DNA of 64,000 nucleotides from Hespellia sp. (GTDB taxonomy: Bacteria; Bacillota; Clostridia; Lachnospirales; Lachnospiraceae). Under the pieces are notes generated by a model. That model saw only the letters and a list, made by a program, of their open reading frames with translations, had not been told where the DNA came from and searched no databases. Of this stretch, positions 1-64,000 are shown piece by piece; positions within the stretch are counted from its first letter, which is position 1; every line of letters begins with the position of its first letter. The position numbers and the translations under genes were made by a program. The stretch spans positions 1 to 64,000 of the forward strand of contig JAQVCP010000001.1 of the NCBI GenBank assembly GCA_028689735.1, in the 5' to 3' direction.

Positions 1-397
1 CTCCCGCAACAAAATCAAAATATTGATCTAATTGAAAATGCTTCAGAATTGTCACGGCAAATTTTTCCGGCTTTGATGTCGCAACAATCACTTTTTTATT
101 TTTCTCTTTTAATTCAGACAGAACCTTCCGGATATCTTCATAAACCTTGTTTTCATAGATTCCTTTTTCACTAAAATACTCTCTGAAATATTCAACTGCC
201 AATACACTTTCTTTTTCTGAGAATCCATAGTACTCCCGAAAGGAATTCAATAAAGGCGGGCCTATGAATTTATACAATTCCTTTCGATCCGTAACCGCGA
301 TATCAAACTTTTTTAATGCATATATGACGGAATTCGTAATTCCCAAACCGGGATCCGTTAACGTTCCATCTAGATCAAACAAGACATATTCATACAT
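1..397 (-). CDS. HAD-family hydrolase (phosphoglycolate phosphatase-like), C-terminus cut by window edge
   Basis: Minus-strand translation from ATG at 395-397 gives MYEYVLFDLDGTLTDPGLGITNS..., the HAD motif I DxDGT. Confidence 0.85.
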   Translation of the reverse strand, partial: MYEYVLFDLDGTLTDPGLGITNSVIYALKKFDIAVTDRKELYKFIGPPLLNSFREYYGFSEKESVLAVEYFREYFSEKGIYENKVYEDIRKVLSELKEKNKKVIVATSKPEKFAVTILKHFQLDQYFDFVAG

Positions 398-416
398 TTT
401 CCACCTCTTAATTTCT

Positions 417-461
417 GAGTAAAGCGAACACCCACAATCCAACTTGCTGCCTGCTCGTGAG
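417..461 (-). repeat. Dispersed repeat family A, copy 1
   Basis: Minus strand GAGCAGGCAGCAAGTTGGATTGTGGGTGTTCGCTTTAC matches the family consensus GCAAGCAGCAAAGCGGATTGCGAATATYCGYTTTKAC; 5' of the HAD gene. Confidence 0.6.
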
Positions 462-585
462 GGTCCATTTTTTCTTTTCATATCACTAATCTTATGTGAA
501 ATTATACTTTATTTGTCTTTTTTATACAAGTACTGAGTATTCAGCTTTGAAAAACAATAAGTATTCCTCCCCCTGGTGAATACAA

Positions 586-629
586 ATGACCATGCAAAAG
601 AGGTGGCAGTTCCTCCCATGCATGGTCAT
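586..629 (-). terminator. Intrinsic-terminator-like hairpin after ttdB
   Basis: 11-bp inverted repeat ATGACCATGCA / TGCATGGTCAT just downstream of the 671 stop; weak T tract. Confidence 0.6.
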
Positions 630-670
630 TCTGGCAAATTTTGGTTAACTTTAGTTGGCTTGTATTACTA

Positions 671-1297
671 TTATTTAATAAATCCTACATGTTTACAGAT
701 TTCTTCAATTGCTTTATCTTTTTTCTCATTGAAAATTACTTTGTTTTCTTCAAAAAGATTTCTTCCCTCTGTATCGATTGATACGATCAGTGGCCCAAAT
801 TCTTTTACGCGGCAGTGCCATAAGGTCTCAGGCATTCCAAGATCTCTCCACTGTGCATCAATGATTTCTTCTACTTCTGTGGCTGCGACAACGGCATTTC
901 CGGCCGGAAATACGCAGTGAATTGCTTTGTAGTTCTTGCATGCATATTCTGTATTCGGTCCCATACCACCTTTGCCAATAATTACTTTAACGCCAGTCTG
1001 CTCAACAAATTCTTTCTCAAATTTTTCCATACGCATACTGGTTGTCGGTCCTACAGAAACCATCTCGAATTTGTCATTCTCCAAGGGACGGATGATGGGG
1101 CCTGCATGGAAAATGGCTGCATCTCTTACATCTACCGGAAGCTCACGTCCCGCTTCCACCAGCCTTCTATGTGCCACGTCTCTGCAGGTAGTCATGCTTC
1201 CGTTTAAGTAAATAATATCTCCAATATGAATGTCAGCAAGGTCTTCTGCTGAAATTGGCGTTGTTAAAGTTTTCTTTCCATCTTTCATTTCCAACAT
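671..1297 (-). CDS. ttdB: L(+)-tartrate dehydratase beta subunit (class I fumarase family)
   Basis: 208 aa fumarase C-terminal domain ([22 protein letters not shown]..., [32 protein letters not shown]). Confidence 0.8.
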
Positions 1298-2196
1298 TAT
1301 AACGTCACCCCCGAATGTGTTGTGATTGTGTAGTTAAGATCCTTATCAAAAATAATGTGTCCACGTCTGTGAGACCAGCATCCTACATTTACAGCAACTC
1401 CGATTGCAGATGGATGTCTTGCTGTGTTTTCGATATGAACACCCATAACGGAATAGTTTCCGCCCATTCCCTGTGGTCCTAAGCCGATGGAGTTGATTCC
1501 ATCTTCCAGTAACTTCTCCATGGATGCTGCATTTGCATTGTCATTGTGACTTCCCAGTGGTCTCATAAGCGCTTTCTTGGAAAGCAATGCCGCTGTCTCG
1601 ACTGATGTTGCTACGCCAACTCCTACTAAGAGTGGAGGACATGCATTCAGACCATAAGATGTCATAACATCCATAACAAATTTTGTTACACCTTCGTATC
1701 CTGCCCCCGGCATCAATACCATTGCTTTTCCGGGAAGGGTACAACCGCCGCCTGCCATGTAAGAATAGATTTCACACTGATCGCTGTCCGGAACGATATC
1801 CCAGAATACGGTTGGTGTCCCTTTTCCTACATTTTTTCCGGTATTGTACTCATCAAAGGTTTCTACGCTGTTGTGACGAAGTGGTGCTTCAAATGTAGAT
1901 TTTACAACTGCTTCTTTTAACAGTGCCTCTAACTCACCGATCAATGGAAATTTTGTTCCGCATTTTACCCAGAACTGTAATACTCCGGTGTCCTGACAGC
2001 TTGGTCTGTTCAGCTCTTTTGCTAAAACCTGATTCTTTTTCATGGTCTCATAGATAACCTTAGAGAGAGGGCTGTCCTCTTTTTCTGCAAGCTCATCTAA
2101 TTTCTCAATAATGTCATCCGGCAGCACTTTTGCAATGTAAGACACAAAATTGGCCATATAATTGGTAAGCTGCTCTACTTGTTCTTTCTTATCCAT
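1297..2196 (-). CDS. ttdA: L(+)-tartrate dehydratase alpha subunit (class I fumarase family)
   Basis: 299 aa; resembles TtdA as I recall it ([58 protein letters not shown]). Confidence 0.8.
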
Positions 2197-2260
2197 TTTT
2201 AATCTCCTTCTCTTTTTTATTATTTTTCAAACCACATCCCAAATCCTATGATTTCATCCA

Positions 2261-3526
2261 TCACGGGAAGAATGGAAATGCAATTGGAAGAATAACCATA
2301 CTCACAACAGTAGCAATAATGATCAGTGGGAAGCCCGCTTTTACATAATCCATAAATTTGTATCCGCCGGCACCGACCACCATGGTATTGGCTGGCATTC
2401 CGATCGGGGTTGCATATGCACAGGATCCACCGATAACACAAGCCATAAGTACCGCTCTTGGATCTGCTCCCATTCCCTGTGCAATTGACAGACAAATCGG
2501 AACCATAAGTGCCGTCGTTGCGGTGTTGGACATAAAGTTTGTCATGACACAGCATAAGAGGAATACAACCAGGGTCAGAATATACGGTGATGGATTCGCA
2601 CCCAGTGCTCCGATTACTTTATTGGCAATTAATTCTCCAGCACCTGTTTCCTGCAGTGCAGAAGCAAGGGAAAGTGTTCCACCGAACAGGAAAATGGTCT
2701 TCAAGTCAATTGATTTCAGGGCATCTTTCTCAGAGATAACCCCTGTTAAAATCAGCAGCAATGCTCCAATTCCACCGGATACACAAAGCTTGATTCCAAT
2801 CTTATTTTCAAAAATCATTGCAAGCAGTGTCAATACCAGGATGATCAGTGAAAGCCATTGTTTCCATTTTGGCACGTTGCTGAAGTCCTTTTCTGTGTCA
2901 AATGCGCCGTCATCCTTCACATCGTGATTTGGAAGTAACCGCATACCAATCGTTGCATAAAATATGATACCTGCAATCAAGATTGGAATCCCGACAATTG
3001 CATATTCAAAGAAGCCGAATTTTAAGCCGATTTTTTCTAATGCACTTTGTGCGATCATATTCCCAGGGGCTCCAATTAGTGAGAGGTTTCCTCCCATTGC
3101 TGCTGCAAATACAAGGGGCATCAATAATCTGGATCTTTTGTAGCCGGATTTTGCTGCGATTCCGATTACGACCGGAATCAATACAGCCGCAGTACCAGTA
3201 TTAGAAAGTACGCCACTCATCAAGCCTACAATTAGCATGATTGCGATAATCAGCATTCTCTCTGTCCTGGCAAATTTTGTTACAATTCCCCCGACTTTAT
3301 TTGCCATACCTGTTTCAAACAAAGCACCCCCTACAATAAACATAGCGACAAATAAGATTACATTGCTGTCGTCGAATCCCGAAAATGCAGTGGTGACATC
3401 AAGAACCCCTGTTACGACCAACCCGATGCAGACAATCATTGAAGTAACTCCCAATGGAATCTTTTCAAGTACAAACATGACAACTGCGAAGAAAAGAAAG
3501 AGTAAAGTAATAGTTGATGGACTCAT
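2261..3526 (-). CDS. SLC13/DASS-family anion transporter (putative tartrate/dicarboxylate transporter)
   Basis: 421 aa polytopic protein with DASS-like repeats (SNTGTAAVLIPV, MSNTATTALMVPICLSIA); in operon with ttdAB. Confidence 0.8.
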   Translation of the reverse strand: MSPSTITLLFLFFAVVMFVLEKIPLGVTSMIVCIGLVVTGVLDVTTAFSGFDDSNVILFVAMFIVGGALFETGMANKVGGIVTKFARTERMLIIAIMLIVGLMSGVLSNTGTAAVLIPVVIGIAAKSGYKRSRLLMPLVFAAAMGGNLSLIGAPGNMIAQSALEKIGLKFGFFEYAIVGIPILIAGIIFYATIGMRLLPNHDVKDDGAFDTEKDFSNVPKWKQWLSLIILVLTLLAMIFENKIGIKLCVSGGIGALLLILTGVISEKDALKSIDLKTIFLFGGTLSLASALQETGAGELIANKVIGALGANPSPYILTLVVFLLCCVMTNFMSNTATTALMVPICLSIAQGMGADPRAVLMACVIGGSCAYATPIGMPANTMVVGAGGYKFMDYVKAGFPLIIIATVVSMVILPIAFPFFP

Positions 3527-3676
3527 TTTGTTCCTCCATTCCTTATTTTAATTTTTCGACTAATTTAAATCATGATCAGTCATTATCCTGGAAAAGTTTC
3601 ACTGAACCTCTCCTTCGGATACATAGCAACTCAAAGGTAATAATGCGGCCGCTTCATTCCGTTTGGTTATGCATTT

Positions 3677-3712
3677 ATTATATAAATTGTTCTTGTAAAT
3701 GTACATTTACAA
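3677..3712 (-). promoter_or_regulatory. Promoter overlapped by a 20-bp perfect palindrome (tartrate operon)
   Basis: TTGTAAATGTACATTTACAA (3693-3712) is a perfect palindrome; minus-strand TGTACA-17 bp-TATAAT spans 3705-3677. Confidence 0.55.
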
Positions 3713-3875
3713 AAAGTAATGTTACCCTAAAAAAAAGTTAACAGTTACAGATTTTTATACATTTCATCCAATTTTCATGCTATAATCTTCTATATCACTC
3801 CAGTTTTATTGGTGAAATTGATTAATTTAATGTGTGAATTTTTTTATGATTATTTTTATACAAAGGAGAGCGAAC

Positions 3876-4751
3876 GTGAAAATAATTCAATTAGAGTACT
3901 TCTGTGCGGTCAGCAGGCACCACAGTATCGCACAGGCTTCCCAGCAATTATTTGTAACACCACCTGCGATTTCAAATGCAATCAGGGAATTGGAAAAAGA
4001 GTTTTCGGTCAGCCTGTTCACCCGCACAAAGAATCACATGACACTGACAAAAGAAGGAGAACTCTTCTATAAGAAAGCCTCCGGGTTATTGGAGACCATT
4101 AATCAGACCACCTCAGAATTGACTGACATCGGAAAACAGGTGATTCCAATCCGAATTGGGATTCCACCTCTTCTTAGCACGATTTTCTTTCCGCATATGC
4201 TCATTGAATTCCAAAAACAATATCCCGACATTCCTGTGGAACTGTTTGAATATGGGTCTATTCGCGCGGCAAAACTGGTGCAGGAAGATGTTTTAGATCT
4301 GGCACTTGTTAATATGAATTTTTATGAAATTGATAAATTGAATTCTTATAAGATTTTATCTGACAAGATTATATTCTGTGTCTCACCAGAACATCATCTT
4401 GCGGATGAAAAGAGCATCACAATAGAGATGCTGAAAGATGAACCGATTATGATGTATAATACCGACTCTGTACAGAACAATACGTTCCAAACGCTCTTTG
4501 AAAATGCAGGAATCAAGCCCAACATCATCATGCGTGCCAGCCAGCTGCATACCATTCGCAATTTTCTAAAGCATAATCTGGGCGGTGCCTGCCTTTATTC
4601 TTTGCTCCTTGATACAATGCCTGAAAATATCGGAATCCCGATTTCACCGACAATCGAACAGGAAATCGGGATCGTGTGGCAGAAGGGAAAATACGTAAAC
4701 AGCCGTGTGGAAAAATTCATTGCGTTCACGCAAGATTATGCGAAACGCTAG
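3876..4751 (+). CDS. LysR-family transcriptional regulator
   Basis: N-terminal HTH IIQLEYFCAVSRHHSIAQASQQLFVTPPAISNAIRELEKEF; GTG at 3876 preceded by AAAGGAG; ORF is open from 3834. Confidence 0.85.
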   Translation: MKIIQLEYFCAVSRHHSIAQASQQLFVTPPAISNAIRELEKEFSVSLFTRTKNHMTLTKEGELFYKKASGLLETINQTTSELTDIGKQVIPIRIGIPPLLSTIFFPHMLIEFQKQYPDIPVELFEYGSIRAAKLVQEDVLDLALVNMNFYEIDKLNSYKILSDKIIFCVSPEHHLADEKSITIEMLKDEPIMMYNTDSVQNNTFQTLFENAGIKPNIIMRASQLHTIRNFLKHNLGGACLYSLLLDTMPENIGIPISPTIEQEIGIVWQKGKYVNSRVEKFIAFTQDYAKR

Positions 4752-4785
4752 GTCAAGCGGATACTCGGAATCCATGATAACGACT
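4752..4785 (-). repeat. Dispersed repeat family A, truncated copy 2
   Basis: Minus strand GGATTCCGAGTATCCGCTTGACC matches the 3' half of the consensus. Confidence 0.45.
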
Positions 4786-4812
4786 CCCTTATGTTGATAT
4801 TGCTCATTTTAT

Positions 4813-5892
4813 TCACCATTTCGTTACAATCTTATACTTATGAGCAAACGCCTGCGACAAAGCCCAATCCGTATATTCAACTTTCTTGTCGTTTTTCAAT
4901 CTTCCAAGTACGATTCCGGGATCCCTACCTATTTCTTCTGCAAATATTCTAATAGATTGTATTGTAAATTCACCTTTATTCACAAAAAGCTGATATTTCT
5001 CTGGTGGTATCAATGCATCTTCTGCATATTTATCCGCGGCATCTTCTCCTTCTGTTTCTTTTTCAAAGGTAATTCCAAAATCACCATTCATAATATGTCC
5101 AACCTCATGAAATAAAGTGAACCAAAATGTATCAGAAAACATTCTCCTATCATTTACCATAAGCATAACATTATTTCCCACTTTTTTTGTGGCACCATTT
5201 ATTTTTGAACCAGATAAATTTGGTAAAACAACCAGCACTACACCTGATTTCATAAATGCTTCCCGCATCAGTGGATAAAAGCCCCCATGATTTGTTGTTA
5301 ATGTTAAAGCATATTTTACTGCCTCTTCAAACTTAGCTTTATTATATTTTGGTGCCTCAATTTTCAGTGTCTCGTTAATTGCTATTTGAACCATCACATT
5401 TGCTTTGATTACATTTGCCGATGTTAGTTCATTGGCACTACTTCTAAAACTGACCGCCAAATCCTGTTTTTCTAAAACAGTGAGCGATGCAACTTTCAAT
5501 AATGTTCTCACTTGTTCAATTTGTTGATCAGTCTTTCTTGACAAATCAGGAGCCCCCAAATTTTCTCTAAAATATTTGTAGTCCAAAAGCTTAAATACTC
5601 GTCGTTCTTCTAATAGTTCTTCCCGCGATTTAAATTCAGCAACTAGCGAATCATATGCATTTTGTAAATTGAGCCAATAATTCATACTTGTTCCAATCAT
5701 TCGTGATAATTTGACAGCAATATCAATTGATAAGCTTTGTTCCCCTCTAATCAAAATACTTAAATTTTTAGGTGTTGTGCCAAGTCTTTTTGCAAAATCT
5801 TCTTGTGTAAGCCCACTTTCATCGACAAGTTCCTTTATATAGTATCCTGGGTGAAATGCTATCTTATCGTTAAATTCAATATAATTACTCAT
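4813..5892 (-). CDS. HigA-type XRE antitoxin fused to ImmA/IrrE metallopeptidase domain
   Basis: 359 aa: HTH (ELVDESGLTQEDFAKRLGTTPKNLSILIRGEQ) plus HEVGH zinc-protease motif (FTLFHEVGHIMNGDFG). Confidence 0.85.
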   Translation of the reverse strand: MSNYIEFNDKIAFHPGYYIKELVDESGLTQEDFAKRLGTTPKNLSILIRGEQSLSIDIAVKLSRMIGTSMNYWLNLQNAYDSLVAEFKSREELLEERRVFKLLDYKYFRENLGAPDLSRKTDQQIEQVRTLLKVASLTVLEKQDLAVSFRSSANELTSANVIKANVMVQIAINETLKIEAPKYNKAKFEEAVKYALTLTTNHGGFYPLMREAFMKSGVVLVVLPNLSGSKINGATKKVGNNVMLMVNDRRMFSDTFWFTLFHEVGHIMNGDFGITFEKETEGEDAADKYAEDALIPPEKYQLFVNKGEFTIQSIRIFAEEIGRDPGIVLGRLKNDKKVEYTDWALSQAFAHKYKIVTKW

Positions 5893-6256
5893 AGTGTTTG
5901 CTCACCTCCATAATTTCTACAATCTTAACACTTTCTACAATTTGATCAATATGGCAAGGGTTATATGGTTCTTTATTTTCATCTAAAGGCTGCATAATAA
6001 TTCGCCATGAATCTCTTATAGATTTTACATCAATTGCAAAAAATCCTTCCAGATTTCTTCCCTTTTTATTTTTTAAAGCATGAAATCGAAAAGAAGATTG
6101 AACAATAATATCTTTCAGATTTTCTGCACCTTCAAGCGCATTGATACGTGACAACAGACTAACTGCCAATGCCATATTTCCACCAAATATTTTTTTTGCC
6201 GTCTTTACACTAGTACATTGTAATTTCACTTTTTCAGATGTATAAACTAGTTCCAA
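5885..6256 (-). CDS. HigB/RelE-family toxin
   Basis: 123 aa RelE/HigB-like (LEGAENLKDIIVQSSFRFHALKNKKGRNLEGFFAIDVKSIRDSWRIIMQP); overlaps the antitoxin gene by 8 nt, toxin first. Confidence 0.75.
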   Translation of the reverse strand: MELVYTSEKVKLQCTSVKTAKKIFGGNMALAVSLLSRINALEGAENLKDIIVQSSFRFHALKNKKGRNLEGFFAIDVKSIRDSWRIIMQPLDENKEPYNPCHIDQIVESVKIVEIMEVSKHYE

Positions 6257-6277
6257 ATTAATCCTCCGCTTTTAGTT

Positions 6278-6298
6278 AAATTACCTGTTAGGTAATTT
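6278..6298 (-). promoter_or_regulatory. Operator-like inverted repeat upstream of higBA
   Basis: AAATTACC-TGTTA-GGTAATTT, 8-bp perfect arms, ~22 nt upstream of the toxin start. Confidence 0.55.
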
Positions 6299-6389
6299 TA
6301 TTATACTGTTCCTACGCAATTCCGTCAATACTTTTCACACTTATCATAAAAATCCTTGGTAAAGTACAACGCACTGCTAATAAATTTTT

Positions 6390-6442
6390 AATAATGAAAA
6401 GGCATCAAAATAAGAGGATTCAAATCCACTCATTCTGATGCC
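6390..6442 (-). terminator. Intrinsic terminator for the NhaC-like gene
   Basis: ~20-bp imperfect hairpin GGCATCAGAATGAGTGGATT...AATCCTCTTATTTTGATGCC followed by TTTTCATTATT on the minus strand. Confidence 0.7.
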
Positions 6443-6528
6443 ACTACCATCTTCTCTCTGTTCATTATATGCCTTTATTATTCCAATTTCAACTTTCCCG
6501 CTTCCTTTTCATACAAAAGATTCTCACA

Positions 6529-7857
6529 TTAGTTACCGTATTTTTTCTTCCCAAATGCAATCGCAGCCACCGAGCAGACTGCCATCAGAAATGGATAGAA
6601 CAGATATGGAATGATATCTGTCGGTGCAATGGTAAGTCCCACTGCCGCCGCACCCGCACTGGCATACAGAAGCTGTGCTCCGTAGGGAATAATTCCCTGC
6701 CATACCGAAGTAAATACATCCAGCAGTGCCGCTGTTCTCCGCGGAGATACGTCGTATTCCTCTGCGATATCCTTTGCAATCGGTCCTGCCATCACGATGG
6801 CGATCGTATTATTCGCAGTAGAAATATCTACCAGTGAGCTCAAAATAGCAATCCCAAACTGTGCCCCTTTCGGACCTTTTACGTGCTTCTTAATGTTCTC
6901 CAGAATAAAATCAATCCCGCCATTCTCCTTCACCAGACCGATAATGCCTGCGACAACAATAGAAATCACGGTGATGTCATACATGTTCATGATTCCGCCA
7001 TTGCCGTCAAGTCCAGATCCAATCACTGTGAATACGGAAGATATCGCAATGGTACCGGTTCCTACGCCAACGATGATAGAAAGCAATGTTCCAAGTACAA
7101 GAATCACAAACACATTGACTCCAATCAACGCCCCCACCAAAACAACGACATAAGGGAGAATCTTCAACAGATTATAATCGAGATTCCCCGTAATTTCATA
7201 GCTTGAATTCCATGCAAGTACAAGAAATACCACAGTCGTAAGAACTGCCGCCGGAAGCGCAATCTTAAAGTTCTCCCGGAACTTATCCTTCATATCGCAC
7301 CCCTGAGTCTTCGTTGCCGCAATGGTCGTATCCGAAATCATGGAAAGATTATCCCCGAACATAGCTCCGCACACTACCGCCCCTACACACATAGCACCAA
7401 GGAATCCTGTCTTTTCGCTGATTCCAACTGCAATCGGGGTCAGTGCCGCAATGGTACCTACCGAAGTTCCCATTGCAATAGAAATGAAACAGGCAATTAG
7501 GAATAATCCTGCAACCGCAATCTTCGCAGGCATAATTGAAAGACCAAAATTCACTGTGCTGTCAACGCCCCCTGCTGCCTGCACTGCTCCGGAAAATGCA
7601 CCAGCCAGGATAAAAATAAGGCACATGGTCATCACATTTTCCTCACCCATGCTCTTACAGACAATCTCAACCTTCTCGTTCAGACTCTTCTTCGGATTCT
7701 GAAGAAACGCCACAATCAGTGCAATCAAAAACGCCACAATTTCCGGCATGGCATAAAAATCATCAAATAAAATTCCACTCCCGATAAACAGAATCAGAAA
7801 CACAAAAATGGGCAACAGCCCACTTATTTTTCCTTTTTTCATAGTCTTCTCCCTCAA
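6529..7857 (-). CDS. Na+/H+ antiporter, NhaC family
   Basis: 442 aa polytopic NhaC-like protein (CFISIAMGTSVGTIAALTPIAVGI, GAMFGDNLSMISDTTIAATKTQGC). Confidence 0.85.
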   Translation of the reverse strand: MREKTMKKGKISGLLPIFVFLILFIGSGILFDDFYAMPEIVAFLIALIVAFLQNPKKSLNEKVEIVCKSMGEENVMTMCLIFILAGAFSGAVQAAGGVDSTVNFGLSIMPAKIAVAGLFLIACFISIAMGTSVGTIAALTPIAVGISEKTGFLGAMCVGAVVCGAMFGDNLSMISDTTIAATKTQGCDMKDKFRENFKIALPAAVLTTVVFLVLAWNSSYEITGNLDYNLLKILPYVVVLVGALIGVNVFVILVLGTLLSIIVGVGTGTIAISSVFTVIGSGLDGNGGIMNMYDITVISIVVAGIIGLVKENGGIDFILENIKKHVKGPKGAQFGIAILSSLVDISTANNTIAIVMAGPIAKDIAEEYDVSPRRTAALLDVFTSVWQGIIPYGAQLLYASAGAAAVGLTIAPTDIIPYLFYPFLMAVCSVAAIAFGKKKYGN

Positions 7858-7898
7858 GCTCTTTTATTTTTCAATAATTTCTTCCCCTGTATTCACAC

Positions 7899-9041
7899 TC
7901 AACTATTCCCCTTTTTCGCAGGAATAATCTTCTCCAAAAGTGGCTGCACATATTCCTTGTGATATTCTGTCGTCATCAATTTGATTAATGTGGTAATGAC
8001 ATCCTTCGTGGCATCGTCCACCCCTCCAAATGATTTCAAAATGATCCCAAGCTTTTTGATTCCACTATTGGCGATGTCTGTAATTGTCTCTGCTCCATTC
8101 GCTCCCATAATGGAAAAGAGATTGTCGACAAATTCTTCTTTCTGCTGGTCATTCAGATTACTCAGCCACTTTTTCAAAGTATCATCCAGCATATCACTCT
8201 GCTTCGTAAAAGCATCCCGATACACAAAATGATTTCCCAGCACTTCCCATGTCATGGCATCATGCTGGAGGATTCCTTTTGCCGAGCTTGCCACAATGGT
8301 GAACTCCCCGTCATGTTCCAGCAGGCGGCCTATGACAGAATGCTCCGGTGAGAAAGAGCGGACACGCTCCGCCATCGCAAGATATCCGGGAACTGCAAGT
8401 ATTTCTTTGGTAAATCCAGGTCCATCATTGTTATAAACAATGGCAATCCGGTTCTGCACTCTCCGGCTGCTCATAGACGCTGCATAGATTGCCAGATTTC
8501 CTCCCTTGGAGTGCCCACCAAGTATATAATTCTTCCTTCTGCCCTTGATTGTTGCCTCCAGATACTCTACCGATGCCGTCTGGGCAGGGACTGTCTTGAA
8601 ACTCATATTGAAATCTTCCTGCCACCCAACAATGGTGTCATCCGTTCCCCGAAACGCCACATAGACAGTTCCATCCGCCAGTGCCACATGAAAAGCAGCA
8701 AATTGTATCTGCTTCTGAGGGTCAATGTCATTGACATAGTTATATAGCTTTGCCAGCTTGAAACGTTCTGTCTGTGCCATTTTCTTCAGGATAAACGGTG
8801 ACATGTGGATGAAGCTTTTGGACGCAAGAATCTCTTCCTCTGTGTGATGCCGGAAGAACACCTCACATGCCTGAGCAACCGTGACGCGCCGCCTGCTGCC
8901 AACCGGCGGAATGATTCCATCCAGTTCCACATAGGCCAGCTGGGAAAGGATCAGATTATCCACTTCATTAAATGGTGACTGTTCAAAAGATAAATCTCCC
9001 CGCCAGTCAAGATAACTCATCATATCGCCCATGTTCCACAC
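7899..9041 (-). CDS. Mbeg1-like / DUF2974 alpha/beta-hydrolase-fold protein
   Basis: 380 aa; lipase-like GGHSKGGNLA nucleophile elbow and VAFRGTDDTIVGWQEDFNMSF. Confidence 0.8.
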   Translation of the reverse strand: MWNMGDMMSYLDWRGDLSFEQSPFNEVDNLILSQLAYVELDGIIPPVGSRRRVTVAQACEVFFRHHTEEEILASKSFIHMSPFILKKMAQTERFKLAKLYNYVNDIDPQKQIQFAAFHVALADGTVYVAFRGTDDTIVGWQEDFNMSFKTVPAQTASVEYLEATIKGRRKNYILGGHSKGGNLAIYAASMSSRRVQNRIAIVYNNDGPGFTKEILAVPGYLAMAERVRSFSPEHSVIGRLLEHDGEFTIVASSAKGILQHDAMTWEVLGNHFVYRDAFTKQSDMLDDTLKKWLSNLNDQQKEEFVDNLFSIMGANGAETITDIANSGIKKLGIILKSFGGVDDATKDVITTLIKLMTTEYHKEYVQPLLEKIIPAKKGNS

Positions 9042-9067
9042 TCCCTTCTAAAGTTAATCTTGCCATA

Positions 9068-9721
9068 CTATCTGCTGTTAGAAATCCATACTTCAAAGTT
9101 ATCTATAAAACAATCACAGATTGCCAGAGTCCTTGCTTCTTCCTGCCCTGCCGTTTCCTCTGCAACACCAACCGTATAGAATCCCGCCGCTTTTGCAGTT
9201 CTCATTGCATACGGCGCATCTTCAAAAACAGCCGTTTCCTCTTTTTGCGACCCCAGCCGCTCCAATGCCTGCTCGTAAATGTCCGGATACTTTTTTCCGC
9301 GCCCCGCTTCCTCTTCATCTATGATAAACTCAAGATATCTCACCACATCCAGCCGCTCCAGTGCTGCCAGTGCCAGATATTTTGCCGTCGCAGTAGCGAC
9401 ACACAGCTTTGTGCCTTTTTCGTATTCTGTTCTCAAAAATGCCTCTGCTCCCGGTTTTAACACCACTTCTTTTCTGTATTCCATTTCTATCAGCGCATAT
9501 ATTTCCGCAACTATTTGTTGCGTTTCTTCTTGAAATCCATAGGTAGCTTTAAATAAATCTGCTGCTGCCTCCACAGATATTGGTTTCAGTTTCTCATACA
9601 TTTCTTCCGTTATGGCAATTCCCTTGCTTTTGAGATATCGCCTGCCAAGCTGGGTCCATACTGACATAGAATCCAGCAGGGTACCATCCATATCCAGAAT
9701 CAGAGATTTAAACTTTTTCAA
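9068..9721 (-). CDS. HAD-family hydrolase (beta-phosphoglucomutase-like)
   Basis: 217 aa; LILDMDGTLLDSMSVW, VFEDAPYAMRTAKAAGF. Confidence 0.85.
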   Translation of the reverse strand: MKKFKSLILDMDGTLLDSMSVWTQLGRRYLKSKGIAITEEMYEKLKPISVEAAADLFKATYGFQEETQQIVAEIYALIEMEYRKEVVLKPGAEAFLRTEYEKGTKLCVATATAKYLALAALERLDVVRYLEFIIDEEEAGRGKKYPDIYEQALERLGSQKEETAVFEDAPYAMRTAKAAGFYTVGVAEETAGQEEARTLAICDCFIDNFEVWISNSR

Positions 9722-9784
9722 TTTCCTGTTTTCTCCAATCTTATGTTGTCTTATGCTCTTTTAATGAAGACTTTTAATAATCAC

Positions 9785-10411
9785 TTAACCCTGAAAAATG
9801 TCCCGAAGTGTTCCTGCAGCCGCTGTGATATCCGGTTTTGAAATAATTGCCGATACAACCGCAAGTCCATTGATTCCGGTTCCATTAAATTGTGCAGCAT
9901 TGGTTTCATTTATTCCGCCAATTACAACGATCGGAATATCCACCGCTTTGCGAATCTCTGCCAGACGCTCCATCGATACTGCGCGGGTATTCTGCTTGGT
10001 CCCCGTTGCAAACATTGCCCCGACACCGATGTAATCTGCGCCGTCTTCCTGGGCTTTTACCGCCTCTTCTACGGTTGCCGTTGATACCCCTACAATCTTG
10101 TCCGGCCCGATGATCTTTCTTACCACCGCAGCCGGAAGGTCACTCTGTCCTACATGTACACCATCTGCATCCGCTGCAAGTGCGATATCCACACGGTCAT
10201 TGATGATCAGCGGCACATTTGCCGCATCTGTAATCTTCTTTACTTTTCGTGCTGTTTCATAAAATTCCGCGGAGGAACAATCCTTTTCCCGCAGCTGCAC
10301 CACCGTGGTTCCGCCTCGCACAGCCTGCTCCACTGCATCCTCCAGGTTCCCGGTGCTCATAAGCCCCCGGTCTGTGCACAGATATAATGTGTAATCGATT
10401 TTTCGTTTCAT
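9785..10411 (-). CDS. thiE: Thiamine-phosphate synthase
   Basis: [19 protein letters not shown]..., [41 protein letters not shown]; internal Met preferred as start over the longer ORF. Confidence 0.85.
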
Positions 10412-10520
10412 CGTATTTCTCTCCTCTCTGCCGGGCGCAGCATCTGCAATCTGTAAAAAGTGCCCTGTCTTAATGTAAAATATCACTTGTCTGATTTCCT
10501 ACCCAGCTTTGACAGTATGT

Positions 10521-10550
10521 AAAAAGCACCCTATCTTAATGATAAGGCGC
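10521..10550 (-). terminator. Intrinsic terminator of TIGR00266-family gene
   Basis: RNA stem GCGCCUUAUC-AUUAA-GAUAGGGUGC (10 bp, G-U allowed) then UUUUU on the minus strand. Confidence 0.8.
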
Positions 10551-10602
10551 CCAAATTGTATGTATCCTTCTGCTCCCTACTCCAATGTTAACTGACAGGT
10601 TC

Positions 10603-11283
10603 TTACTTTCCGCTCGCCACGTATGGAGCAATGGAACCGGCAATATTACTGATTGGCATAGTCTGAATCACAATACGTCCAGGACCAGTAACAACAGTAT
10701 TGAACAGACCTTCTCCGCCAAGGAACATATTTTTCACTCCCGGAACTGTTGTAATATCCATAGAACAGGTCGCATCCATCATTGCAACATAACCGGTGTC
10801 AACAACAATCGACTGTCCCGCTGCCAGATCATACTCAATTGCACTTCCATCAATCTCAATAAAAACAGTTCCTGATCCGGCAATTTTCTCCATGATAAAT
10901 CCCTCACCACCGAACAGGCCGCTGCCAAGCTTCTTCTGGAAAAATACAGAAAGACTCACGCCTTCTTCGCCTGCCAGAAATGCCCTTTTCTGTACGACAA
11001 TCTCTTTTCCCGGTTCCACATTGATTGCTCTGATTTCCCCAGGGAAGCTTGATGCAAATGCGATCATGCCATTGCCGCCTTCTGCCGTATAAGAATTCAT
11101 AAATAATGATTCACCAGCAAAAATCCGTCCAAATGCTTTTCCGATTCCTCCATTCGTGTTCGTATTCATCTTCATATTCGGAGACATCCAGCTCATTGCT
11201 CCTGCCTCACAAATAATCTTTTCCCCCGCCTCACATTTGCAGACCGCTACCGGAAAGCTGCCACCTTTGATCTCATATTGCAT
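10603..11283 (-). CDS. TIGR00266 / AIM24-family protein
   Basis: MQYEIKGGSFPVAVCKCEAGEKIICEAGAMSWMSPNMKMNT..., typical of the family; start chosen after GGAGG. Confidence 0.8.
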   Translation of the reverse strand: MQYEIKGGSFPVAVCKCEAGEKIICEAGAMSWMSPNMKMNTNTNGGIGKAFGRIFAGESLFMNSYTAEGGNGMIAFASSFPGEIRAINVEPGKEIVVQKRAFLAGEEGVSLSVFFQKKLGSGLFGGEGFIMEKIAGSGTVFIEIDGSAIEYDLAAGQSIVVDTGYVAMMDATCSMDITTVPGVKNMFLGGEGLFNTVVTGPGRIVIQTMPISNIAGSIAPYVASGK

Positions 11284-11477
11284 CGTAAAATCCTCCTTTT
11301 GCTGTGTACTGGTCAATTGCTTACTGATTTCATTGTACCATGTCTGTTGATTGGAAAAAAGCACCTTTTGTCATGTTGCATATATTGTAATTGTCTTGTT
11401 TCATATATTGTAACAGACTTACAAACTCTTTGGAACCATTTTCACTGGTCATATTCAGAAAAATTTCACTTCTAGCC

Positions 11478-12155
11478 TCACAAAAAACTCCTCACCACGA
11501 ACCAAACCACCGGCACCAAAAGCGACGGCAGCATATTGAGTGTCTTGCAGTCCTTGATTTTTAAAATTGAAAGCCCTGAACTTGCAATTAGGAACCCGCC
11601 AACAATGGAAATCTCGGTCATCAGCTCTGCGGTCATAAACTCTCCCATGAATCCGGCCAAAACAAAAATAGCTCCCTGCCAGAAAAACAACACAATGGCA
11701 GCCAATGCCATTCCGATTCCATAAGTGGATGCCAATACCATGGATGTCACAAAATCCAGTGTTGCATTGGTAAACAGGTACGTGTTATCCCCATACAACG
11801 CACTCTGAATCGGGCCCAGAATCGACAAGGTTCCGATGCAGTAAAGCAAGATTCCTGTGGACAATCCCTGCCCCAGATTACTGGCGGAAAACTTTGCCGT
11901 AAGGTTTTGAAATCTCCCTTCCAAATCCAGCATCGTCCCCAGAAGACTTCCAACCGCCAGACTCAAAATAAAAAGTACCGGAAATGTACTCTTCGACATG
12001 TTCTGCACAACAGCATTGATTCCAAGCCCCGTTGCAGCCAGTCCCATGGCTGTAAAAAGTGCATGTTGATATTCTTCCTTGATTCCCTTTTTTACAGCAC
12101 TTCCAATAATACTCCCCGTCAATATGGTTCCAGTATTCACAATCGTTCCTAACAT
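11478..12155 (-). CDS. DUF554 family membrane protein
   Basis: 225 aa; MLGTIVNTGTILTGSIIGSAVKKGIKEEYQHALFTAMGLAATGLGINA. Confidence 0.8.
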   Translation of the reverse strand: MLGTIVNTGTILTGSIIGSAVKKGIKEEYQHALFTAMGLAATGLGINAVVQNMSKSTFPVLFILSLAVGSLLGTMLDLEGRFQNLTAKFSASNLGQGLSTGILLYCIGTLSILGPIQSALYGDNTYLFTNATLDFVTSMVLASTYGIGMALAAIVLFFWQGAIFVLAGFMGEFMTAELMTEISIVGGFLIASSGLSILKIKDCKTLNMLPSLLVPVVWFVVRSFL

Positions 12156-12240
12156 GATTTCTTCCCCGCATTCTATGTTCTCTTATAGATGAATTTCTCT
12201 CTGCCTTTTATCTTACATTAAGTCTTCCACAAATGCAAAA

Positions 12241-12275
12241 ACAAGTTAGCAAAGATCACGCTCTCTGCTAACTTG
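12241..12275 (-). terminator. Intrinsic terminator downstream of desulfoferrodoxin
   Basis: ACAAGTTAGCA / TGCTAACTTGT 11-bp stem with T tract. Confidence 0.75.
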
Positions 12276-12309
12276 TTTTTCTCTTAAGAAGATGAAACTA
12301 TATCCACTC

Positions 12310-12684
12310 CTACAGTTCTTTTTTCCAAAGTCCATGTAAGTTACAGTACTCATAAACCGCTGTTGGTTTTTCTCCATTCAATAAGAATTCAGCCTTTGGC
12401 GCTGCTCCCGGAACCAGGTTCTTTTTCTGGATTCCATTCTCTGTCTCAAGATAAATCCATTGAATAAAATGTTCCTCTAACATTGGATGCTCTACCGATC
12501 CAACTACTACAGATACCTTATCACCATCTACTGTTACAGCCGGAACATGCTTTTCCTGCGCTGCATCTGTTGTATTCGCTGCCAGCTCTTCCATTTTCTG
12601 TCCGCAGCATTGAATCGGAACGCCAGACTCCTTTACCACTTCTACAATATTTCCACATACTTGACATTTTAAAAATTTAGCCAT
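12310..12684 (-). CDS. dfx: Desulfoferrodoxin / superoxide reductase
   Basis: 124 aa; N-terminal CQVCGN...QCCGQ centre, SOR ligands EKHVPA, EHPMLEEHFIQWI, EYCNLHGLW. Confidence 0.9.
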   Translation of the reverse strand: MAKFLKCQVCGNIVEVVKESGVPIQCCGQKMEELAANTTDAAQEKHVPAVTVDGDKVSVVVGSVEHPMLEEHFIQWIYLETENGIQKKNLVPGAAPKAEFLLNGEKPTAVYEYCNLHGLWKKEL

Positions 12685-12794
12685 TTTCTTTTCCTCCTAA
12701 ATGATATGATTATTTGTTATTATAGCTACATAACTGTTTTTCTTTCAGTTGTTTTCTTGTTGATTACATCCTATCACATAGGACGATATCTTAT

Positions 12795-12810
12795 TGTTGC
12801 AATTGCAACA
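12795..12810. promoter_or_regulatory. 16-bp palindrome TGTTGCAATTGCAACA (putative Crp/Fnr-family operator)
   Basis: Perfect palindrome ~110 nt upstream of dfx; identical to 15426-15441 upstream of the Crp/Fnr gene. Confidence 0.75.
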
Positions 12811-12877
12811 TTTTTTAAAATGTTTTAAATTGTTTCGACTTGATTTTTTTATCAGTTCCTTTCAAAATCCCGCAACT

Positions 12878-13657
12878 TTATCCGAGTGCTACATCCAACA
12901 CCATCATCAGTACAAATCCCAACGCAACGCCAATTGTTCCGATGTTTGAATGCTCTCCCATCTGTGATTCCGGAATCAGTTCTTCCACCACTACATAAAT
13001 CATAGCTCCCGCTGCAAACGCGAGAAGGTAGGGCAGAATCGGAACTACCATATCTGCCAGTAAAATCGTAATCACTGCCGCTATCGGTTCCACGATTCCA
13101 GAAAGTGTTCCATAAGTAAATGCTTTTCCTTTTGATAATCCCTCACTCCTGAGCGGCATGGAGATAATTGCACCTTCTGGAAAATTCTGAATCGCAATCC
13201 CCAGTGCCAGGGCAAATGCTCCCGCAATAGAAATTCCGGTATTGCCAATAATCACTCCTGCAAATACAACGCCTACCGCCATACCTTCCGGAATATTATG
13301 CAGTGTCACCGCCAGAACCAGCATCGTTGATTTCTTTAGATTAGCTTTCATTCCTTCCGGCTTCTCATCATCCATATGAAGATGAGGAATGATGGTATCA
13401 AGCAAAAGTAAAAATGCCATTCCGAGCAAAAATCCCACGGTCGCCGGAATCCATGCCGTCTTCCCCTGTTCTGCCGCCATATCGATGGATGGGATCAGCA
13501 GCGACCAGACTGACGCTGCAATCATCACCCCGGATGCAAATCCCAGCAAAGCTTTCTGCGTCAATGCTCCCATTTCCTTTTTCATAAAAAATACCATGCC
13601 AGCTCCCAATGTCGTTCCGACAAAAGGAATCAGCAGGCCTATATATACATTATTCAT
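12878..13657 (-). CDS. ZIP-family metal transporter
   Basis: 259 aa; HNIPEGMAVGVVFAG and NFPEGAIISMPLR ZIP motifs. Confidence 0.9.
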   Translation of the reverse strand: MNNVYIGLLIPFVGTTLGAGMVFFMKKEMGALTQKALLGFASGVMIAASVWSLLIPSIDMAAEQGKTAWIPATVGFLLGMAFLLLLDTIIPHLHMDDEKPEGMKANLKKSTMLVLAVTLHNIPEGMAVGVVFAGVIIGNTGISIAGAFALALGIAIQNFPEGAIISMPLRSEGLSKGKAFTYGTLSGIVEPIAAVITILLADMVVPILPYLLAFAAGAMIYVVVEELIPESQMGEHSNIGTIGVALGFVLMMVLDVALG

Positions 13658-13730
13658 TCATCCTCTCCTTCGTCATTCTTTTTCTCTCTTTCTTGTCTCT
13701 TCTGTATCACCACTGCTCCTTCTATATCTC

Positions 13731-13796
13731 TTCTGCCTTTGTACTACTGGTGGCTACATCTGCTTCTGCCTTTGTACTGCTGGCGACTACATCTGC
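13731..13796. repeat. 33-nt tandem duplication (2 copies)
   Basis: ttctgcctttgtactactggtggctacatctgc / ttctgcctttgtactgctggcgactacatctgc. Confidence 0.9.
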
Positions 13797-13969
13797 TTCC
13801 GCACAATCTTATATTCATCACCAGACTGGTAGTAGGGACAATGGGCAAAATCACCCTGCATAAACCGCATCATCTCATCCTCATCCAGATTCTGCTGACA
13901 GACATAGTACTCATAGTCTTCATCGTATTCATAATTTGCGCAATCCTCACACTTTGACTGACCAGTCAT
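13787..13969 (-). CDS. Small Cys-containing protein, DUF6472-like
   Basis: 60 aa MTGQSKCEDCANYEYDEDYEYYVCQQNLDEDEMMRFMQGDFAHCPYYQSGDEYKIVRKQM. Confidence 0.65.
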   Translation of the reverse strand: MTGQSKCEDCANYEYDEDYEYYVCQQNLDEDEMMRFMQGDFAHCPYYQSGDEYKIVRKQM

Positions 13970-14078
13970 CTCACCCTCCTGTTATCATATACAGAACATA
14001 TCCTGTTGGTTCATATCGAATCTCCTATCCATTTGGTAGTGAACCAGTTCCTCAAACATCATACACTCTATTATGTAA

Positions 14079-14123
14079 GTCAAAACGGATATTCGCAATC
14101 CGCTTTGCTGCTTGCTCATAACC
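14079..14123 (-). repeat. Dispersed repeat family A, copy 3
   Basis: 31-nt core gtcaaaacggatattcgcaatccgctttgct identical to 17916-17946. Confidence 0.9.
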
Positions 14124-14127
14124 TTCG

Positions 14128-14310
14128 CTACGCGATCGGCGCCTCAATAATTGTATATTGCAGCCACTCATATAACAAATACGTTCCTTCTGCAATCTCT
14201 GCCGGAAGCAGCGCACGCGCTACAAGCTTCGGCTCCGCCTCTACTCCGATCTGTCTGAGATATACATAATCTCCATCGATTCTCTCCACTTGATACGTAC
14301 AACTAAACAT
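14128..14310 (-). CDS. Hypothetical small protein
   Basis: 60 aa ORF overlapping the upstream CarD-like gene by 8 nt. Confidence 0.5.
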   Translation of the reverse strand: MFSCTYQVERIDGDYVYLRQIGVEAEPKLVARALLPAEIAEGTYLLYEWLQYTIIEAPIA

Positions 14311-14623
14311 GGGTCTCCTCCTTCTTCATCTCCTGAATTCGCGCCTCACTCCGCTCCAGAACGTAGCGGATCTCACCCTTGATCAGTTCATCCTTTTCCG
14401 TTCCATCCTGCTGCATTGCCTTTGCCTGCTCCACTGTGATCAGAGTCCGCAGTGTCACTTTGTGGTCTTCTACCGGTATGTAAGACATTTTCTTCTTATC
14501 ATATACGGAACGCAGCAGATAATACGGTACCGGTTCCTCATTTTTCAGTCCCAGCTTCGTGATGTCCGCCACATGGCACACCCCGATTGCCTCACTAAAT
14601 ATCACATCTTTTTTCTGAAACAT
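14303..14623 (-). CDS. CarD-like N-terminal domain protein
   Basis: 106 aa; MFQKKDVIFSEAIGVCHVADITKL...YYLLRSVYDKKKMSYIPVED. Confidence 0.65.
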   Translation of the reverse strand: MFQKKDVIFSEAIGVCHVADITKLGLKNEEPVPYYLLRSVYDKKKMSYIPVEDHKVTLRTLITVEQAKAMQQDGTEKDELIKGEIRYVLERSEARIQEMKKEETHV

Positions 14624-14678
14624 ATTTCACACTCCATCTATTTTCTTTTGCTCTTAATCTCATTATGTGAGCGGCATA

Positions 14679-14728
14679 GCCTCATCCGACAGGCAGTGGG
14701 GCAGATTCAGAAATCCCCGCTTAACTCC
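14679..14728 (+). repeat. Dispersed repeat family A, divergent copy 4 (plus orientation)
   Basis: CCTCATCCGACAGGCAGTGGGGCAGATTCAGAAATCCCCGCTTAAC aligns with the extended consensus CTAATCAGACAAGCGGCGAAGCAGATTG. Confidence 0.5.
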
Positions 14729-14742
14729 CGCTCCACAACTAT

Positions 14743-15387
14743 CTAAAGCAGCTCCACCTTCCGCCTGCTCATCTCAAGCAGACCTTCTTCCTTCATGGAA
14801 CTGATTTCTCTTGCCATTGCGCTGCGATCCACGCAGAGATACTCCGCAAGATTGGTCACCGTGAACGGAATCTCAAACTTCTTGCTTCCATTTTTCATAG
14901 CCTGCAGCTGAAAATAATACATCAGCTTGTTCCTGGTAGACCGGTTACTGATGACTTCGATCCGCTCGCTGAGCATCTTCGCCTTCTCAGCCACAATCAT
15001 CAGAAGATTCTGAAGCAGCTTCTGATGGCATGGACAAACGTTGTGGCACATCTTCGTAATCGCCTGATATGGGATAAATGCAACCTCACATTCCTTCTCA
15101 CAGATGATCCAGAAGCTGTCTTCTTTATTATTGGAAAATCCAATGACCTCACCAAAGATATCGCTCTCCTGCAGATGGTCAAGCATCGTCTGGTTCCCCT
15201 CCATATCAAGCCGTACAAGCTGTGCGCTTCCACTCTCAATGATTCCAATATCTGTAATTCCCTCATCATAGGAGCAGATGGTCTCGCCTGTTCCATAGCT
15301 GCGTCGTTCCACCTTCAGACATCCACACATCTTCTGGCAGTCCGCCGAACTGATTTCTGAAAATAATTCACTTTTCCTAAGTCCCAT
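14743..15387 (-). CDS. Crp/Fnr-family transcriptional regulator
   Basis: 214 aa; cNMP-fold N-terminus plus HTH (FTVTNLAEYLCVDRSAMAREISSMKEEGLLEMSRRKVELL). Confidence 0.85.
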   Translation of the reverse strand: MGLRKSELFSEISSADCQKMCGCLKVERRSYGTGETICSYDEGITDIGIIESGSAQLVRLDMEGNQTMLDHLQESDIFGEVIGFSNNKEDSFWIICEKECEVAFIPYQAITKMCHNVCPCHQKLLQNLLMIVAEKAKMLSERIEVISNRSTRNKLMYYFQLQAMKNGSKKFEIPFTVTNLAEYLCVDRSAMAREISSMKEEGLLEMSRRKVELL

Positions 15388-15425
15388 GCAATCACTCCTT
15401 TGACCTCTAGCAGCCTTCTTCTCCC

Positions 15426-15441
15426 TGTTGCAATTGCAACA
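15426..15441. promoter_or_regulatory. 16-bp palindrome TGTTGCAATTGCAACA (putative autoregulatory operator)
   Basis: Identical to 12795-12810; ~40 nt upstream of the Crp/Fnr start codon. Confidence 0.75.
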
Positions 15442-15574
15442 AGTACGTTTGGTTTCATCTTACTACAAAAACACCAAAAGGTAAAGATGAATCTGATATC
15501 TTTACACTTGTTTGACATTCACATTTGATTGCGCTACCATATAGAATATTATGTCACATTTCCGGAGGCTGAGA

Positions 15575-17902
15575 ATGAAAACTTTTTTAAAACAACATTG
15601 GAAATATCTGCTGCAGACGCTGCTGCTTTCCTTATTATCTACCCTGCTGCTGTGCATACCGCTGATTACACCATGCCGTGAGGACTATGGAGAGCTTTAC
15701 TTTTCCTATACTTTAGTCTGCGCATTTTGGACAGGGGTCTTTCTGCTCTGTGCCCTCTATCCGCTCTTTTTGTGGATTGGCCGCTACGGCATTTTCCACG
15801 GATTTCTTCGGGAGAAAAAATTTAAAAGTCTGAAGCTCTGTTTTCCGATGTTGCTGCGACTGGCAATCGGGCTTTTCGCTGCTTACGAGATTCTGATGTA
15901 CCAGCATTACCGCTTTCGCTTCGCCATTCTGTCCATTTTCCGGAACGAAGCCGGTGCCTATGTCAAATTCTGCCTGGCGGTGATATGTATCGCACTGCTT
16001 CTGACGGACTTTAGCAGGGCATTTCCTGCATTTTCCAGGTGGAATGTAGATTATCCCTGGATGCTGAAGACAGTTGTCGTCCTTTTGGTTTCTTTCGTGT
16101 GCTTCTTCATTATAGAAATGTTCTGTGAAAGCAAAATGCTCACTTACATGGATATGCGTTTTTTAAACATGCTGTACTGGACGGTACTTTTGGCGATTCT
16201 CTTCCTTATATTCCGGAGATTGAAGATCAGTGCTGTTATTACACTGGTCATTGCCTATGTTCTTGGATTTGCCAACTACCTTGTGGTCATGTTCCGCGGC
16301 AGTGAGATCCTCTGGGGCGATATCACTGCATGGGGAACTGCTATGGAGGTTGTCGATAACTACAAGTTCTCACCTGACCATTATTTCGCAACCGTAACTG
16401 CGGTCTTTGTATTGACCATTCTGGTTATTCTGGCGCTGCCGATCCGGGAAGAAAAACAGCTGCTCACGAAAAAGCGGGTCCTGCAGACAGTTCTTGCAGA
16501 AGCTGCGATTATCGCATTGCTGGTCATCGCCAACATAAGCGGCGCTCTCTATGGATTCATTCAGGGAAACTTCTGGGACTATACAATTATGATGGGGCGT
16601 ACCGGATACCTCCCGTATCTGATTAGTAATATCAATTACTCCACACGGGTGACTTTAGAAGACTACTCTGCCAGCGATGCACAAAAGGTGCTGGAGGGCA
16701 GCAGCGCACTTCTGAAGGAAGAGGAGAATGATGAGGATTCCGGCATAACAGCCTCCAGCTCAAATGCGGCGCAGGCACCTAACATCATCATGATTATGGA
16801 TGAAGCATTTTCAGACCTTGCAGTCAACGGAACGCTGGAGACCAACCAAGATTACATGCCTTTCGTACATAGCATGTCCGAGAATACCGTAAAGGGAGCC
16901 TTGCACCTGTCCATCTGCGGTTCCCCCACAGCGAATACAGAATTCGAGGTGTTGAGCCGCTCTTCTCTGGCGTTTATGCCTACGGGATGTATTCCGTACA
17001 ATCAGTATATTACAACGAAGATTCCATCCCTTGCCAGTGTGCTAAAGAGCAGTGACAGCCAGTACCAGACCTATGCATACCACAGCTACTCCGCCACTGG
17101 ATATAACCGCCCGGTCGTCTATGATAATTTTGGATTCGATGAATCCCTGTTTGTAGAGGAAGAGGATATGGATGAATATGATGACACCATTCGTGATTAT
17201 ATCAGCGACTCCGATGATTTTAAGAAAGTAGAAGAAATTTTTGAGGAAAAGAAATCCGGCAATCCACTTTTTCTCTTTAATGTCACCATGCAGAATCATG
17301 GTGGATATACAACTGTATTTAATGAAGGGGAAGACAAGATTGAAGTGACCAATTTTGATGCAAATTATCAGCTTGAGACTTACCTCTCTCTGATCAAAAA
17401 GAGTGATAATGCCATCTCTGAATTGATTGCTTATTTTGAAAAGGAAGACGAGCCCGTGATGATTATCCTCTACGGAGACCACCAGCCCAAGCTTCCGGAT
17501 GAAGCCCTGGAACCGCTGATGGGAAATGAAGGCGGAACCGAGGACACAGGCGATGGAACCAGCCGCTACTCAGATGTTGCCTCCAGATATGAAGTGCCGT
17601 TTTTCATCTGGACTAACTATGATGTTGATGAGGTATCGGATCTTGATATTTCCACGAATTATCTCTCCTCCTACATCCTCGAACACGCCGGAATTCCGCT
17701 GACTGCTTACGATGAATTCCTGCTGGAACTCCGGGATTCTTATCCGGTTATCACCGCCAAAGAGTACTGGGATGCCGATGGAACCGTCCACCACTGGGAC
17801 GAAGAGACTCCGAGCGTCCTGAAAAGTTATGAGAACATTCAGTATAACTGCTTGTTCGATACAGATAATAAGCTGACTGAGTTTTTTAATGGGGTTGATT
17901 GA
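15575..17902 (+). CDS. LTA synthase family / sulfatase-fold membrane protein
   Basis: N-terminal TM segments, then NIIMIMDEAFSDLAVNG..., GDHQPKLP; GGAGG 7 nt before ATG at 15575. Confidence 0.85.
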   Translation: MKTFLKQHWKYLLQTLLLSLLSTLLLCIPLITPCREDYGELYFSYTLVCAFWTGVFLLCALYPLFLWIGRYGIFHGFLREKKFKSLKLCFPMLLRLAIGLFAAYEILMYQHYRFRFAILSIFRNEAGAYVKFCLAVICIALLLTDFSRAFPAFSRWNVDYPWMLKTVVVLLVSFVCFFIIEMFCESKMLTYMDMRFLNMLYWTVLLAILFLIFRRLKISAVITLVIAYVLGFANYLVVMFRGSEILWGDITAWGTAMEVVDNYKFSPDHYFATVTAVFVLTILVILALPIREEKQLLTKKRVLQTVLAEAAIIALLVIANISGALYGFIQGNFWDYTIMMGRTGYLPYLISNINYSTRVTLEDYSASDAQKVLEGSSALLKEEENDEDSGITASSSNAAQAPNIIMIMDEAFSDLAVNGTLETNQDYMPFVHSMSENTVKGALHLSICGSPTANTEFEVLSRSSLAFMPTGCIPYNQYITTKIPSLASVLKSSDSQYQTYAYHSYSATGYNRPVVYDNFGFDESLFVEEEDMDEYDDTIRDYISDSDDFKKVEEIFEEKKSGNPLFLFNVTMQNHGGYTTVFNEGEDKIEVTNFDANYQLETYLSLIKKSDNAISELIAYFEKEDEPVMIILYGDHQPKLPDEALEPLMGNEGGTEDTGDGTSRYSDVASRYEVPFFIWTNYDVDEVSDLDISTNYLSSYILEHAGIPLTAYDEFLLELRDSYPVITAKEYWDADGTVHHWDEETPSVLKSYENIQYNCLFDTDNKLTEFFNGVD

Positions 17903-17915
17903 GTTTTATTCAGCT

Positions 17916-17962
17916 GTCAAAACGGATATTCGCAATCCGCTTTGCTACTTCCTTGATGAGGT
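17916..17962 (-). repeat. Dispersed repeat family A, copy 5
   Basis: 31-nt core identical to 14079-14109; immediately follows the 17977-18011 terminator in minus orientation. Confidence 0.9.
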
Positions 17963-17976
17963 TAAAATAGAAAAGC

Positions 17977-18011
17977 ACCGGAGTATGACCGCCAATTGTT
18001 CATACTCCGGT
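17977..18011 (-). terminator. Intrinsic terminator (possibly bidirectional)
   Basis: Perfect 12-bp stem ACCGGAGTATGA / TCATACTCCGGT followed by GCTTTTC on the minus strand. Confidence 0.8.
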
Positions 18012-18019
18012 ATTTTAAA

Positions 18020-18304
18020 CTAACGCGCAAGATTCGCCATAAACAGCTCATACAGATCATCCGCTCCATCCGGCTTTGGGGAGTTCTCGCCCCCTCCATT
18101 GGTGCTGCGTTTCATAGAAGCATACATGTCCTCCCCTGCATTAATGAGGTCCATCTCATAAATTTCATACCCAAGCTCCTTACATTTTTCACAAAATGCA
18201 GCAAGCGGCTGTTCTTCTTTCTGCGTTGCAAGCAAAACCGCTCGAAGCGAAGAATCCCGCAATGCTTTCTTTTCCAGACTGTCCAATAATTCAATAATAT
18301 TCAT
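18020..18304 (-). CDS. Hypothetical protein (94 aa)
   Basis: MNIIELLDSLEKKALRDSSLRAVLLATQ...; own terminator downstream. Confidence 0.6.
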   Translation of the reverse strand: MNIIELLDSLEKKALRDSSLRAVLLATQKEEQPLAAFCEKCKELGYEIYEMDLINAGEDMYASMKRSTNGGGENSPKPDGADDLYELFMANLAR

Positions 18305-18338
18305 ATTATCATTCTCCCTTCTCTCTGCCTAAGGATTT

Positions 18339-18794
18339 TCACATTTCCACGACTTCCACACCCCGATGCTCCACGGAAGTGGAAAACACAATCAATGTCC
18401 TGGTTCTTCCAAACTTCTGCAACTCCCCAATAAATACATCCAGTTCCATTGTTGTCTTGAACAGGACCTCAAGCAGCATGGAATAATCCCCTGTCACACA
18501 GTTACATTCTACCACATTCAGGCATTTCTTGATAAATGGATAAAATGTCTTCTTTTCTTCCGGCTCCACCCCCAGACAGATAAATGCTTTCGTATAAAGT
18601 CCCAACGCCATTGGATTGACGATTGCCTGATATCCCGAAATATATTTTTCGCGCTCCAGCTTCTCAATGCGATTCGAGACTGCTGGAGAAGAAAGACATA
18701 CTTTCTGTGCAATTGTCTTGATGTTCATTCTGGCATCCTTCTGCAGGAGATTGAGTATCTGGATATCAATCTCGTCTATATTATCATGTTTCAT
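18339..18794 (-). CDS. Lrp/AsnC-family transcriptional regulator
   Basis: MKHDNIDEIDIQILNLLQKDARMNIKTIAQKVCLSSPAVSNRIEKLE; RAM-like C-terminal domain. Confidence 0.9.
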   Translation of the reverse strand: MKHDNIDEIDIQILNLLQKDARMNIKTIAQKVCLSSPAVSNRIEKLEREKYISGYQAIVNPMALGLYTKAFICLGVEPEEKKTFYPFIKKCLNVVECNCVTGDYSMLLEVLFKTTMELDVFIGELQKFGRTRTLIVFSTSVEHRGVEVVEM

Positions 18795-18860
18795 AAAACC
18801 TCCCCTTTCCTGTTCTTTTTGGTAACCCGGGTCTTGAAAATTCGTTATAAAAGAAAGAAA

Positions 18861-18893
18861 AAGACGTACTCCCATTCATGTGGAATACGTCTT
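18861..18893 (-). terminator. Intrinsic terminator
   Basis: AAGACGTATTCC...GGGAGTACGTCTT hairpin with CTTTTTCTTTC tail on the minus strand. Confidence 0.7.
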
Positions 18894-18948
18894 CGTATGT
18901 TTTCTTAATTTTTTCAAGTGTATCACTTTGGAAAAAAGTTGTCAACTT

Positions 18949-19206
18949 TTACAGGTCATCCCCGTCATCCCAGTCTTCATCTTCCCAATCCTGATCTTCC
19001 CAATCCTCCGTCAGATCATTGCTGCACCCATTTCCCGAGTTATAACTTCCCATTACAGTACGCTTATTGCGCTTCGGTGACCAGATTGCTCCAAGAACAA
19101 TACCAAACAAAATGCAGTCTGCAATCAGCAGCACCTTTTCTCCCATTGTCCACTCTCTATCCAAGAAAGATTTTACTACACATTTTACTTCTGTTATTTT
19201 CTCCAT
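18949..19206 (-). CDS. Small single-TM protein with acidic C-terminus
   Basis: MEKITEVKCVVKSFLDREWTMGEKVLLIADCILFGIVLGAIWSPKRN...WEDQDWEDEDWDDGDDL; AGGAG before ATG at 19206. Confidence 0.6.
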   Translation of the reverse strand: MEKITEVKCVVKSFLDREWTMGEKVLLIADCILFGIVLGAIWSPKRNKRTVMGSYNSGNGCSNDLTEDWEDQDWEDEDWDDGDDL

Positions 19207-19349
19207 TGTCTTACTCCTTTCAAAATCACGTTCACTTTTTTGTTCTATTTCCATTATAGTACGTACACACGAAATACAAAAGTAAAATAACTCTTAATTT
19301 TATTTTGCTGAAGCGAAAACTCTCTTCGGAAAACCAGAAATCCTCCACT

Positions 19350-20681
19350 TTATTTTGTAAAACCACTCATGATTTCATTTGCTTTCTTATACACATCCTC
19401 AGCCGGAACACCAATATAGAATTTACCGTCCTCATACAGAACCTTCCCGTTGACCATCGTCATCTTCACATTCTGTTTGCTTCCGCTGTATACGAGATTC
19501 TTTGCAATATTATTGATTGGCTGCATATTCGGCTGGTGAAGATCAATCATGATCAGATCTGCAAATTTTCCTTCTGCCAGCACATCTGCATTGTCCAGTC
19601 CCATGGCATGGGCGCCTTCTACTGTTGCCATGCGAAGAACCTTGTTCGCATCAAGGGCTGAAGCGTCATTTGCTCTCAGCTTCGCAAGCCCCGTAACCAG
19701 AAACATCTCCCGGAACATATCGAGACAGTTGTTGCTTGCAGGACCATCTGTTCCCAGTGCCACGTGAATTCCACGATCCAGCATATCTTCAATTCTTGCA
19801 ATTCCACTTGCCAGCTTCGTGTTTGATCCCGGGTTGGAAACCACATAGATGTTGCGTTTTTTCAAGATATCCAGATCTTCGTCTGTCATATGAACACAGT
19901 GATAACATGCACCGCCATTGTCGAAGATTCCAAGCTCATCCAGAATTGCTGTCGGAGTCTTTCCATATCGCTTGATGCATCCTTCCACCTCCGCCTTACT
20001 CTCTGAGCTGTGGGTATAAAGAGGTGCCTGATACTTGTGGGAAAGTGCTGCCAGCTTTTCCAGATTCTCTCTGGAGGTGGTATATTCCGCATGGAATCCC
20101 AATTCGAAACTCACCAGACTATCCTGAGCATTATATTCCAAAACATATTTTTTTACTTTGTACTTCAGATACCACTCTTCCAATTCTTCCAGTGACTGGC
20201 TGAAGTCGTTGAATCCACCACACATCACGGTACGGAAGCCACAGTCTATGGATGCCTGAGCGACCGTATCCGGTGTCAGATACATATCGAAATTCGCTGT
20301 CATTCCACTGGTCAGGTACTCCATAATTGCAAGCTTGGACAAATGATAAATATCTTCCGGTGAGAGCTTCGCCTCCATCGGAAATACCTGCTGATTCAGC
20401 CAGTCAAGGAGTGGCAGATCGTCTGCATAGGAGCGTAAAAATGTCATTCCAGAATGTGTATGTGCATTCTTAAATCCAGGCATGATGAGATTTCCATTTG
20501 CATCAATTTCTCTGTCCCAGACCTTCCCCTCTACTTTTGCGTCTTCACCTACTGCATTTTTTGCGTCTGCTGTCGGTCCAACATAAGCGATTTTATTTCC
20601 CCTTACTTGAATCTCACCCTCAAAAATCTCCCGGTTCTCTTCCATCGTAAGAATCCTTGCATTGTAAATTCTAATATTCAT
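19350..20681 (-). CDS. Amidohydrolase, 5-methylthioadenosine/S-adenosylhomocysteine/5'-deoxyadenosine deaminase family
   Basis: KNAHTHSGMTFLRSYADDLPLLDWLNQQVFPMEAKL, LGTDGPASNNCLDMFREM motifs; start chosen at MNIRIYNARILTM. Confidence 0.85.
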   Translation of the reverse strand: MNIRIYNARILTMEENREIFEGEIQVRGNKIAYVGPTADAKNAVGEDAKVEGKVWDREIDANGNLIMPGFKNAHTHSGMTFLRSYADDLPLLDWLNQQVFPMEAKLSPEDIYHLSKLAIMEYLTSGMTANFDMYLTPDTVAQASIDCGFRTVMCGGFNDFSQSLEELEEWYLKYKVKKYVLEYNAQDSLVSFELGFHAEYTTSRENLEKLAALSHKYQAPLYTHSSESKAEVEGCIKRYGKTPTAILDELGIFDNGGACYHCVHMTDEDLDILKKRNIYVVSNPGSNTKLASGIARIEDMLDRGIHVALGTDGPASNNCLDMFREMFLVTGLAKLRANDASALDANKVLRMATVEGAHAMGLDNADVLAEGKFADLIMIDLHQPNMQPINNIAKNLVYSGSKQNVKMTMVNGKVLYEDGKFYIGVPAEDVYKKANEIMSGFTK

Positions 20682-20766
20682 AATCTCATCCTTTCTGTTC
20701 TGCCTGTCCCACCAGACAATATGTGATGCATTTTCTTTCACATATCACTTTTTCCTGCGTAGTTTC

Positions 20767-21726
20767 CTATCTCTTTCCTTTGTCATAAATCTCACCAAGC
20801 GCTCTCGGTGCATTGTTATGTTTGGAGAAGAATACCAGCAACAGCAATGTCAGTACATAGGGAAGAATCATCACCAGATCCGAATAACTGCTCGGCATTC
20901 CCGCGGCCTGTACAATCTGGTAACCACCGGATTTGGCAAGTCCGAATAAGAGACATGCGCCGAGTGTCGGCATAATCTTCCAGTTACCGAAGATCAATGC
21001 TGCAATTGCCAGATATCCATATCCAACGTAAATACTCGAAGAATAATTTGCCGAAATAGAATATGCAAACGCCATACCTGCAAGGCCGGAGAGCGCACCG
21101 GACATCATAACTGCCTTGAATCTTACCTTTGCCACATCAATGCCTGCTGCGTCCACCGCATGGGGATTATCCCCACAGGCTCTCAAATGAAGACCAAACT
21201 TTGTGCGATACAACAGATACCATGCAATCGCAGCAATCACAATAATGATAACTTCAAATGGATAAATATTGGTAAATACTGCTCCAAGTACCGGAATCTT
21301 TGAGATTCCCGGAACCGTCCACCTTGCCGATACCCCAAGTACGAATTTGTCTGAAGGAGCTCCGAACACAGTACGATTGATTGATTTTGTCAGGAACGTA
21401 GTCAACGCCATCGCCAGAATATTGATGACCACACCACTAATGACCTGATCTGCCTTGAACTTTACACAAAGCACTGCATGCAGCAGCGAATATAACATTC
21501 CGCCAATCATTGCACAGACCATTGCAACATAGTACGGAATCTGTGAATCCGGTCCCAGCTTGTTCATGAGGAGAATTGCCACCAGTGCGCCGACAAACGC
21601 TCCGGCTCCCTGCAGACCTTCCAGTGCCAGGTTCGTGATTCCGCTCCGCTCACTGTAGATTCCGCCGATTGCCATAATAAAAAGGGGTAATGCAAAGGAT
21701 AATCCATCAATAATTACTTTATTCAT
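20767..21726 (-). CDS. BMP-type nucleoside ABC transporter permease 2
   Basis: 319 aa; GGIYSERSGITNLALEGLQGAGAF. Confidence 0.9.
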   Translation of the reverse strand: MNKVIIDGLSFALPLFIMAIGGIYSERSGITNLALEGLQGAGAFVGALVAILLMNKLGPDSQIPYYVAMVCAMIGGMLYSLLHAVLCVKFKADQVISGVVINILAMALTTFLTKSINRTVFGAPSDKFVLGVSARWTVPGISKIPVLGAVFTNIYPFEVIIIVIAAIAWYLLYRTKFGLHLRACGDNPHAVDAAGIDVAKVRFKAVMMSGALSGLAGMAFAYSISANYSSSIYVGYGYLAIAALIFGNWKIMPTLGACLLFGLAKSGGYQIVQAAGMPSSYSDLVMILPYVLTLLLLVFFSKHNNAPRALGEIYDKGKR

Positions 21727-22889
21727 TATTTTGCCTCCTTTCCATTTCCAGCCTGTTTTGCTGCATCTTCTATCCTGTCTTTTCCACGCTTCACCTTATA
21801 CTGAATAAATGCACCGCAGGCACTGAATAACAGAATCAGTCCGGTAATTACCGATGCAATCTCCGCATCCAGTCCCGCTGTGGAACTCATATAAGTACTT
21901 CCTTTTCCAATTACCGTAATCAGGAAAGAAGAAAAGAGGATTCCAATCGGGTTTGAATTTCCAAGAAGTGATACCGCGATCGCATCAAATCCTGTACTGG
22001 AAAGTACCTTCGGCTGAATCGATGCAAAATATCCCATATAGTAGGTAACTCCGGCGATTCCTGCCAGTGCTCCGGAAATAGTCATGGCAAGAATCACATT
22101 TTTCCCCACATTGATTCCGGCATATAGCGCTGCTTTTCCATTTGCGCCTACTGCCTTCAATTCATAACCTATGGTTGTTTTTTCAAACAAGAAGCGGATA
22201 AAAAATGCCACCAGAATCGCCAGTATGATTCCCAGCGGTATCTCGAATTTAAGATCTCCAATCTGTACATTCATCAGTGTCAATCTTGACGCATCGCTGA
22301 CAGCCTTGGACTGGCGGGATACAGGATCTACATACTTCGTGTTAATAAAAAATGCAATAATATACTCCGCAATATAGTTCAGCATAATGGAAGATACAAC
22401 CTCGTTGATGTTGAACTTGTACTTCAGCACGCCAATCAGACCTCCCACAAGACCTCCGGCAATCAAACCAATCATAATTACGAGTGGTTTTGCAATCGGT
22501 GCACTTAAGGTACTATAGCCAATCATCACCGTTGTGATGAATCCTGCTGTCAGCATCTGTCCGGAAATACCAATATTAAAGAGCCCCGCCTTCAGCGCTA
22601 CAGCCACTGAGAGTGATGCAAAAATCATCGGTGTCCAATAATTCATAAAACTGAAAAAGTCCGTCAGCATACTCTTTCCGCCGGCATACCTTGCTTTCGG
22701 CGCAATTCCGGACCCCTGCAGAAGATTCCAGTAGGCAGACAACGGATTTTTTCCAAGAAATGCAATAACCACCGCTCCTACAATCAGGCTGAGTACAATA
22801 GCAAATACCGGGATGGTAAATTTCTGATGTTTTTCATTGCCGAGTAACTTTACAAAAAATTTTGTCAATGGATCTACTTTTTGCTTCAT
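21726..22889 (-). CDS. BMP-type nucleoside ABC transporter permease 1
   Basis: 387 aa; LKAGLFNIGISGQMLTAGF. Confidence 0.9.
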   Translation of the reverse strand: MKQKVDPLTKFFVKLLGNEKHQKFTIPVFAIVLSLIVGAVVIAFLGKNPLSAYWNLLQGSGIAPKARYAGGKSMLTDFFSFMNYWTPMIFASLSVAVALKAGLFNIGISGQMLTAGFITTVMIGYSTLSAPIAKPLVIMIGLIAGGLVGGLIGVLKYKFNINEVVSSIMLNYIAEYIIAFFINTKYVDPVSRQSKAVSDASRLTLMNVQIGDLKFEIPLGIILAILVAFFIRFLFEKTTIGYELKAVGANGKAALYAGINVGKNVILAMTISGALAGIAGVTYYMGYFASIQPKVLSSTGFDAIAVSLLGNSNPIGILFSSFLITVIGKGSTYMSSTAGLDAEIASVITGLILLFSACGAFIQYKVKRGKDRIEDAAKQAGNGKEAK

Positions 22890-24418
22890 TCAGATTTCAC
22901 CCCCATCATAAATTCTCCGACTTCCTTGACTGTCAATGACTTTGCTTCAGCCGTCTTAAGAATCTCACCATTGTAGATAACTGCAATGGTATCTGCCAGA
23001 TTCATGACCTCCTCCAGTTCCAATGAAATGAGCAAAATTGCTTTTCCTTTGGAACGTTCTTCTATAATCTGATTGTGGATATTCTCAATAGCTCCGATGT
23101 CCAGTCCACGGGTGGGCTGCACGAAAATCGTAAGTGAAGAATCCTGCTCTACCTCTCTGGCGATAATCGCTTTCTGCTGATTCCCTCCACTCATGGAGCG
23201 TACCTCTGTCTTGTTCCCCTGTCCGCTTCGGATATCATATTCTTCAATCAGTTTTTCACCAAATTTTTCAAATTCCTGATGGTTGATAATTCCTTTTTTT
23301 GCAAACGGCTCCTGATAATAATTTTTCAGGGCCAGATTATCGCATAATGTAAAATCAAGCACAAGGCCATATGTCTGTCTGTCCTCTGGGATGTAAGAAA
23401 TGCCTTCCAGTGTCCGTTTGCGGATATTATAGTGAGTGATATCTTTTCCATTCAGTAGAATCTTTCCTTCTGACACATGTGCCAGACCGGCTATGGCGTC
23501 TGCAATCTCAATCTGCCCATTTCCAGATACTCCTGCAATTGCCAGAATCTCACCACTGCGGATGGAAAAAGATACATTCTTTACTACCTCGAATTTATTT
23601 TCATCTCTGACCGTAAGATTCTGCACGGAAAGAACCTCTGCTCCATACTCTGCCTCCGGCTTTTCTGTCTCAAAAGAAACTTCACGTCCCACCATCTTGT
23701 TGGCCATCTCTTTGGTGGATGTACTTGCCACATCCAGTACATCGATTAATTTACCTCTGCACAGGATTGCACAGCGATCCGCCACTTTCTTGATTTCCTC
23801 CAGTTTGTGGGTAATCAGGATAATAGTCTTTCCCGCATCCCTTAGTCCGCGGATAATATCCAGAAGAAACTCGATTTCCTGTGGAGTCAGGATGGCAGTT
23901 GGTTCATCAAAGATTAGTATTTCCGCCTCCCGGTAAAGCATCTTGAGAATCTCAACACGCTGCTGAATGGATACATTGACTTCTTCAATCCTCTTTGTCG
24001 GTTCAACTTCAAGTCCATATTTTTTAGACAAGTCCGCAATTTTCTGATTGGATGACTTGATATCTACATAGGGGAGAATACCAAGGAATTTCTTCTGCGG
24101 CTCCACCCCCATAATAATGTTCTCTGCAATTGTATAATTTGATACTAATTTAAAATGCTGATGCACCATACCTATGTTCAATTGTGTTGCATAATTTGGC
24201 GAGCTGATTGTCTCCTTTTTCCCTCTTACAAAGATTTCCCCCTCATCCGGTTCATACATGCCAAAAAGCATGCTCATCAATGTTGATTTTCCTGCACCGT
24301 TTTCTCCCAGCAATGCGTAAATTTCTCCCTTTTTTATCTGAATGTTTACCGAATCATTGGCTACGATTCCAGGGAACTTTTTCGTTATATTCTTCATTTC
24401 AACAATATAATCGGACAT
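22886..24418 (-). CDS. BMP-type nucleoside ABC transporter ATP-binding protein (two NBDs)
   Basis: 510 aa; two ABC domains (GENGAGKST; SGGNQQKAIIAREVEQDSSLTIFVQPTRGLDIGA). Confidence 0.9.
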   Translation of the reverse strand: MSDYIVEMKNITKKFPGIVANDSVNIQIKKGEIYALLGENGAGKSTLMSMLFGMYEPDEGEIFVRGKKETISSPNYATQLNIGMVHQHFKLVSNYTIAENIIMGVEPQKKFLGILPYVDIKSSNQKIADLSKKYGLEVEPTKRIEEVNVSIQQRVEILKMLYREAEILIFDEPTAILTPQEIEFLLDIIRGLRDAGKTIILITHKLEEIKKVADRCAILCRGKLIDVLDVASTSTKEMANKMVGREVSFETEKPEAEYGAEVLSVQNLTVRDENKFEVVKNVSFSIRSGEILAIAGVSGNGQIEIADAIAGLAHVSEGKILLNGKDITHYNIRKRTLEGISYIPEDRQTYGLVLDFTLCDNLALKNYYQEPFAKKGIINHQEFEKFGEKLIEEYDIRSGQGNKTEVRSMSGGNQQKAIIAREVEQDSSLTIFVQPTRGLDIGAIENIHNQIIEERSKGKAILLISLELEEVMNLADTIAVIYNGEILKTAEAKSLTVKEVGEFMMGVKSE

Positions 24419-24569
24419 CGCGTATCCTCCTTCATATTATGTGCTTGATAACCCAGGAAAGATTTCCAGAATCTTTCTATCGGATGTTTGGCAGCTTAAG
24501 ACGCAGCAAAATTCTTCTTTTACTGCTTCCTAAATTGCTAAATATATTTTATCTTTTAATGCAAGTAAA

Positions 24570-24593
24570 GGAAGGGACTTACCTATCCCTTCC
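24570..24593 (-). terminator. Internal operon hairpin/attenuator after the BMP lipoprotein gene
   Basis: GGAAGGG / CCCTTCC stem followed by TTTACTT on the minus strand. Confidence 0.5.
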
Positions 24594-24642
24594 CGACCTG
24601 CTATTTGTAACACCTCTATTGAAACGTTACCTACACGCCTCC

Positions 24643-24682
24643 CCGGCAAATGGGATACTCACAATCTGCCTCGCTGATTGTA
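24643..24682 (-). repeat. Dispersed repeat family A, copy 6
   Basis: Minus strand AATCAGCGAGGCAGATTGTGAGTATCCCATTTGCCGG. Confidence 0.5.
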
Positions 24683-24712
24683 AGTATCCTTCTGGATGTG
24701 TGTAATAAAATC

Positions 24713-25861
24713 TTACAGTCCTGTAAAGTTATCCGGAGTCATTTCATTAAAGTTAGCTGCCGGTACGATTTCACCTGCTTTTACCTTAGCAAATGCTTCA
24801 TCAATCTTTGTGATTGTATCTGCAGATAACTGGCATCTGCCTTCTTCACTTACATAACCTGTGGAGTCTGTGTCTGCACCAAGAAGTTCATTTCTGCCCT
24901 TGAATGTGCCGTCTTTTACCTTGTTCAGCTGAAGTTCAACGTTCTTGTCCATAATCTTAAGTCCTGATGTCAGGATGATGTTGCTGCTTCCATTTGCACC
25001 GTCATCATACTGGTCAACATCACAACCGATACAGTAAACATCTTTTGCTTCTTTTGCTGCTGTAAATACACCGTTTCCAGATGCGCCTGCTGCCACGAAC
25101 ATGATATCAACACCTTCATCGATGAGTGCCTGTCCTACAACCTTACCTGTTGCTTCATCAGAGAATGTTCCAACATAGTTTCCACCAACAACTTTATTTG
25201 TTACATCTGTTCCTGCGTAAGAAGGTAATTCAACAACCTGAGCTGTTGTTCCAAGATTCTTGTTTGCATAATTCACACCTGACATAAATCCATACTGGTA
25301 GTTTACGTTAGATGGATAAGCAATACCATTTACTACAGCAACTTTTCCTGTCTTTGTCTCGCATGCAGCTGCGATACCTGCGCAGAAACCACTCTCCTGC
25401 TCTTTAAATGTCATAGCATAAATGTTGTCTACTTCTGTGTCTGCGCCATCTGCATCTGTCGGGTTGGCGTCATCTAAGATGAAGTCTACATCCGGATTTT
25501 CCTGAGCAATTGTTGTAATTCCTGCGAACTGGAATCCACAGCATACGATGACATCATAGTCAGCTACGATATCAGCAACTGCCTGAACAGCTGCTGCAGT
25601 GTCACCAGTCTCTTCTTTTACCGGTGTTACGGTTGCATCTGGGTTTTCTTTGATAAATGCAAGAATACCATTGTAGTTGTTCTCATTGAAAGAACCATCA
25701 TCTACTCCGGACGGGCTGCTGACGATTGCGATCTTGAGACCACTTTTGTCCCCTGTACTTGCTGTGCTTCCTTCTTTGCTGGATGATGAACCACCACCAC
25801 AGCCTGTCAGCATGGTTGCGATCATAGCAACACATACCAGCGCGCTTACTAATTTTTTCAT
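24713..25861 (-). CDS. BMP-family substrate-binding lipoprotein (putative nucleoside binding)
   Basis: Lipobox signal peptide MIATMLTGCGGG; SSPSGVDDGSFNENNYNGILAF. Confidence 0.9.
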   Translation of the reverse strand: MKKLVSALVCVAMIATMLTGCGGGSSSSKEGSTASTGDKSGLKIAIVSSPSGVDDGSFNENNYNGILAFIKENPDATVTPVKEETGDTAAAVQAVADIVADYDVIVCCGFQFAGITTIAQENPDVDFILDDANPTDADGADTEVDNIYAMTFKEQESGFCAGIAAACETKTGKVAVVNGIAYPSNVNYQYGFMSGVNYANKNLGTTAQVVELPSYAGTDVTNKVVGGNYVGTFSDEATGKVVGQALIDEGVDIMFVAAGASGNGVFTAAKEAKDVYCIGCDVDQYDDGANGSSNIILTSGLKIMDKNVELQLNKVKDGTFKGRNELLGADTDSTGYVSEEGRCQLSADTITKIDEAFAKVKAGEIVPAANFNEMTPDNFTGL

Positions 25862-25880
25862 AAATAAATCCTCCTTTTTT

Positions 25881-25930
25881 TGAACATCAGCCTATCATAA
25901 ATTTGTTTTCAATCTATAGGCTGACACTCC
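25881..25930 (-). repeat. Hairpin repeat family B, copy 1 (5' leader of BMP lipoprotein gene)
   Basis: Minus TGTCAGCCTATAGATTGAAAACAAATTTATGATAGGCTGATGTTCAAA; 9-bp perfect outer stem TCAGCCTAT/ATAGGCTGA. Confidence 0.75.
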
Positions 25931-26008
25931 ATATCAAGTTTTCATGGAAAACCTGATACAAACTATTAATGGGTTTCTATATCAATCATTCTTAAGAATG
26001 TTCGATAA

Positions 26009-27070
26009 CTAAAATAATTTTGCAAGACTCTCTGTATATGGCGGTCTCAATATTCCTTTTTCTGTGATGATTCCATGAATCAGCTCATGATCTGTCACAT
26101 CAAATGCAGGATTATAGCATTTCACTTCCTTTAATGCCATCGGCTTTTCATAGAATTTGGAACGAATCTCATCCTCATCTCTCAGCTCAATCACAATGTC
26201 CTCACCCGTCTTGCAGTTCATATCGATTGTAGAAGTCGGCCCAAGCACATAAAATGGAATTCCGTAATGTTTTGCCAGAATTGCCACACCGCTTGTTCCG
26301 ATTTTGTTTGCTGCATCTCCGTTGGCTGCAATGCGGTCACATCCTACAAAACACGCCTGAACCCATCCATTTTTCATAACAAGGCTTGCCATGTTATCGC
26401 AGATGAGTGTCACATCGATTCCCGCCTTCTGCAGTTCATAGGACGTCAGTCTCGCCCCCTGAAGAAGAGGTCTTGTCTCATCGGAAAAAACTTTGAACTT
26501 CATACCGCGTTCATTTCCCAGAAGCATCGGACCAATAGCGGTTCCATAACGGGACGTTGCCAGTGGTCCTGCATTACAGTGGGTAAGAATGCCATCACCC
26601 TCTTTTAAAAGAGATAATCCATATTCGGAAATCTTCCGGCACATCTCAATATCTTCTCTCTGAATGGATACAGCCTCTTCTCCCAGAAGCTCGATGATCT
26701 GAGATATCTCTTTGTCCCGATTGGCCGTCACTACAGACTCCATTCTCTTCAACGCCCAGCTCAAATTCACCGCTGTCGGTCTGGAAGAATCCAGGTACTC
26801 TTTGTCTTTTTTGAACCGCGCGTAAAACAATGCAAAGTCTGATTCCGTAATCTGCTGTGCCAGACAGTAGATACTGTACCCTGCACAGATTCCAATTGCC
26901 GGGGCTCCGCGTACCTGAAGCTCCTTGATGGCTCTGTACATCTCTTCCGCCGTGGAAAGAGTTAAGTACTCTGTCACGTTAGGCAGTTTGGTCTGGTCAA
27001 TGATGACCACACTTTTTCCATCCTCACTAAGATGAACATTCTCTGCCAAAATTTCTCTCGTATTAATCAT
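26009..27070 (-). CDS. mtnA: S-methyl-5-thioribose-1-phosphate isomerase family (MtnA)
   Basis: [54 protein letters not shown]; start at MINTREIL after an AGGAGAAG RBS. Confidence 0.9.
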
Positions 27071-27153
27071 ATCATCTTCTCCTTCATTTTGAACCTCCGC
27101 ATATCGCCGGAACAGATATTTAGGTTCCATTTGCTTTCCTCCGCTGGCCTCGT

Positions 27154-28083
27154 CTATCGAAAATCAAATCCAACCTTAAACGCCTTCGATGCAAATGCAT
27201 TCTCATATTCTGCCAGCTTCCACAGCTCAATCTCAGGCAGCTCCACCAGCCCTTTATTTAAAAGCTCCAAAGCAGGCCGGAAGGGACCGCAGCGACTTCC
27301 CACAATCGTTATCTCATTGACTACGAAATAACTCAGGTCTATATTGGCAGAACCCGCATAAGTGCTTTTTAAGACAATTGTACCTTTCTTACGGACAATC
27401 TGCCTTGCCAGCTCGATTCCGCCCGGTGAACCGGTTGCGTCAATGACCACCTCATAGGAATCGGTTTCATTCCTCTCTATTTTCGCATATTTTGAGAAAT
27501 ACTTCAATTTTTCCGGATGCTTTCCAATCACGGTCAAGTCTACGCCCAACAGGGAAATCACTTCCGTAATCAGCAGTGCCAGTCTCCCGTCTCCAATAAC
27601 CGCAACGTTATCCTCCGGCCTGATATGAAGCTGATTCGGTATCTCCAGCGCTGCCGCCAAAGGTTCGGTGTAAATCGCCTTTTCTGTAGGCAGTGAATCC
27701 GGCACAACGTGAATCAGGTGATTGGCAAGGACAAAATATTCCTCAAAGGTTCCATCCAGTCCTTCCATTCCAATCACTTTACGGTCCGGGCAATGCTTCT
27801 CTCTTCCGCTTCTGCAATAAATGCAGTGACCACAGCCTTCATTCAATTCCCCAACAACCCGCTTTCCAATCAGTTCTTTCCGGTCTGATTCTTCCACGAT
27901 TCCAACAAATTCATGACCAAGCACCCCTCTGAAATCCGGTCGATAACCCCGGAGCACTTCACGGTCTGTATTGCAAATGGCACTCATGAGCACACGAATA
28001 AGACTATGTCCGGCCTTTGGCTGCGGCTTTTGATAGTCTTCTTGATAACGCGGTTCTTTTCCGTCAAAATATAATGCCTGCAT
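27154..28083 (-). CDS. Zinc-dependent medium-chain (MDR) alcohol dehydrogenase-like protein
   Basis: 309 aa; [30 protein letters not shown] structural-zinc Cys motif. Confidence 0.85.
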
Positions 28084-28116
28084 TTCAATTTCTCCTTGGA
28101 TAAATAGTATACTCTT

Positions 28117-28950
28117 TTACAGTACCTTATGGATATTCTCAATGGCAGCTGTCACAAGTGCCTTAAATTGTACGGCAACACGATCTGCCGTCTCCTGAAC
28201 CTCTTCATGGCAAAGCGGGACATCACTCATTCCACATCCAAGATTAGAAATGCAGGAAATTCCACAAATCTTCATTCCCATATGATTCGCTGCCAATGCC
28301 TCATTGGCAGTACTCATTCCCACTGCATCCGCGCCCAGAACCCGGCACATCTTCACTTCATGGGGTGACTCAAAACTTGGTCCTGTAAGCTGAATATAAG
28401 TTCCTTCCTGTAGCTTGATGCCAAGATCTGACGCCGTGCTTCGGAGCACATCTCTTAGATCCTTATCATAGATTTCACTCATATCGGGAAATCTTGTTCC
28501 GAGTTCCTCTATATTCTCGCCAATCAGCGGATTCGGAACAAAGCTTGCAATCTGATCGGTAATCATCATAAAATCACCGGCAGCAAAATCGAAATTCACA
28601 CCTCCGGCAGCATTGGTGAGGAATAATACTTTTGCCCCCATCAACTTCATCAGCCTTGTTGGAAGTACCACGTCTGTCATCGGATATCCTTCATAATAAT
28701 GAACTCTTCCCTGCATGCATACAACAGGAACTTCATTGACATAGCCAAAGATAAATCTTCCCTTATGTCCTTTTACTGTAGAAACTGGGAATCCCTCAAT
28801 ATCATGGTAATCCAATGTTGCCTCTATCTGGATATCATCGCCATAGTCCCCAAGTCCGGACCCTAGAATCAGAGCAATCTCCGGTTTAAAGTCAATACGT
28901 GCCTTCACGCTTTCATAACATTTCATCAGTTTCTCATATGCTGGGTTCAT
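28117..28950 (-). CDS. Purine-nucleoside phosphorylase (trimeric PNP/MTAP family)
   Basis: ALILGSGLGDYGD, MQGRVHYYEGYPM, LTNAAGGVN, TGPSFESPHEVKMCRVLGADAVGMST. Confidence 0.9.
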   Translation of the reverse strand: MNPAYEKLMKCYESVKARIDFKPEIALILGSGLGDYGDDIQIEATLDYHDIEGFPVSTVKGHKGRFIFGYVNEVPVVCMQGRVHYYEGYPMTDVVLPTRLMKLMGAKVLFLTNAAGGVNFDFAAGDFMMITDQIASFVPNPLIGENIEELGTRFPDMSEIYDKDLRDVLRSTASDLGIKLQEGTYIQLTGPSFESPHEVKMCRVLGADAVGMSTANEALAANHMGMKICGISCISNLGCGMSDVPLCHEEVQETADRVAVQFKALVTAAIENIHKVL

Positions 28951-28971
28951 TTATTTCCTCCGCTTTCCGGC

Positions 28972-29012
28972 ATAAGTCCGCTTAGTAAGCAGATTTCCAA
29001 TGCCATTTCATT
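28972..29012 (-). other. RNA hairpin upstream of PNP gene
   Basis: GGCAT-tggaaa-TCTGCTT-act-AAGCGGA-ctt-ATGCC nested stem on the minus strand. Confidence 0.4.
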
Positions 29013-29031
29013 TTGTAATCTATTTTGTAAT

Positions 29032-29634
29032 CTATTCTGTAATAGTTGTCGGTTCTCCCACTTCAAGTGCCATGTGATAAATCTTGGCTATATCCTCCAC
29101 ATATACACTGTTGGTATACGCCTGTGCCACATTCTCACCCACTGCAAGGACTCCGTGATTTGCCATCAAACATGCCGTCTGTTCTTTTAAAAACGGGACT
29201 GCATTCGTTCCCACTTCTTTGCTGCCCTGCTTCGCATAGGGGCTCACCTTGAGACTGCCCTTAAAGAGGATCAGCATCTCCACGAGAATCACCGGTATCT
29301 CCTTTCGCAGCACCGCAAAACTTGATGCATACGGAGAATGGGTGTGCACGATTGCGCCCACATAACTCACATTCTTATAAACCTCTGCATGCATCCGCCA
29401 CTCCGAAGAGGGCTTGTGAATCCCCTCGATGATATTCCCCTCCAGGTCCGTAATGACAATATCCTTTTCTTCCATAATAGAATAGTCATACCCACTTGGA
29501 GTGATTACCATCCAGTTCTTTTCCTTGTATAAGGCACTGACATTGCCGCTCGTCCCCGCAATCAGCTGCTCCTTATACGCTCTTTTTGCCGTGTTCAGCA
29601 CCTCACTGACCAGCTCACGTAATCCGTTCTCCAC
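29032..29634 (-). CDS. Class II aldolase/adducin family (fuculose-1-P aldolase-like)
   Basis: GTSGNVSAL, SSEWRMHAEVY, IVHTHSPYASSFA, ANHGVLAVG metal-ligand His motifs. Confidence 0.9.
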   Translation of the reverse strand: MENGLRELVSEVLNTAKRAYKEQLIAGTSGNVSALYKEKNWMVITPSGYDYSIMEEKDIVITDLEGNIIEGIHKPSSEWRMHAEVYKNVSYVGAIVHTHSPYASSFAVLRKEIPVILVEMLILFKGSLKVSPYAKQGSKEVGTNAVPFLKEQTACLMANHGVLAVGENVAQAYTNSVYVEDIAKIYHMALEVGEPTTITE

Positions 29635-29756
29635 TTACTTCGTACCCTCCTTTTCTTTTCCCGAGTAAAAATGATGGTTTTCATCTATTTTATACTCACT
29701 TTATGTCTAATTTTTTGCTATCAAAAAAGGAGACAAAAGTCTCTTCATATTATTTC

Positions 29757-29785
29757 AATTTACCTCATATTTAACCACATGTCAA
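29757..29785 (-). promoter_or_regulatory. Sigma-A-type promoter of the deoxynucleoside salvage operon
   Basis: TTGACA-17 bp-TAAATT on the minus strand upstream of the aldolase gene. Confidence 0.6.
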
Positions 29786-29877
29786 TGTGTTCACCTGTTT
29801 TGTCGACAGATTGTGCAAAAAAATGACCATCACACAAATCTGATGTATTCCAACCAGTCCATATGACAGCCTTTTTT

Positions 29878-31512
29878 TTACAAATTTACCTTCAGCCTGG
29901 TCTGAGCCAGCTCCTGTGAAATATTCAACGCGTGGTCTCCAATTCGCTCAAAATCCGTCAGCATTTCCGAATACAGAATGCAGCCTTCTTCCGAGCAGGA
30001 GCCTTTCCGCATTCTTCCCAGCATATGATTGCGGTACCGCTCTGTCATATCATCCATTTTCTGCTCCATGGCTGAAATCTGGGTCAGATCCTCCAGCCCA
30101 TCTCTTCCACAGCTCAGTAGCTCGTCCAGCACAGTTTCACTGACATCCTGCATCTCCTTCAGCTCCTGCTTTTCTTCCTTGGAAAATTTCACTGCTTTTT
30201 CTTCCAGCATGCGGGCATAACCACCGATATTCATGGCATGATCTCCGATTCGCTCAATGTTGCCTATGATTTTAAAATAGGAACTCAGCTTTTGGCTCTC
30301 TCCCACATCAAGCTCCTTTGCAAGTGCCCGGGATATGTAGTTAGACAGCTCCTTGTTCAGATAATCAATTTCCGTCTCACGCTCTTCAATAGGCTTGATC
30401 AGCGATGCATCACGTTTTCGGAACGCCTCAAAGCTGTCACCTACATTTTTCCGGGCCAGCTCCAGCATCCGGCCGCTCTCATTTTTCACCTGTTCCAGAG
30501 AAATTGCAAGAGCCCCCATCTGCCCCGCCGCACTGGTATTAAGATATAAAAGTCCGGGGCTGTCTGTGTGCTCTTCCTTGTCCGGCAGAAGGTGCTCTGC
30601 CAGATTTGCAAGGTAAGAACCAAAAGGAAGAAGAAGTGCCGTTGTTGCCAGATTGAACAGGGTGTGCATATTGGCAATCTGTGCTGCCGGATTACCCGGT
30701 GTGAGTTCCTCCACAAAGCCTGCAAGCGGAAAGAGAAGTGTCACAATCGTGAACACCACCGTACCGATGATGTTAAAGCTCAGATGAATAATGGTTGTTC
30801 GCTTGGCATTCCGGTTCGTTCCGATGGACGCCAGAAGCGCTGTGATGCAAGTTCCGATATTCTGTCCAAACAGTACATAGACCGCGCTGGAAAATGGAAT
30901 GATACCACTTCCCGCCAGCGCCTGCAGTATTCCGACAGACGCCGAAGAGGACTGGATAATCGCCGTAAATACTGCTCCGGCAAGAATCCCAAGAATCGGA
31001 TTGTGAAACCTGGTCATCAGGCTGATAAAGCTCTCCGACTCCCGAAGCGGCATCATCGCCGCACTCATCATATCCATACCGATGAACAGGACTCCCAACC
31101 CCGCCAGAATGCTTCCAATATGGTGCATCTTTGGCTTTTTCAGAAAGACCACCATGACCACGCCTGCAAATGCAATCAGTGGTGCAATCATTCCGGCATC
31201 CAGCGCAATAAGCTGTCCAGTGATTGTCGTTCCAATATTGGCTCCCATGATAATCCAGACTGCCTGACGCAGTGTCATCATCCCGGAGTTCACGAATCCG
31301 ACTACCATAACCGTGGTCGCTGAGGAAGACTGGATGACCGCGGTGATTCCTGCACCGACCGCCACACCAAGGAACCGGTTCGCTGTCAGCTTCTCCAAAA
31401 TCTGTTTCATTCTGTTTCCAGCTGCCGCTTCCATCCCGGCACTCATCATCTGCATACCATATAAGAATAATGCAAGCCCTCCTAAGAGTGCAAAAAAATC
31501 TGTTATTTTCAT
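29878..31512 (-). CDS. Na/Pi cotransporter family protein with C-terminal PhoU-like domain
   Basis: Two QSSSATTVM/QSSSASVGIL repeats, GANIGTTITGQ; C-terminal ERIGDHAMNIG. Confidence 0.9.
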   Translation of the reverse strand: MKITDFFALLGGLALFLYGMQMMSAGMEAAAGNRMKQILEKLTANRFLGVAVGAGITAVIQSSSATTVMVVGFVNSGMMTLRQAVWIIMGANIGTTITGQLIALDAGMIAPLIAFAGVVMVVFLKKPKMHHIGSILAGLGVLFIGMDMMSAAMMPLRESESFISLMTRFHNPILGILAGAVFTAIIQSSSASVGILQALAGSGIIPFSSAVYVLFGQNIGTCITALLASIGTNRNAKRTTIIHLSFNIIGTVVFTIVTLLFPLAGFVEELTPGNPAAQIANMHTLFNLATTALLLPFGSYLANLAEHLLPDKEEHTDSPGLLYLNTSAAGQMGALAISLEQVKNESGRMLELARKNVGDSFEAFRKRDASLIKPIEERETEIDYLNKELSNYISRALAKELDVGESQKLSSYFKIIGNIERIGDHAMNIGGYARMLEEKAVKFSKEEKQELKEMQDVSETVLDELLSCGRDGLEDLTQISAMEQKMDDMTERYRNHMLGRMRKGSCSEEGCILYSEMLTDFERIGDHALNISQELAQTRLKVNL

Positions 31513-33719
31513 ACCTTCTCTCCAATTCTATGATTCCATTTCTTTTCTTCCTGTGTCTCTTTTGCTGCTCGACGCTCCCACGCCGCCCACAAAATACTTG
31601 CGATACAGACTGACGAATAACATCCGCTGATCAGACCAAAGAACATCGGAAGGGCAAACTCCCGGATAGAGTCTATCTGAAAAAATACAGAGGCCACCAG
31701 AATAGTCAGCACACAGATTCCTGTTGTAAACGAAGTATTCACAGACCTTGCAAGAACCTGGGAAATGCTTCGGTTGGTCAGCGTAACAATATCCATTTTC
31801 TTTCCGCTTTTCCGGTTCTCCCTGATTCTGTCATAGACTACAATCGTGTCATTGATCGAGTATCCAATGATGGTCAGAACAACTGCCACAAAAGCATCGT
31901 TAAGTGGAATCTGAAACAGCACAAATGCGAAAAATACCACCATCACGTCATGAAGCAGTGCAATAAGTGCTGTGATTCCAGCCGTAAGACCGGACAATAC
32001 GGAAAAACGTATCCATACATAAATTACGATAAATAAAAAGGAAAGTACAATGGCAATTCCTGCATTTTTCAGTGCTTTTGCACCGATGTATGGCTCTACT
32101 GCATAGGTTTGGGTCAATGAAATCTGTCCATCTCCCATACTTTCCTGCAGCGCAGCGGTGATACTTTTCTGCTCCTGCGGTGTGATTCCGCCATTTCCTG
32201 CCAGCGTAATTTCAAGACTTTCCGAATCATCTACATTACTTTTTGTCTGCTGCACTGTGACCGCTCTTTCGGCAATCTGCTCCACAGCTTTCTCCACTTT
32301 CTGGGAATCCACGGATGAGTTCACAGTATAATTCATGACCACACCTCCGGTAAACTGCGTATCAAGGTGAACTCCGTTTTTCACACATCCAATCAGTCCA
32401 AGTGCAATCGCCGCACCGGAGATTACCAGACAAATCCATTTTTTCTGATAAAATTTTCTTTCCTTCAGCTCCTTTTTCTGGCGGAACCATTTTTTTTGAT
32501 TCCAGACGGGAAAACTAAGCAGTGACAGCTGCATCGCCTTTGACACGGTAACACCTACCGCCACGTTTACAATCATTCCAACCAGCAGTGTATATCCGAA
32601 GCTCAGCATCGAGCCCGAACCGAAAATCATCAGAATCACCGCTACGATTGCCGTGGTGATATTTCCATCCAGTACCGAAGTAAATCCGATTTTATATCCG
32701 TTTTTGATTGCAAGACGTACGGAGTGTCCCTCTTTAAGTTCCTCCGAAATCCGCTCGGAAATAATAATATTCGCATCCACTGCCATACCAAGTGATAGGA
32801 TAATTCCTGCGATTCCGGGCAGGGTCAGTGTATACTGCGGCACAGAGATGGCCAGAAGCTGCAGGGTCATCTGCAGAATCAAGGTCAGCACTGCCACAAC
32901 GCCCGGCAGCTTATAGTAAATCATCATAAAAATGCACACCAGTATAAATGCAATCACTCCGGCCAGAATCATGATATGAAGCGCATTTGCCCCGAGAATA
33001 GGACTGATGGTCGAAAAGCTTGTGGTCTCCAGCGAAAACGGAAGTGCTCCCGAATTAATCTTATCCGCCAGGCTCTTCGCCTCATCATACCCTGACATGC
33101 CGTTGATGACCGCCTGACCGCCGGATATCTGGGACTGTACTTCCGGATTGGAAATCTGCTGGTCATCCATATAGATTCCGATCTTCTTCCCGACCATTTC
33201 CCCGGTTGCCTTTGCAAACAGCTTCGTTCCCTCCTTGTCAAATGTGAGACTGACAACGTACGTATCCTTGACTCCCGAAGTGTCCTTTTCTGCCGAAGCA
33301 CTCTTCACATTCTTCCCTTCCACCAGTACAGTACCATTTTCATCACGGAAGGAAAGCTGCGCCATCTCACCCAGCTCAGCAATTGCATCCTCCGGGTGGA
33401 ATCCTTTTTCATCGGATTTCCACGGAAAGCGTACAATAATATAACCACTGTCCTGATCCACCGTCACTTCCCTGTCTGTAATATTCAATGCATCCAGACG
33501 CATTTCTATTACTTCTCTTGCAGTATCCAGTTCCTTTTTTGTAGCACTGCGGTTCAAATCCTTTGGTTCAAACACTGCCTCCACACCACCGCGGATATCT
33601 ATTCCATATCTCATCTTCTGCACGCCCTTGATGTCATCCCCGACACCAAAAGCTGCAACACAAATAAAAGCTGCAATCACACATAAAATCACAGCGAGCA
33701 TTCTTTTACCAGGTTTCAT
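31509..33719 (-). CDS. secDF: Protein translocase SecD/SecF fusion
   Basis: MKPGKRMLAVILCVIAAFICVAAFG start; YGIDIRGGVEAVFEP, GMAVDANIIISERISEEL (SecD), TGGVVMNYTV, SINDTIVVYDRIREN (SecF). Confidence 0.9.
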   Translation of the reverse strand: MKPGKRMLAVILCVIAAFICVAAFGVGDDIKGVQKMRYGIDIRGGVEAVFEPKDLNRSATKKELDTAREVIEMRLDALNITDREVTVDQDSGYIIVRFPWKSDEKGFHPEDAIAELGEMAQLSFRDENGTVLVEGKNVKSASAEKDTSGVKDTYVVSLTFDKEGTKLFAKATGEMVGKKIGIYMDDQQISNPEVQSQISGGQAVINGMSGYDEAKSLADKINSGALPFSLETTSFSTISPILGANALHIMILAGVIAFILVCIFMMIYYKLPGVVAVLTLILQMTLQLLAISVPQYTLTLPGIAGIILSLGMAVDANIIISERISEELKEGHSVRLAIKNGYKIGFTSVLDGNITTAIVAVILMIFGSGSMLSFGYTLLVGMIVNVAVGVTVSKAMQLSLLSFPVWNQKKWFRQKKELKERKFYQKKWICLVISGAAIALGLIGCVKNGVHLDTQFTGGVVMNYTVNSSVDSQKVEKAVEQIAERAVTVQQTKSNVDDSESLEITLAGNGGITPQEQKSITAALQESMGDGQISLTQTYAVEPYIGAKALKNAGIAIVLSFLFIVIYVWIRFSVLSGLTAGITALIALLHDVMVVFFAFVLFQIPLNDAFVAVVLTIIGYSINDTIVVYDRIRENRKSGKKMDIVTLTNRSISQVLARSVNTSFTTGICVLTILVASVFFQIDSIREFALPMFFGLISGCYSSVCIASILWAAWERRAAKETQEEKKWNHRIGEKV

Positions 33720-33738
33720 AAAATTATCCTCTTTTCTT

Positions 33739-33786
33739 TGAATATCAGCCCATCTTAAATCTGCTTTCGGCAAATGGGTTGACATA
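33739..33786 (-). repeat. Hairpin repeat family B, copy 2 (5' leader of secDF)
   Basis: Minus TATGTCAACCCATTTGCCGAAAGCAGATTTAAGATGGGCTGATATTCAA. Confidence 0.8.
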
Positions 33787-33852
33787 ACCTTATATTCAAT
33801 TTTATGCTGTTTCAAGCAATACAGGTCTCATATGACTTTCATAGCACCTGTA

Positions 33853-34299
33853 CTATTTCACATAGTATGCTGTGACACAGCTTCTCTTTTTTCCGTCCTT
33901 ATTCTGTATAAACGCCAGAATAAGCTGCAATAACGGTGTCTGGCAACGCATGCCAAGCCCCATTATGGCAAAAATAAAGCATGGGATTAACGCTATCTTG
34001 AACAAAATAGCGAAGATAGAATAAAAATAATTTCTGGCAGATTCTTCCTTCATCTGTCCGCGAAGGGAAAATGCTGTATGCTGCGAAAAAGAAGTCATTG
34101 CTTCCTCGGTCTGAAGATCTATAGACTGTAAACCACTTTGCCGTGAATCCGAATGTTCTGCTGCCGCATGTGTATTCAGCCAGGCTGACTGCTCCCTTGC
34201 ATGTTCAAAAGAAGAGTAACAAAAAGAAAGACAGATGACTGCACAAAGTAAAAAATTCATTAAAAACAAATATTTTTTCTTACACTTCATGACAGCCAT
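33853..34299 (-). CDS. Hypothetical membrane protein
   Basis: 148 aa with N-terminal and C-proximal hydrophobic segments. Confidence 0.55.
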   Translation of the reverse strand: MAVMKCKKKYLFLMNFLLCAVICLSFCYSSFEHAREQSAWLNTHAAAEHSDSRQSGLQSIDLQTEEAMTSFSQHTAFSLRGQMKEESARNYFYSIFAILFKIALIPCFIFAIMGLGMRCQTPLLQLILAFIQNKDGKKRSCVTAYYVK

Positions 34300-34414
34300 C
34301 CCTCTTTCCTTTACATTTCTTTTTGCTATTTCCCACTATATTCTAAATAGCAGGTAAAGTCAATCATGGATTTTTGTCTGTTACATTCTTCCCTAAACTT
34401 TCATTTAAAGACTT

Positions 34415-36472
34415 TTATATCTCTGTCTTCTCTACCGCATCATATGCCTGCTGATAGAAATACTCCTGAGAATTCACTGGTGATTCACTGTTTGTCTCAA
34501 GTACATACTCGCCGTATGCATTTTCTCTTCTTGCCTGTTGGTTATCACTGAGCATGGTGATGAACATCTCCTGCAGCTGTGCCTTTAATTTCTCGTCCTC
34601 AATTGGGGCCGCAACCTCTACACGGCGCACGGTATTTCTTGTCATATAGTCCGCTGACGCAATGTAGACTTTCTCTCTTCCGTCACATCCAAAGATATAG
34701 ATTCTGGAATGCTCCAGGAAACGTCCTACAATACTAAGGACCTGAATATTATCGGTCTTACCTGGTACTCCCGGCACCAGACAGCAGATACCGCGGATGA
34801 CCATATCAATCTTAACCCCTGCGCAGGAAGCCTCGATCAGCTTGTCAATGATTTTCTTGTCCGTCAGGGAGTTCAGCTTCAAACCGATGTATGCATTTTC
34901 CCCATTTGCTGCGTGCTCCATCTCCTGTTCAATCATTCTAATGACTTTATTCTGGAGACATTTAGGCGCAACCAGTAATTTCTCGGTTTCTTCCACGACT
35001 TCTCCCATAGAAAGTGCCTGGAATACCTTGGATGCTTCGATTCCGATATCCACATTTGCCGTCATCAGTGAAAGGTCTGTGTACAGTCGGGAAGTCTTCT
35101 CATTGTAGTTGCCAGTACCGATCTGAGTGATATATGTAATCTGCCCTTCCTCTTTTTTTGTTATCTGGCATAATTTGGAGTGTACCTTGTATCCGTCCAG
35201 ACCGTAGATGACACGACATCCGGCATCCTCCAGTCTTCTAGACCATTCAATGTTGTTCTCCTCATCAAAACGGGCACGGAGCTCCACAAGAACTACCACT
35301 TCTTTACCATTCTCCGCAGCTTCAATCAGTGCCTCAATTACTTTACTCTGTTTCGCCACACGGTACAGCGTCATCTTGATAGAAACCACGTTTTTATCCG
35401 TTGCCGCTTCATTGAGCAGGTGAAGAAATGGACGAATGCTTTCATATGGGTAGGATAGCAGCTTATCGCTCTCCTGAATCTGCTTGATGATGGATTCACC
35501 ATCTACAAACTGCGGCGATTTCTGCGGAACACGTTTTTCATAGAATAATTCTGATTTCTTTCTCACAATGTCCTGAATCTGGAATACAAAGGACAGATCG
35601 AGTGCTGCATTGTTCTGGAATACTCTTGATTTTTCCAGTTCCAGATATTCACATAAAGTTTCTACCACGTTTCCATCCATCTCGCGGGACATTTCCAGTC
35701 TTACCGGAGTCAGCTTTTTACGTCTTTTAATTACGTCTGCCATAAATTCACGGTAATCTAGGTCTTCATCGTACAGTGCATCTGCATCGATATCTGCATT
35801 CCGGGTCACACGGATCAGCGACTTTCCTTTTACCATGTAGCCTGCAAATACCTTGGGCATATAGTGAAGAATCAACTCTTCTGAAAGCATGTAGTTTCCC
35901 GGTTTTCCAGGAATTCCAATCAGGCGAGGTACTCCGCCGCTGGTACACGGAATAATACCCAGTCTCTCTTTTCCGTTCTTGGTCTCCAAAATGACTACGG
36001 CATAGATTTCTTTATTTCTGAGGAATGGGAATGGCTGTCTTTTTCCAACGATTGTCGGTGAGATAATTGGAGCAATCTCTGCCTCAAAATAGGCTTCCAG
36101 AAGCTGACTTTCTTCCTCTCCAATTTTCTGGAAGTTCGCAAGTCTTGCACCATGTTCTTCCAACTCTTCCATGATTTCCTGATAGACATTATCTTTTCTG
36201 CGGTTTAATTTCTTCACCTGCTTTATAATGGCATCAATCTGCTCTTTGGATGTCAGATTCGTCTTATTGTCACGAATGCTCTCGTTGACCAGCATCTGAT
36301 CCTGAAGCGAACCTACGCGCACCATAAAAAATTCATCCAGATTGCTCTGGAAAATAGATGCGAAAGTCAGGCGCTCACACAGCGGTACGTCCTTGCGCTC
36401 AGCTTCCTCCAGTACTCTCTCGTTGAACTTTACCCAGGACAGCTCACGATTCATATACATTTCTTCACTCAT
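34415..36472 (-). CDS. ppk1: Polyphosphate kinase 1
   Basis: MSEEMYMNRELSWVKFNERVLEEAERKDVPLCERLTFASIFQSNLDEFFMVRVGSL; HSKLCQI and GTGNYNEKTSRLYTDLS motifs. Confidence 0.95.
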   Translation of the reverse strand: MSEEMYMNRELSWVKFNERVLEEAERKDVPLCERLTFASIFQSNLDEFFMVRVGSLQDQMLVNESIRDNKTNLTSKEQIDAIIKQVKKLNRRKDNVYQEIMEELEEHGARLANFQKIGEEESQLLEAYFEAEIAPIISPTIVGKRQPFPFLRNKEIYAVVILETKNGKERLGIIPCTSGGVPRLIGIPGKPGNYMLSEELILHYMPKVFAGYMVKGKSLIRVTRNADIDADALYDEDLDYREFMADVIKRRKKLTPVRLEMSREMDGNVVETLCEYLELEKSRVFQNNAALDLSFVFQIQDIVRKKSELFYEKRVPQKSPQFVDGESIIKQIQESDKLLSYPYESIRPFLHLLNEAATDKNVVSIKMTLYRVAKQSKVIEALIEAAENGKEVVVLVELRARFDEENNIEWSRRLEDAGCRVIYGLDGYKVHSKLCQITKKEEGQITYITQIGTGNYNEKTSRLYTDLSLMTANVDIGIEASKVFQALSMGEVVEETEKLLVAPKCLQNKVIRMIEQEMEHAANGENAYIGLKLNSLTDKKIIDKLIEASCAGVKIDMVIRGICCLVPGVPGKTDNIQVLSIVGRFLEHSRIYIFGCDGREKVYIASADYMTRNTVRRVEVAAPIEDEKLKAQLQEMFITMLSDNQQARRENAYGEYVLETNSESPVNSQEYFYQQAYDAVEKTEI

Positions 36473-36522
36473 GTTCCCTAAATCCTCCATATCTTTTGTT
36501 TATTTTTCATAGCCTTATTTGA

Positions 36523-36572
36523 GTGTAAAAGCGAATATTTGCAATCCACTTTGCTGCTTGCCTGATAAGATT
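36523..36572 (-). repeat. Dispersed repeat family A, copy 7 (5' of ppk1)
   Basis: Minus CTTATCAGGCAAGCAGCAAAGTGGATTGCAAATATTCGCTTTTACAC. Confidence 0.75.
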
Positions 36573-36592
36573 CATCTATCTCACACAAAAAA

Positions 36593-36648
36593 GCACCCAG
36601 ACTATAAAATGACATTTTTACATGAGTATCATAGTCGGAGTGCGTAAA
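36593..36648 (-). terminator. Intrinsic terminator of glycerate kinase gene
   Basis: GCACTCCGACTAT...ATAGTCTGGGTGC stem followed by TTTTTT on the minus strand. Confidence 0.75.
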
Positions 36649-36688
36649 ATATAAGGTATGTTGCATGTTAAATTTTTGTTAAATCTTT

Positions 36689-37861
36689 TTACAATTGGTT
36701 CATTCCTCCCAATTGATCTCTTCCCGTATAAATCAGACGAAAAGCCTGTTCCACTGTGTCAACCATATTTTCTTTTGCGTTTTCCCGTTTCATCGCTTCT
36801 TCCAGTGTGCTGATTCTTCTAAGAATAGGGAAAAATGCATCGATTCCATTTTCATTACAGGCCACGGCCTCCTTTGTCACACTTCCTGCAAATGCAATCA
36901 CCGGTTTGCCATAGACTTTTGCGAGCTTTGCCACTCCGACAGGAGCTTTTCCCATTGCAGTCTGGAAATCCATCTGTCCTTCTCCCGTCACAACCCAGTC
37001 CGCATCCTTTACATATTCATCCAGCCTGGTCTCATCCAATACAATCTTGATTCCTGATTCCAATACAGCATTCGTATAGGTAAGAAATGCAAAGCCCAGT
37101 CCGCCTGCTGCTCCGGTCCCTTCCTGCTTCGCATCTGCATTCGGGAATTTTTCTATGGAAAGTTCCGCGTATTCTCCAAGCCATTTGTCCATCTGCATAA
37201 TCATGGAAGGGGTGGCACCTTTCTGCGGTCCGTAGACTGCGCTTGCCCCATTTTCCCCGCAAAGAGGATTGTTCACATCACATGCAATCTTAAATTCACA
37301 TTCGAAGAGCTCCGGCAGCACTTTTTCATCGCTGATTGTATCCAGAATCTCCAGTGCCTTTGCACCAAATGGAATCTGATTTCCTTCTTTGTCCGTAAAG
37401 CTATAGCCCAGTGCCTGAAGCATGCCGACACCGCCATCGTTGGTGGCACTTCCACCGATTCCCACAATGAATCTCCGGCAGCCTTTCTGGATGGCATCGC
37501 GAATGACCTCTCCCACTCCATAGGTCGTCGTATTTAGTGGATTTCTCTGCTCTGCGGGTACCAGAGTGATTCCTGCCGCTCCGGACATTTCCACGACAGC
37601 AGTCTTCGTCTTATCGATGATACCGTACTCGCATTCTACCGGATTTCCAAGAGGTCCTGTCACCATTACCTTCTGGATGCGTCCGTTCATTCCGGCAACC
37701 AGAGCCTCCACCGTTCCTTCGCCACCGTCTGCCAGCGGTCTTACAATCACCTCTGCATCCTTGTCCACTCGGTGCACACCGTCTGCAATTGCGTATCCTG
37801 CCTCCATGGATGAAAGACTTCCCTTTAATGAATCGATTGCTACTACTACCTTCATTTTCAT
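36689..37861 (-). CDS. Glycerate kinase
   Basis: 390 aa; VVAIDSLKGSLSSMEAGYAIADGV, GIGGSATNDGGVGMLQALGY. Confidence 0.9.
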   Translation of the reverse strand: MKMKVVVAIDSLKGSLSSMEAGYAIADGVHRVDKDAEVIVRPLADGGEGTVEALVAGMNGRIQKVMVTGPLGNPVECEYGIIDKTKTAVVEMSGAAGITLVPAEQRNPLNTTTYGVGEVIRDAIQKGCRRFIVGIGGSATNDGGVGMLQALGYSFTDKEGNQIPFGAKALEILDTISDEKVLPELFECEFKIACDVNNPLCGENGASAVYGPQKGATPSMIMQMDKWLGEYAELSIEKFPNADAKQEGTGAAGGLGFAFLTYTNAVLESGIKIVLDETRLDEYVKDADWVVTGEGQMDFQTAMGKAPVGVAKLAKVYGKPVIAFAGSVTKEAVACNENGIDAFFPILRRISTLEEAMKRENAKENMVDTVEQAFRLIYTGRDQLGGMNQL

Positions 37862-38025
37862 TTCCTCCTTCTTGTTGATACTAATATATCAAATTTATTG
37901 TGGAAATTATATATTACTCATAATATGCTATACAATATTTATTCCCACACATTTGTTACCCATAACATTTTATGATATAATGAATAAATCAGACACCGTT
38001 TTCTTACACTACTTTTTCCAGAAAA

Positions 38026-39117
38026 ATGAGGTACCCTATGATAAAAAGAATTGACGCGCAGCTGGCGCAGCAAATTGTTGACACCGTCAAGGATGTCTGC
38101 GGACAAAATATCAACTTCATCGAGCCATCGGGAATGATACTGGCAAGTACTGATAAGAAAAGAATTGATACTTTCCACGAAATCGGACAGAAGGCTGCCA
38201 TGACACGGACTGCCATTGAGGTCGGTGCCGATGATGACTTTTCCGGCACACAAAAGGGAATCAACGTTCCCATCCGTTACAATCAGGAACTCCTTGCAGT
38301 CATTGGAATCACGGGCATTCCAGACGAGGTGCGCAAATTCGCTTATCTGGCAGAGCGTATTACCACGCTCTTAATCCGGGAAAAGGAGCTGGGGTCACTC
38401 AGCCGCAACCAGGCCGACAAGAAGCAGTTCATTATTGATTCCCTGATTCGCAAGGAGACTGTGAATCATGACTATCTGATGGAATGTCTCACCAGCTTTC
38501 ACATCGATATCAAGAGCCAGAAGCGGATGTTCCTCATCCAGGTCAATCCAAGATACAACCCGACAAATCTTTCCTTTATTGAACAGAAAATCGAGCAGCT
38601 TTTTGAAAAGCTTCACCTCTCGCTCTACACCTTCCATTATCCCAACGAATACCTGGTCGTCATGGAAGCCTGCTCTCTGGAAATGTTTTCCCCTTCTTTC
38701 AAAAAATTTGCCGCAAACCACAGCGAGCTTCTTCAGATTGGCATTGGAAAGACCTGTTCCATTTACCAGCTTGCAGACTCTTACCACAGTGCGCGCATTG
38801 CTCTGACCAGTCTGACCGACAAGAACGAAAACTATGCACTGTTCGATGATCTCACACTGGAGATTGTCCTTTCCAATATCAATGAGAACAACCGGGAAGA
38901 ATTCCAGCGCAAAACGATTCAGAATTTATCCGCTGATGACATTGCCCTGCTGCGGACATATTTTGATGAAAATATGTCTCTTGCCGCAACCAGCACCCGA
39001 CTCTTCCTGCATAAAAATACCGTGCAATACAAATTAAACCACATTTACGAAAAATGTGGTTTCAATCCCCGGAGCTTCCAGGACGCTGTTCTATTGTATC
39101 TCGCCATAAAAATGTGA
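38026..39117 (+). CDS. CdaR-type sugar-diacid transcriptional regulator
   Basis: 363 aa; N-terminal diacid-recognition domain and C-terminal PucR-type HTH (TSTRLFLHKNTVQYKLNHIYEKCGFNPRSFQDAVLLYLA). Confidence 0.9.
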   Translation: MRYPMIKRIDAQLAQQIVDTVKDVCGQNINFIEPSGMILASTDKKRIDTFHEIGQKAAMTRTAIEVGADDDFSGTQKGINVPIRYNQELLAVIGITGIPDEVRKFAYLAERITTLLIREKELGSLSRNQADKKQFIIDSLIRKETVNHDYLMECLTSFHIDIKSQKRMFLIQVNPRYNPTNLSFIEQKIEQLFEKLHLSLYTFHYPNEYLVVMEACSLEMFSPSFKKFAANHSELLQIGIGKTCSIYQLADSYHSARIALTSLTDKNENYALFDDLTLEIVLSNINENNREEFQRKTIQNLSADDIALLRTYFDENMSLAATSTRLFLHKNTVQYKLNHIYEKCGFNPRSFQDAVLLYLAIKM

Positions 39118-39214
39118 GAAGCTGTATCTGCTGATGATTTCACTGTAAAAATGTGATGAACCGTGTCTCCGATGATTTTGCTATAAACAGATGACGGATT
39201 ATACCTGCCGATGA

Positions 39215-39817
39215 TTACTTATCAGAAAAAAGTATCAGCCCTCCGCGTTCTTTGTGCCCTGTATCCCAAAGTTCTTCCAGGGAGAGCCACTGCGCTTCCC
39301 CGTAGGTCACAGTCTTTACCCGAAAAGCATCCGGCGTCTCCTCATAGCCCATGAGCAGAAACCAGTGCCAGACATATTCTTTCATCTTCGGATTTTTGTG
39401 GTACAGAACCAGACATGGAATGGGATACTTTGCATCAATCTGCTTTTTTACAGCTTTCTTTGCCGCTTCCGCAGGCTCATGTCCAGAAAATGGCACCATC
39501 TTGAGCGTAGTATTTCCCACATCTTCGAAATATTTTCCTGCACCTTCCATATATAATTCCAGAGTGTTAATTCCGGACATTCTAGGTCTCAGGTAAGGCT
39601 TTAGTATCTTTGTAAAACTGATAAAATCGGATTTTTCCACATGGTCTGCATTGTATGGATATAATTCATGCCATCCCCTATATCTTGAAAAATAGATACT
39701 GCTGTCGCACACGGTAACCGCAGCACATCCGCCCATGCGCATCATCAAATCGTGGAGCCAGTCCTGGTTCCCACCATAAGAAGTTCCAATTGTATAAAAT
39801 GGTAATTCATGTTTCAT
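39215..39817 (-). CDS. Hypothetical, possible papain/C39-like cysteine-peptidase fold
   Basis: 200 aa; GGNQDWLHDLMMRMGGCAAVT...VWHWFLLMGYEE Cys/His arrangement. Fold is inference. Confidence 0.45.
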   Translation of the reverse strand: MKHELPFYTIGTSYGGNQDWLHDLMMRMGGCAAVTVCDSSIYFSRYRGWHELYPYNADHVEKSDFISFTKILKPYLRPRMSGINTLELYMEGAGKYFEDVGNTTLKMVPFSGHEPAEAAKKAVKKQIDAKYPIPCLVLYHKNPKMKEYVWHWFLLMGYEETPDAFRVKTVTYGEAQWLSLEELWDTGHKERGGLILFSDK

Positions 39818-39899
39818 GTCTTGTCTAATCTCCTTCAGACCGCATAAACAGCCAAAAGATAGCGCTCTTTATAAACTCCGCGCCTCTCTCGCCATACGG

Positions 39900-40604
39900 T
39901 TAGGAAAGATTATAACAGAACTTTTTGATTTCTTCCACTGTTACATTCATAAATCCAGACATTACACAAACTCCGGACGCCCCACATGCCATAACCTGCT
40001 GTACATTCTGCCCGGTAATTCCACCGATTGCAAAAACAGGAATCTCTACCTGGTCTGCGACTTCCCGCAAGAATTCCAGCCCCCGTCCCGGTAGCCCCTT
40101 CTTACAGTCTGTCAGGAAAATGTGCCCGGCTGTCACATAGGATGCGCCGCACGCTTCTGCTTCCTTTGCCTCCTCCACGGAGTGAATGGAAATGCCCAGC
40201 GTCTCAAAACCACCCAGCTTTTCCCGTTGATTCTCGCAGGAGCATTGCTTTCCCGTCCCCACTGCGGACATAGTTTCCCTTCTGAGCATGGAATTTTGCG
40301 CATAGGATTTTGCCACCGAAAGAGGCAGGTGAATCGACCGGGCGTGAAGGCGTTCTGCCACATTTACAAAGCTGTGAAGAGAACACTCCGTTCCATAGTC
40401 CGCGCAGACAGCAAGAACCCGCCTTGCAAGTGCTTCATAGGCTTCCTCGGACAAATCTTTTTCCCGCAGAATAATGCGTCCCACGCCGCCCTGGCAAAGG
40501 TGCTCAATTTGTGTCAGAAAATCTCCCCGGCATAATTTTCTGTTGGTCACAGCAATTACTTTTTTCTGCACATTCCATGTACTTATCTTTTCCATTGTCC
40601 CCAT
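39900..40604 (-). CDS. ThiE/TenI-family protein (possible thiazole tautomerase)
   Basis: 234 aa; RIILREKDLSEEAYEALARRVL, ASYVTAGHIFLTDCKKGLPGRGL; downstream of thiH. Confidence 0.8.
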   Translation of the reverse strand: MGTMEKISTWNVQKKVIAVTNRKLCRGDFLTQIEHLCQGGVGRIILREKDLSEEAYEALARRVLAVCADYGTECSLHSFVNVAERLHARSIHLPLSVAKSYAQNSMLRRETMSAVGTGKQCSCENQREKLGGFETLGISIHSVEEAKEAEACGASYVTAGHIFLTDCKKGLPGRGLEFLREVADQVEIPVFAIGGITGQNVQQVMACGASGVCVMSGFMNVTVEEIKKFCYNLS

Positions 40605-40663
40605 CCTCTTCTGCTTGTTTCAGGTATTTCTTTATTCCGATATATTCTGCTTCCAGAGATTAC

Positions 40664-41875
40664 CTACACATAGATATAATCACTCATTACCGGCTGCAGT
40701 CCCTGCTCAAGAATCGCATCATACACCTGCTTGACACTTCTTCCGTCGGAGATTTCAAACTGTTCATCTCCCTTTGCTTCGTCATCCTCGAGATGCTCTC
40801 CGATTCCCACAGATACTCCTGCTGAAATCTTTGTTGCCGCAATTTTAATCAGATTGTTGCGGACCCGCTCGCATTCTCTGGTGGAAATTGTGATGCTCGC
40901 AAATGGCATGAAAATGCGGTACGCAGTCACCACCTGCAGGAGCTGTCTCTCGTGCACATCCATTGGATTGATCTTGTCATTATTCAGGATGGGACGAAGC
41001 CGCGGGCAGGAAAATGCAATCTCCGCATGAGGATATTTACGCTGCAATAAATACGCGTGATATCCCGTTGCAAGAGCATCCTTTCTGAAATCATCCAGAC
41101 CAAGAAGTGCAGCGAAGCCTACCCCTCTCATGCCCCCCTTGATTGCACGCTCCTGTGCATCGAAACGATAAGGAAAAATCCGCTTATGCCCGGACAAATG
41201 TAAGGTCTCATATTTGTCCGAGTTATAGGTTTCCTGAAACACCGTCACATAATCCGCACCGCATTCATGCAGATATGCATATTCATCAGAGTTCATCGGA
41301 TAAACTTCCAGACCGATGACTTTAAAATATTTTCTTGCAATCTTGCAAGCCTCCCCGATATATTTCACATCAGACATCTTGCGGCTCTCACCTGTAAGAA
41401 TCAGAATTTCCTGAAGTCCTGACTCCGCGATGATCTTCATTTCTTCTTCAATCTGCTCTTCGTTCAGTTTGGCACGATTGATTTTATTGTGGCAGTTGAA
41501 TCCACAATAGATACAATAATTCTCACAATAATTTGCAATATAAATGGGCGTGAACATATAGGTGGAATTGCCAAAATGTTTTCTTGTTTCCAGCTGCGCC
41601 CTCTGTGCCATCTCCTCCAGAAACGGAAGGGCGGCGGGCGAAATGAGTGCTTCAAAATCTTCCGGACTGCATACGTCTGCGTCCAGCGCTCTCCTTACAT
41701 CCGTAGCCGTATAAGCTGTCTCATCATACTGCTGCATCCGGCTGATCACCTGGGATTGGATGTCGGAATCCAGCACTTCCATATCCGGAAGGTAGGTCAT
41801 ATGGTCAATTCGATTTTGCTTCTGAAGCTCTTTGATTTCCTCTGTCAAAATGCTTTCATTTACCTTGCTGCTCAT
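40664..41875 (-). CDS. thiH: 2-iminoacetate synthase (radical SAM)
   Basis: 403 aa; CENYCIYCGFNCHNKINR radical-SAM motif. Confidence 0.95.
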   Translation of the reverse strand: MSSKVNESILTEEIKELQKQNRIDHMTYLPDMEVLDSDIQSQVISRMQQYDETAYTATDVRRALDADVCSPEDFEALISPAALPFLEEMAQRAQLETRKHFGNSTYMFTPIYIANYCENYCIYCGFNCHNKINRAKLNEEQIEEEMKIIAESGLQEILILTGESRKMSDVKYIGEACKIARKYFKVIGLEVYPMNSDEYAYLHECGADYVTVFQETYNSDKYETLHLSGHKRIFPYRFDAQERAIKGGMRGVGFAALLGLDDFRKDALATGYHAYLLQRKYPHAEIAFSCPRLRPILNNDKINPMDVHERQLLQVVTAYRIFMPFASITISTRECERVRNNLIKIAATKISAGVSVGIGEHLEDDEAKGDEQFEISDGRSVKQVYDAILEQGLQPVMSDYIYV

Positions 41876-41876
41876 C

Positions 41877-42671
41877 TTACGCCTCCTCCTTCTCTTTCAA
41901 AAATCCAGTCAATGGAGAGGAAGCCGCACTGCCTTTTTCAATGACACGTCCGAGTCCCGCAAGATAGGCCTCTCTTCCGGCTTCGATTGCCTTTTTAAAT
42001 GCCTGTGCCATCATCGGAATATTTCCTGCTGTCGCAATGGCAGTATTTGCCATGACTGCTGCCGCGCCCATTTCCATTGCCTGACATGCCTGAGACGGGC
42101 AGCCGATTCCTGCATCAACGATGACCGGAACATCCAGCTCGTCAATTAAAATCTGGATGAAGTCTTTGGTACAGATTCCTTTGTTGGAGCCGATTGGTGC
42201 ACCCAGCGGCATCACACAGGCAGCTCCCGCAGATACCAGATCCCTTGCGGCGTTAAGATCCGGGTACATATACGGCATGACAATAAAGCCTTCCTTTGCC
42301 AGAATCTCGGTTGCTTTGATGGTCTCATAATTATCTGGAAGCAGATATTTGGTATCGCGGATGACTTCCACTTTCACAAAATCCCCACAGCCTACTTCTC
42401 TTGATAATCTGGCAATACGCACTGCCTCCTCCGCGGTTCTGGCACCAGAGGTGTTTGGCAGAAGGGTAACTCCCTTCGGAATGTAATCCAGAATGTTGGT
42501 GTTTCCTTCATTCGCTCTGCGCAGCGCCAGTGTGATAATCTGTGCGCCTGCATTTTCCACTGCTGCCTCAATCAGATCCAGAGAATACTTTCCGGAGCCT
42601 AAGATAAATCTGGAATTGAATTCGTGTCCGCCTAATACAAATTTGTCTGTTTTTGTCTCTACTATTTTCAT
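41877..42671 (-). CDS. thiG: Thiazole synthase
   Basis: 264 aa; [60 protein letters not shown]. Confidence 0.95.
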
Positions 42672-42743
42672 TATTGTTTTCCTCGTTTCTTTTCATCATT
42701 GCAATTTGCCGCTAATTTAATTACATTTCCGTGTATTCAACCG

Positions 42744-42777
42744 GCTGTTTATCTGTTCTCTTTCACAGATAAACAGC
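42744..42777. other. 12-bp perfect hairpin between thiF and thiG
   Basis: GCTGTTTATCTG-10 nt-CAGATAAACAGC. Confidence 0.8.
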
Positions 42778-42812
42778 TTTCACTGTCAGCACGTTTTCAT
42801 AGGAAATGATTT

Positions 42813-43511
42813 TTATGGTTCTAATTCACCAACTAATATACGCAGTATCATATTGGCTTCATGGGCCGCGCATACGCCGACCCGCGGTGCTATCAGACTG
42901 AATCCACCCTCCAGTCCATTTGTCTCATCCCCGCAGAGATAAAAATGCTTCGTCACCTTTCGTGTGTGAATCAGATTGCTGCTGCCATAGCCAGCCATTC
43001 CCGAAGCCGCCACCAGAATTTTTTCCGGGTACATCTCTTCAAAAAAAATGTCAGTGAGCATTGCTTTTTCTTCCGGTCTGTCAAATGCCTCGCAGACAAT
43101 CTCCTCCCCTGCAAATAGTCCTTTTGCATTTTCCGGTGTGATTTTCACTGTATCAGATATAATCTCCAGATAGGGGTTGATGTCCAGGAGAATCTCTGTG
43201 AGTGCCTCTGTCTTTTCCCGCCCAATGTCTCTTGCACGGTACTGCTGACGGTTCAGATTGCTGATGTCCACCTTGTCAAAATCAATCAAATGAAGGTGCC
43301 CTACCCCGGCGCGCGCCAGTGCAACCGCAACCGTTGAACCAAGACCTCCGAGTCCTGCAATCGCCACCCGTCCTGCGGCAAGTTTTTCCTGTATTTCGCT
43401 AGTATGACGCTCGCATAATGCCTGGTAAATTTCTTCTTTTGTCGGTATCATTACTTCTTTTGTCGATATCATTTCTGTTAAATTCCTTTCATTCACTTTG
43501 GGCCTTATCAT
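42813..43511 (-). CDS. thiF: Sulfur carrier protein ThiS adenylyltransferase (start uncertain)
   Basis: GLGGLGSTVAVALARAGVGHLHLIDFDKVDISNLNRQQYRARDIG. Confidence 0.9.
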   Translation of the reverse strand: MIRPKVNERNLTEMISTKEVMIPTKEEIYQALCERHTSEIQEKLAAGRVAIAGLGGLGSTVAVALARAGVGHLHLIDFDKVDISNLNRQQYRARDIGREKTEALTEILLDINPYLEIISDTVKITPENAKGLFAGEEIVCEAFDRPEEKAMLTDIFFEEMYPEKILVAASGMAGYGSSNLIHTRKVTKHFYLCGDETNGLEGGFSLIAPRVGVCAAHEANMILRILVGELEP

Positions 43512-43523
43512 ACAAAGTCAGTC

Positions 43524-43724
43524 TCACCCTCCACCTACGAATGTCACGATTTCCAAAGTATCATACTCACTGAGTATCCGACTTTCGTACTGTGATTTTG
43601 GAAGAATCTCTTCATTTAATTCCACTGCGATTTTCTTCTTTTCATAGCCCAGCTTCTCGATACACTGTTCCATGGTAGTATCTTTGGGCATTTCTTCTTT
43701 TTTCCCGTTTACATAAATAGTCAT
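43524..43724 (-). CDS. thiS: Sulfur carrier protein ThiS
   Basis: 66 aa; C-terminal ...EIVTFVGGG. Confidence 0.9.
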   Translation of the reverse strand: MTIYVNGKKEEMPKDTTMEQCIEKLGYEKKKIAVELNEEILPKSQYESRILSEYDTLEIVTFVGGG

Positions 43725-43745
43725 CCTGGCTTTCCTCCTTTATCT

Positions 43746-43780
43746 CGTAAAGTGAACACGCACAATCCGCCTTACTGTTT
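43746..43780 (-). repeat. Dispersed repeat family A, copy 8 (5' of thiS)
   Basis: Minus AACAGTAAGGCGGATTGTGCGTGTTCACTTTACGAG. Confidence 0.6.
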
Positions 43781-43923
43781 TTTTGTGAACATCCCGTTCT
43801 TCTTTCGGCTGATTTTCTTACTTTCTTCTAAAAAAACGGTTCACAAAAGACTACACCCGCGGTGGTGTACCCCTTCATGAACCTTTGATTCACTCTACGT
43901 TTTCACATATAGATGTTCTTTGA

Positions 43924-45228
43924 CTACAATATATCAATATATTCGCCTGCCAGCGCTTTGTTCATGCTTCGCACTGCACAGAATTTTCCGCACATGGAAC
44001 AGGTATCGTCATGCTCCGGCTTTCTATCATCGCGGATTGCCTTTGCCGTCTCCGGGTCGATAGCACATTCCCACTGCGCTTCCCAGTCCAGCTTTTGTCT
44101 GGCATCTGCCATCTTATCATCAATCTCTCTTGCGCCGCGCACGCCTTTAGCAATGTCCGCCGCGTGAGCTGCGATCTTAGAAGCAATAATTCCCTGCTTC
44201 ACATCATCTACATTTGGCAGGGCAAGATGTTCTGCAGGTGTCACATAACAGAGGAATGCAGCTCCTGCGGATGCTGCAATTGCGCCCCCGATTGCCGATG
44301 TAATGTGGTCGTATCCCGGTGCGATATCCGTTACCAGAGGTCCCAATACATAGAAAGGTGCTCCCTGGCAGATGGTCTGCTGAATCTTCATATTCGCTGC
44401 AATCTGATCAAGCGGCATATGTCCCGGTCCCTCGACCATGACCTGCACGTCCTTTTCCCATGCACGTTTTGTCAGTTCTCCAAGCCGGACAAGCTCTTCA
44501 ATCTGGCACACATCGGAAGCATCTGCAAGACATCCCGGTCTGCAGGCATCCCCCAGAGAAATGGTCACATCATACTCCCGGCAGATTTCCAGGATATCAT
44601 CGTAATACTCATAAAATGGATTTTCCTCGCCAGTCATGCACATCCATGCAAATACCAGAGAACCACCACGGGAAACGATATTCATCTTACGCTTATGATT
44701 TTTAATCTGATCAATTGTCTTCCTTGTGATTCCACAGTGCAGTGTCACAAAATCCACACCATCTTCTGCGTGCAGTCTTACCACGTCAATAAAGTCCTTG
44801 GCAGTCAATGTCGCCAGGTCTCTCTGATAGTGAATGACAGAATCATACACCGGTACAGTTCCAATCATTGCCGGACATTCTGATGTCAGTTTTCTGCGAA
44901 ATGGAATGGTATTGCCGTGGGAAGATAAATCCATGATTGCATGGGCCCCCATTTTCACAGCCTCCATTACTTTTTCCATCTCAATGTCATAATCCTTACA
45001 ATCTCTGGAAACACCCAGATTGACATTAATCTTTGTCTGCAGCATTGAACCCACGCCTTCCGGGTTGATACATTTGTGGTTCTTATTGGCACAGATTGCC
45101 ACCTTTCCTGCTGCTACAAGAGGCATCAGCTCTTCCACTGTCATGCGTTCTTTTTTTGCAACCGCTTCCAATTCCTTTGTCACGATTCCTTTTCTTGCCG
45201 CATCCATTTGCGTTGCGTATTGTTCCAT
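43924..45228 (-). CDS. thiC: Phosphomethylpyrimidine synthase
   Basis: 434 aa; [31 protein letters not shown] [4Fe-4S] motif. Confidence 0.95.
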
Positions 45229-45264
45229 TTACATCCTCCTTTTATTACGGAGAGATAAGATTTC

Positions 45265-45305
45265 ATAAAAAAACGATGAGCCTCGTCAAAGAGTCTCATC
45301 GTCAA
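45265..45305 (-). terminator. Intrinsic terminator of TPP riboswitch expression platform
   Basis: ACGATGAGACTC-TTTGAC-GAGGCTCATCGTTTTTTT on the minus strand. Confidence 0.85.
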
Positions 45306-45320
45306 AAATCATCAACTATC

Positions 45321-45402
45321 TCCCTACGTTAGCATTACCTAAATCAGGTTGAAGGTCTAAGCAGTATCAGCTTACTCTCAGCCCACTACTGTGAGCTCCC
45401 TG
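45321..45402 (-). ncRNA. TPP riboswitch (THI element) upstream of thiC
   Basis: Minus strand CAGGGAGCTCACAGTAGTGGGCTGAGAGTAAGC...AGACCTTCAACCTGATTTAGGTAATGCTAACGTAGGGA matches the THI-box signature. Confidence 0.95.
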
Positions 45403-45477
45403 TTTTTCAATTCACTTACTATTATAACAGAGCATAGCAGAATTACAATCCCCAAAATGAAATACTCACTCGATCCT

Positions 45478-45669
45478 TCAAATATCCAGTTCCGGTGGTT
45501 CATCCATGTGCTCGGAAACATATTTTCCATCTTTTTTTCTCTGTCTTACGCACTCTGTCAGCAGATATTCAATCTGTCCGTTGACTGACCGGAAATCATC
45601 TTCCGCCCATGCGGCAATGGCATCATATAATTTTTCTGACAGCCTCAGTGGGACCTGCTTTTTCTTCAT
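45478..45669 (-). CDS. Arc-like ribbon-helix-helix protein
   Basis: 63 aa; [44 protein letters not shown]. Confidence 0.8.
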
Positions 45670-45678
45670 AGGCTTCCC

Positions 45679-46704
45679 CTAATACAAGCTGCCGGTATTG
45701 ACAATCGGCTGGGAATCGTGGTTGCCGCAGAGAACCACGAGAAGATTGGAAACCATTGCCGCCTTCCGCTCTTCATCCAGTTCTACAACTTCCCGTTCAC
45801 TCAGTCGGTCAAGCGCCATCTCAACCATACCGACTGCTCCGTCCACAATCATCTTTCTTGCATCAATGATGGCAGATGCCTGCTGTCTTTGAAGCATGAC
45901 CGCCGCAATCTCCGAAGCATACGCAAGATATGTGATTCTCGCTTCAATGACTTCCAGTCCTGCGTCCTCTACTCTCTGCTGGATTTCCTCACGAATTCGG
46001 GACGCCACAACTTCACTGGAGCCGCGAAGACTTCCTTCATCTGCCACTCCATCTCCTGTAGTGTCGATTCCTGGAGCAACATCATAAGGATAATTGCGGA
46101 CAATATTGCGAAGAGCACTGTCACATTGCAGAGAAAGGTATTCCTTGTAGTTATCTACATTAAATACTGCCTTTGCCGTGTCCGTCACACGCCACATCAC
46201 TGCGATACCGATCTCTACCGGATTACCAAGACAGTCATTGATCTTCTGTTTATTGTTATTCAGAGTCATGATCTTAAGAGAAACCTTCTTATCTGTCATT
46301 TCCACGGAAGTAAGTTCTGATTTCATAGCAAACATGGACGCTTTCTGATTGCCGTTGTTCACATCCCCGCTCTGGTTCAGCTTCGTCTTCGCCGCCGGAT
46401 TCACACTGCTGCAAAATGGATTCACAAAATAGAATCCTTCATTCTTTAAAGTACCCACATAACGTCCAAACAATGTAAGAACCAGTGCTTCCTGCGGTCT
46501 TAACACCTTAAGACCACAAAATGGAATCCATCCGATGACAAGCCAGACAATGCTGACAACCAAAAGGACAGGCAGTCCTCCTCTGGAAATCACAATTCCT
46601 CCCCGGACGCATCCAAGAATTGCAGCCAGATACAATAAAAGCGTTACAAATAATGCAGGCAGTCCCATTTTCTTAGTAGTTAATATTTTTTCATTCATTT
46701 TCAC
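45679..46704 (-). CDS. SPFH/Band 7 domain protein
   Basis: 341 aa; two TM helices then LRPQEALVLTLFGRYVGTLKNEGFYFVNPF...VIEARITYLAYASEIAAVMLQRQQASAI. Confidence 0.9.
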   Translation of the reverse strand: MKMNEKILTTKKMGLPALFVTLLLYLAAILGCVRGGIVISRGGLPVLLVVSIVWLVIGWIPFCGLKVLRPQEALVLTLFGRYVGTLKNEGFYFVNPFCSSVNPAAKTKLNQSGDVNNGNQKASMFAMKSELTSVEMTDKKVSLKIMTLNNNKQKINDCLGNPVEIGIAVMWRVTDTAKAVFNVDNYKEYLSLQCDSALRNIVRNYPYDVAPGIDTTGDGVADEGSLRGSSEVVASRIREEIQQRVEDAGLEVIEARITYLAYASEIAAVMLQRQQASAIIDARKMIVDGAVGMVEMALDRLSEREVVELDEERKAAMVSNLLVVLCGNHDSQPIVNTGSLY

Positions 46705-46728
46705 TCCTCCTTCGTTCTCTTGATATTA

Positions 46729-46760
46729 ATATGATATCATTTCGATATCATATTGTCAAC
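46729..46760 (-). promoter_or_regulatory. Promoter embedded in 11-bp inverted repeat (putative RHH operator)
   Basis: AATATGATATC-ATTTC-GATATCATATT; minus TTGACA (46760-46755) -17 bp- TATCAT (46737-46732). Confidence 0.65.
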
Positions 46761-46844
46761 ATTAAAACGCTGGATTCGTTGCTGGAGCACCGTAAGTGTG
46801 AACAGTAACCCCGACTTTTCCGTTGGATGCTTTGTAACTAACAC

Positions 46845-46881
46845 GAGGCTCTGAATCTATAAATTACAGATTCAGAGCCTC
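46845..46881 (-). terminator. 14-bp perfect hairpin after pdxT (no clear U tract)
   Basis: GAGGCTCTGAATCT-9 nt-AGATTCAGAGCCTC. Confidence 0.55.
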
Positions 46882-46891
46882 ATTCCCTCCC

Positions 46892-47455
46892 CTATTTCTC
46901 TATCATAGCCATAAAATACTTATATACCTGCATGTCGCTGTCAAGCTCCGGATGAAATGCCGTAACCAACTGATTCCCCTGCCTTGCAGCCACAATATGT
47001 CCGTCAACCTCTGCCAGTATCTCCACATCTTCCCCGGCCTTGGAAATATAAGGCGCACGGATAAATGTCATAGGTACCTTCTCGTCCCCTGCAAACACTC
47101 CATCTGTATGAAAACTACCAAGTTGTCTGCCATAGGCGTTGCGTCTTGCACATAGATTCATCGTAGCAAAACAAGGCGTTCCCTGCTCCACATCCTTCGC
47201 AAGAAGTATGAGGCCGGCACAGGTTCCAAAAACCGGAAGACCCTTCTCAATCCGTTCTCTTAATTCATCAAATAAATCCAGTTCCCGGAGGAGCTTTCCC
47301 ATGACAGTACTCTCACCACCTGGGAGAATCAATGCATCGAATGACCTTCCAAGGTCTCTTTTCTGCCGGATTTCAAAATTCTCGACCCCAAGTCGGTCCA
47401 GCATCTGTCCATGCTCTGCAAATGCTCCCTGGAGAGCTAAAATCGCAACTGTCAT
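46892..47455 (-). CDS. pdxT: Pyridoxal 5'-phosphate synthase glutaminase subunit
   Basis: 187 aa; ILALQGAFAEHGQML, LPGGESTVMGKLL, FGTCAGLILLA. Confidence 0.95.
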   Translation of the reverse strand: MTVAILALQGAFAEHGQMLDRLGVENFEIRQKRDLGRSFDALILPGGESTVMGKLLRELDLFDELRERIEKGLPVFGTCAGLILLAKDVEQGTPCFATMNLCARRNAYGRQLGSFHTDGVFAGDEKVPMTFIRAPYISKAGEDVEILAEVDGHIVAARQGNQLVTAFHPELDSDMQVYKYFMAMIEK

Positions 47456-47456
47456 T

Positions 47457-48332
47457 TTATTTCCCCCGCTCTGCCATCAGAAGTTCAATCTCCTGTTCGT
47501 TGATTCCCACCATAGCTTCACCGAGGTCTGTGGAAAGTTCCGCAATCATCTTCGCATCTTTAAAGTTTGTTACGGCTTTTACAATGGCTGCTGCACGCTT
47601 CGCCGGATCGCCGGACTTAAAGATTCCGGAACCAACAAAGACGCCTTCTGCTCCAAGCTGCATCATAAGTGCTGCGTCTGCCGGTGTTGCAACGCCGCCT
47701 GCCGCAAAATTGACCACCGGAAGTTTTCCGTTTTCATGGACGTAGGTAAGCAGATCCACCGGAACCTGAAGATTTTTTGCTGCATCGAACAATTCATCTT
47801 TCCGCAGATTCTGCACTCTGCGAATCTCTGCATTCATGGCGCGCATGTGGCGGACTGCCTGTACCACATCTCCCGTTCCCGGTTCTCCCTTTGTTCGAAT
47901 CATGGATGCACCTTCGCTGATACGCCGCAGTGCTTCTCCCAAATCCTTTGCACCACAGACAAATGGTACTGCAAACTGTGTCTTGTCAATATGATACACA
48001 TCATCCGCCGGGGAGAGCACTTCGCTCTCATCGATATAGTCAATCTCAATTGCTTCGAGCACCTGCGCTTCCACAAAATGACCGATTCGGCACTTCGCCA
48101 TAACAGGGATGGATACTGCTTCCTGAATTCCTTTGATCATCTTCGGGTCGCTCATTCTCGATACGCCGCCTGCCGCACGAATATCCGCCGGGATACGCTC
48201 CAGTGCCATAACTGCACACGCTCCTGCCGCCTCTGCAATCTTTGCCTGCTCCGGCGAAGTCACGTCCATAATGACGCCTCCCTTTAACATCTGTGCCAAC
48301 TGTTTGTTCAATTCATATCTATTCTCTGCCAT
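47457..48332 (-). CDS. pdxS: Pyridoxal 5'-phosphate synthase lyase subunit
   Basis: [55 protein letters not shown]. Confidence 0.95.
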
Positions 48333-48528
48333 TTTATGTACCACCTTTTCAATTTGTTATGAGAAGACGTCTTTCTCTATACATGGTATTATATAGCAGA
48401 TTGGCGTTTTAGAAACAGCCAGTTTTTATATTTTTATCCAGTCCAGTTTGTGTGCCTTGCGTAGCTGCCTACGGTTTTAATGAAATTTTAGAGCTTTATA
48501 GTTCAATGAAAAATGCTTCCCATCACTT

Positions 48529-49032
48529 CTAGTTTTCAAACGCTTTTTTGATACTATCGTAATGAAGGAAAATTCCCTCCGCAGCATATCTCTTTATCTC
48601 ATCCAGTGTTGCCAGCATAAATCCATCTGTCTCGGCCTCCTGAGGCTTCACATCTGACTCCTCAAAATCACCGACAAAACGATACACGTCTACAAAGTAG
48701 TTATCACCTTCGCCGGGATTCTCTCTTTGATAAGTGAAGAGGTAGCCGCCATCCCAACCTTCCACATCCAGACCTGTCTCTTCTTTTATCTCCCTCTTTA
48801 CTGCATCCGCAGACTCTTCCCCTGCCATTGCCGCACCGCCGGATACTTCCCACCAGCCCGGAGCCCAGGCTTTCGTCATCACTCGCTTGGTGATAAGAAA
48901 TCTCCCATCATTTTTTGCAACAACACCCAACACTGTCAAATGATATTCTCCGTCCCTTAAAATCCAGTCATTGCGCTTCATCGTCCGCCCGGTTCTATTT
49001 TTATTGCTATCGTAAATATCCCAAAATTCCAT
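48529..49032 (-). CDS. NUDIX hydrolase
   Basis: 167 aa; GGAAMAGEESADAVKREIKEETGL Nudix box. Confidence 0.9.
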   Translation of the reverse strand: MEFWDIYDSNKNRTGRTMKRNDWILRDGEYHLTVLGVVAKNDGRFLITKRVMTKAWAPGWWEVSGGAAMAGEESADAVKREIKEETGLDVEGWDGGYLFTYQRENPGEGDNYFVDVYRFVGDFEESDVKPQEAETDGFMLATLDEIKRYAAEGIFLHYDSIKKAFEN

Positions 49033-49036
49033 GTTC

Positions 49037-49933
49037 CTATTGCCCTTCCTTATTTTGTTTTTCTGAATATTCTTTTATTACTTCTGCTGCGACCTTCGGC
49101 ACGTAGCGGAATACCTTTTCTTCCGGCTCTCCATCCGCCAACATCTTTCTTGCCATGTCAAGCTGCACTTCCCTTTCTTTTTCTTCCATTGCTTCTTTTA
49201 CAGCTTCTTTCTTTTCTTCTTCAAACAACTTTGCAATTTTCGTCATTCCAATCCATCCCTTCATTTCATTTGCCGTTTTATTGTCAATCACTTTGTCTGC
49301 AAATGCAATCATAGCCGCAAGCAAAAAAATCTGTGTCTCCTCATCCTCAAGTTGTTTTGCCAAATTAAACAAAACCTCAATCATTTCACGTTTTTTCTTC
49401 AATCCCTCATACGAAAGCGGCAAAATGATAAACTGCATTTTTTCTTCATCATTTAATTCCTCTCCCATTGTAATTTTTCTAGTAAGATTTTCAAGAATCG
49501 GCTCTGAATCCAGTTCTGATAAAAATGCCTGCTCCAAAGTAAACTTCAAATCGCCAACGTCCAGACTTTCTTTTGCATCTTCCCGCTTCACATCTGCTGT
49601 ATAAATCACGATCATTCGCAGCTTCAGATCTGGCTCTCCCAGATACCTTTGCAGTACTCTTGTCAAATACTGCAAATATTTAATCTTATTCTTTTCTTCA
49701 TAAGTTGATTCATAGTCAATAATTGCATATGTCCCATCTTCAAACAAAAACAAATTATCCAACCGCAATTCATTCACCTTGATTCTTGGTAAATTTGTTG
49801 GGAGCAGTTGTTTAATTCTCGGGGTATCAAGTCCATACACACTTAAAGAAACTTTTGGAAATTTCTCTGTGATGACTTTTGATGTTACATCTTTATTGTG
49901 ATATGTTATGTCTCTCTCTTCTGCCATAGGCAC
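49037..49933 (-). CDS. Rpn/PD-(D/E)XK-type nuclease family protein
   Basis: 298 aa; NELRLDNLFLFEDGTYAIIDYESTYEEKNKIKYLQYLTR and Glu/Lys-rich C-terminus. Confidence 0.6.
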   Translation of the reverse strand: MPMAEERDITYHNKDVTSKVITEKFPKVSLSVYGLDTPRIKQLLPTNLPRIKVNELRLDNLFLFEDGTYAIIDYESTYEEKNKIKYLQYLTRVLQRYLGEPDLKLRMIVIYTADVKREDAKESLDVGDLKFTLEQAFLSELDSEPILENLTRKITMGEELNDEEKMQFIILPLSYEGLKKKREMIEVLFNLAKQLEDEETQIFLLAAMIAFADKVIDNKTANEMKGWIGMTKIAKLFEEEKKEAVKEAMEEKEREVQLDMARKMLADGEPEEKVFRYVPKVAAEVIKEYSEKQNKEGQ

Positions 49934-50093
49934 TCTCCTTCTTGTACACGATCTGATACAAGATTGAGAATCCCTTAGCTCTTATCATTATATCAGACCG
50001 ACTTAAAATATTAAACTGTTACTTTGGAATTCATTAGCTGAATCAGCTGTAATGATTTATGCCTCAAAAACTTCAAACTGAGTGCATAAAAAA

Positions 50094-50137
50094 ATGATGC
50101 TTCTGTTACAACAGAACGTTGTAAGTAGAAACATCAT
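50094..50137 (-). terminator. Intrinsic terminator of lepB
   Basis: ATGATGTTTCT..TTACAAC-gttct-GTTGTAA.AGAAGCATCATTTTTTT on the minus strand. Confidence 0.85.
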
Positions 50138-50202
50138 ACCACGGTCATACATCAAACACAATAAAAATAAAATGAATTTTAGTGTACTCTTTCCCTTTTT
50201 AA

Positions 50203-50823
50203 TTATTTTAATACAGCAGCCTCATTTATCGGCCAATATTTCAAGCCGGCCTCCCCGAGAATTTTCCCCTCTGGCACAAAGCTATACTGCTGTGCATCCT
50301 CGGAATTCGCTGCGATTCCCGCTAAAACAGCCTGTTCCGCCCAATATCTGGAATCCAGAGAACTGTTCCGGTTGTCCCCCATCATAAAATAGGATCCCTC
50401 CGGCACCTGAAACGTATAGCCATCATTTTCTATTTTCCATTCTTCCTTCAGATAGGGTTCGTCCAATGGCTGTGACGAATGATTTATGTAAATTTTCGCA
50501 TTTTTAATCTCTACTGTTTCTCCTGGGAGACCGATGATCCGCTTAATATACAGCGTACCTTTGCCAAGTGCATCATCCACAGGATATTTGAAAATCACGA
50601 TATCACCGCGCTGGGGTTTGGACGCAGCATAGGAAAACCGGGAGGCAAGCACCCGGTCACCGGGCTGCAGTGTATTCTCCATCGACCCGCTTGGTATCGT
50701 GGCATTTACGATAATACAATGATTGATGAAAACGGCAATCACAACAGAAATCACCAACAGCTTCACCCAGCTTTTCACTTCTTCCAAAATCGTTGTTGTA
50801 TGTTCGTTCTTCAAATCAGTCAC
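50203..50823 (-). CDS. lepB: Signal peptidase I
   Basis: IPSGSMENTLQPGDRVLASRFSY, GTLYIKRIIGLPGETV, FMMGDNRNSSLDSRYW. Confidence 0.95.
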   Translation of the reverse strand: MTDLKNEHTTTILEEVKSWVKLLVISVVIAVFINHCIIVNATIPSGSMENTLQPGDRVLASRFSYAASKPQRGDIVIFKYPVDDALGKGTLYIKRIIGLPGETVEIKNAKIYINHSSQPLDEPYLKEEWKIENDGYTFQVPEGSYFMMGDNRNSSLDSRYWAEQAVLAGIAANSEDAQQYSFVPEGKILGEAGLKYWPINEAAVLK

Positions 50824-51038
50824 CTCTTTAAAGTTAATTTTTCCTCAGTCTTAAGAAAGTAGCAGCAGCCATCATACTTTCCCGACTCGTAGAGCCGCCG
50901 CACAATCTCCTGCATTCTCTCATCCAGTCTATGATACACCAGTTTCCTCTCCCAGGGAAGCCCCAGGATGTATTCCCTCTGCCGCTCCTCAAGAACCTGC
51001 AGCCGCTGCATATATTGCTCCGGCACTGGCCATCTCAA
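50820..51038 (-). CDS. Hypothetical protein
   Basis: 72 aa ORF with 4-nt overlap to lepB. Confidence 0.6.
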   Translation of the reverse strand: MRWPVPEQYMQRLQVLEERQREYILGLPWERKLVYHRLDERMQEIVRRLYESGKYDGCCYFLKTEEKLTLKR

Positions 51039-51100
51039 AGGTAAAATTTGATAACGCTTTTTGGAAATAATTCTCTTGTGACATTCTTCTTTTACGTTCT

Positions 51101-52252
51101 TTACGCCTCCTGTTGCTTGTTCCTGCTGATTGCAAGAGCGATTCCGATCAGTGCCACCACAAACAGCATCTGAACACCAATTCCACTCAGAATTTCAGAG
51201 CGAATTCCATCTGTCATGGTCACACAATTGCTGAGCTTTTCATTGACCAGTTCATACCAGTACACTGGAAGGAACCTGGCCACTTTCAGCACCGTCTCTC
51301 CCAGCAGTGACATCTGCACAAATGCACCGCAGAGAAAACACATTCCAAGTGACAGCGGAGTTACGATGTTGTTGACGATTGCCGGCTTGCTGACCAGAAG
51401 TCCAAGTACAAATGCAATAGCAAGACACACCAGCATCAGCATTAGTGTATTGACTATATAATACCATTTATTCGGGTCAGCAGCAAAGGCTTTTCCGTCA
51501 ACTGCCAGTGTCATCAGAAGCCCAAAAATCCACATTCCGATTCCAACTACCAGAAACGCCAGAATACTTTCTCCGTTCTGTCTGCGAAGAGATACTGCCG
51601 AAGCAAGCATCCGATTCTTTACTTCACGCTTCCTAAAAGATGCAAGAATCAGTCCAAGCACATAACAGAGCGCCGTCAGGAATAGATATGGCATGTAACG
51701 AAACGCATATCCGTAGGATGGCATTTGTCCCTTGTTTCCGCGGTCATTTAGAATCTTAACTTCAGAATTTTCCTGTATTTCTGACCTTTCTATGGCATCT
51801 TTTGTTGTATATCCCGCACTCTTATAAGTCCTGACCTGATTGAGAAATGTATTCATCTGCTGGGAAACATAGATTGCGTTATAGGTTCCCGGGACCTTTG
51901 TCACCCGTAGTTCTTCACTGCCATCCAGACAATTTTTCTCAAAATTTTCCGGAATCTGTACAATCAGATCTATTGTTTCATAATAGAGAGCTTCCTGCAT
52001 AATCCCCTCATTATTTTCCATATAGGTCACGTTGTGATTCTGCTTCAGGCAGGATATCAGTCCCTTCGCCAGCTCGCCGCCATCGTTATCTACGACTGCC
52101 ACGTCCATTTTTTCTGCTGTATAGCTGCTTTCTTCACTCTGCTTTGCTGTAAACTGCATGGCAAGAGTGACGCCCGAGAAGATTACCATATACATCAAAA
52201 TCATGCCAAAGAGACTTTTTGTAATCTTCATATATCCTTTAAATACTGTCAT
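51101..52252 (-). CDS. ABC-2 type permease (LnrN-like)
   Basis: 383 aa, N-terminal TM, large extracytoplasmic loop, C-terminal TM cluster; in operon with the ABC ATPase. Confidence 0.85.
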   Translation of the reverse strand: MTVFKGYMKITKSLFGMILMYMVIFSGVTLAMQFTAKQSEESSYTAEKMDVAVVDNDGGELAKGLISCLKQNHNVTYMENNEGIMQEALYYETIDLIVQIPENFEKNCLDGSEELRVTKVPGTYNAIYVSQQMNTFLNQVRTYKSAGYTTKDAIERSEIQENSEVKILNDRGNKGQMPSYGYAFRYMPYLFLTALCYVLGLILASFRKREVKNRMLASAVSLRRQNGESILAFLVVGIGMWIFGLLMTLAVDGKAFAADPNKWYYIVNTLMLMLVCLAIAFVLGLLVSKPAIVNNIVTPLSLGMCFLCGAFVQMSLLGETVLKVARFLPVYWYELVNEKLSNCVTMTDGIRSEILSGIGVQMLFVVALIGIALAISRNKQQEA

Positions 52253-53369
52253 AACGTTCCCTCCTCACCATGAGAAATGCTCCGATTCCAAGTGCAGCTG
52301 CCATGATCAGCAGAATTGTCACATCCCGGATATAACGCTGTGGATTATAGTATACGTTTATGCTATATAATGCATCTGAAATCAATGCCGCCGGATTGAT
52401 ACGATTCAGGATTGGCACGTTTTTTTCAATTAAATCTTTGATTTGGTGCATCATTAGTCCTGCAAAAAAACTGCACACCATGCTGACTGCCAGCATAACT
52501 CCAATCTTTGCTGCTTCTTTTCCTGAACCGCAGCTTCCGACAAAGATTCCCAGTGCAACTCCAATCAATCCGCCAACCGCACAGACAAGAATCGTCTCTG
52601 CAATATGGCTTCCTATATCAAGCTTCAAGACAAAAATCAGATAAGCCAGTAAGACCATCAAATTCACAAAATGTACTGCAAATGTTACCAGTAAATCCAC
52701 AAATACCATTTTCAGGCGATGTGTTGGTGTAATGCTTCTGCGGATTGCAAGATTGCTGAGATTGGCCTGAAGCTCGATTGCCGTGGTAAATCCCAGAAAA
52801 CAACCATAGAGACAAGCCATTGCAATCAATGCCAGGAAATACTGCAGATATCCATTGACTTCCTTGCCGTCAATCGTTGTCTCTTCCACAAGATTCTGAG
52901 CATCAGCCATTGTCTCTGCCGCAGCTGCAATTCCTTCCGGCCTTTCTGCTGCGATTTTCCCCATCATCTCAGCATTGCGATTGTAGCTGTCGAGAAGCGA
53001 CTCCAGAATACTCTCTTCCATCCCGGCTGAACCCACAGCCAGCGTCGGAACATCTTTCGCGTAGAAGATTCCCTGAATCTTATTTTCCTTCAGTTCACTG
53101 ATTGCTTTCTCTTCTGATAATTCCTCCACCTTGGTGATCCCGGAATCACTCTTTTCTACTTCCTTCAGAAAGTTGCAAAATACATTTGCCGCCTCGGAAT
53201 CCGTTTCTTTCACGACTGCCACCGGAATCGTATCCAGACTGTCTTTTCCAATGTTGGAAAATGCGAAAAAGAACAACGTCCCGAGAATCAGCGGAAATGC
53301 CATCGCCCAAAACATGGATGTGCGGTCCCGGAGGGTACAGATAAATCTATATTTTATTAAATGCAGCAT
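52239..53369 (-). CDS. ABC-2 type permease (LnrM-like)
   Basis: 376 aa with the same architecture; overlaps the next gene. Confidence 0.85.
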   Translation of the reverse strand: MLHLIKYRFICTLRDRTSMFWAMAFPLILGTLFFFAFSNIGKDSLDTIPVAVVKETDSEAANVFCNFLKEVEKSDSGITKVEELSEEKAISELKENKIQGIFYAKDVPTLAVGSAGMEESILESLLDSYNRNAEMMGKIAAERPEGIAAAAETMADAQNLVEETTIDGKEVNGYLQYFLALIAMACLYGCFLGFTTAIELQANLSNLAIRRSITPTHRLKMVFVDLLVTFAVHFVNLMVLLAYLIFVLKLDIGSHIAETILVCAVGGLIGVALGIFVGSCGSGKEAAKIGVMLAVSMVCSFFAGLMMHQIKDLIEKNVPILNRINPAALISDALYSINVYYNPQRYIRDVTILLIMAAALGIGAFLMVRRERYDSI

Positions 53370-53394
53370 GGTGTCTGCCTCCTCTCATTTTTCA

Positions 53395-54324
53395 CTAGTC
53401 CCTCAATTCTTTTCCCGTAATCTCCAAAAATACATCGTTCAGTGTCGGCAGCTCGGAAAACACTCTTCCAAATGCAATATCTTTATCCTGCAGATAATTC
53501 AGTATCCGGACCAGATTATGTTTGGCACCACTGCAGCGGACCGTCAGCAGCTGCTGCTCATAGTCCTCCTCAAACACATGAGGAAGATTGCGGATGTCAG
53601 TCAGATTCTCTCCATCCAGCAGTACGCCTTCTATGGTAATCTTCTCTCCGGTTTTGATCATGCTCTTTAGTTCTTCCTTTGTTCCCTGGGCGATACATCT
53701 GCCGTGGTCTATGATAGCAATCCGACTGCAGATCTGCTCCACCTCTTCCATGTAGTGGGAAGTATAAATAATCGTCGCCCCCTTGCGGTTCAGCTCCATA
53801 ATCCCTTCCAAAATCTTGTTTCTGCTCTGTGGATCTACTGCCACGGTGGGCTCATCCATAATGATAAGCTTTGGCTGATGAGCGATTCCGCACGCAATAT
53901 TCAGTCTGCGGAGGAGTCCGCCGGATAACTGCTTCGGCTTCATCTTGGTATAATCTTCCAGACCCACAAACGAAATGGCCTCCTCAACCAGCACTTTCCG
54001 TTTCTCTTTCTCTGCCACGTACAAGCCACAGAAATAATCAATGTTCTCTCTCACGTTCATCTCATCAAATACCGCTACATTTTGCAGAACCACACCGATC
54101 TGTTTCTTCGCCTCATAATTATCCGGTGCCATCGGCTTTCCAAATACTTCAATGGTTCCTTTGTCGTATTTTAAAAGTGCCAGCACACAGCTGATTGCTG
54201 TGGTCTTTCCGGAACCGTTCGGTCCAAGCAGACCGAAGATCTCGCCTTCTTCTATTTCCAGATTCAGATGGTCCAGTGCCACCAGCTCACCATAACGTTT
54301 TACAAGATTTTCTATTTTGATCAT
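53395..54324 (-). CDS. ABC transporter ATP-binding protein (LnrL-like)
   Basis: 309 aa; GPNGSGKTT, LSGGLLRRLNIACGIAHQPKLIIMDEPT. Confidence 0.95.
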   Translation of the reverse strand: MIKIENLVKRYGELVALDHLNLEIEEGEIFGLLGPNGSGKTTAISCVLALLKYDKGTIEVFGKPMAPDNYEAKKQIGVVLQNVAVFDEMNVRENIDYFCGLYVAEKEKRKVLVEEAISFVGLEDYTKMKPKQLSGGLLRRLNIACGIAHQPKLIIMDEPTVAVDPQSRNKILEGIMELNRKGATIIYTSHYMEEVEQICSRIAIIDHGRCIAQGTKEELKSMIKTGEKITIEGVLLDGENLTDIRNLPHVFEEDYEQQLLTVRCSGAKHNLVRILNYLQDKDIAFGRVFSELPTLNDVFLEITGKELRD

Positions 54325-54511
54325 TGCAACTCCTCCTTATATCATTTATGTAGTGTTCCCTTGTCTCCGGTCAACGGCAGGTCCTCAAAGGCATCTTGAA
54401 TATCAAACTTTGTTTCATGTGGTCTCCCCTCTCACTTTTCTGTTTGTTTCTTGTATCTAAAGTATAACCCTGTTATTTCTGAAAAGTAAGTGTTCCCTGT
54501 CAACACTTCAC

Positions 54512-54576
54512 ATGACAAATGTCATCTCCAATATGAGGATTGGCAGATGACATTTGTCATAAATATCGTTATAATA
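54512..54576. promoter_or_regulatory. Paired palindromic operator plus promoter between ABC operon and TCS
   Basis: ATGACAAATGTCATCT (54512-54527) and AGATGACATTTGTCAT (54545-54560), perfect 16-bp inverted arms; ATGACA-17 bp-TATAAT on the plus strand. Confidence 0.7.
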
Positions 54577-54698
54577 AATGTAATATATCTGGCAGCAGGG
54601 AATGAAATCTATCATGCAGCAATTGACGCAACATATCTCACAACAAGAAATTGGATTGATCGTACAAGAACAGATGCAACAGAAATGGGAGGCTGCTT

Positions 54699-55802
54699 AT
54701 GGGAACTCTAATGAACAAAATACTATTGTCTTTCTTCTGCCTCGGCACCACCATGTTCGTAAAGGTTGAACTCCCCTATATTGCGGCACTACTCATCGGA
54801 ATCACCTTATCGACTACTCTTTATTTTTTCTATAATGAAAGCAATTCTCAAAAACCATTTTTACAATATATCCGCAGACCGGACTACAATCTTGTGGTTA
54901 CTTTTATCTATGGACTTTCTCTCCTGCTTGTTCCGGAGCTCGGTCTCTTTGCCCCGCTGGTTGCATATGATGCTTTTGCAATTGGCAATATTCCCGGACT
55001 GCTTTTATATTTCACAGGAATCTCCGTTGCTTATCTAGTCTCCAATCCGCCACTGTGGATTTACCTTGTTTTTGGCACGATTCTTTCCTGCTATCTCTGC
55101 CATCAGACAATATCTTATGAGAAACTGAATGCCTTTTACAAGAAGACCCGCGATGACAGTACCGAGTTGAATCTGCTTCTCTCCGCCAAGAATCAGGCGC
55201 TTCTTGACAATCAGGATTATGAAATCTATACTGCCACGCTGAAAGAGCGGAACCGCATTGCACGAGAGATTCATGACAATGTGGGACATATGCTTTCCCG
55301 GTCTATCCTTATGGTAGGCGCACTGAAAGCAATCAACAAAGAGAATACGATGGAGGCACCTCTTGATACCCTGGATGCTACGTTGAATACAGCAATGGAC
55401 AACATCCGCACCAGTGTCCATGACCTTCACGATGAATCCGTGAATCTCCGGGAGATTGTGGAAAGTCTCACCGCTGACTTCACCTTCTGCCCGGCCACAC
55501 TGGAGTATGATTTGTCCTATGATGTGCCGCGAAATGTAAAGTACTGCTTTATCACAATTGTAAAAGAAGGACTTTCCAATATCTCCAAGCACAGTAACGC
55601 CAGCCACGTACAGATTACCCTGCGGGAACACCCGGCTTTTTATCAGCTGGTCATTGCAGATAATGGAACCATTTCTAAAAATACATCCGATTCCGGAATC
55701 GGACTAATCAACATGCGAGACCGCGTAACAGCACTGAACGGGACCATACAGATTACAAAAGAAAAGGGATTCAAGATTTTTATTATGATTCCCAAACTAT
55801 AA
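54699..55802 (+). CDS. Sensor histidine kinase (HisKA_3; LnrJ/DesK-like)
   Basis: ERNRIAREIHDNVGHMLSRSI; C-terminal ATPase domain (SDSGIGLINMRDRVTALNG). Confidence 0.9.
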   Translation: MGTLMNKILLSFFCLGTTMFVKVELPYIAALLIGITLSTTLYFFYNESNSQKPFLQYIRRPDYNLVVTFIYGLSLLLVPELGLFAPLVAYDAFAIGNIPGLLLYFTGISVAYLVSNPPLWIYLVFGTILSCYLCHQTISYEKLNAFYKKTRDDSTELNLLLSAKNQALLDNQDYEIYTATLKERNRIAREIHDNVGHMLSRSILMVGALKAINKENTMEAPLDTLDATLNTAMDNIRTSVHDLHDESVNLREIVESLTADFTFCPATLEYDLSYDVPRNVKYCFITIVKEGLSNISKHSNASHVQITLREHPAFYQLVIADNGTISKNTSDSGIGLINMRDRVTALNGTIQITKEKGFKIFIMIPKL

Positions 55803-55825
55803 AATATTATTTTGCAGTTACCCGT

Positions 55826-55870
55826 TTGAGGAAGCAGCAAAGCGGATTCTGAATGTTTATTTTACGACGA
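55826..55870 (+). repeat. Dispersed repeat family A, copy 9 (plus orientation, 5' of response regulator)
   Basis: GAGGAAGCAGCAAAGCGGATTCTGAATGTTTATTTTACGACG. Confidence 0.7.
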
Positions 55871-55884
55871 GAAAGGGGAAAGAT

Positions 55885-56505
55885 ATGAAGATTGTGATTG
55901 TAGATGACGACTACCTGGTATCAGAAGCGTTAAAGACAATATTAGAAGCAAATGAGGAGCTTGAGGTGACAGCGATTGGCGCAGACGGCGCGGAAGCTAT
56001 CACTCTATACCGAAAGCACAGACCCGATGTCCTGCTCATGGATATCCGTATGAAAGAAATGAGTGGTCTTGATGCTGCCACTGTGATTCTTGATGAATTC
56101 CCAGATGCCAGGATTCTGCTTCTCACCACATTTTCTGATGATGAATATATTGTAAATGCGTTGAAAATCGGGGCGAAAGGGTACATTTTGAAGCAGGACT
56201 ATGCCAGCATCGTTCCCTCTCTCAAGGCAGTTTATACCGGACAGACTGTGTTTGGAAATGAAGTCAGTTCCAAGATTCCGGGACTACTGCAGTCCTCAAA
56301 GGAATTTGACTATGCTGCGCTTGATATAAATACCCGGGAACTGGAAATCATCAAGCTCATTTCCGATGGGCTGAGCAACAAAGAGATTGCCGGGAAATTA
56401 TTTCTGAGCGAAGGAACCGTGCGCAATTACTTAAGTGCAATTCTTGACAAACTCCAGCTCCGGGACCGGACTCAGGTCGCTGTATTTTATTATCAGCATT
56501 TATAA
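55885..56505 (+). CDS. NarL/LuxR-family response regulator
   Basis: MKIVIVDDDYLVSEALKTIL, VLLMDIRM, LSNKEIAGKLFLSEGTVRNYLSAIL. Confidence 0.95.
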   Translation: MKIVIVDDDYLVSEALKTILEANEELEVTAIGADGAEAITLYRKHRPDVLLMDIRMKEMSGLDAATVILDEFPDARILLLTTFSDDEYIVNALKIGAKGYILKQDYASIVPSLKAVYTGQTVFGNEVSSKIPGLLQSSKEFDYAALDINTRELEIIKLISDGLSNKEIAGKLFLSEGTVRNYLSAILDKLQLRDRTQVAVFYYQHL

Positions 56506-56527
56506 GGACAGGGATTCTCTCCCTGCC

Positions 56528-57151
56528 CTACTGTCGTACCCGTCCTATTCTTTTCTCTATGCCCCCAAGCAAACCATTGACCACAATTGCCAGTCCAGCC
56601 GACAAGATGCTTCCCCACAGAATCTTGTCGGTATTCATCGTGCGTAGTCCATCAAACAGCAAAGTTCCAAGTCCGCCCGCGTTGATGGAAGCAGCGATGG
56701 TTGCTATTCCGATTGTCGATACCGCCGCTAGATGAACGCCTGCAAATAAAGCTCTTTTGGCAAGGGGCAGCCGGATTTTCATCAGAATCTGCATCTCTGT
56801 CATTCCAAGCCCCCGCGCAGCTTCCACCACCGCAGGATCCACTTCATTTAATCCGGAAATAAAATTACGCAGCAGCAAATACTGGTTATAAATGACAAGC
56901 ACAATGATCGCGGTCTTCATTCCCAAACCAGTCACAGGAATCAAAAGTGCGAACAGCGCAAGGCTCGGCACTGAATAGATTACTGAAAAGAATTGAATCA
57001 GTATTCTGCTGACCGGCTCAATCTTCATGGAAATCACAGTCAAAGCTGCTGCTAAAAGCAATGAAATGATCAGTGTGATCAGAACGATTTCCAAATGCTC
57101 CAAAAGAGCATCTATTAACTTGTCCGGATGTTTTGCTGCAAATTCAAGCAT
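56528..57151 (-). CDS. Osmoprotectant ABC transporter permease (OpuCB-like)
   Basis: 207 aa; IYSVPSLALFALLIPVTGLGMKTAIIVLVIYNQYLLLRN. Confidence 0.85.
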   Translation of the reverse strand: MLEFAAKHPDKLIDALLEHLEIVLITLIISLLLAAALTVISMKIEPVSRILIQFFSVIYSVPSLALFALLIPVTGLGMKTAIIVLVIYNQYLLLRNFISGLNEVDPAVVEAARGLGMTEMQILMKIRLPLAKRALFAGVHLAAVSTIGIATIAASINAGGLGTLLFDGLRTMNTDKILWGSILSAGLAIVVNGLLGGIEKRIGRVRQ

Positions 57152-57227
57152 TTATTTTCCTCCCTGTAGAAGATAAGACGAATCCTCGCTGTCACTCAGT
57201 GAGAATTCATGGTAAACATCACCTTTC

Positions 57228-58007
57228 TTATTGACATGCGTCAAAAAAAATCTGTTCCTGTTCTCTGGCTGAGCGGATCAGCATCTCCACGAAATCATTT
57301 GCCGGGTGCGCTGCAATATGCCTTGGCGTATCAAACTGACAGATTTCCCCTTCATTCATGATAATCACACGGTCTCCCATTTTGAATGCTTCATGAATGT
57401 CATGTGTCACGAAAAGGAATGTTTTTCCGAGACCACCGTGAATCCGAAGGAGTTCGTCCTGAAGATTCAGTCGGTTGATTGCATCGATTGCTCCAAATGG
57501 CTCATCCAGCAGCATAATCTTCGGGTCAATGGCGAGTGCTCGCGCAAGCCCCACTCTCTGCTGCTGCCCACCGGACAGCTGGGAAGGATAACGATTCTCG
57601 TATTCCTCCGGCTCCAATCCAACCAGAGTCAGAAGTTCTTTCACCCTTGCATCAATCTTTTCTTTCTTCCATTTCAAAAGCTTTGGAACCACAGCAACAT
57701 TTTCCCCGATTGTCATATGCGGAAACAGACCCACTTGCTGGATAACATATCCGATGCGCCGTCTCACCTTTACCGCATCTACCGTAGAAATATCCTCTCC
57801 GAATAACAGGATTTTCCCTTCATCCGGCTCATAAAGGCGGTTGACCATCTTAAGCAGCGTTGTCTTGCCACAGCCGGAGGAGCCGAGTATGGTAATGAAC
57901 TCACCTTCCTGAATCGTGACATCCACATGATCCACCGCATTGGTCCTGCTGTTTTCAAATTTTTTACATACATTCTGAAATATAATTGCCGGATTTGCAC
58001 TCGTCAT
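57228..58007 (-). CDS. Osmoprotectant ABC transporter ATP-binding protein (OpuCA-like)
   Basis: 259 aa; GSSGCGKTT, LSGGQQQRVGLARALAIDPKIMLLDEPFGAID. Confidence 0.9.
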   Translation of the reverse strand: MTSANPAIIFQNVCKKFENSRTNAVDHVDVTIQEGEFITILGSSGCGKTTLLKMVNRLYEPDEGKILLFGEDISTVDAVKVRRRIGYVIQQVGLFPHMTIGENVAVVPKLLKWKKEKIDARVKELLTLVGLEPEEYENRYPSQLSGGQQQRVGLARALAIDPKIMLLDEPFGAIDAINRLNLQDELLRIHGGLGKTFLFVTHDIHEAFKMGDRVIIMNEGEICQFDTPRHIAAHPANDFVEMLIRSAREQEQIFFDACQ

Positions 58008-58044
58008 TTCTCTGCTCCTTCATTTCCTGTGATCAACCGAACCG

Positions 58045-58968
58045 CTATTTGATGCTCTCATAATATTCTGCTGCCACATCTTCGTACTCTTCCTTTTCCA
58101 CGTCAACCTTTGCATTCAGCTTTGTAAGCGTTGCTGTATCCAAGGTTGCACTTACGGCATTGAGAATGTCTGCAATTTCAGGATTCGCTTCCAGAACGTC
58201 ACCGCGTACGACCGGGGCGAGATTGTATGGCGGCCATGCATGTCTGTCATCCTCTAACAGTGTGAATTTTTCCGTCTCCGCCAGTTGACCCTCTGTCGTG
58301 TACGCCGGTGCCGCATCCGCCTCATCATTTTCGATGACCTGATATTTCAGGCCATTGTCATAGACTGCAGAAGACTTCCAGTCAAATGCACCATATACCT
58401 TTTCCAGTCCAGGAAGTCCGTCTTCCCTCTGATCAAACTCACCCTGGGATGCAAAACGTAGTTCTCCTGCATGGGCCTGGAGATCAGAAATGGTCTTGAT
58501 TCCAAGCTCTTTGGCCTTCTTTGTGCTGATAAAAAGTCCCTGTCCATCATTTGCCTGCGCATAATCCAGCCAGGTCAGTGAAAACTGTTTCTCATACTCT
58601 TTCTTGACCGTGTTATATGCTTCCTCCGGGTCCGTAACTGCATCCATCTGGAGAATGGACAGAAGTCCGGTTCCGGTATATTCCGGATAGAGATCAATCT
58701 TATCATTCATGATACTTGTATGAATCACAGAGCCCGCCACATTCATCACACGCTCCACCTCATATCCGTGATCTTCCAGCGCAAGTGCATAAATCTCCGC
58801 CACCACGTTGCCCTCTGTAAAGTCCTTGGACCCCACACGGACTACACTTCCGCCTGATGTTCCCGCAGTGTTTTCCCTCCCACTGTCCGTCTCACTTTTA
58901 CTTCCGCAGGCCGCCAGCGAAATTACACATACCGCACTCAATAAAACTGCCAGTAATCTCTTTTTCAT
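58045..58968 (-). CDS. Osmoprotectant substrate-binding lipoprotein (OpuCC-like)
   Basis: MKKRLLAVLLSAVCVISLAACGSKSE...VRVGSKDFTEGNVVAEIYALALEDHGYEV. Confidence 0.9.
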   Translation of the reverse strand: MKKRLLAVLLSAVCVISLAACGSKSETDSGRENTAGTSGGSVVRVGSKDFTEGNVVAEIYALALEDHGYEVERVMNVAGSVIHTSIMNDKIDLYPEYTGTGLLSILQMDAVTDPEEAYNTVKKEYEKQFSLTWLDYAQANDGQGLFISTKKAKELGIKTISDLQAHAGELRFASQGEFDQREDGLPGLEKVYGAFDWKSSAVYDNGLKYQVIENDEADAAPAYTTEGQLAETEKFTLLEDDRHAWPPYNLAPVVRGDVLEANPEIADILNAVSATLDTATLTKLNAKVDVEKEEYEDVAAEYYESIK

Positions 58969-59056
58969 CTTTTTCTTCCTCTTCCTTCTTGTATCCTGTT
59001 TTTTGCTGTTGACGCTTTTCTTCACTTCTATCTTGTATTTATTGTGAATATCCATT

Positions 59057-59701
59057 TTACTTCTCTGCTTTTTTATATCTCATGATCAGCCCGCTCAGCA
59101 CATCCAACAGCAGTGCCGCCGTCAGTGATAACACTGCAACTGAAATTCCGCCAATCAGCAGTAAATCTGTGCGATTAAGTCCCAGTCCGGTAAAAATCAG
59201 ACCGCCAAGACCTCCTGCTCCAATCTTTGCCGCCAGCGTTGCACTGGCAATGATCTCTACCATGGCCGTCTTCACTCCGGTAAAAATCATCGGGAGGGCC
59301 AGCGGAAACTTCACTTTCCAGAGCACCTGCCGCTCTGTCATTCCAATCCCCCTAGCAGTCTCTAGCATAAAATCCGGAACCTCCTTCAATCCCACTACCG
59401 TATTCATCAAAATTGGCGGTACTGCAAGCAGCACAAGAGCTGTCATTGCCGGTTTGATTCCGGTTCCCATGATTGGAATCAGGAGAATGAGTACTGCAAG
59501 ACTTGGAATGATTCTAAGAATCTGGAAAAATCCTGTGATCCATTTCTCACCTCTCGCATATCGCGTTGCAGCATATCCACAGGGAATCCCTATCACACAC
59601 GCTGCCAGAAGCGAGAGCAGGCTGATCCACATATGCTGCCTTACCGCAAGCAGAAAAGATTCCATATTATTTTGAAAGTACGCCATAGTCAGCTGTAACA
59701 T
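59057..59701 (-). CDS. Osmoprotectant ABC transporter permease (OpuCD-like)
   Basis: 214 aa; ILRIIPSLAVLILLIPIMGTGIKPAMTALVLLAVPPILMNT. Confidence 0.9.
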   Translation of the reverse strand: MLQLTMAYFQNNMESFLLAVRQHMWISLLSLLAACVIGIPCGYAATRYARGEKWITGFFQILRIIPSLAVLILLIPIMGTGIKPAMTALVLLAVPPILMNTVVGLKEVPDFMLETARGIGMTERQVLWKVKFPLALPMIFTGVKTAMVEIIASATLAAKIGAGGLGGLIFTGLGLNRTDLLLIGGISVAVLSLTAALLLDVLSGLIMRYKKAEK

Positions 59702-59831
59702 GTGCGGTTTCTCCTTTTGTCATTTCATTTTCTCTGCTGCTAAGTTGAAGGTATGTTTATAAACACTTTATCTCAGGATATATATCACAAGAGGCAGATG
59801 CACCTCACGGCGCACCTGCCCACCTTGTTTT

Positions 59832-60296
59832 CTATTTCTTACTCACATCAATCCACTCACTGTTCCCGGAATATTTCTCCAGCTGCGGAATCGTCATTTC
59901 TACCGCACTGTTCCCGCTGCCCGCTGCCGGAAATACCACCTCGTACTGCTTCAAAGACTCATCCAGATATACCTTCACATTTTCCTTGACACCGAATGGG
60001 CACACCCCTCCCGGAGCATGGCCGATCCATTTCTCCACTTCACCAAATGGAATCATCTTCGCTTTTGTATGAAACTGTGCTTTGTATTTCTTATTATCAA
60101 TCTTCGATTCTCCGGACACAACAATCAGAATCGGCTGCTCATCCAGAAGAAATGATAAGGTCTTGGCGATACGATCCGGCTCACAGCCGAGTGCCTTTGC
60201 AGCCAGTTCTACGGTGGCACTGGATTCCTCCAGCACGATAATCTTCTCTTCCAATTCTGTCCCCTGTAAATATTTCTGTACTTTTTCCAACGACAT
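59832..60296 (-). CDS. YbaK/EbsC-family aminoacyl-tRNA deacylase-like protein
   Basis: 154 aa; ATVELAAKALGCEPDRIAKTLSFLL, IGHAPGGVCPFGV. Confidence 0.85.
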   Translation of the reverse strand: MSLEKVQKYLQGTELEEKIIVLEESSATVELAAKALGCEPDRIAKTLSFLLDEQPILIVVSGESKIDNKKYKAQFHTKAKMIPFGEVEKWIGHAPGGVCPFGVKENVKVYLDESLKQYEVVFPAAGSGNSAVEMTIPQLEKYSGNSEWIDVSKK

Positions 60297-60315
60297 AACA
60301 ATTCTCCTCCTAAGT

Positions 60316-61476
60316 CTACAGTTTCACTTCATCATAATCATCCAGGAAGTGATGCTTCACTCCATCCTTCTTGTAAGCAATCACCGTGCTCAGATTTACA
60401 TTCTCCACACTCCGGAAAATATTCTTCTCAATAAATGAACTCCTCTTGCTCAGTTCACAAATCAGCTCTTTGATCTCTGCACGCTTTGAGCCCTTTTCTG
60501 TTCCTCCACAGGATGCACAGTTCTCCGTAAAGCGGCAGGCACATTGAATAAAATGCAATTCATTGTAATTCATCCAGTGAATAATCTCTTCCTCCCGAAT
60601 CAGATACAGGGGACGAATCAATTCCATCCCCTCAAAATTCGTGCTGTGGAGCTTGGGCATCATTGTCTGAATCTGTCCTCCATACAACATCCCCATAAGA
60701 ATGGTCTCAATCACATCATCGAAATGGTGTCCCAGCGCAATCTTATTGCAGCCCAGAGCCTTCGCCTGGCTGTATAAGTGCCCCCGCCGCATACGTGCAC
60801 ACAAGTAGCACGGTGAATCACCTTCATCTGCCACAATATCAAAAATCTCAGATTCAAAAACTTTAATCGGTACATTTAAAAGCTCAGCATTGTCCACGAT
60901 TGTCTGATAATTAATCTCGTTATATCCCGGATTCATCACCAGATACACCACTTCAAAATTCTTCTTTCCATGACGCTCCAGCTCCTGAAAAAGCTTCGCC
61001 ATAAGCATAGAATCCTTCCCGCCCGAAATACACACGGCAATCTTATCTCCATCTTGAATCAGTTCATATTCATTGATTGCTTTTGTGAATTTTCTCCAGA
61101 TTGGCTTGCGAAACTTCTTCACAATACTGCGTTCCACTTCCTTACATCGGTCGGCCTTCTGCTCCTCCTGATTCATCAACCGCTGCATTTTCAGCCGGAT
61201 AAAAGAACGGAATCCGCCTTCAACACTGTAAACCTCATATCCCATCTCCTGCAGGTCTTCCACAGTATCATCGCTCCGCTCCCCGGTATAGCAGATAAGA
61301 TAGATGGGCTTATCTTTCGGAAGTACCGCATATTGTTCCTTAAGCTCCTCCCAGTAAATGTTCTGCGCATCAGGGTAAGTCTCCTTTGCAAAGTCTTCTG
61401 GCTTTCGGATATCTATTACCAACTTCTCCCTTGTATCATTTTCCAGTTCCTGTATTGTTCGTCTGTTCATTGTCAT
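60316..61476 (-). CDS. Rhodanese-TtcA (PP-loop tRNA thiolation-type) fusion protein
   Basis: 386 aa; N-terminal rhodanese (LICYTGERSDDT), PP-loop SGGKDSML, PCYLCARMRRG. Confidence 0.85.
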   Translation of the reverse strand: MTMNRRTIQELENDTREKLVIDIRKPEDFAKETYPDAQNIYWEELKEQYAVLPKDKPIYLICYTGERSDDTVEDLQEMGYEVYSVEGGFRSFIRLKMQRLMNQEEQKADRCKEVERSIVKKFRKPIWRKFTKAINEYELIQDGDKIAVCISGGKDSMLMAKLFQELERHGKKNFEVVYLVMNPGYNEINYQTIVDNAELLNVPIKVFESEIFDIVADEGDSPCYLCARMRRGHLYSQAKALGCNKIALGHHFDDVIETILMGMLYGGQIQTMMPKLHSTNFEGMELIRPLYLIREEEIIHWMNYNELHFIQCACRFTENCASCGGTEKGSKRAEIKELICELSKRSSFIEKNIFRSVENVNLSTVIAYKKDGVKHHFLDDYDEVKL

Positions 61477-61486
61477 TTCCTTTCAA

Positions 61487-61534
61487 TCAAAACGGATTTC
61501 AAATAAAACATTCCTGCATCCGCCATGCTGCTTG
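61487..61534 (-). repeat. Dispersed repeat family A, copy 10 (loop-expanded)
   Basis: Minus TTCAAGCAGCATGGCGGATGCAGGAATGTTTTATTTGAAATCCGTTTTGATTG. Confidence 0.6.
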
Positions 61535-61581
61535 AACGTCAGCCCGTCTTAAATTTGCTTTCAGCAAATGGACCGACATAG
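61533..61581 (-). repeat. Hairpin repeat family B, copy 3 (directly abutting family A copy 10)
   Basis: Minus TATGTCGGTCCATTTGCTGAAAGCAAATTTAAGACGGGCTGACGTTCAA. Confidence 0.8.
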
Positions 61582-61666
61582 TCTGTATTACATGATAGCC
61601 AGTCCATGGAAATTTGTCAATGTTTCCTTGACCCAAGGTGTCGCTATTACATCGTATGACACAAGA

Positions 61667-61709
61667 AATCCAGACTCTCACTAGAACCATCATAGTAAGA
61701 ACCTGGATT
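61667..61709 (-). terminator. 17-bp fully paired hairpin downstream of Na/Pi gene
   Basis: AATCCAGGTTCTTACTA-9 nt-TAGTGAGAGTCTGGATT (G-U allowed) on the minus strand. Confidence 0.65.
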
Positions 61710-61720
61710 CCTCCATGGCA

Positions 61721-61765
61721 GGCAGATCTTTTCAATCTGCTTCGCCGCTTGTCTGATTAGATTAG
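61721..61765 (-). repeat. Dispersed repeat family A, copy 11
   Basis: Minus CTAATCAGACAAGCGGCGAAGCAGATTGAAAAGATCTGCC. Confidence 0.6.
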
Positions 61766-61779
61766 AACAACCTTTCTCA

Positions 61780-63486
61780 TTACGCCTCCAAAGCGCCTTT
61801 CTCCTCCTTCGGAATAAAATATCCGAAATCCACTTCATCCATTGCCGCATCTGCAATGTTCACAACACTGTTGCTCATACGGTCAATGGTATGCAGCACC
61901 TTGTTAAAGGATCCGGTAAGCTTGGCAGAACATTTTCCTTTTCCAACACGGTTCACATGGGCTTTTCGGATGTTGATATCCGCATTGAGTACGCGTTCTT
62001 TTCGCTTTTGAATCTTCTTTGCATTTTCCATATCTCCGGTAGACATCATGGCAATCATTGCGGTATACATTTCTTCTATTAACACAAGGCTCTCTTTCAG
62101 ATCCTTCATGGCATCCTTAGAATACTTCTGCTTTTTTCCGGTTCCATCAATCACAGAGTCCGCAAGGTCACTACACAGAGAGCCAATACGATCCACATCA
62201 CTGAGCACATACATCATTCCAGCTGTCTCCGTTGCCTGCTCTTCTGTCAGCACACCGGCCGCAAACAGCTCTGACAGATAATCTGTAATTCTCTCGGAAA
62301 GTATTCTGCTGTTCGCTGCATTTTCCATCACTCCGTCAAGCAGGACTTTTTCCCCTTTTTCTACTGCCGCAATCGTTTCTTTCAACAAATTTCCAACCAT
62401 ATCCCCACAGTGAAGCACTTCTTTCGCGACCAGCTGAAGTGCTGCCGCCGGCTGGTTCACCAGTTTGTTGTCCAGAAACAGTGGCTCAGATGCATCTACA
62501 ATCACATTTTTTCCATCCGGAATCACCTTCATAACAATCTTTACCATCAGCCAGATCAGCGGAATCCAGATGATTGTCATCGTCAGGTTAAATGTTGTAT
62601 GTGCGTTCGCAATCTGTCTGGAAATCACTTCCACTTCCGGTCCCTTTGGTGAAATGTACTGAACCAGTGCTGCAAATGGCTTGATGAGCCAAATGAAAAT
62701 CAGACATCCGCTGATGTTGAAAATACAATGTGCAACCGCTGTTCTCTTGGCATCCTTTGACTGTCCTACAGACGCAAGAATTGCAGTGATTGTTGTACCG
62801 ATATTATCCCCTAGTAGAATCGGAATCGCACCTGTAAGACCGAGAATGCTCGTGACACCATCCGGACCTGCCTGTGTCGCAAAATTCTGTAATACGGCAA
62901 TCGTCGCACTACTGCTCTGTACCACCAGTGTCATCATCGTACCAACTGCAACTCCGAGCACAGGAATATGTGCTACTCTTCCAATCATGTCAGTAAATAT
63001 CGGGCTGGAAGCAAGCGGTTTCATCACATCTCCCATGGTCTCAATTCCCAGGAATAACAAACCAAACGCGAAGATAGTCTGACCAATATTTTTTGTCCTC
63101 TCGTTTTTTGCAATAAAGCTGATGATAAAACCGATAAATACAATAATGTAAATGTAATCACTAATCTTAAATGCAATAATCTGGGCAGTCATCGTCGTGC
63201 CGATATTGGCACCCAGAATAATGGAAATTGCCTGTGGAAGCGTCATCAGCCCCGCACTTACAAATCCAATCGCCATAACGGTTGTCGCACTACTACTCTG
63301 CAGAACCGCTGTCGTAAGCGCACCCGCGAGTACCCCAAGAATCGGATTCTTTGTCAACAGCGCAAGCACGTTCTTCATCTTTTCTCCTGCTACCTTTTGC
63401 AGACATTCGCTCATCATATTCATTCCAAAAATGAAGACTGCCAAACCTCCCAATAACCCAAATACAATCTGTAATGTACTATTCAT
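61780..63486 (-). CDS. Na/Pi cotransporter family protein with C-terminal PhoU-like domain
   Basis: 568 aa; LQSSSATTVMAIGFVSAGLMTL, VQSSSATIAVLQNFA; PhoU-like helical C-terminus. Confidence 0.9.
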   Translation of the reverse strand: MNSTLQIVFGLLGGLAVFIFGMNMMSECLQKVAGEKMKNVLALLTKNPILGVLAGALTTAVLQSSSATTVMAIGFVSAGLMTLPQAISIILGANIGTTMTAQIIAFKISDYIYIIVFIGFIISFIAKNERTKNIGQTIFAFGLLFLGIETMGDVMKPLASSPIFTDMIGRVAHIPVLGVAVGTMMTLVVQSSSATIAVLQNFATQAGPDGVTSILGLTGAIPILLGDNIGTTITAILASVGQSKDAKRTAVAHCIFNISGCLIFIWLIKPFAALVQYISPKGPEVEVISRQIANAHTTFNLTMTIIWIPLIWLMVKIVMKVIPDGKNVIVDASEPLFLDNKLVNQPAAALQLVAKEVLHCGDMVGNLLKETIAAVEKGEKVLLDGVMENAANSRILSERITDYLSELFAAGVLTEEQATETAGMMYVLSDVDRIGSLCSDLADSVIDGTGKKQKYSKDAMKDLKESLVLIEEMYTAMIAMMSTGDMENAKKIQKRKERVLNADINIRKAHVNRVGKGKCSAKLTGSFNKVLHTIDRMSNSVVNIADAAMDEVDFGYFIPKEEKGALEA

Positions 63487-63584
63487 CTCTTTCTCCTCTT
63501 ATGAATATCTTCCCACTGAATCTATTTTCGCCGGCTTTTTCACTGGACGCTTTTCTTCCGTGATTTTCTCCGCAAAACATATTT

Positions 63585-64000
63585 CTAAGAATTCAGTTCT
63601 TCCCACGATTTTATGTCACCGATATAAATTTTCCTCAACACATCTAAAGAAATATCACCCAACGGATTTCCTTCATTTACAATCACTGCAATATCATCCT
63701 TGGCAATCGCCTCATAGTCCAGAAGCTCGCTCTCATAATCCTTCAGCTCTCTGGATGCCATTCCGAAATTACATTCCCCTGACATTGCCTTTGTCAGTCC
63801 CTGGGATGAATCTGATTCTTCCACCGTAATCTGCACATTTGTATTCAACTGCATATACGCATCCGCCAGCTCCTCCATAAGTGGAGCAACCGAAGTCGAA
63901 CCACTGATCGTGATGGTTCCTCCCGCCTGATTTGACAGAAAAGTGCTGCTCTTCCCAACAGTTCCATAAGATTCTTCTACGATGCTTTGTCCTGCTCCGC
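63585..64000 (-). CDS. PstS-like phosphate-binding protein, N-terminus beyond window edge
   Basis: ...MEELADAYMQLNTNVQITVEESDSSQGLTKAMSGECNFGMASRELKDYE...GDISLDVLRKIYIGDIKSWEELNS; frame appears open to the window end. Confidence 0.75.
   Translation of the reverse strand, partial: GAGQSIVEESYGTVGKSSTFLSNQAGGTITISGSTSVAPLMEELADAYMQLNTNVQITVEESDSSQGLTKAMSGECNFGMASRELKDYESELLDYEAIAKDDIAVIVNEGNPLGDISLDVLRKIYIGDIKSWEELNS

Follow-up and report, generated by a model that had tools for sequence, protein, structure and literature searches.

The nine-gene operon found in Hespellia sp. (genome G000 in our comparisons), at positions 19350-29785 of the 64,000-nt stretch of DNA analysed here (the window), likely encodes a variant DHAP shunt for the catabolism of adenine nucleosides without a free 5'-OH, such as 5'-deoxyadenosine, 5'-methylthioadenosine (MTA) and their relatives. 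Nucleosides lacking the 5'-hydroxyl are waste products of SAM-using enzymes. In the pathway that we infer, a BMP/ABC transporter would import the nucleoside and a deaminase would turn it into the inosine derivative; deamination would thus allow a 6-oxopurine-specific PunA phosphorylase to free hypoxanthine, leaving a 5-modified ribose-1-phosphate. MtnA would convert this sugar to the ribulose-1-phosphate, which a class II aldolase would split into DHAP and acetaldehyde or methylthioacetaldehyde, the aldehyde being probably reduced by a medium-chain (MDR) dehydrogenase.

Organization of the operon

The nine ORFs are all encoded on the minus strand, in the place and order given in a preliminary description of this DNA, and their Pfam and NCBIfam profile matches agree with the families named there. 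The operon comprises genes for a class II (FucA/DrdA-type) aldolase, proposed to act on 5-deoxy/5-methylthio-ribulose-1-P (ald2, 29032-29634; PF00596); a PunA-type (6-oxopurine) purine nucleoside phosphorylase (pnp, 28117-28950; PRK08202, TIGR01700); a zinc-dependent medium-chain dehydrogenase, a putative aldehyde reductase (mdr, 27154-28083; PF08240); a (5-deoxy / S-methyl-5-thio)ribose-1-phosphate isomerase (mtnA, 26009-27130; TIGR00512); a PnrA/BMP-family lipoprotein, which may bind nucleosides (bmp, 24713-25861; PF02608); an ABC transporter ATPase with two ATPase domains (abcA, 22886-24418; PF00005 in two stretches); two permeases of the BMP-type nucleoside ABC family (perm1, 21726-22889, and perm2, 20767-21726; both PF02653); and a COG0402-type amidohydrolase, the candidate 5'-deoxyadenosine/MTA deaminase (dea, 19350-20681; PF01979). 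The dea ORF is open up to a GTG at 20741, and alignment with its orthologues, which begin at the ATG at 20681, suggests that the gene starts near this later position; orthologue alignments likewise suggest a later start for mtnA, at an ATG near 27070. The first four genes had no near match on plasmids.

The genes are tightly spaced save for gaps of 147 bp between mtnA and bmp and of 294 bp between bmp and abcA. The latter folds much better than its shuffles (z -7.1); a riboswitch was considered here and dropped, because the gap had no Rfam match at the gathering threshold and no second copy in the G000 genome, and was not conserved among orthologous clusters. The single good promoter of the preliminary description does exist as a site (TTGACA-17-TAAATT, minus strand, 29785-29757; 10/12 consensus matches), but its status as a promoter is not established, because the consensus scan found 31 such sites in the region against a chance expectation of 25 ± 6, and cannot separate this one from chance, and because a hairpin with a T run lies just downstream, at 29743-29730. 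The genes for ThiC and ThiH are present in the window, as had been claimed, although a functional link to the operon cannot be deduced from their closeness.

Family assignment and catalytic residues

Catalytic or metal-binding motifs are kept in the aldolase, MtnA, the deaminase and the dehydrogenase; the aldolase, deaminase and dehydrogenase showed only broad-family matches, with no substrate-specific equivalog, in Pfam and NCBIfam. MtnA, encoded by a single copy gene in G000, scored 409 bits with TIGR00512 (cut-off 279) and 177 bits with the R15P isomerase model, below its cut-off of 314, and its active-site Cys and Asp align with those of Bacillus subtilis MtnA (2yrf/2yvk). The metal and catalytic motifs of Ald2 (PSSEW, VHTHSPYA and MANHG) align with Escherichia coli FucA, Streptococcus pneumoniae FucA and B. 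thuringiensis DrdA. The best NCBIfam models for the deaminase, all below cut-off, were the methanogen-type PRK06038 and PRK08393 and the 5'-deoxyadenosine deaminase PRK07228; its PDB relatives are MTA/SAH deaminases, and its metal-binding and catalytic residues are invariant across orthologues. The four structural Cys and the catalytic Cys/His/Glu of the dehydrogenase are also conserved in orthologues, and the PDB relatives of the BMP protein include TmpC and BmpD, lipoproteins of its own family; the aldehyde reductase role of the former and the substrate of the latter are guesses from family and position.

The phosphorylase, the sole PunA in G000, is above the cut-offs of both PRK08202 and TIGR01700. 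It is not an MtnP by NCBIfam, scored only 49 bits with the methylthioinosine phosphorylase model PRK09136 (cut-off 223), and is indistinguishable from the ordinary, housekeeping PunA of Lachnospiraceae. A specialised 5'-pocket, with the loop FVPxPL instead of the usual NLTGxNPL, was rejected: 40 unlinked PunA from the family mostly share the same loop and His, so the loop is a clade feature.

Several observations stand against our proposal. The phosphorylase retains the His aligned with His257 of human PNP, the residue that touches the 5'-OH there, and Ald2 falls outside the DrdA branch of the aldolase tree. In addition, the preliminary description had noted the lack of mtnK, mtnN and dioxygenase genes; indeed, none is found in the cluster, and MtnK was not found in G000, but an MtnN above the family cut-off is encoded elsewhere in the genome, unlinked to the operon (G000:C116:2936-3622), and might already clear the MTA and 5'-deoxyadenosine made in the cell. 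MTA and 5'-deoxyadenosine cannot be separated as substrates.

Conservation of the gene set

All nine genes are known together in only three genomes, which are also the only ones known with the aldolase gene inside the operon: G000, a Lachnospiraceae MAG (L092) and Clostridium sp. MCC353 (L094), the last two with a DeoR regulator gene directly upstream. The BMP/ABC genes of strain MCC353 are non-orthologous, only 24-42% alike to those of our operon, indicating that a nucleoside importer was paired independently with the enzyme set. The arrangement pnp-(mdr)-mtnA-bmp-abc-perm-perm-dea occurs in five more Lachnospiraceae genomes (G048, G149, G013 and G163; split in G096), and shorter pnp/mtnA/dea cores in G160, G071, G154, L099, L100, L116 and L138, with mtnA-pnp-dea in G077. 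The dehydrogenase gene lies between pnp and mtnA in L031, L032, L085, L092 and L094; in L172 its neighbours are pnp and bmp. The mtnA gene is repeatedly inserted between pnp and bmp. Deaminase and PNP genes are also paired in many genomes without MtnA, so they are not dedicated to this isomerase.

The preliminary description had made its proposal depend on the gene set keeping company in related genomes, and this expectation held: the set is co-conserved, and across 200 Lachnospiraceae genomes the deaminase tracks MtnA, with strong co-occurrence (41/54 vs 36/146, p=7e-11). Its combination of deaminase, PNP, MtnA, aldolase and importer thereby gains support, tempered by the ordinary PunA, the few genomes with the full set and the unlinked MtnN.

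Entry modules preceding MtnA

We surveyed the neighbourhoods of 129 mtnA loci and found three entry modules: mtnK at 20 loci, deaminase/PunA at 18 or more and DeoD at 13. No two of these shared an mtnA neighbourhood, as expected for alternative routes to the same pentose-1-phosphate. In these loci, the deaminase goes with the 6-oxopurine PunA (p=2e-13) and never with DeoD, which accepts 6-aminopurines. Class II aldolases adjoin mtnA in 37 of the 129 loci and are drawn from separate aldolase lineages.

The DeoD module also bears on the substrate. His4 of DeoD, a conserved residue, binds the hydroxyls of the sugar (PMC3434127). It is kept in none of the 13 MtnA-linked DeoD, versus 12 of 15 unlinked ones (p=1.5e-5), and the three unlinked DeoD without it all come from genomes with MtnA. 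As far as sequences can tell, this loss points to substrates without a 5'-OH, and the 5'-deoxy-type substrates first suggested for the pathway find backing in that these sister clusters carry the pocket change expected for them. The loss of His4 in MtnA-linked DeoD thus provides a sequence marker for phosphorylases that may prefer 5'-deoxynucleosides.

Alternative explanations

We consider it unlikely that the operon degrades ordinary purine ribonucleosides, with adenosine converted to inosine, PunA releasing ribose-1-P, MtnA forming ribulose-1-P and the aldolase yielding DHAP and glycolaldehyde, which the dehydrogenase would reduce to ethylene glycol, in a route related to that of haloarchaea but without a kinase. 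The resemblance of the operon PNP to ordinary PunA would fit such a pathway, as would the ordinary nucleosides that are the cargo of BMP family importers, the acceptance of glycolaldehyde by FucA-type aldolases, the ribulose-1-P aldolase and glycolaldehyde reductase of haloarchaea and the weak match of Ald2 to RU1PAldHalo. However, ribose-1-P already has a route in G000, because this genome contains two intact phosphopentomutases (DeoB); the sugar-hydroxyl ligand is gone from MtnA-linked DeoD; and MtnA clusters with mtnK, the characterised B. thuringiensis relative taking only 5-deoxyribose and methylthioribose among the tested sugars. Slightly less probable still is that one transcript serves two jobs, with transporter, deaminase and PNP dedicated to nucleoside uptake and purine salvage, and MtnA, aldolase and dehydrogenase to the disposal of endogenous SAM by-products. 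Deaminase-PNP pairs in MtnA-less genomes agree with such a division, and so does G019, where pnp-mdr-bmp-abc-perm-perm-dea lacks mtnA, which sits elsewhere beside mtnK and ald2; yet this is difficult to reconcile with the strong deaminase-MtnA co-occurrence, with the repeated placement of mtnA between pnp and bmp, and with the lack of the kinase in G000, which leaves PNP as the only feed for MtnA.

It is highly improbable that the operon represents methionine salvage, as a remnant or in variant form, with MtnA feeding an MtnB-like dehydratase and sulfur returning to methionine. MtnA belongs to the appropriate family and MtnB shares the class II aldolase fold, but this reading fails because Ald2 reached only 78.7 bits with the MtnB model, far under its cut-off of 137.05, and keeps FucA aldolase motifs. 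Moreover, the operon cluster lacks the MtnB and MtnW/X/C/D that accompany MtnA in the universal pathway, and MtnD requires oxygen, while the host is probably a strict anaerobe.

Comparison with known pathways

Our preferred reading, a DHAP shunt for nucleosides without a 5'-OH, shares with the published shunt (B. thuringiensis DrdKIA and E. coli ATCC 25922 mtnK-mtnA-ald2; PMC6079011, PMC10986504) an MtnA-family isomerase followed by a class II aldolase with its metal ligands, which in the published systems act on 5-deoxy and 5-methylthio sugars to yield DHAP and an aldehyde. Both are accompanied by transporters, and the E. coli cluster is under a DeoR-type repressor, reminiscent of the DeoR genes upstream of the L092 and L094 operons. 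Unlike the published shunt, entered by nucleosidase and kinase (MtnN+MtnK) or by MtnP, neither of which is found in the operon, the Hespellia route would start with deaminase and PunA, release hypoxanthine rather than adenine, and add a BMP-type ABC importer and an MDR dehydrogenase. The 5-deoxyribose cluster of Clostridium phytofermentans, a relative within the Clostridia, also combines phosphorylase, MtnA and class II aldolase, but its phosphorylase is described as an MTA-phosphorylase homologue and no deaminase is mentioned (PMC6079011).

Methanocaldococcus jannaschii DadD, MTIP and MtnA share with the route proposed for our operon initial deamination, phosphorolysis of the inosine derivative and isomerisation by MtnA; the archaeal phosphorylase is of the MTIP family instead of PunA, the product is proposed to go to 6-deoxy-5-ketofructose-1-P, and the archaeal route is not known to have an importer or operon (reviewed in PMC6302742). 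A methylthioinosine phosphorylase is absent from the Hespellia operon. The haloarchaeal non-carboxylating pentose bisphosphate pathway (PMC9700705) shares with the proposed route a nucleoside phosphorylase at its start and a ribulose-1-P-type aldol cleavage to DHAP and an aldehyde that is then reduced, but depends on three enzymes that the present cluster lacks: ribose-1-P kinase, R15P isomerase and RuBP phosphatase.

The DHAP shunt with other entries and the deaminase-first steps of Methanocaldococcus are thus already known, and what is new, judging from gene content, is probably the use of a deaminase to enter a salvage pathway that is itself known, and not a new kind of system. If correct, the DHAP shunt would gain a third entry, based on a deaminase, and this would account for the use or disposal of by-products of radical-SAM enzymes and polyamine synthesis in gut-type anaerobes that lack mtnK. 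With three interchangeable entry modules before MtnA and the aldolase, what becomes of 5'-deoxynucleosides in communities of anaerobes would be directly testable.

Gene content of the operon and the source genome

ORF analysis placed nine consecutive genes on the minus strand at 19350-29634, in the order class II aldolase, PunA-type phosphorylase, zinc MDR dehydrogenase, MtnA, BMP lipoprotein, ABC ATPase, two permeases and amidohydrolase-type deaminase; Pfam and NCBIfam bore out the family of each, as named in the preliminary description. Curated cut-offs were exceeded by MtnA and the phosphorylase only, the aldolase, deaminase, MDR protein and transporter matching at the level of broad families, with no substrate-specific model among their hits. 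The motifs are intact: the aldolase retains metal and acid residues of the FucA type, MtnA its catalytic Cys and Asp, the deaminase those for metal binding and catalysis, and the MDR protein its zinc ligands, both structural and catalytic.

A promoter-like site is indeed present where a good promoter had been proposed, but its quality is no better than chance expectation for the region. Directly downstream of it and 5' of the aldolase gene, a hairpin with a T run (29730-29743, minus strand) would serve either to attenuate transcription or to end that of the Na/Pi-PhoU gene upstream. The intergenic stretch between the BMP and ATPase genes (24419-24712, minus strand), which is single copy in the genome, folds far better than its shuffles (z -7.1); it had no Rfam match at the gathering threshold and no conservation across orthologous clusters, and may serve in processing or attenuation downstream of the gene for the binding protein. 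ThiC and a ThiH-like radical SAM protein do lie in the window, within a thiamine operon (40664-45412, minus strand) that also comprises a TPP riboswitch, ThiF-like and ThiG; this operon is ordinary and, nearness aside, has no evident tie to the nucleoside operon.

Searches of the 3.69-Mb source assembly found single copies of MtnA and PunA, one close relative of the deaminase, two class II aldolases and no MtnK. The cluster itself lacks mtnK and mtnN, as had been described, but MtnN is present above cut-off on another contig. Since MtnK is missing, a phosphorylase is the plausible feed into MtnA. Ordinary ribose-1-P keeps its usual outlet, through two intact phosphopentomutases; a third is split over two matches that lie in different frames (source genome G000, contig C161, 41751-42888), likely a frameshift or assembly error, and adjoins a DeoD/uridine phosphorylase-family gene.

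Conservation among Lachnospiraceae

Among 200 Lachnospiraceae genomes, nearly all from different genera, 54 contained MtnA and 77 a close deaminase relative. The deaminase occurred in 41 of the 54 genomes with MtnA versus 36 of the 146 without it (odds ratio 9.6, p=7e-11, shared ancestry ignored). The arrangement pnp-(mdr)-mtnA-bmp-abc-perm-perm-dea was found in mtnA neighbourhoods of G048, G149, G013 and G163, spread over contigs in G096, and as shorter cores in G160, G071, G077 and G154. A wider scan of 84,980 species genomes yielded 80 MtnA loci. A Lachnospiraceae MAG (L092, JAUNOF010000004.1) carries the full set of nine behind a DeoR regulator, with gene order preserved and 58-77% identity; Clostridium sp. 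MCC353 (L094, NZ_WQPN01000012.1) has deoR-ald2-pnp-mdr-mtnA plus dea, with a different BMP/ABC system (24-42% identity).

Across Lachnospiraceae the pnp-dea pair is common, also in genomes that lack MtnA (L172-L211). Among 30 genomes scanned for MtnN, almost all those lacking it carry the deaminase, which suggests that the deaminase can stand in for MtnN on SAM by-products.

The aldolases of the window, L092 and L094 form one fully supported branch, apart from the mtnA-adjacent aldolases of most other genomes; class II aldolases of more than one lineage have thus come to adjoin mtnA. The aldolase closest to that of the window (41%) among the MtnA-bearing Lachnospiraceae genomes searched directly precedes a divergent MtnA-like protein, 30% identical (L086, G141:C5:75322-77033).

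Entry modules upstream of MtnA

In 129 mtnA neighbourhoods, duplicates removed, mtnK occurred in 20, PunA, with or without a linked deaminase, in 18, and a DeoD-type phosphorylase in 13, with zero overlap; the pairwise exclusions are singly not significant (p 0.07 to 0.37), all in the same direction. A linked deaminase was present in 16, 14 of them with PunA (p=2e-13), and in none of the 129 together with DeoD. DeoD takes 6-aminopurines directly and 6-oxopurine phosphorylases require prior deamination, so this pattern is expected if the substrate carries adenine.

Cupin_5 (DUF985) genes repeatedly adjoin mtnA/phosphorylase/aldolase clusters (L081:5020-5523, L080:8800-9270, also L082 and L037) and may take part in the metabolism of 5-deoxypentoses. 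A Gfo/Idh/MocA oxidoreductase could substitute for the MDR protein in L081 and L082. Another mtnA cluster, with a BMP/ABC transporter and two DeoD-family phosphorylases (L059:9074-18378), lies close to transketolase-like genes and a RuBisCO-like protein (nearest MtnW, below cut-off), reminiscent of RuBisCO-like methylthioribulose routes.

The phosphorylase pocket

His4 of hexameric phosphorylases contacts O5'. Contributed by the neighbouring subunit, it contacts sugar hydroxyls, with Glu180 and Arg87 also involved, and binds the acyclic hydroxyl of ganciclovir and aciclovir (PMC3434127). MtnA-linked DeoD proteins have ACI, GCI, ECN, ASI or similar in place of the PHI/PHN segment and keep the His in 0 of 13 cases, whereas 12 of 15 unlinked DeoD above the family cut-off retain it (Fisher p=1.5e-5); the three exceptions are all in MtnA-containing genomes, and G127 and G192 each encode both kinds. 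This loss supports substrates without a 5'-OH in the sister clusters, on which their DeoD would act.

The idea of a specialised 5' pocket in the window PunA was dropped: among 40 unlinked PunA, its loop is common to most and its His to nearly all. That position is D or G in the MtnA-linked PunA of G163, G071 and G102. The window enzyme is, from its residues, best read as a general PunA, and specificity would then need to reside in the deaminase, transporter and MtnA.

Relation to the DHAP shunt

Two entries into the DHAP shunt are described, MtnN plus MtnK or MtnP (PMC10986504). The kinase, isomerase and aldolase were characterised by Beaudoin et al., who also pointed out, on the basis of gene clustering, that a Clostridium phytofermentans phosphorylase makes 5-deoxyribose-1-P directly (PMC6079011). 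For M. jannaschii, a route that begins with a deaminase and continues through a promiscuous phosphorylase and MtnA is reported (reviewed in PMC6302742). The E. coli operon is induced, under a DeoR-type repressor (PMC12632272), and acetaldehyde there ends as ethanol, plus acetate anaerobically, which gives an alcohol dehydrogenase a plausible place. We found no description of the deaminase/PunA/BMP arrangement in the open-access literature searched.

The window cluster is predicted to work like a DHAP shunt. 5'-Deoxynucleosides (5'-deoxyadenosine or MTA) are probably its main substrate, the BMP system quite probably imports the nucleoside, and chances are even that the MDR protein reduces the product aldehyde. 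Set against the published definition of the entry step, the deaminase/PunA cluster is a new form, not a standard member.
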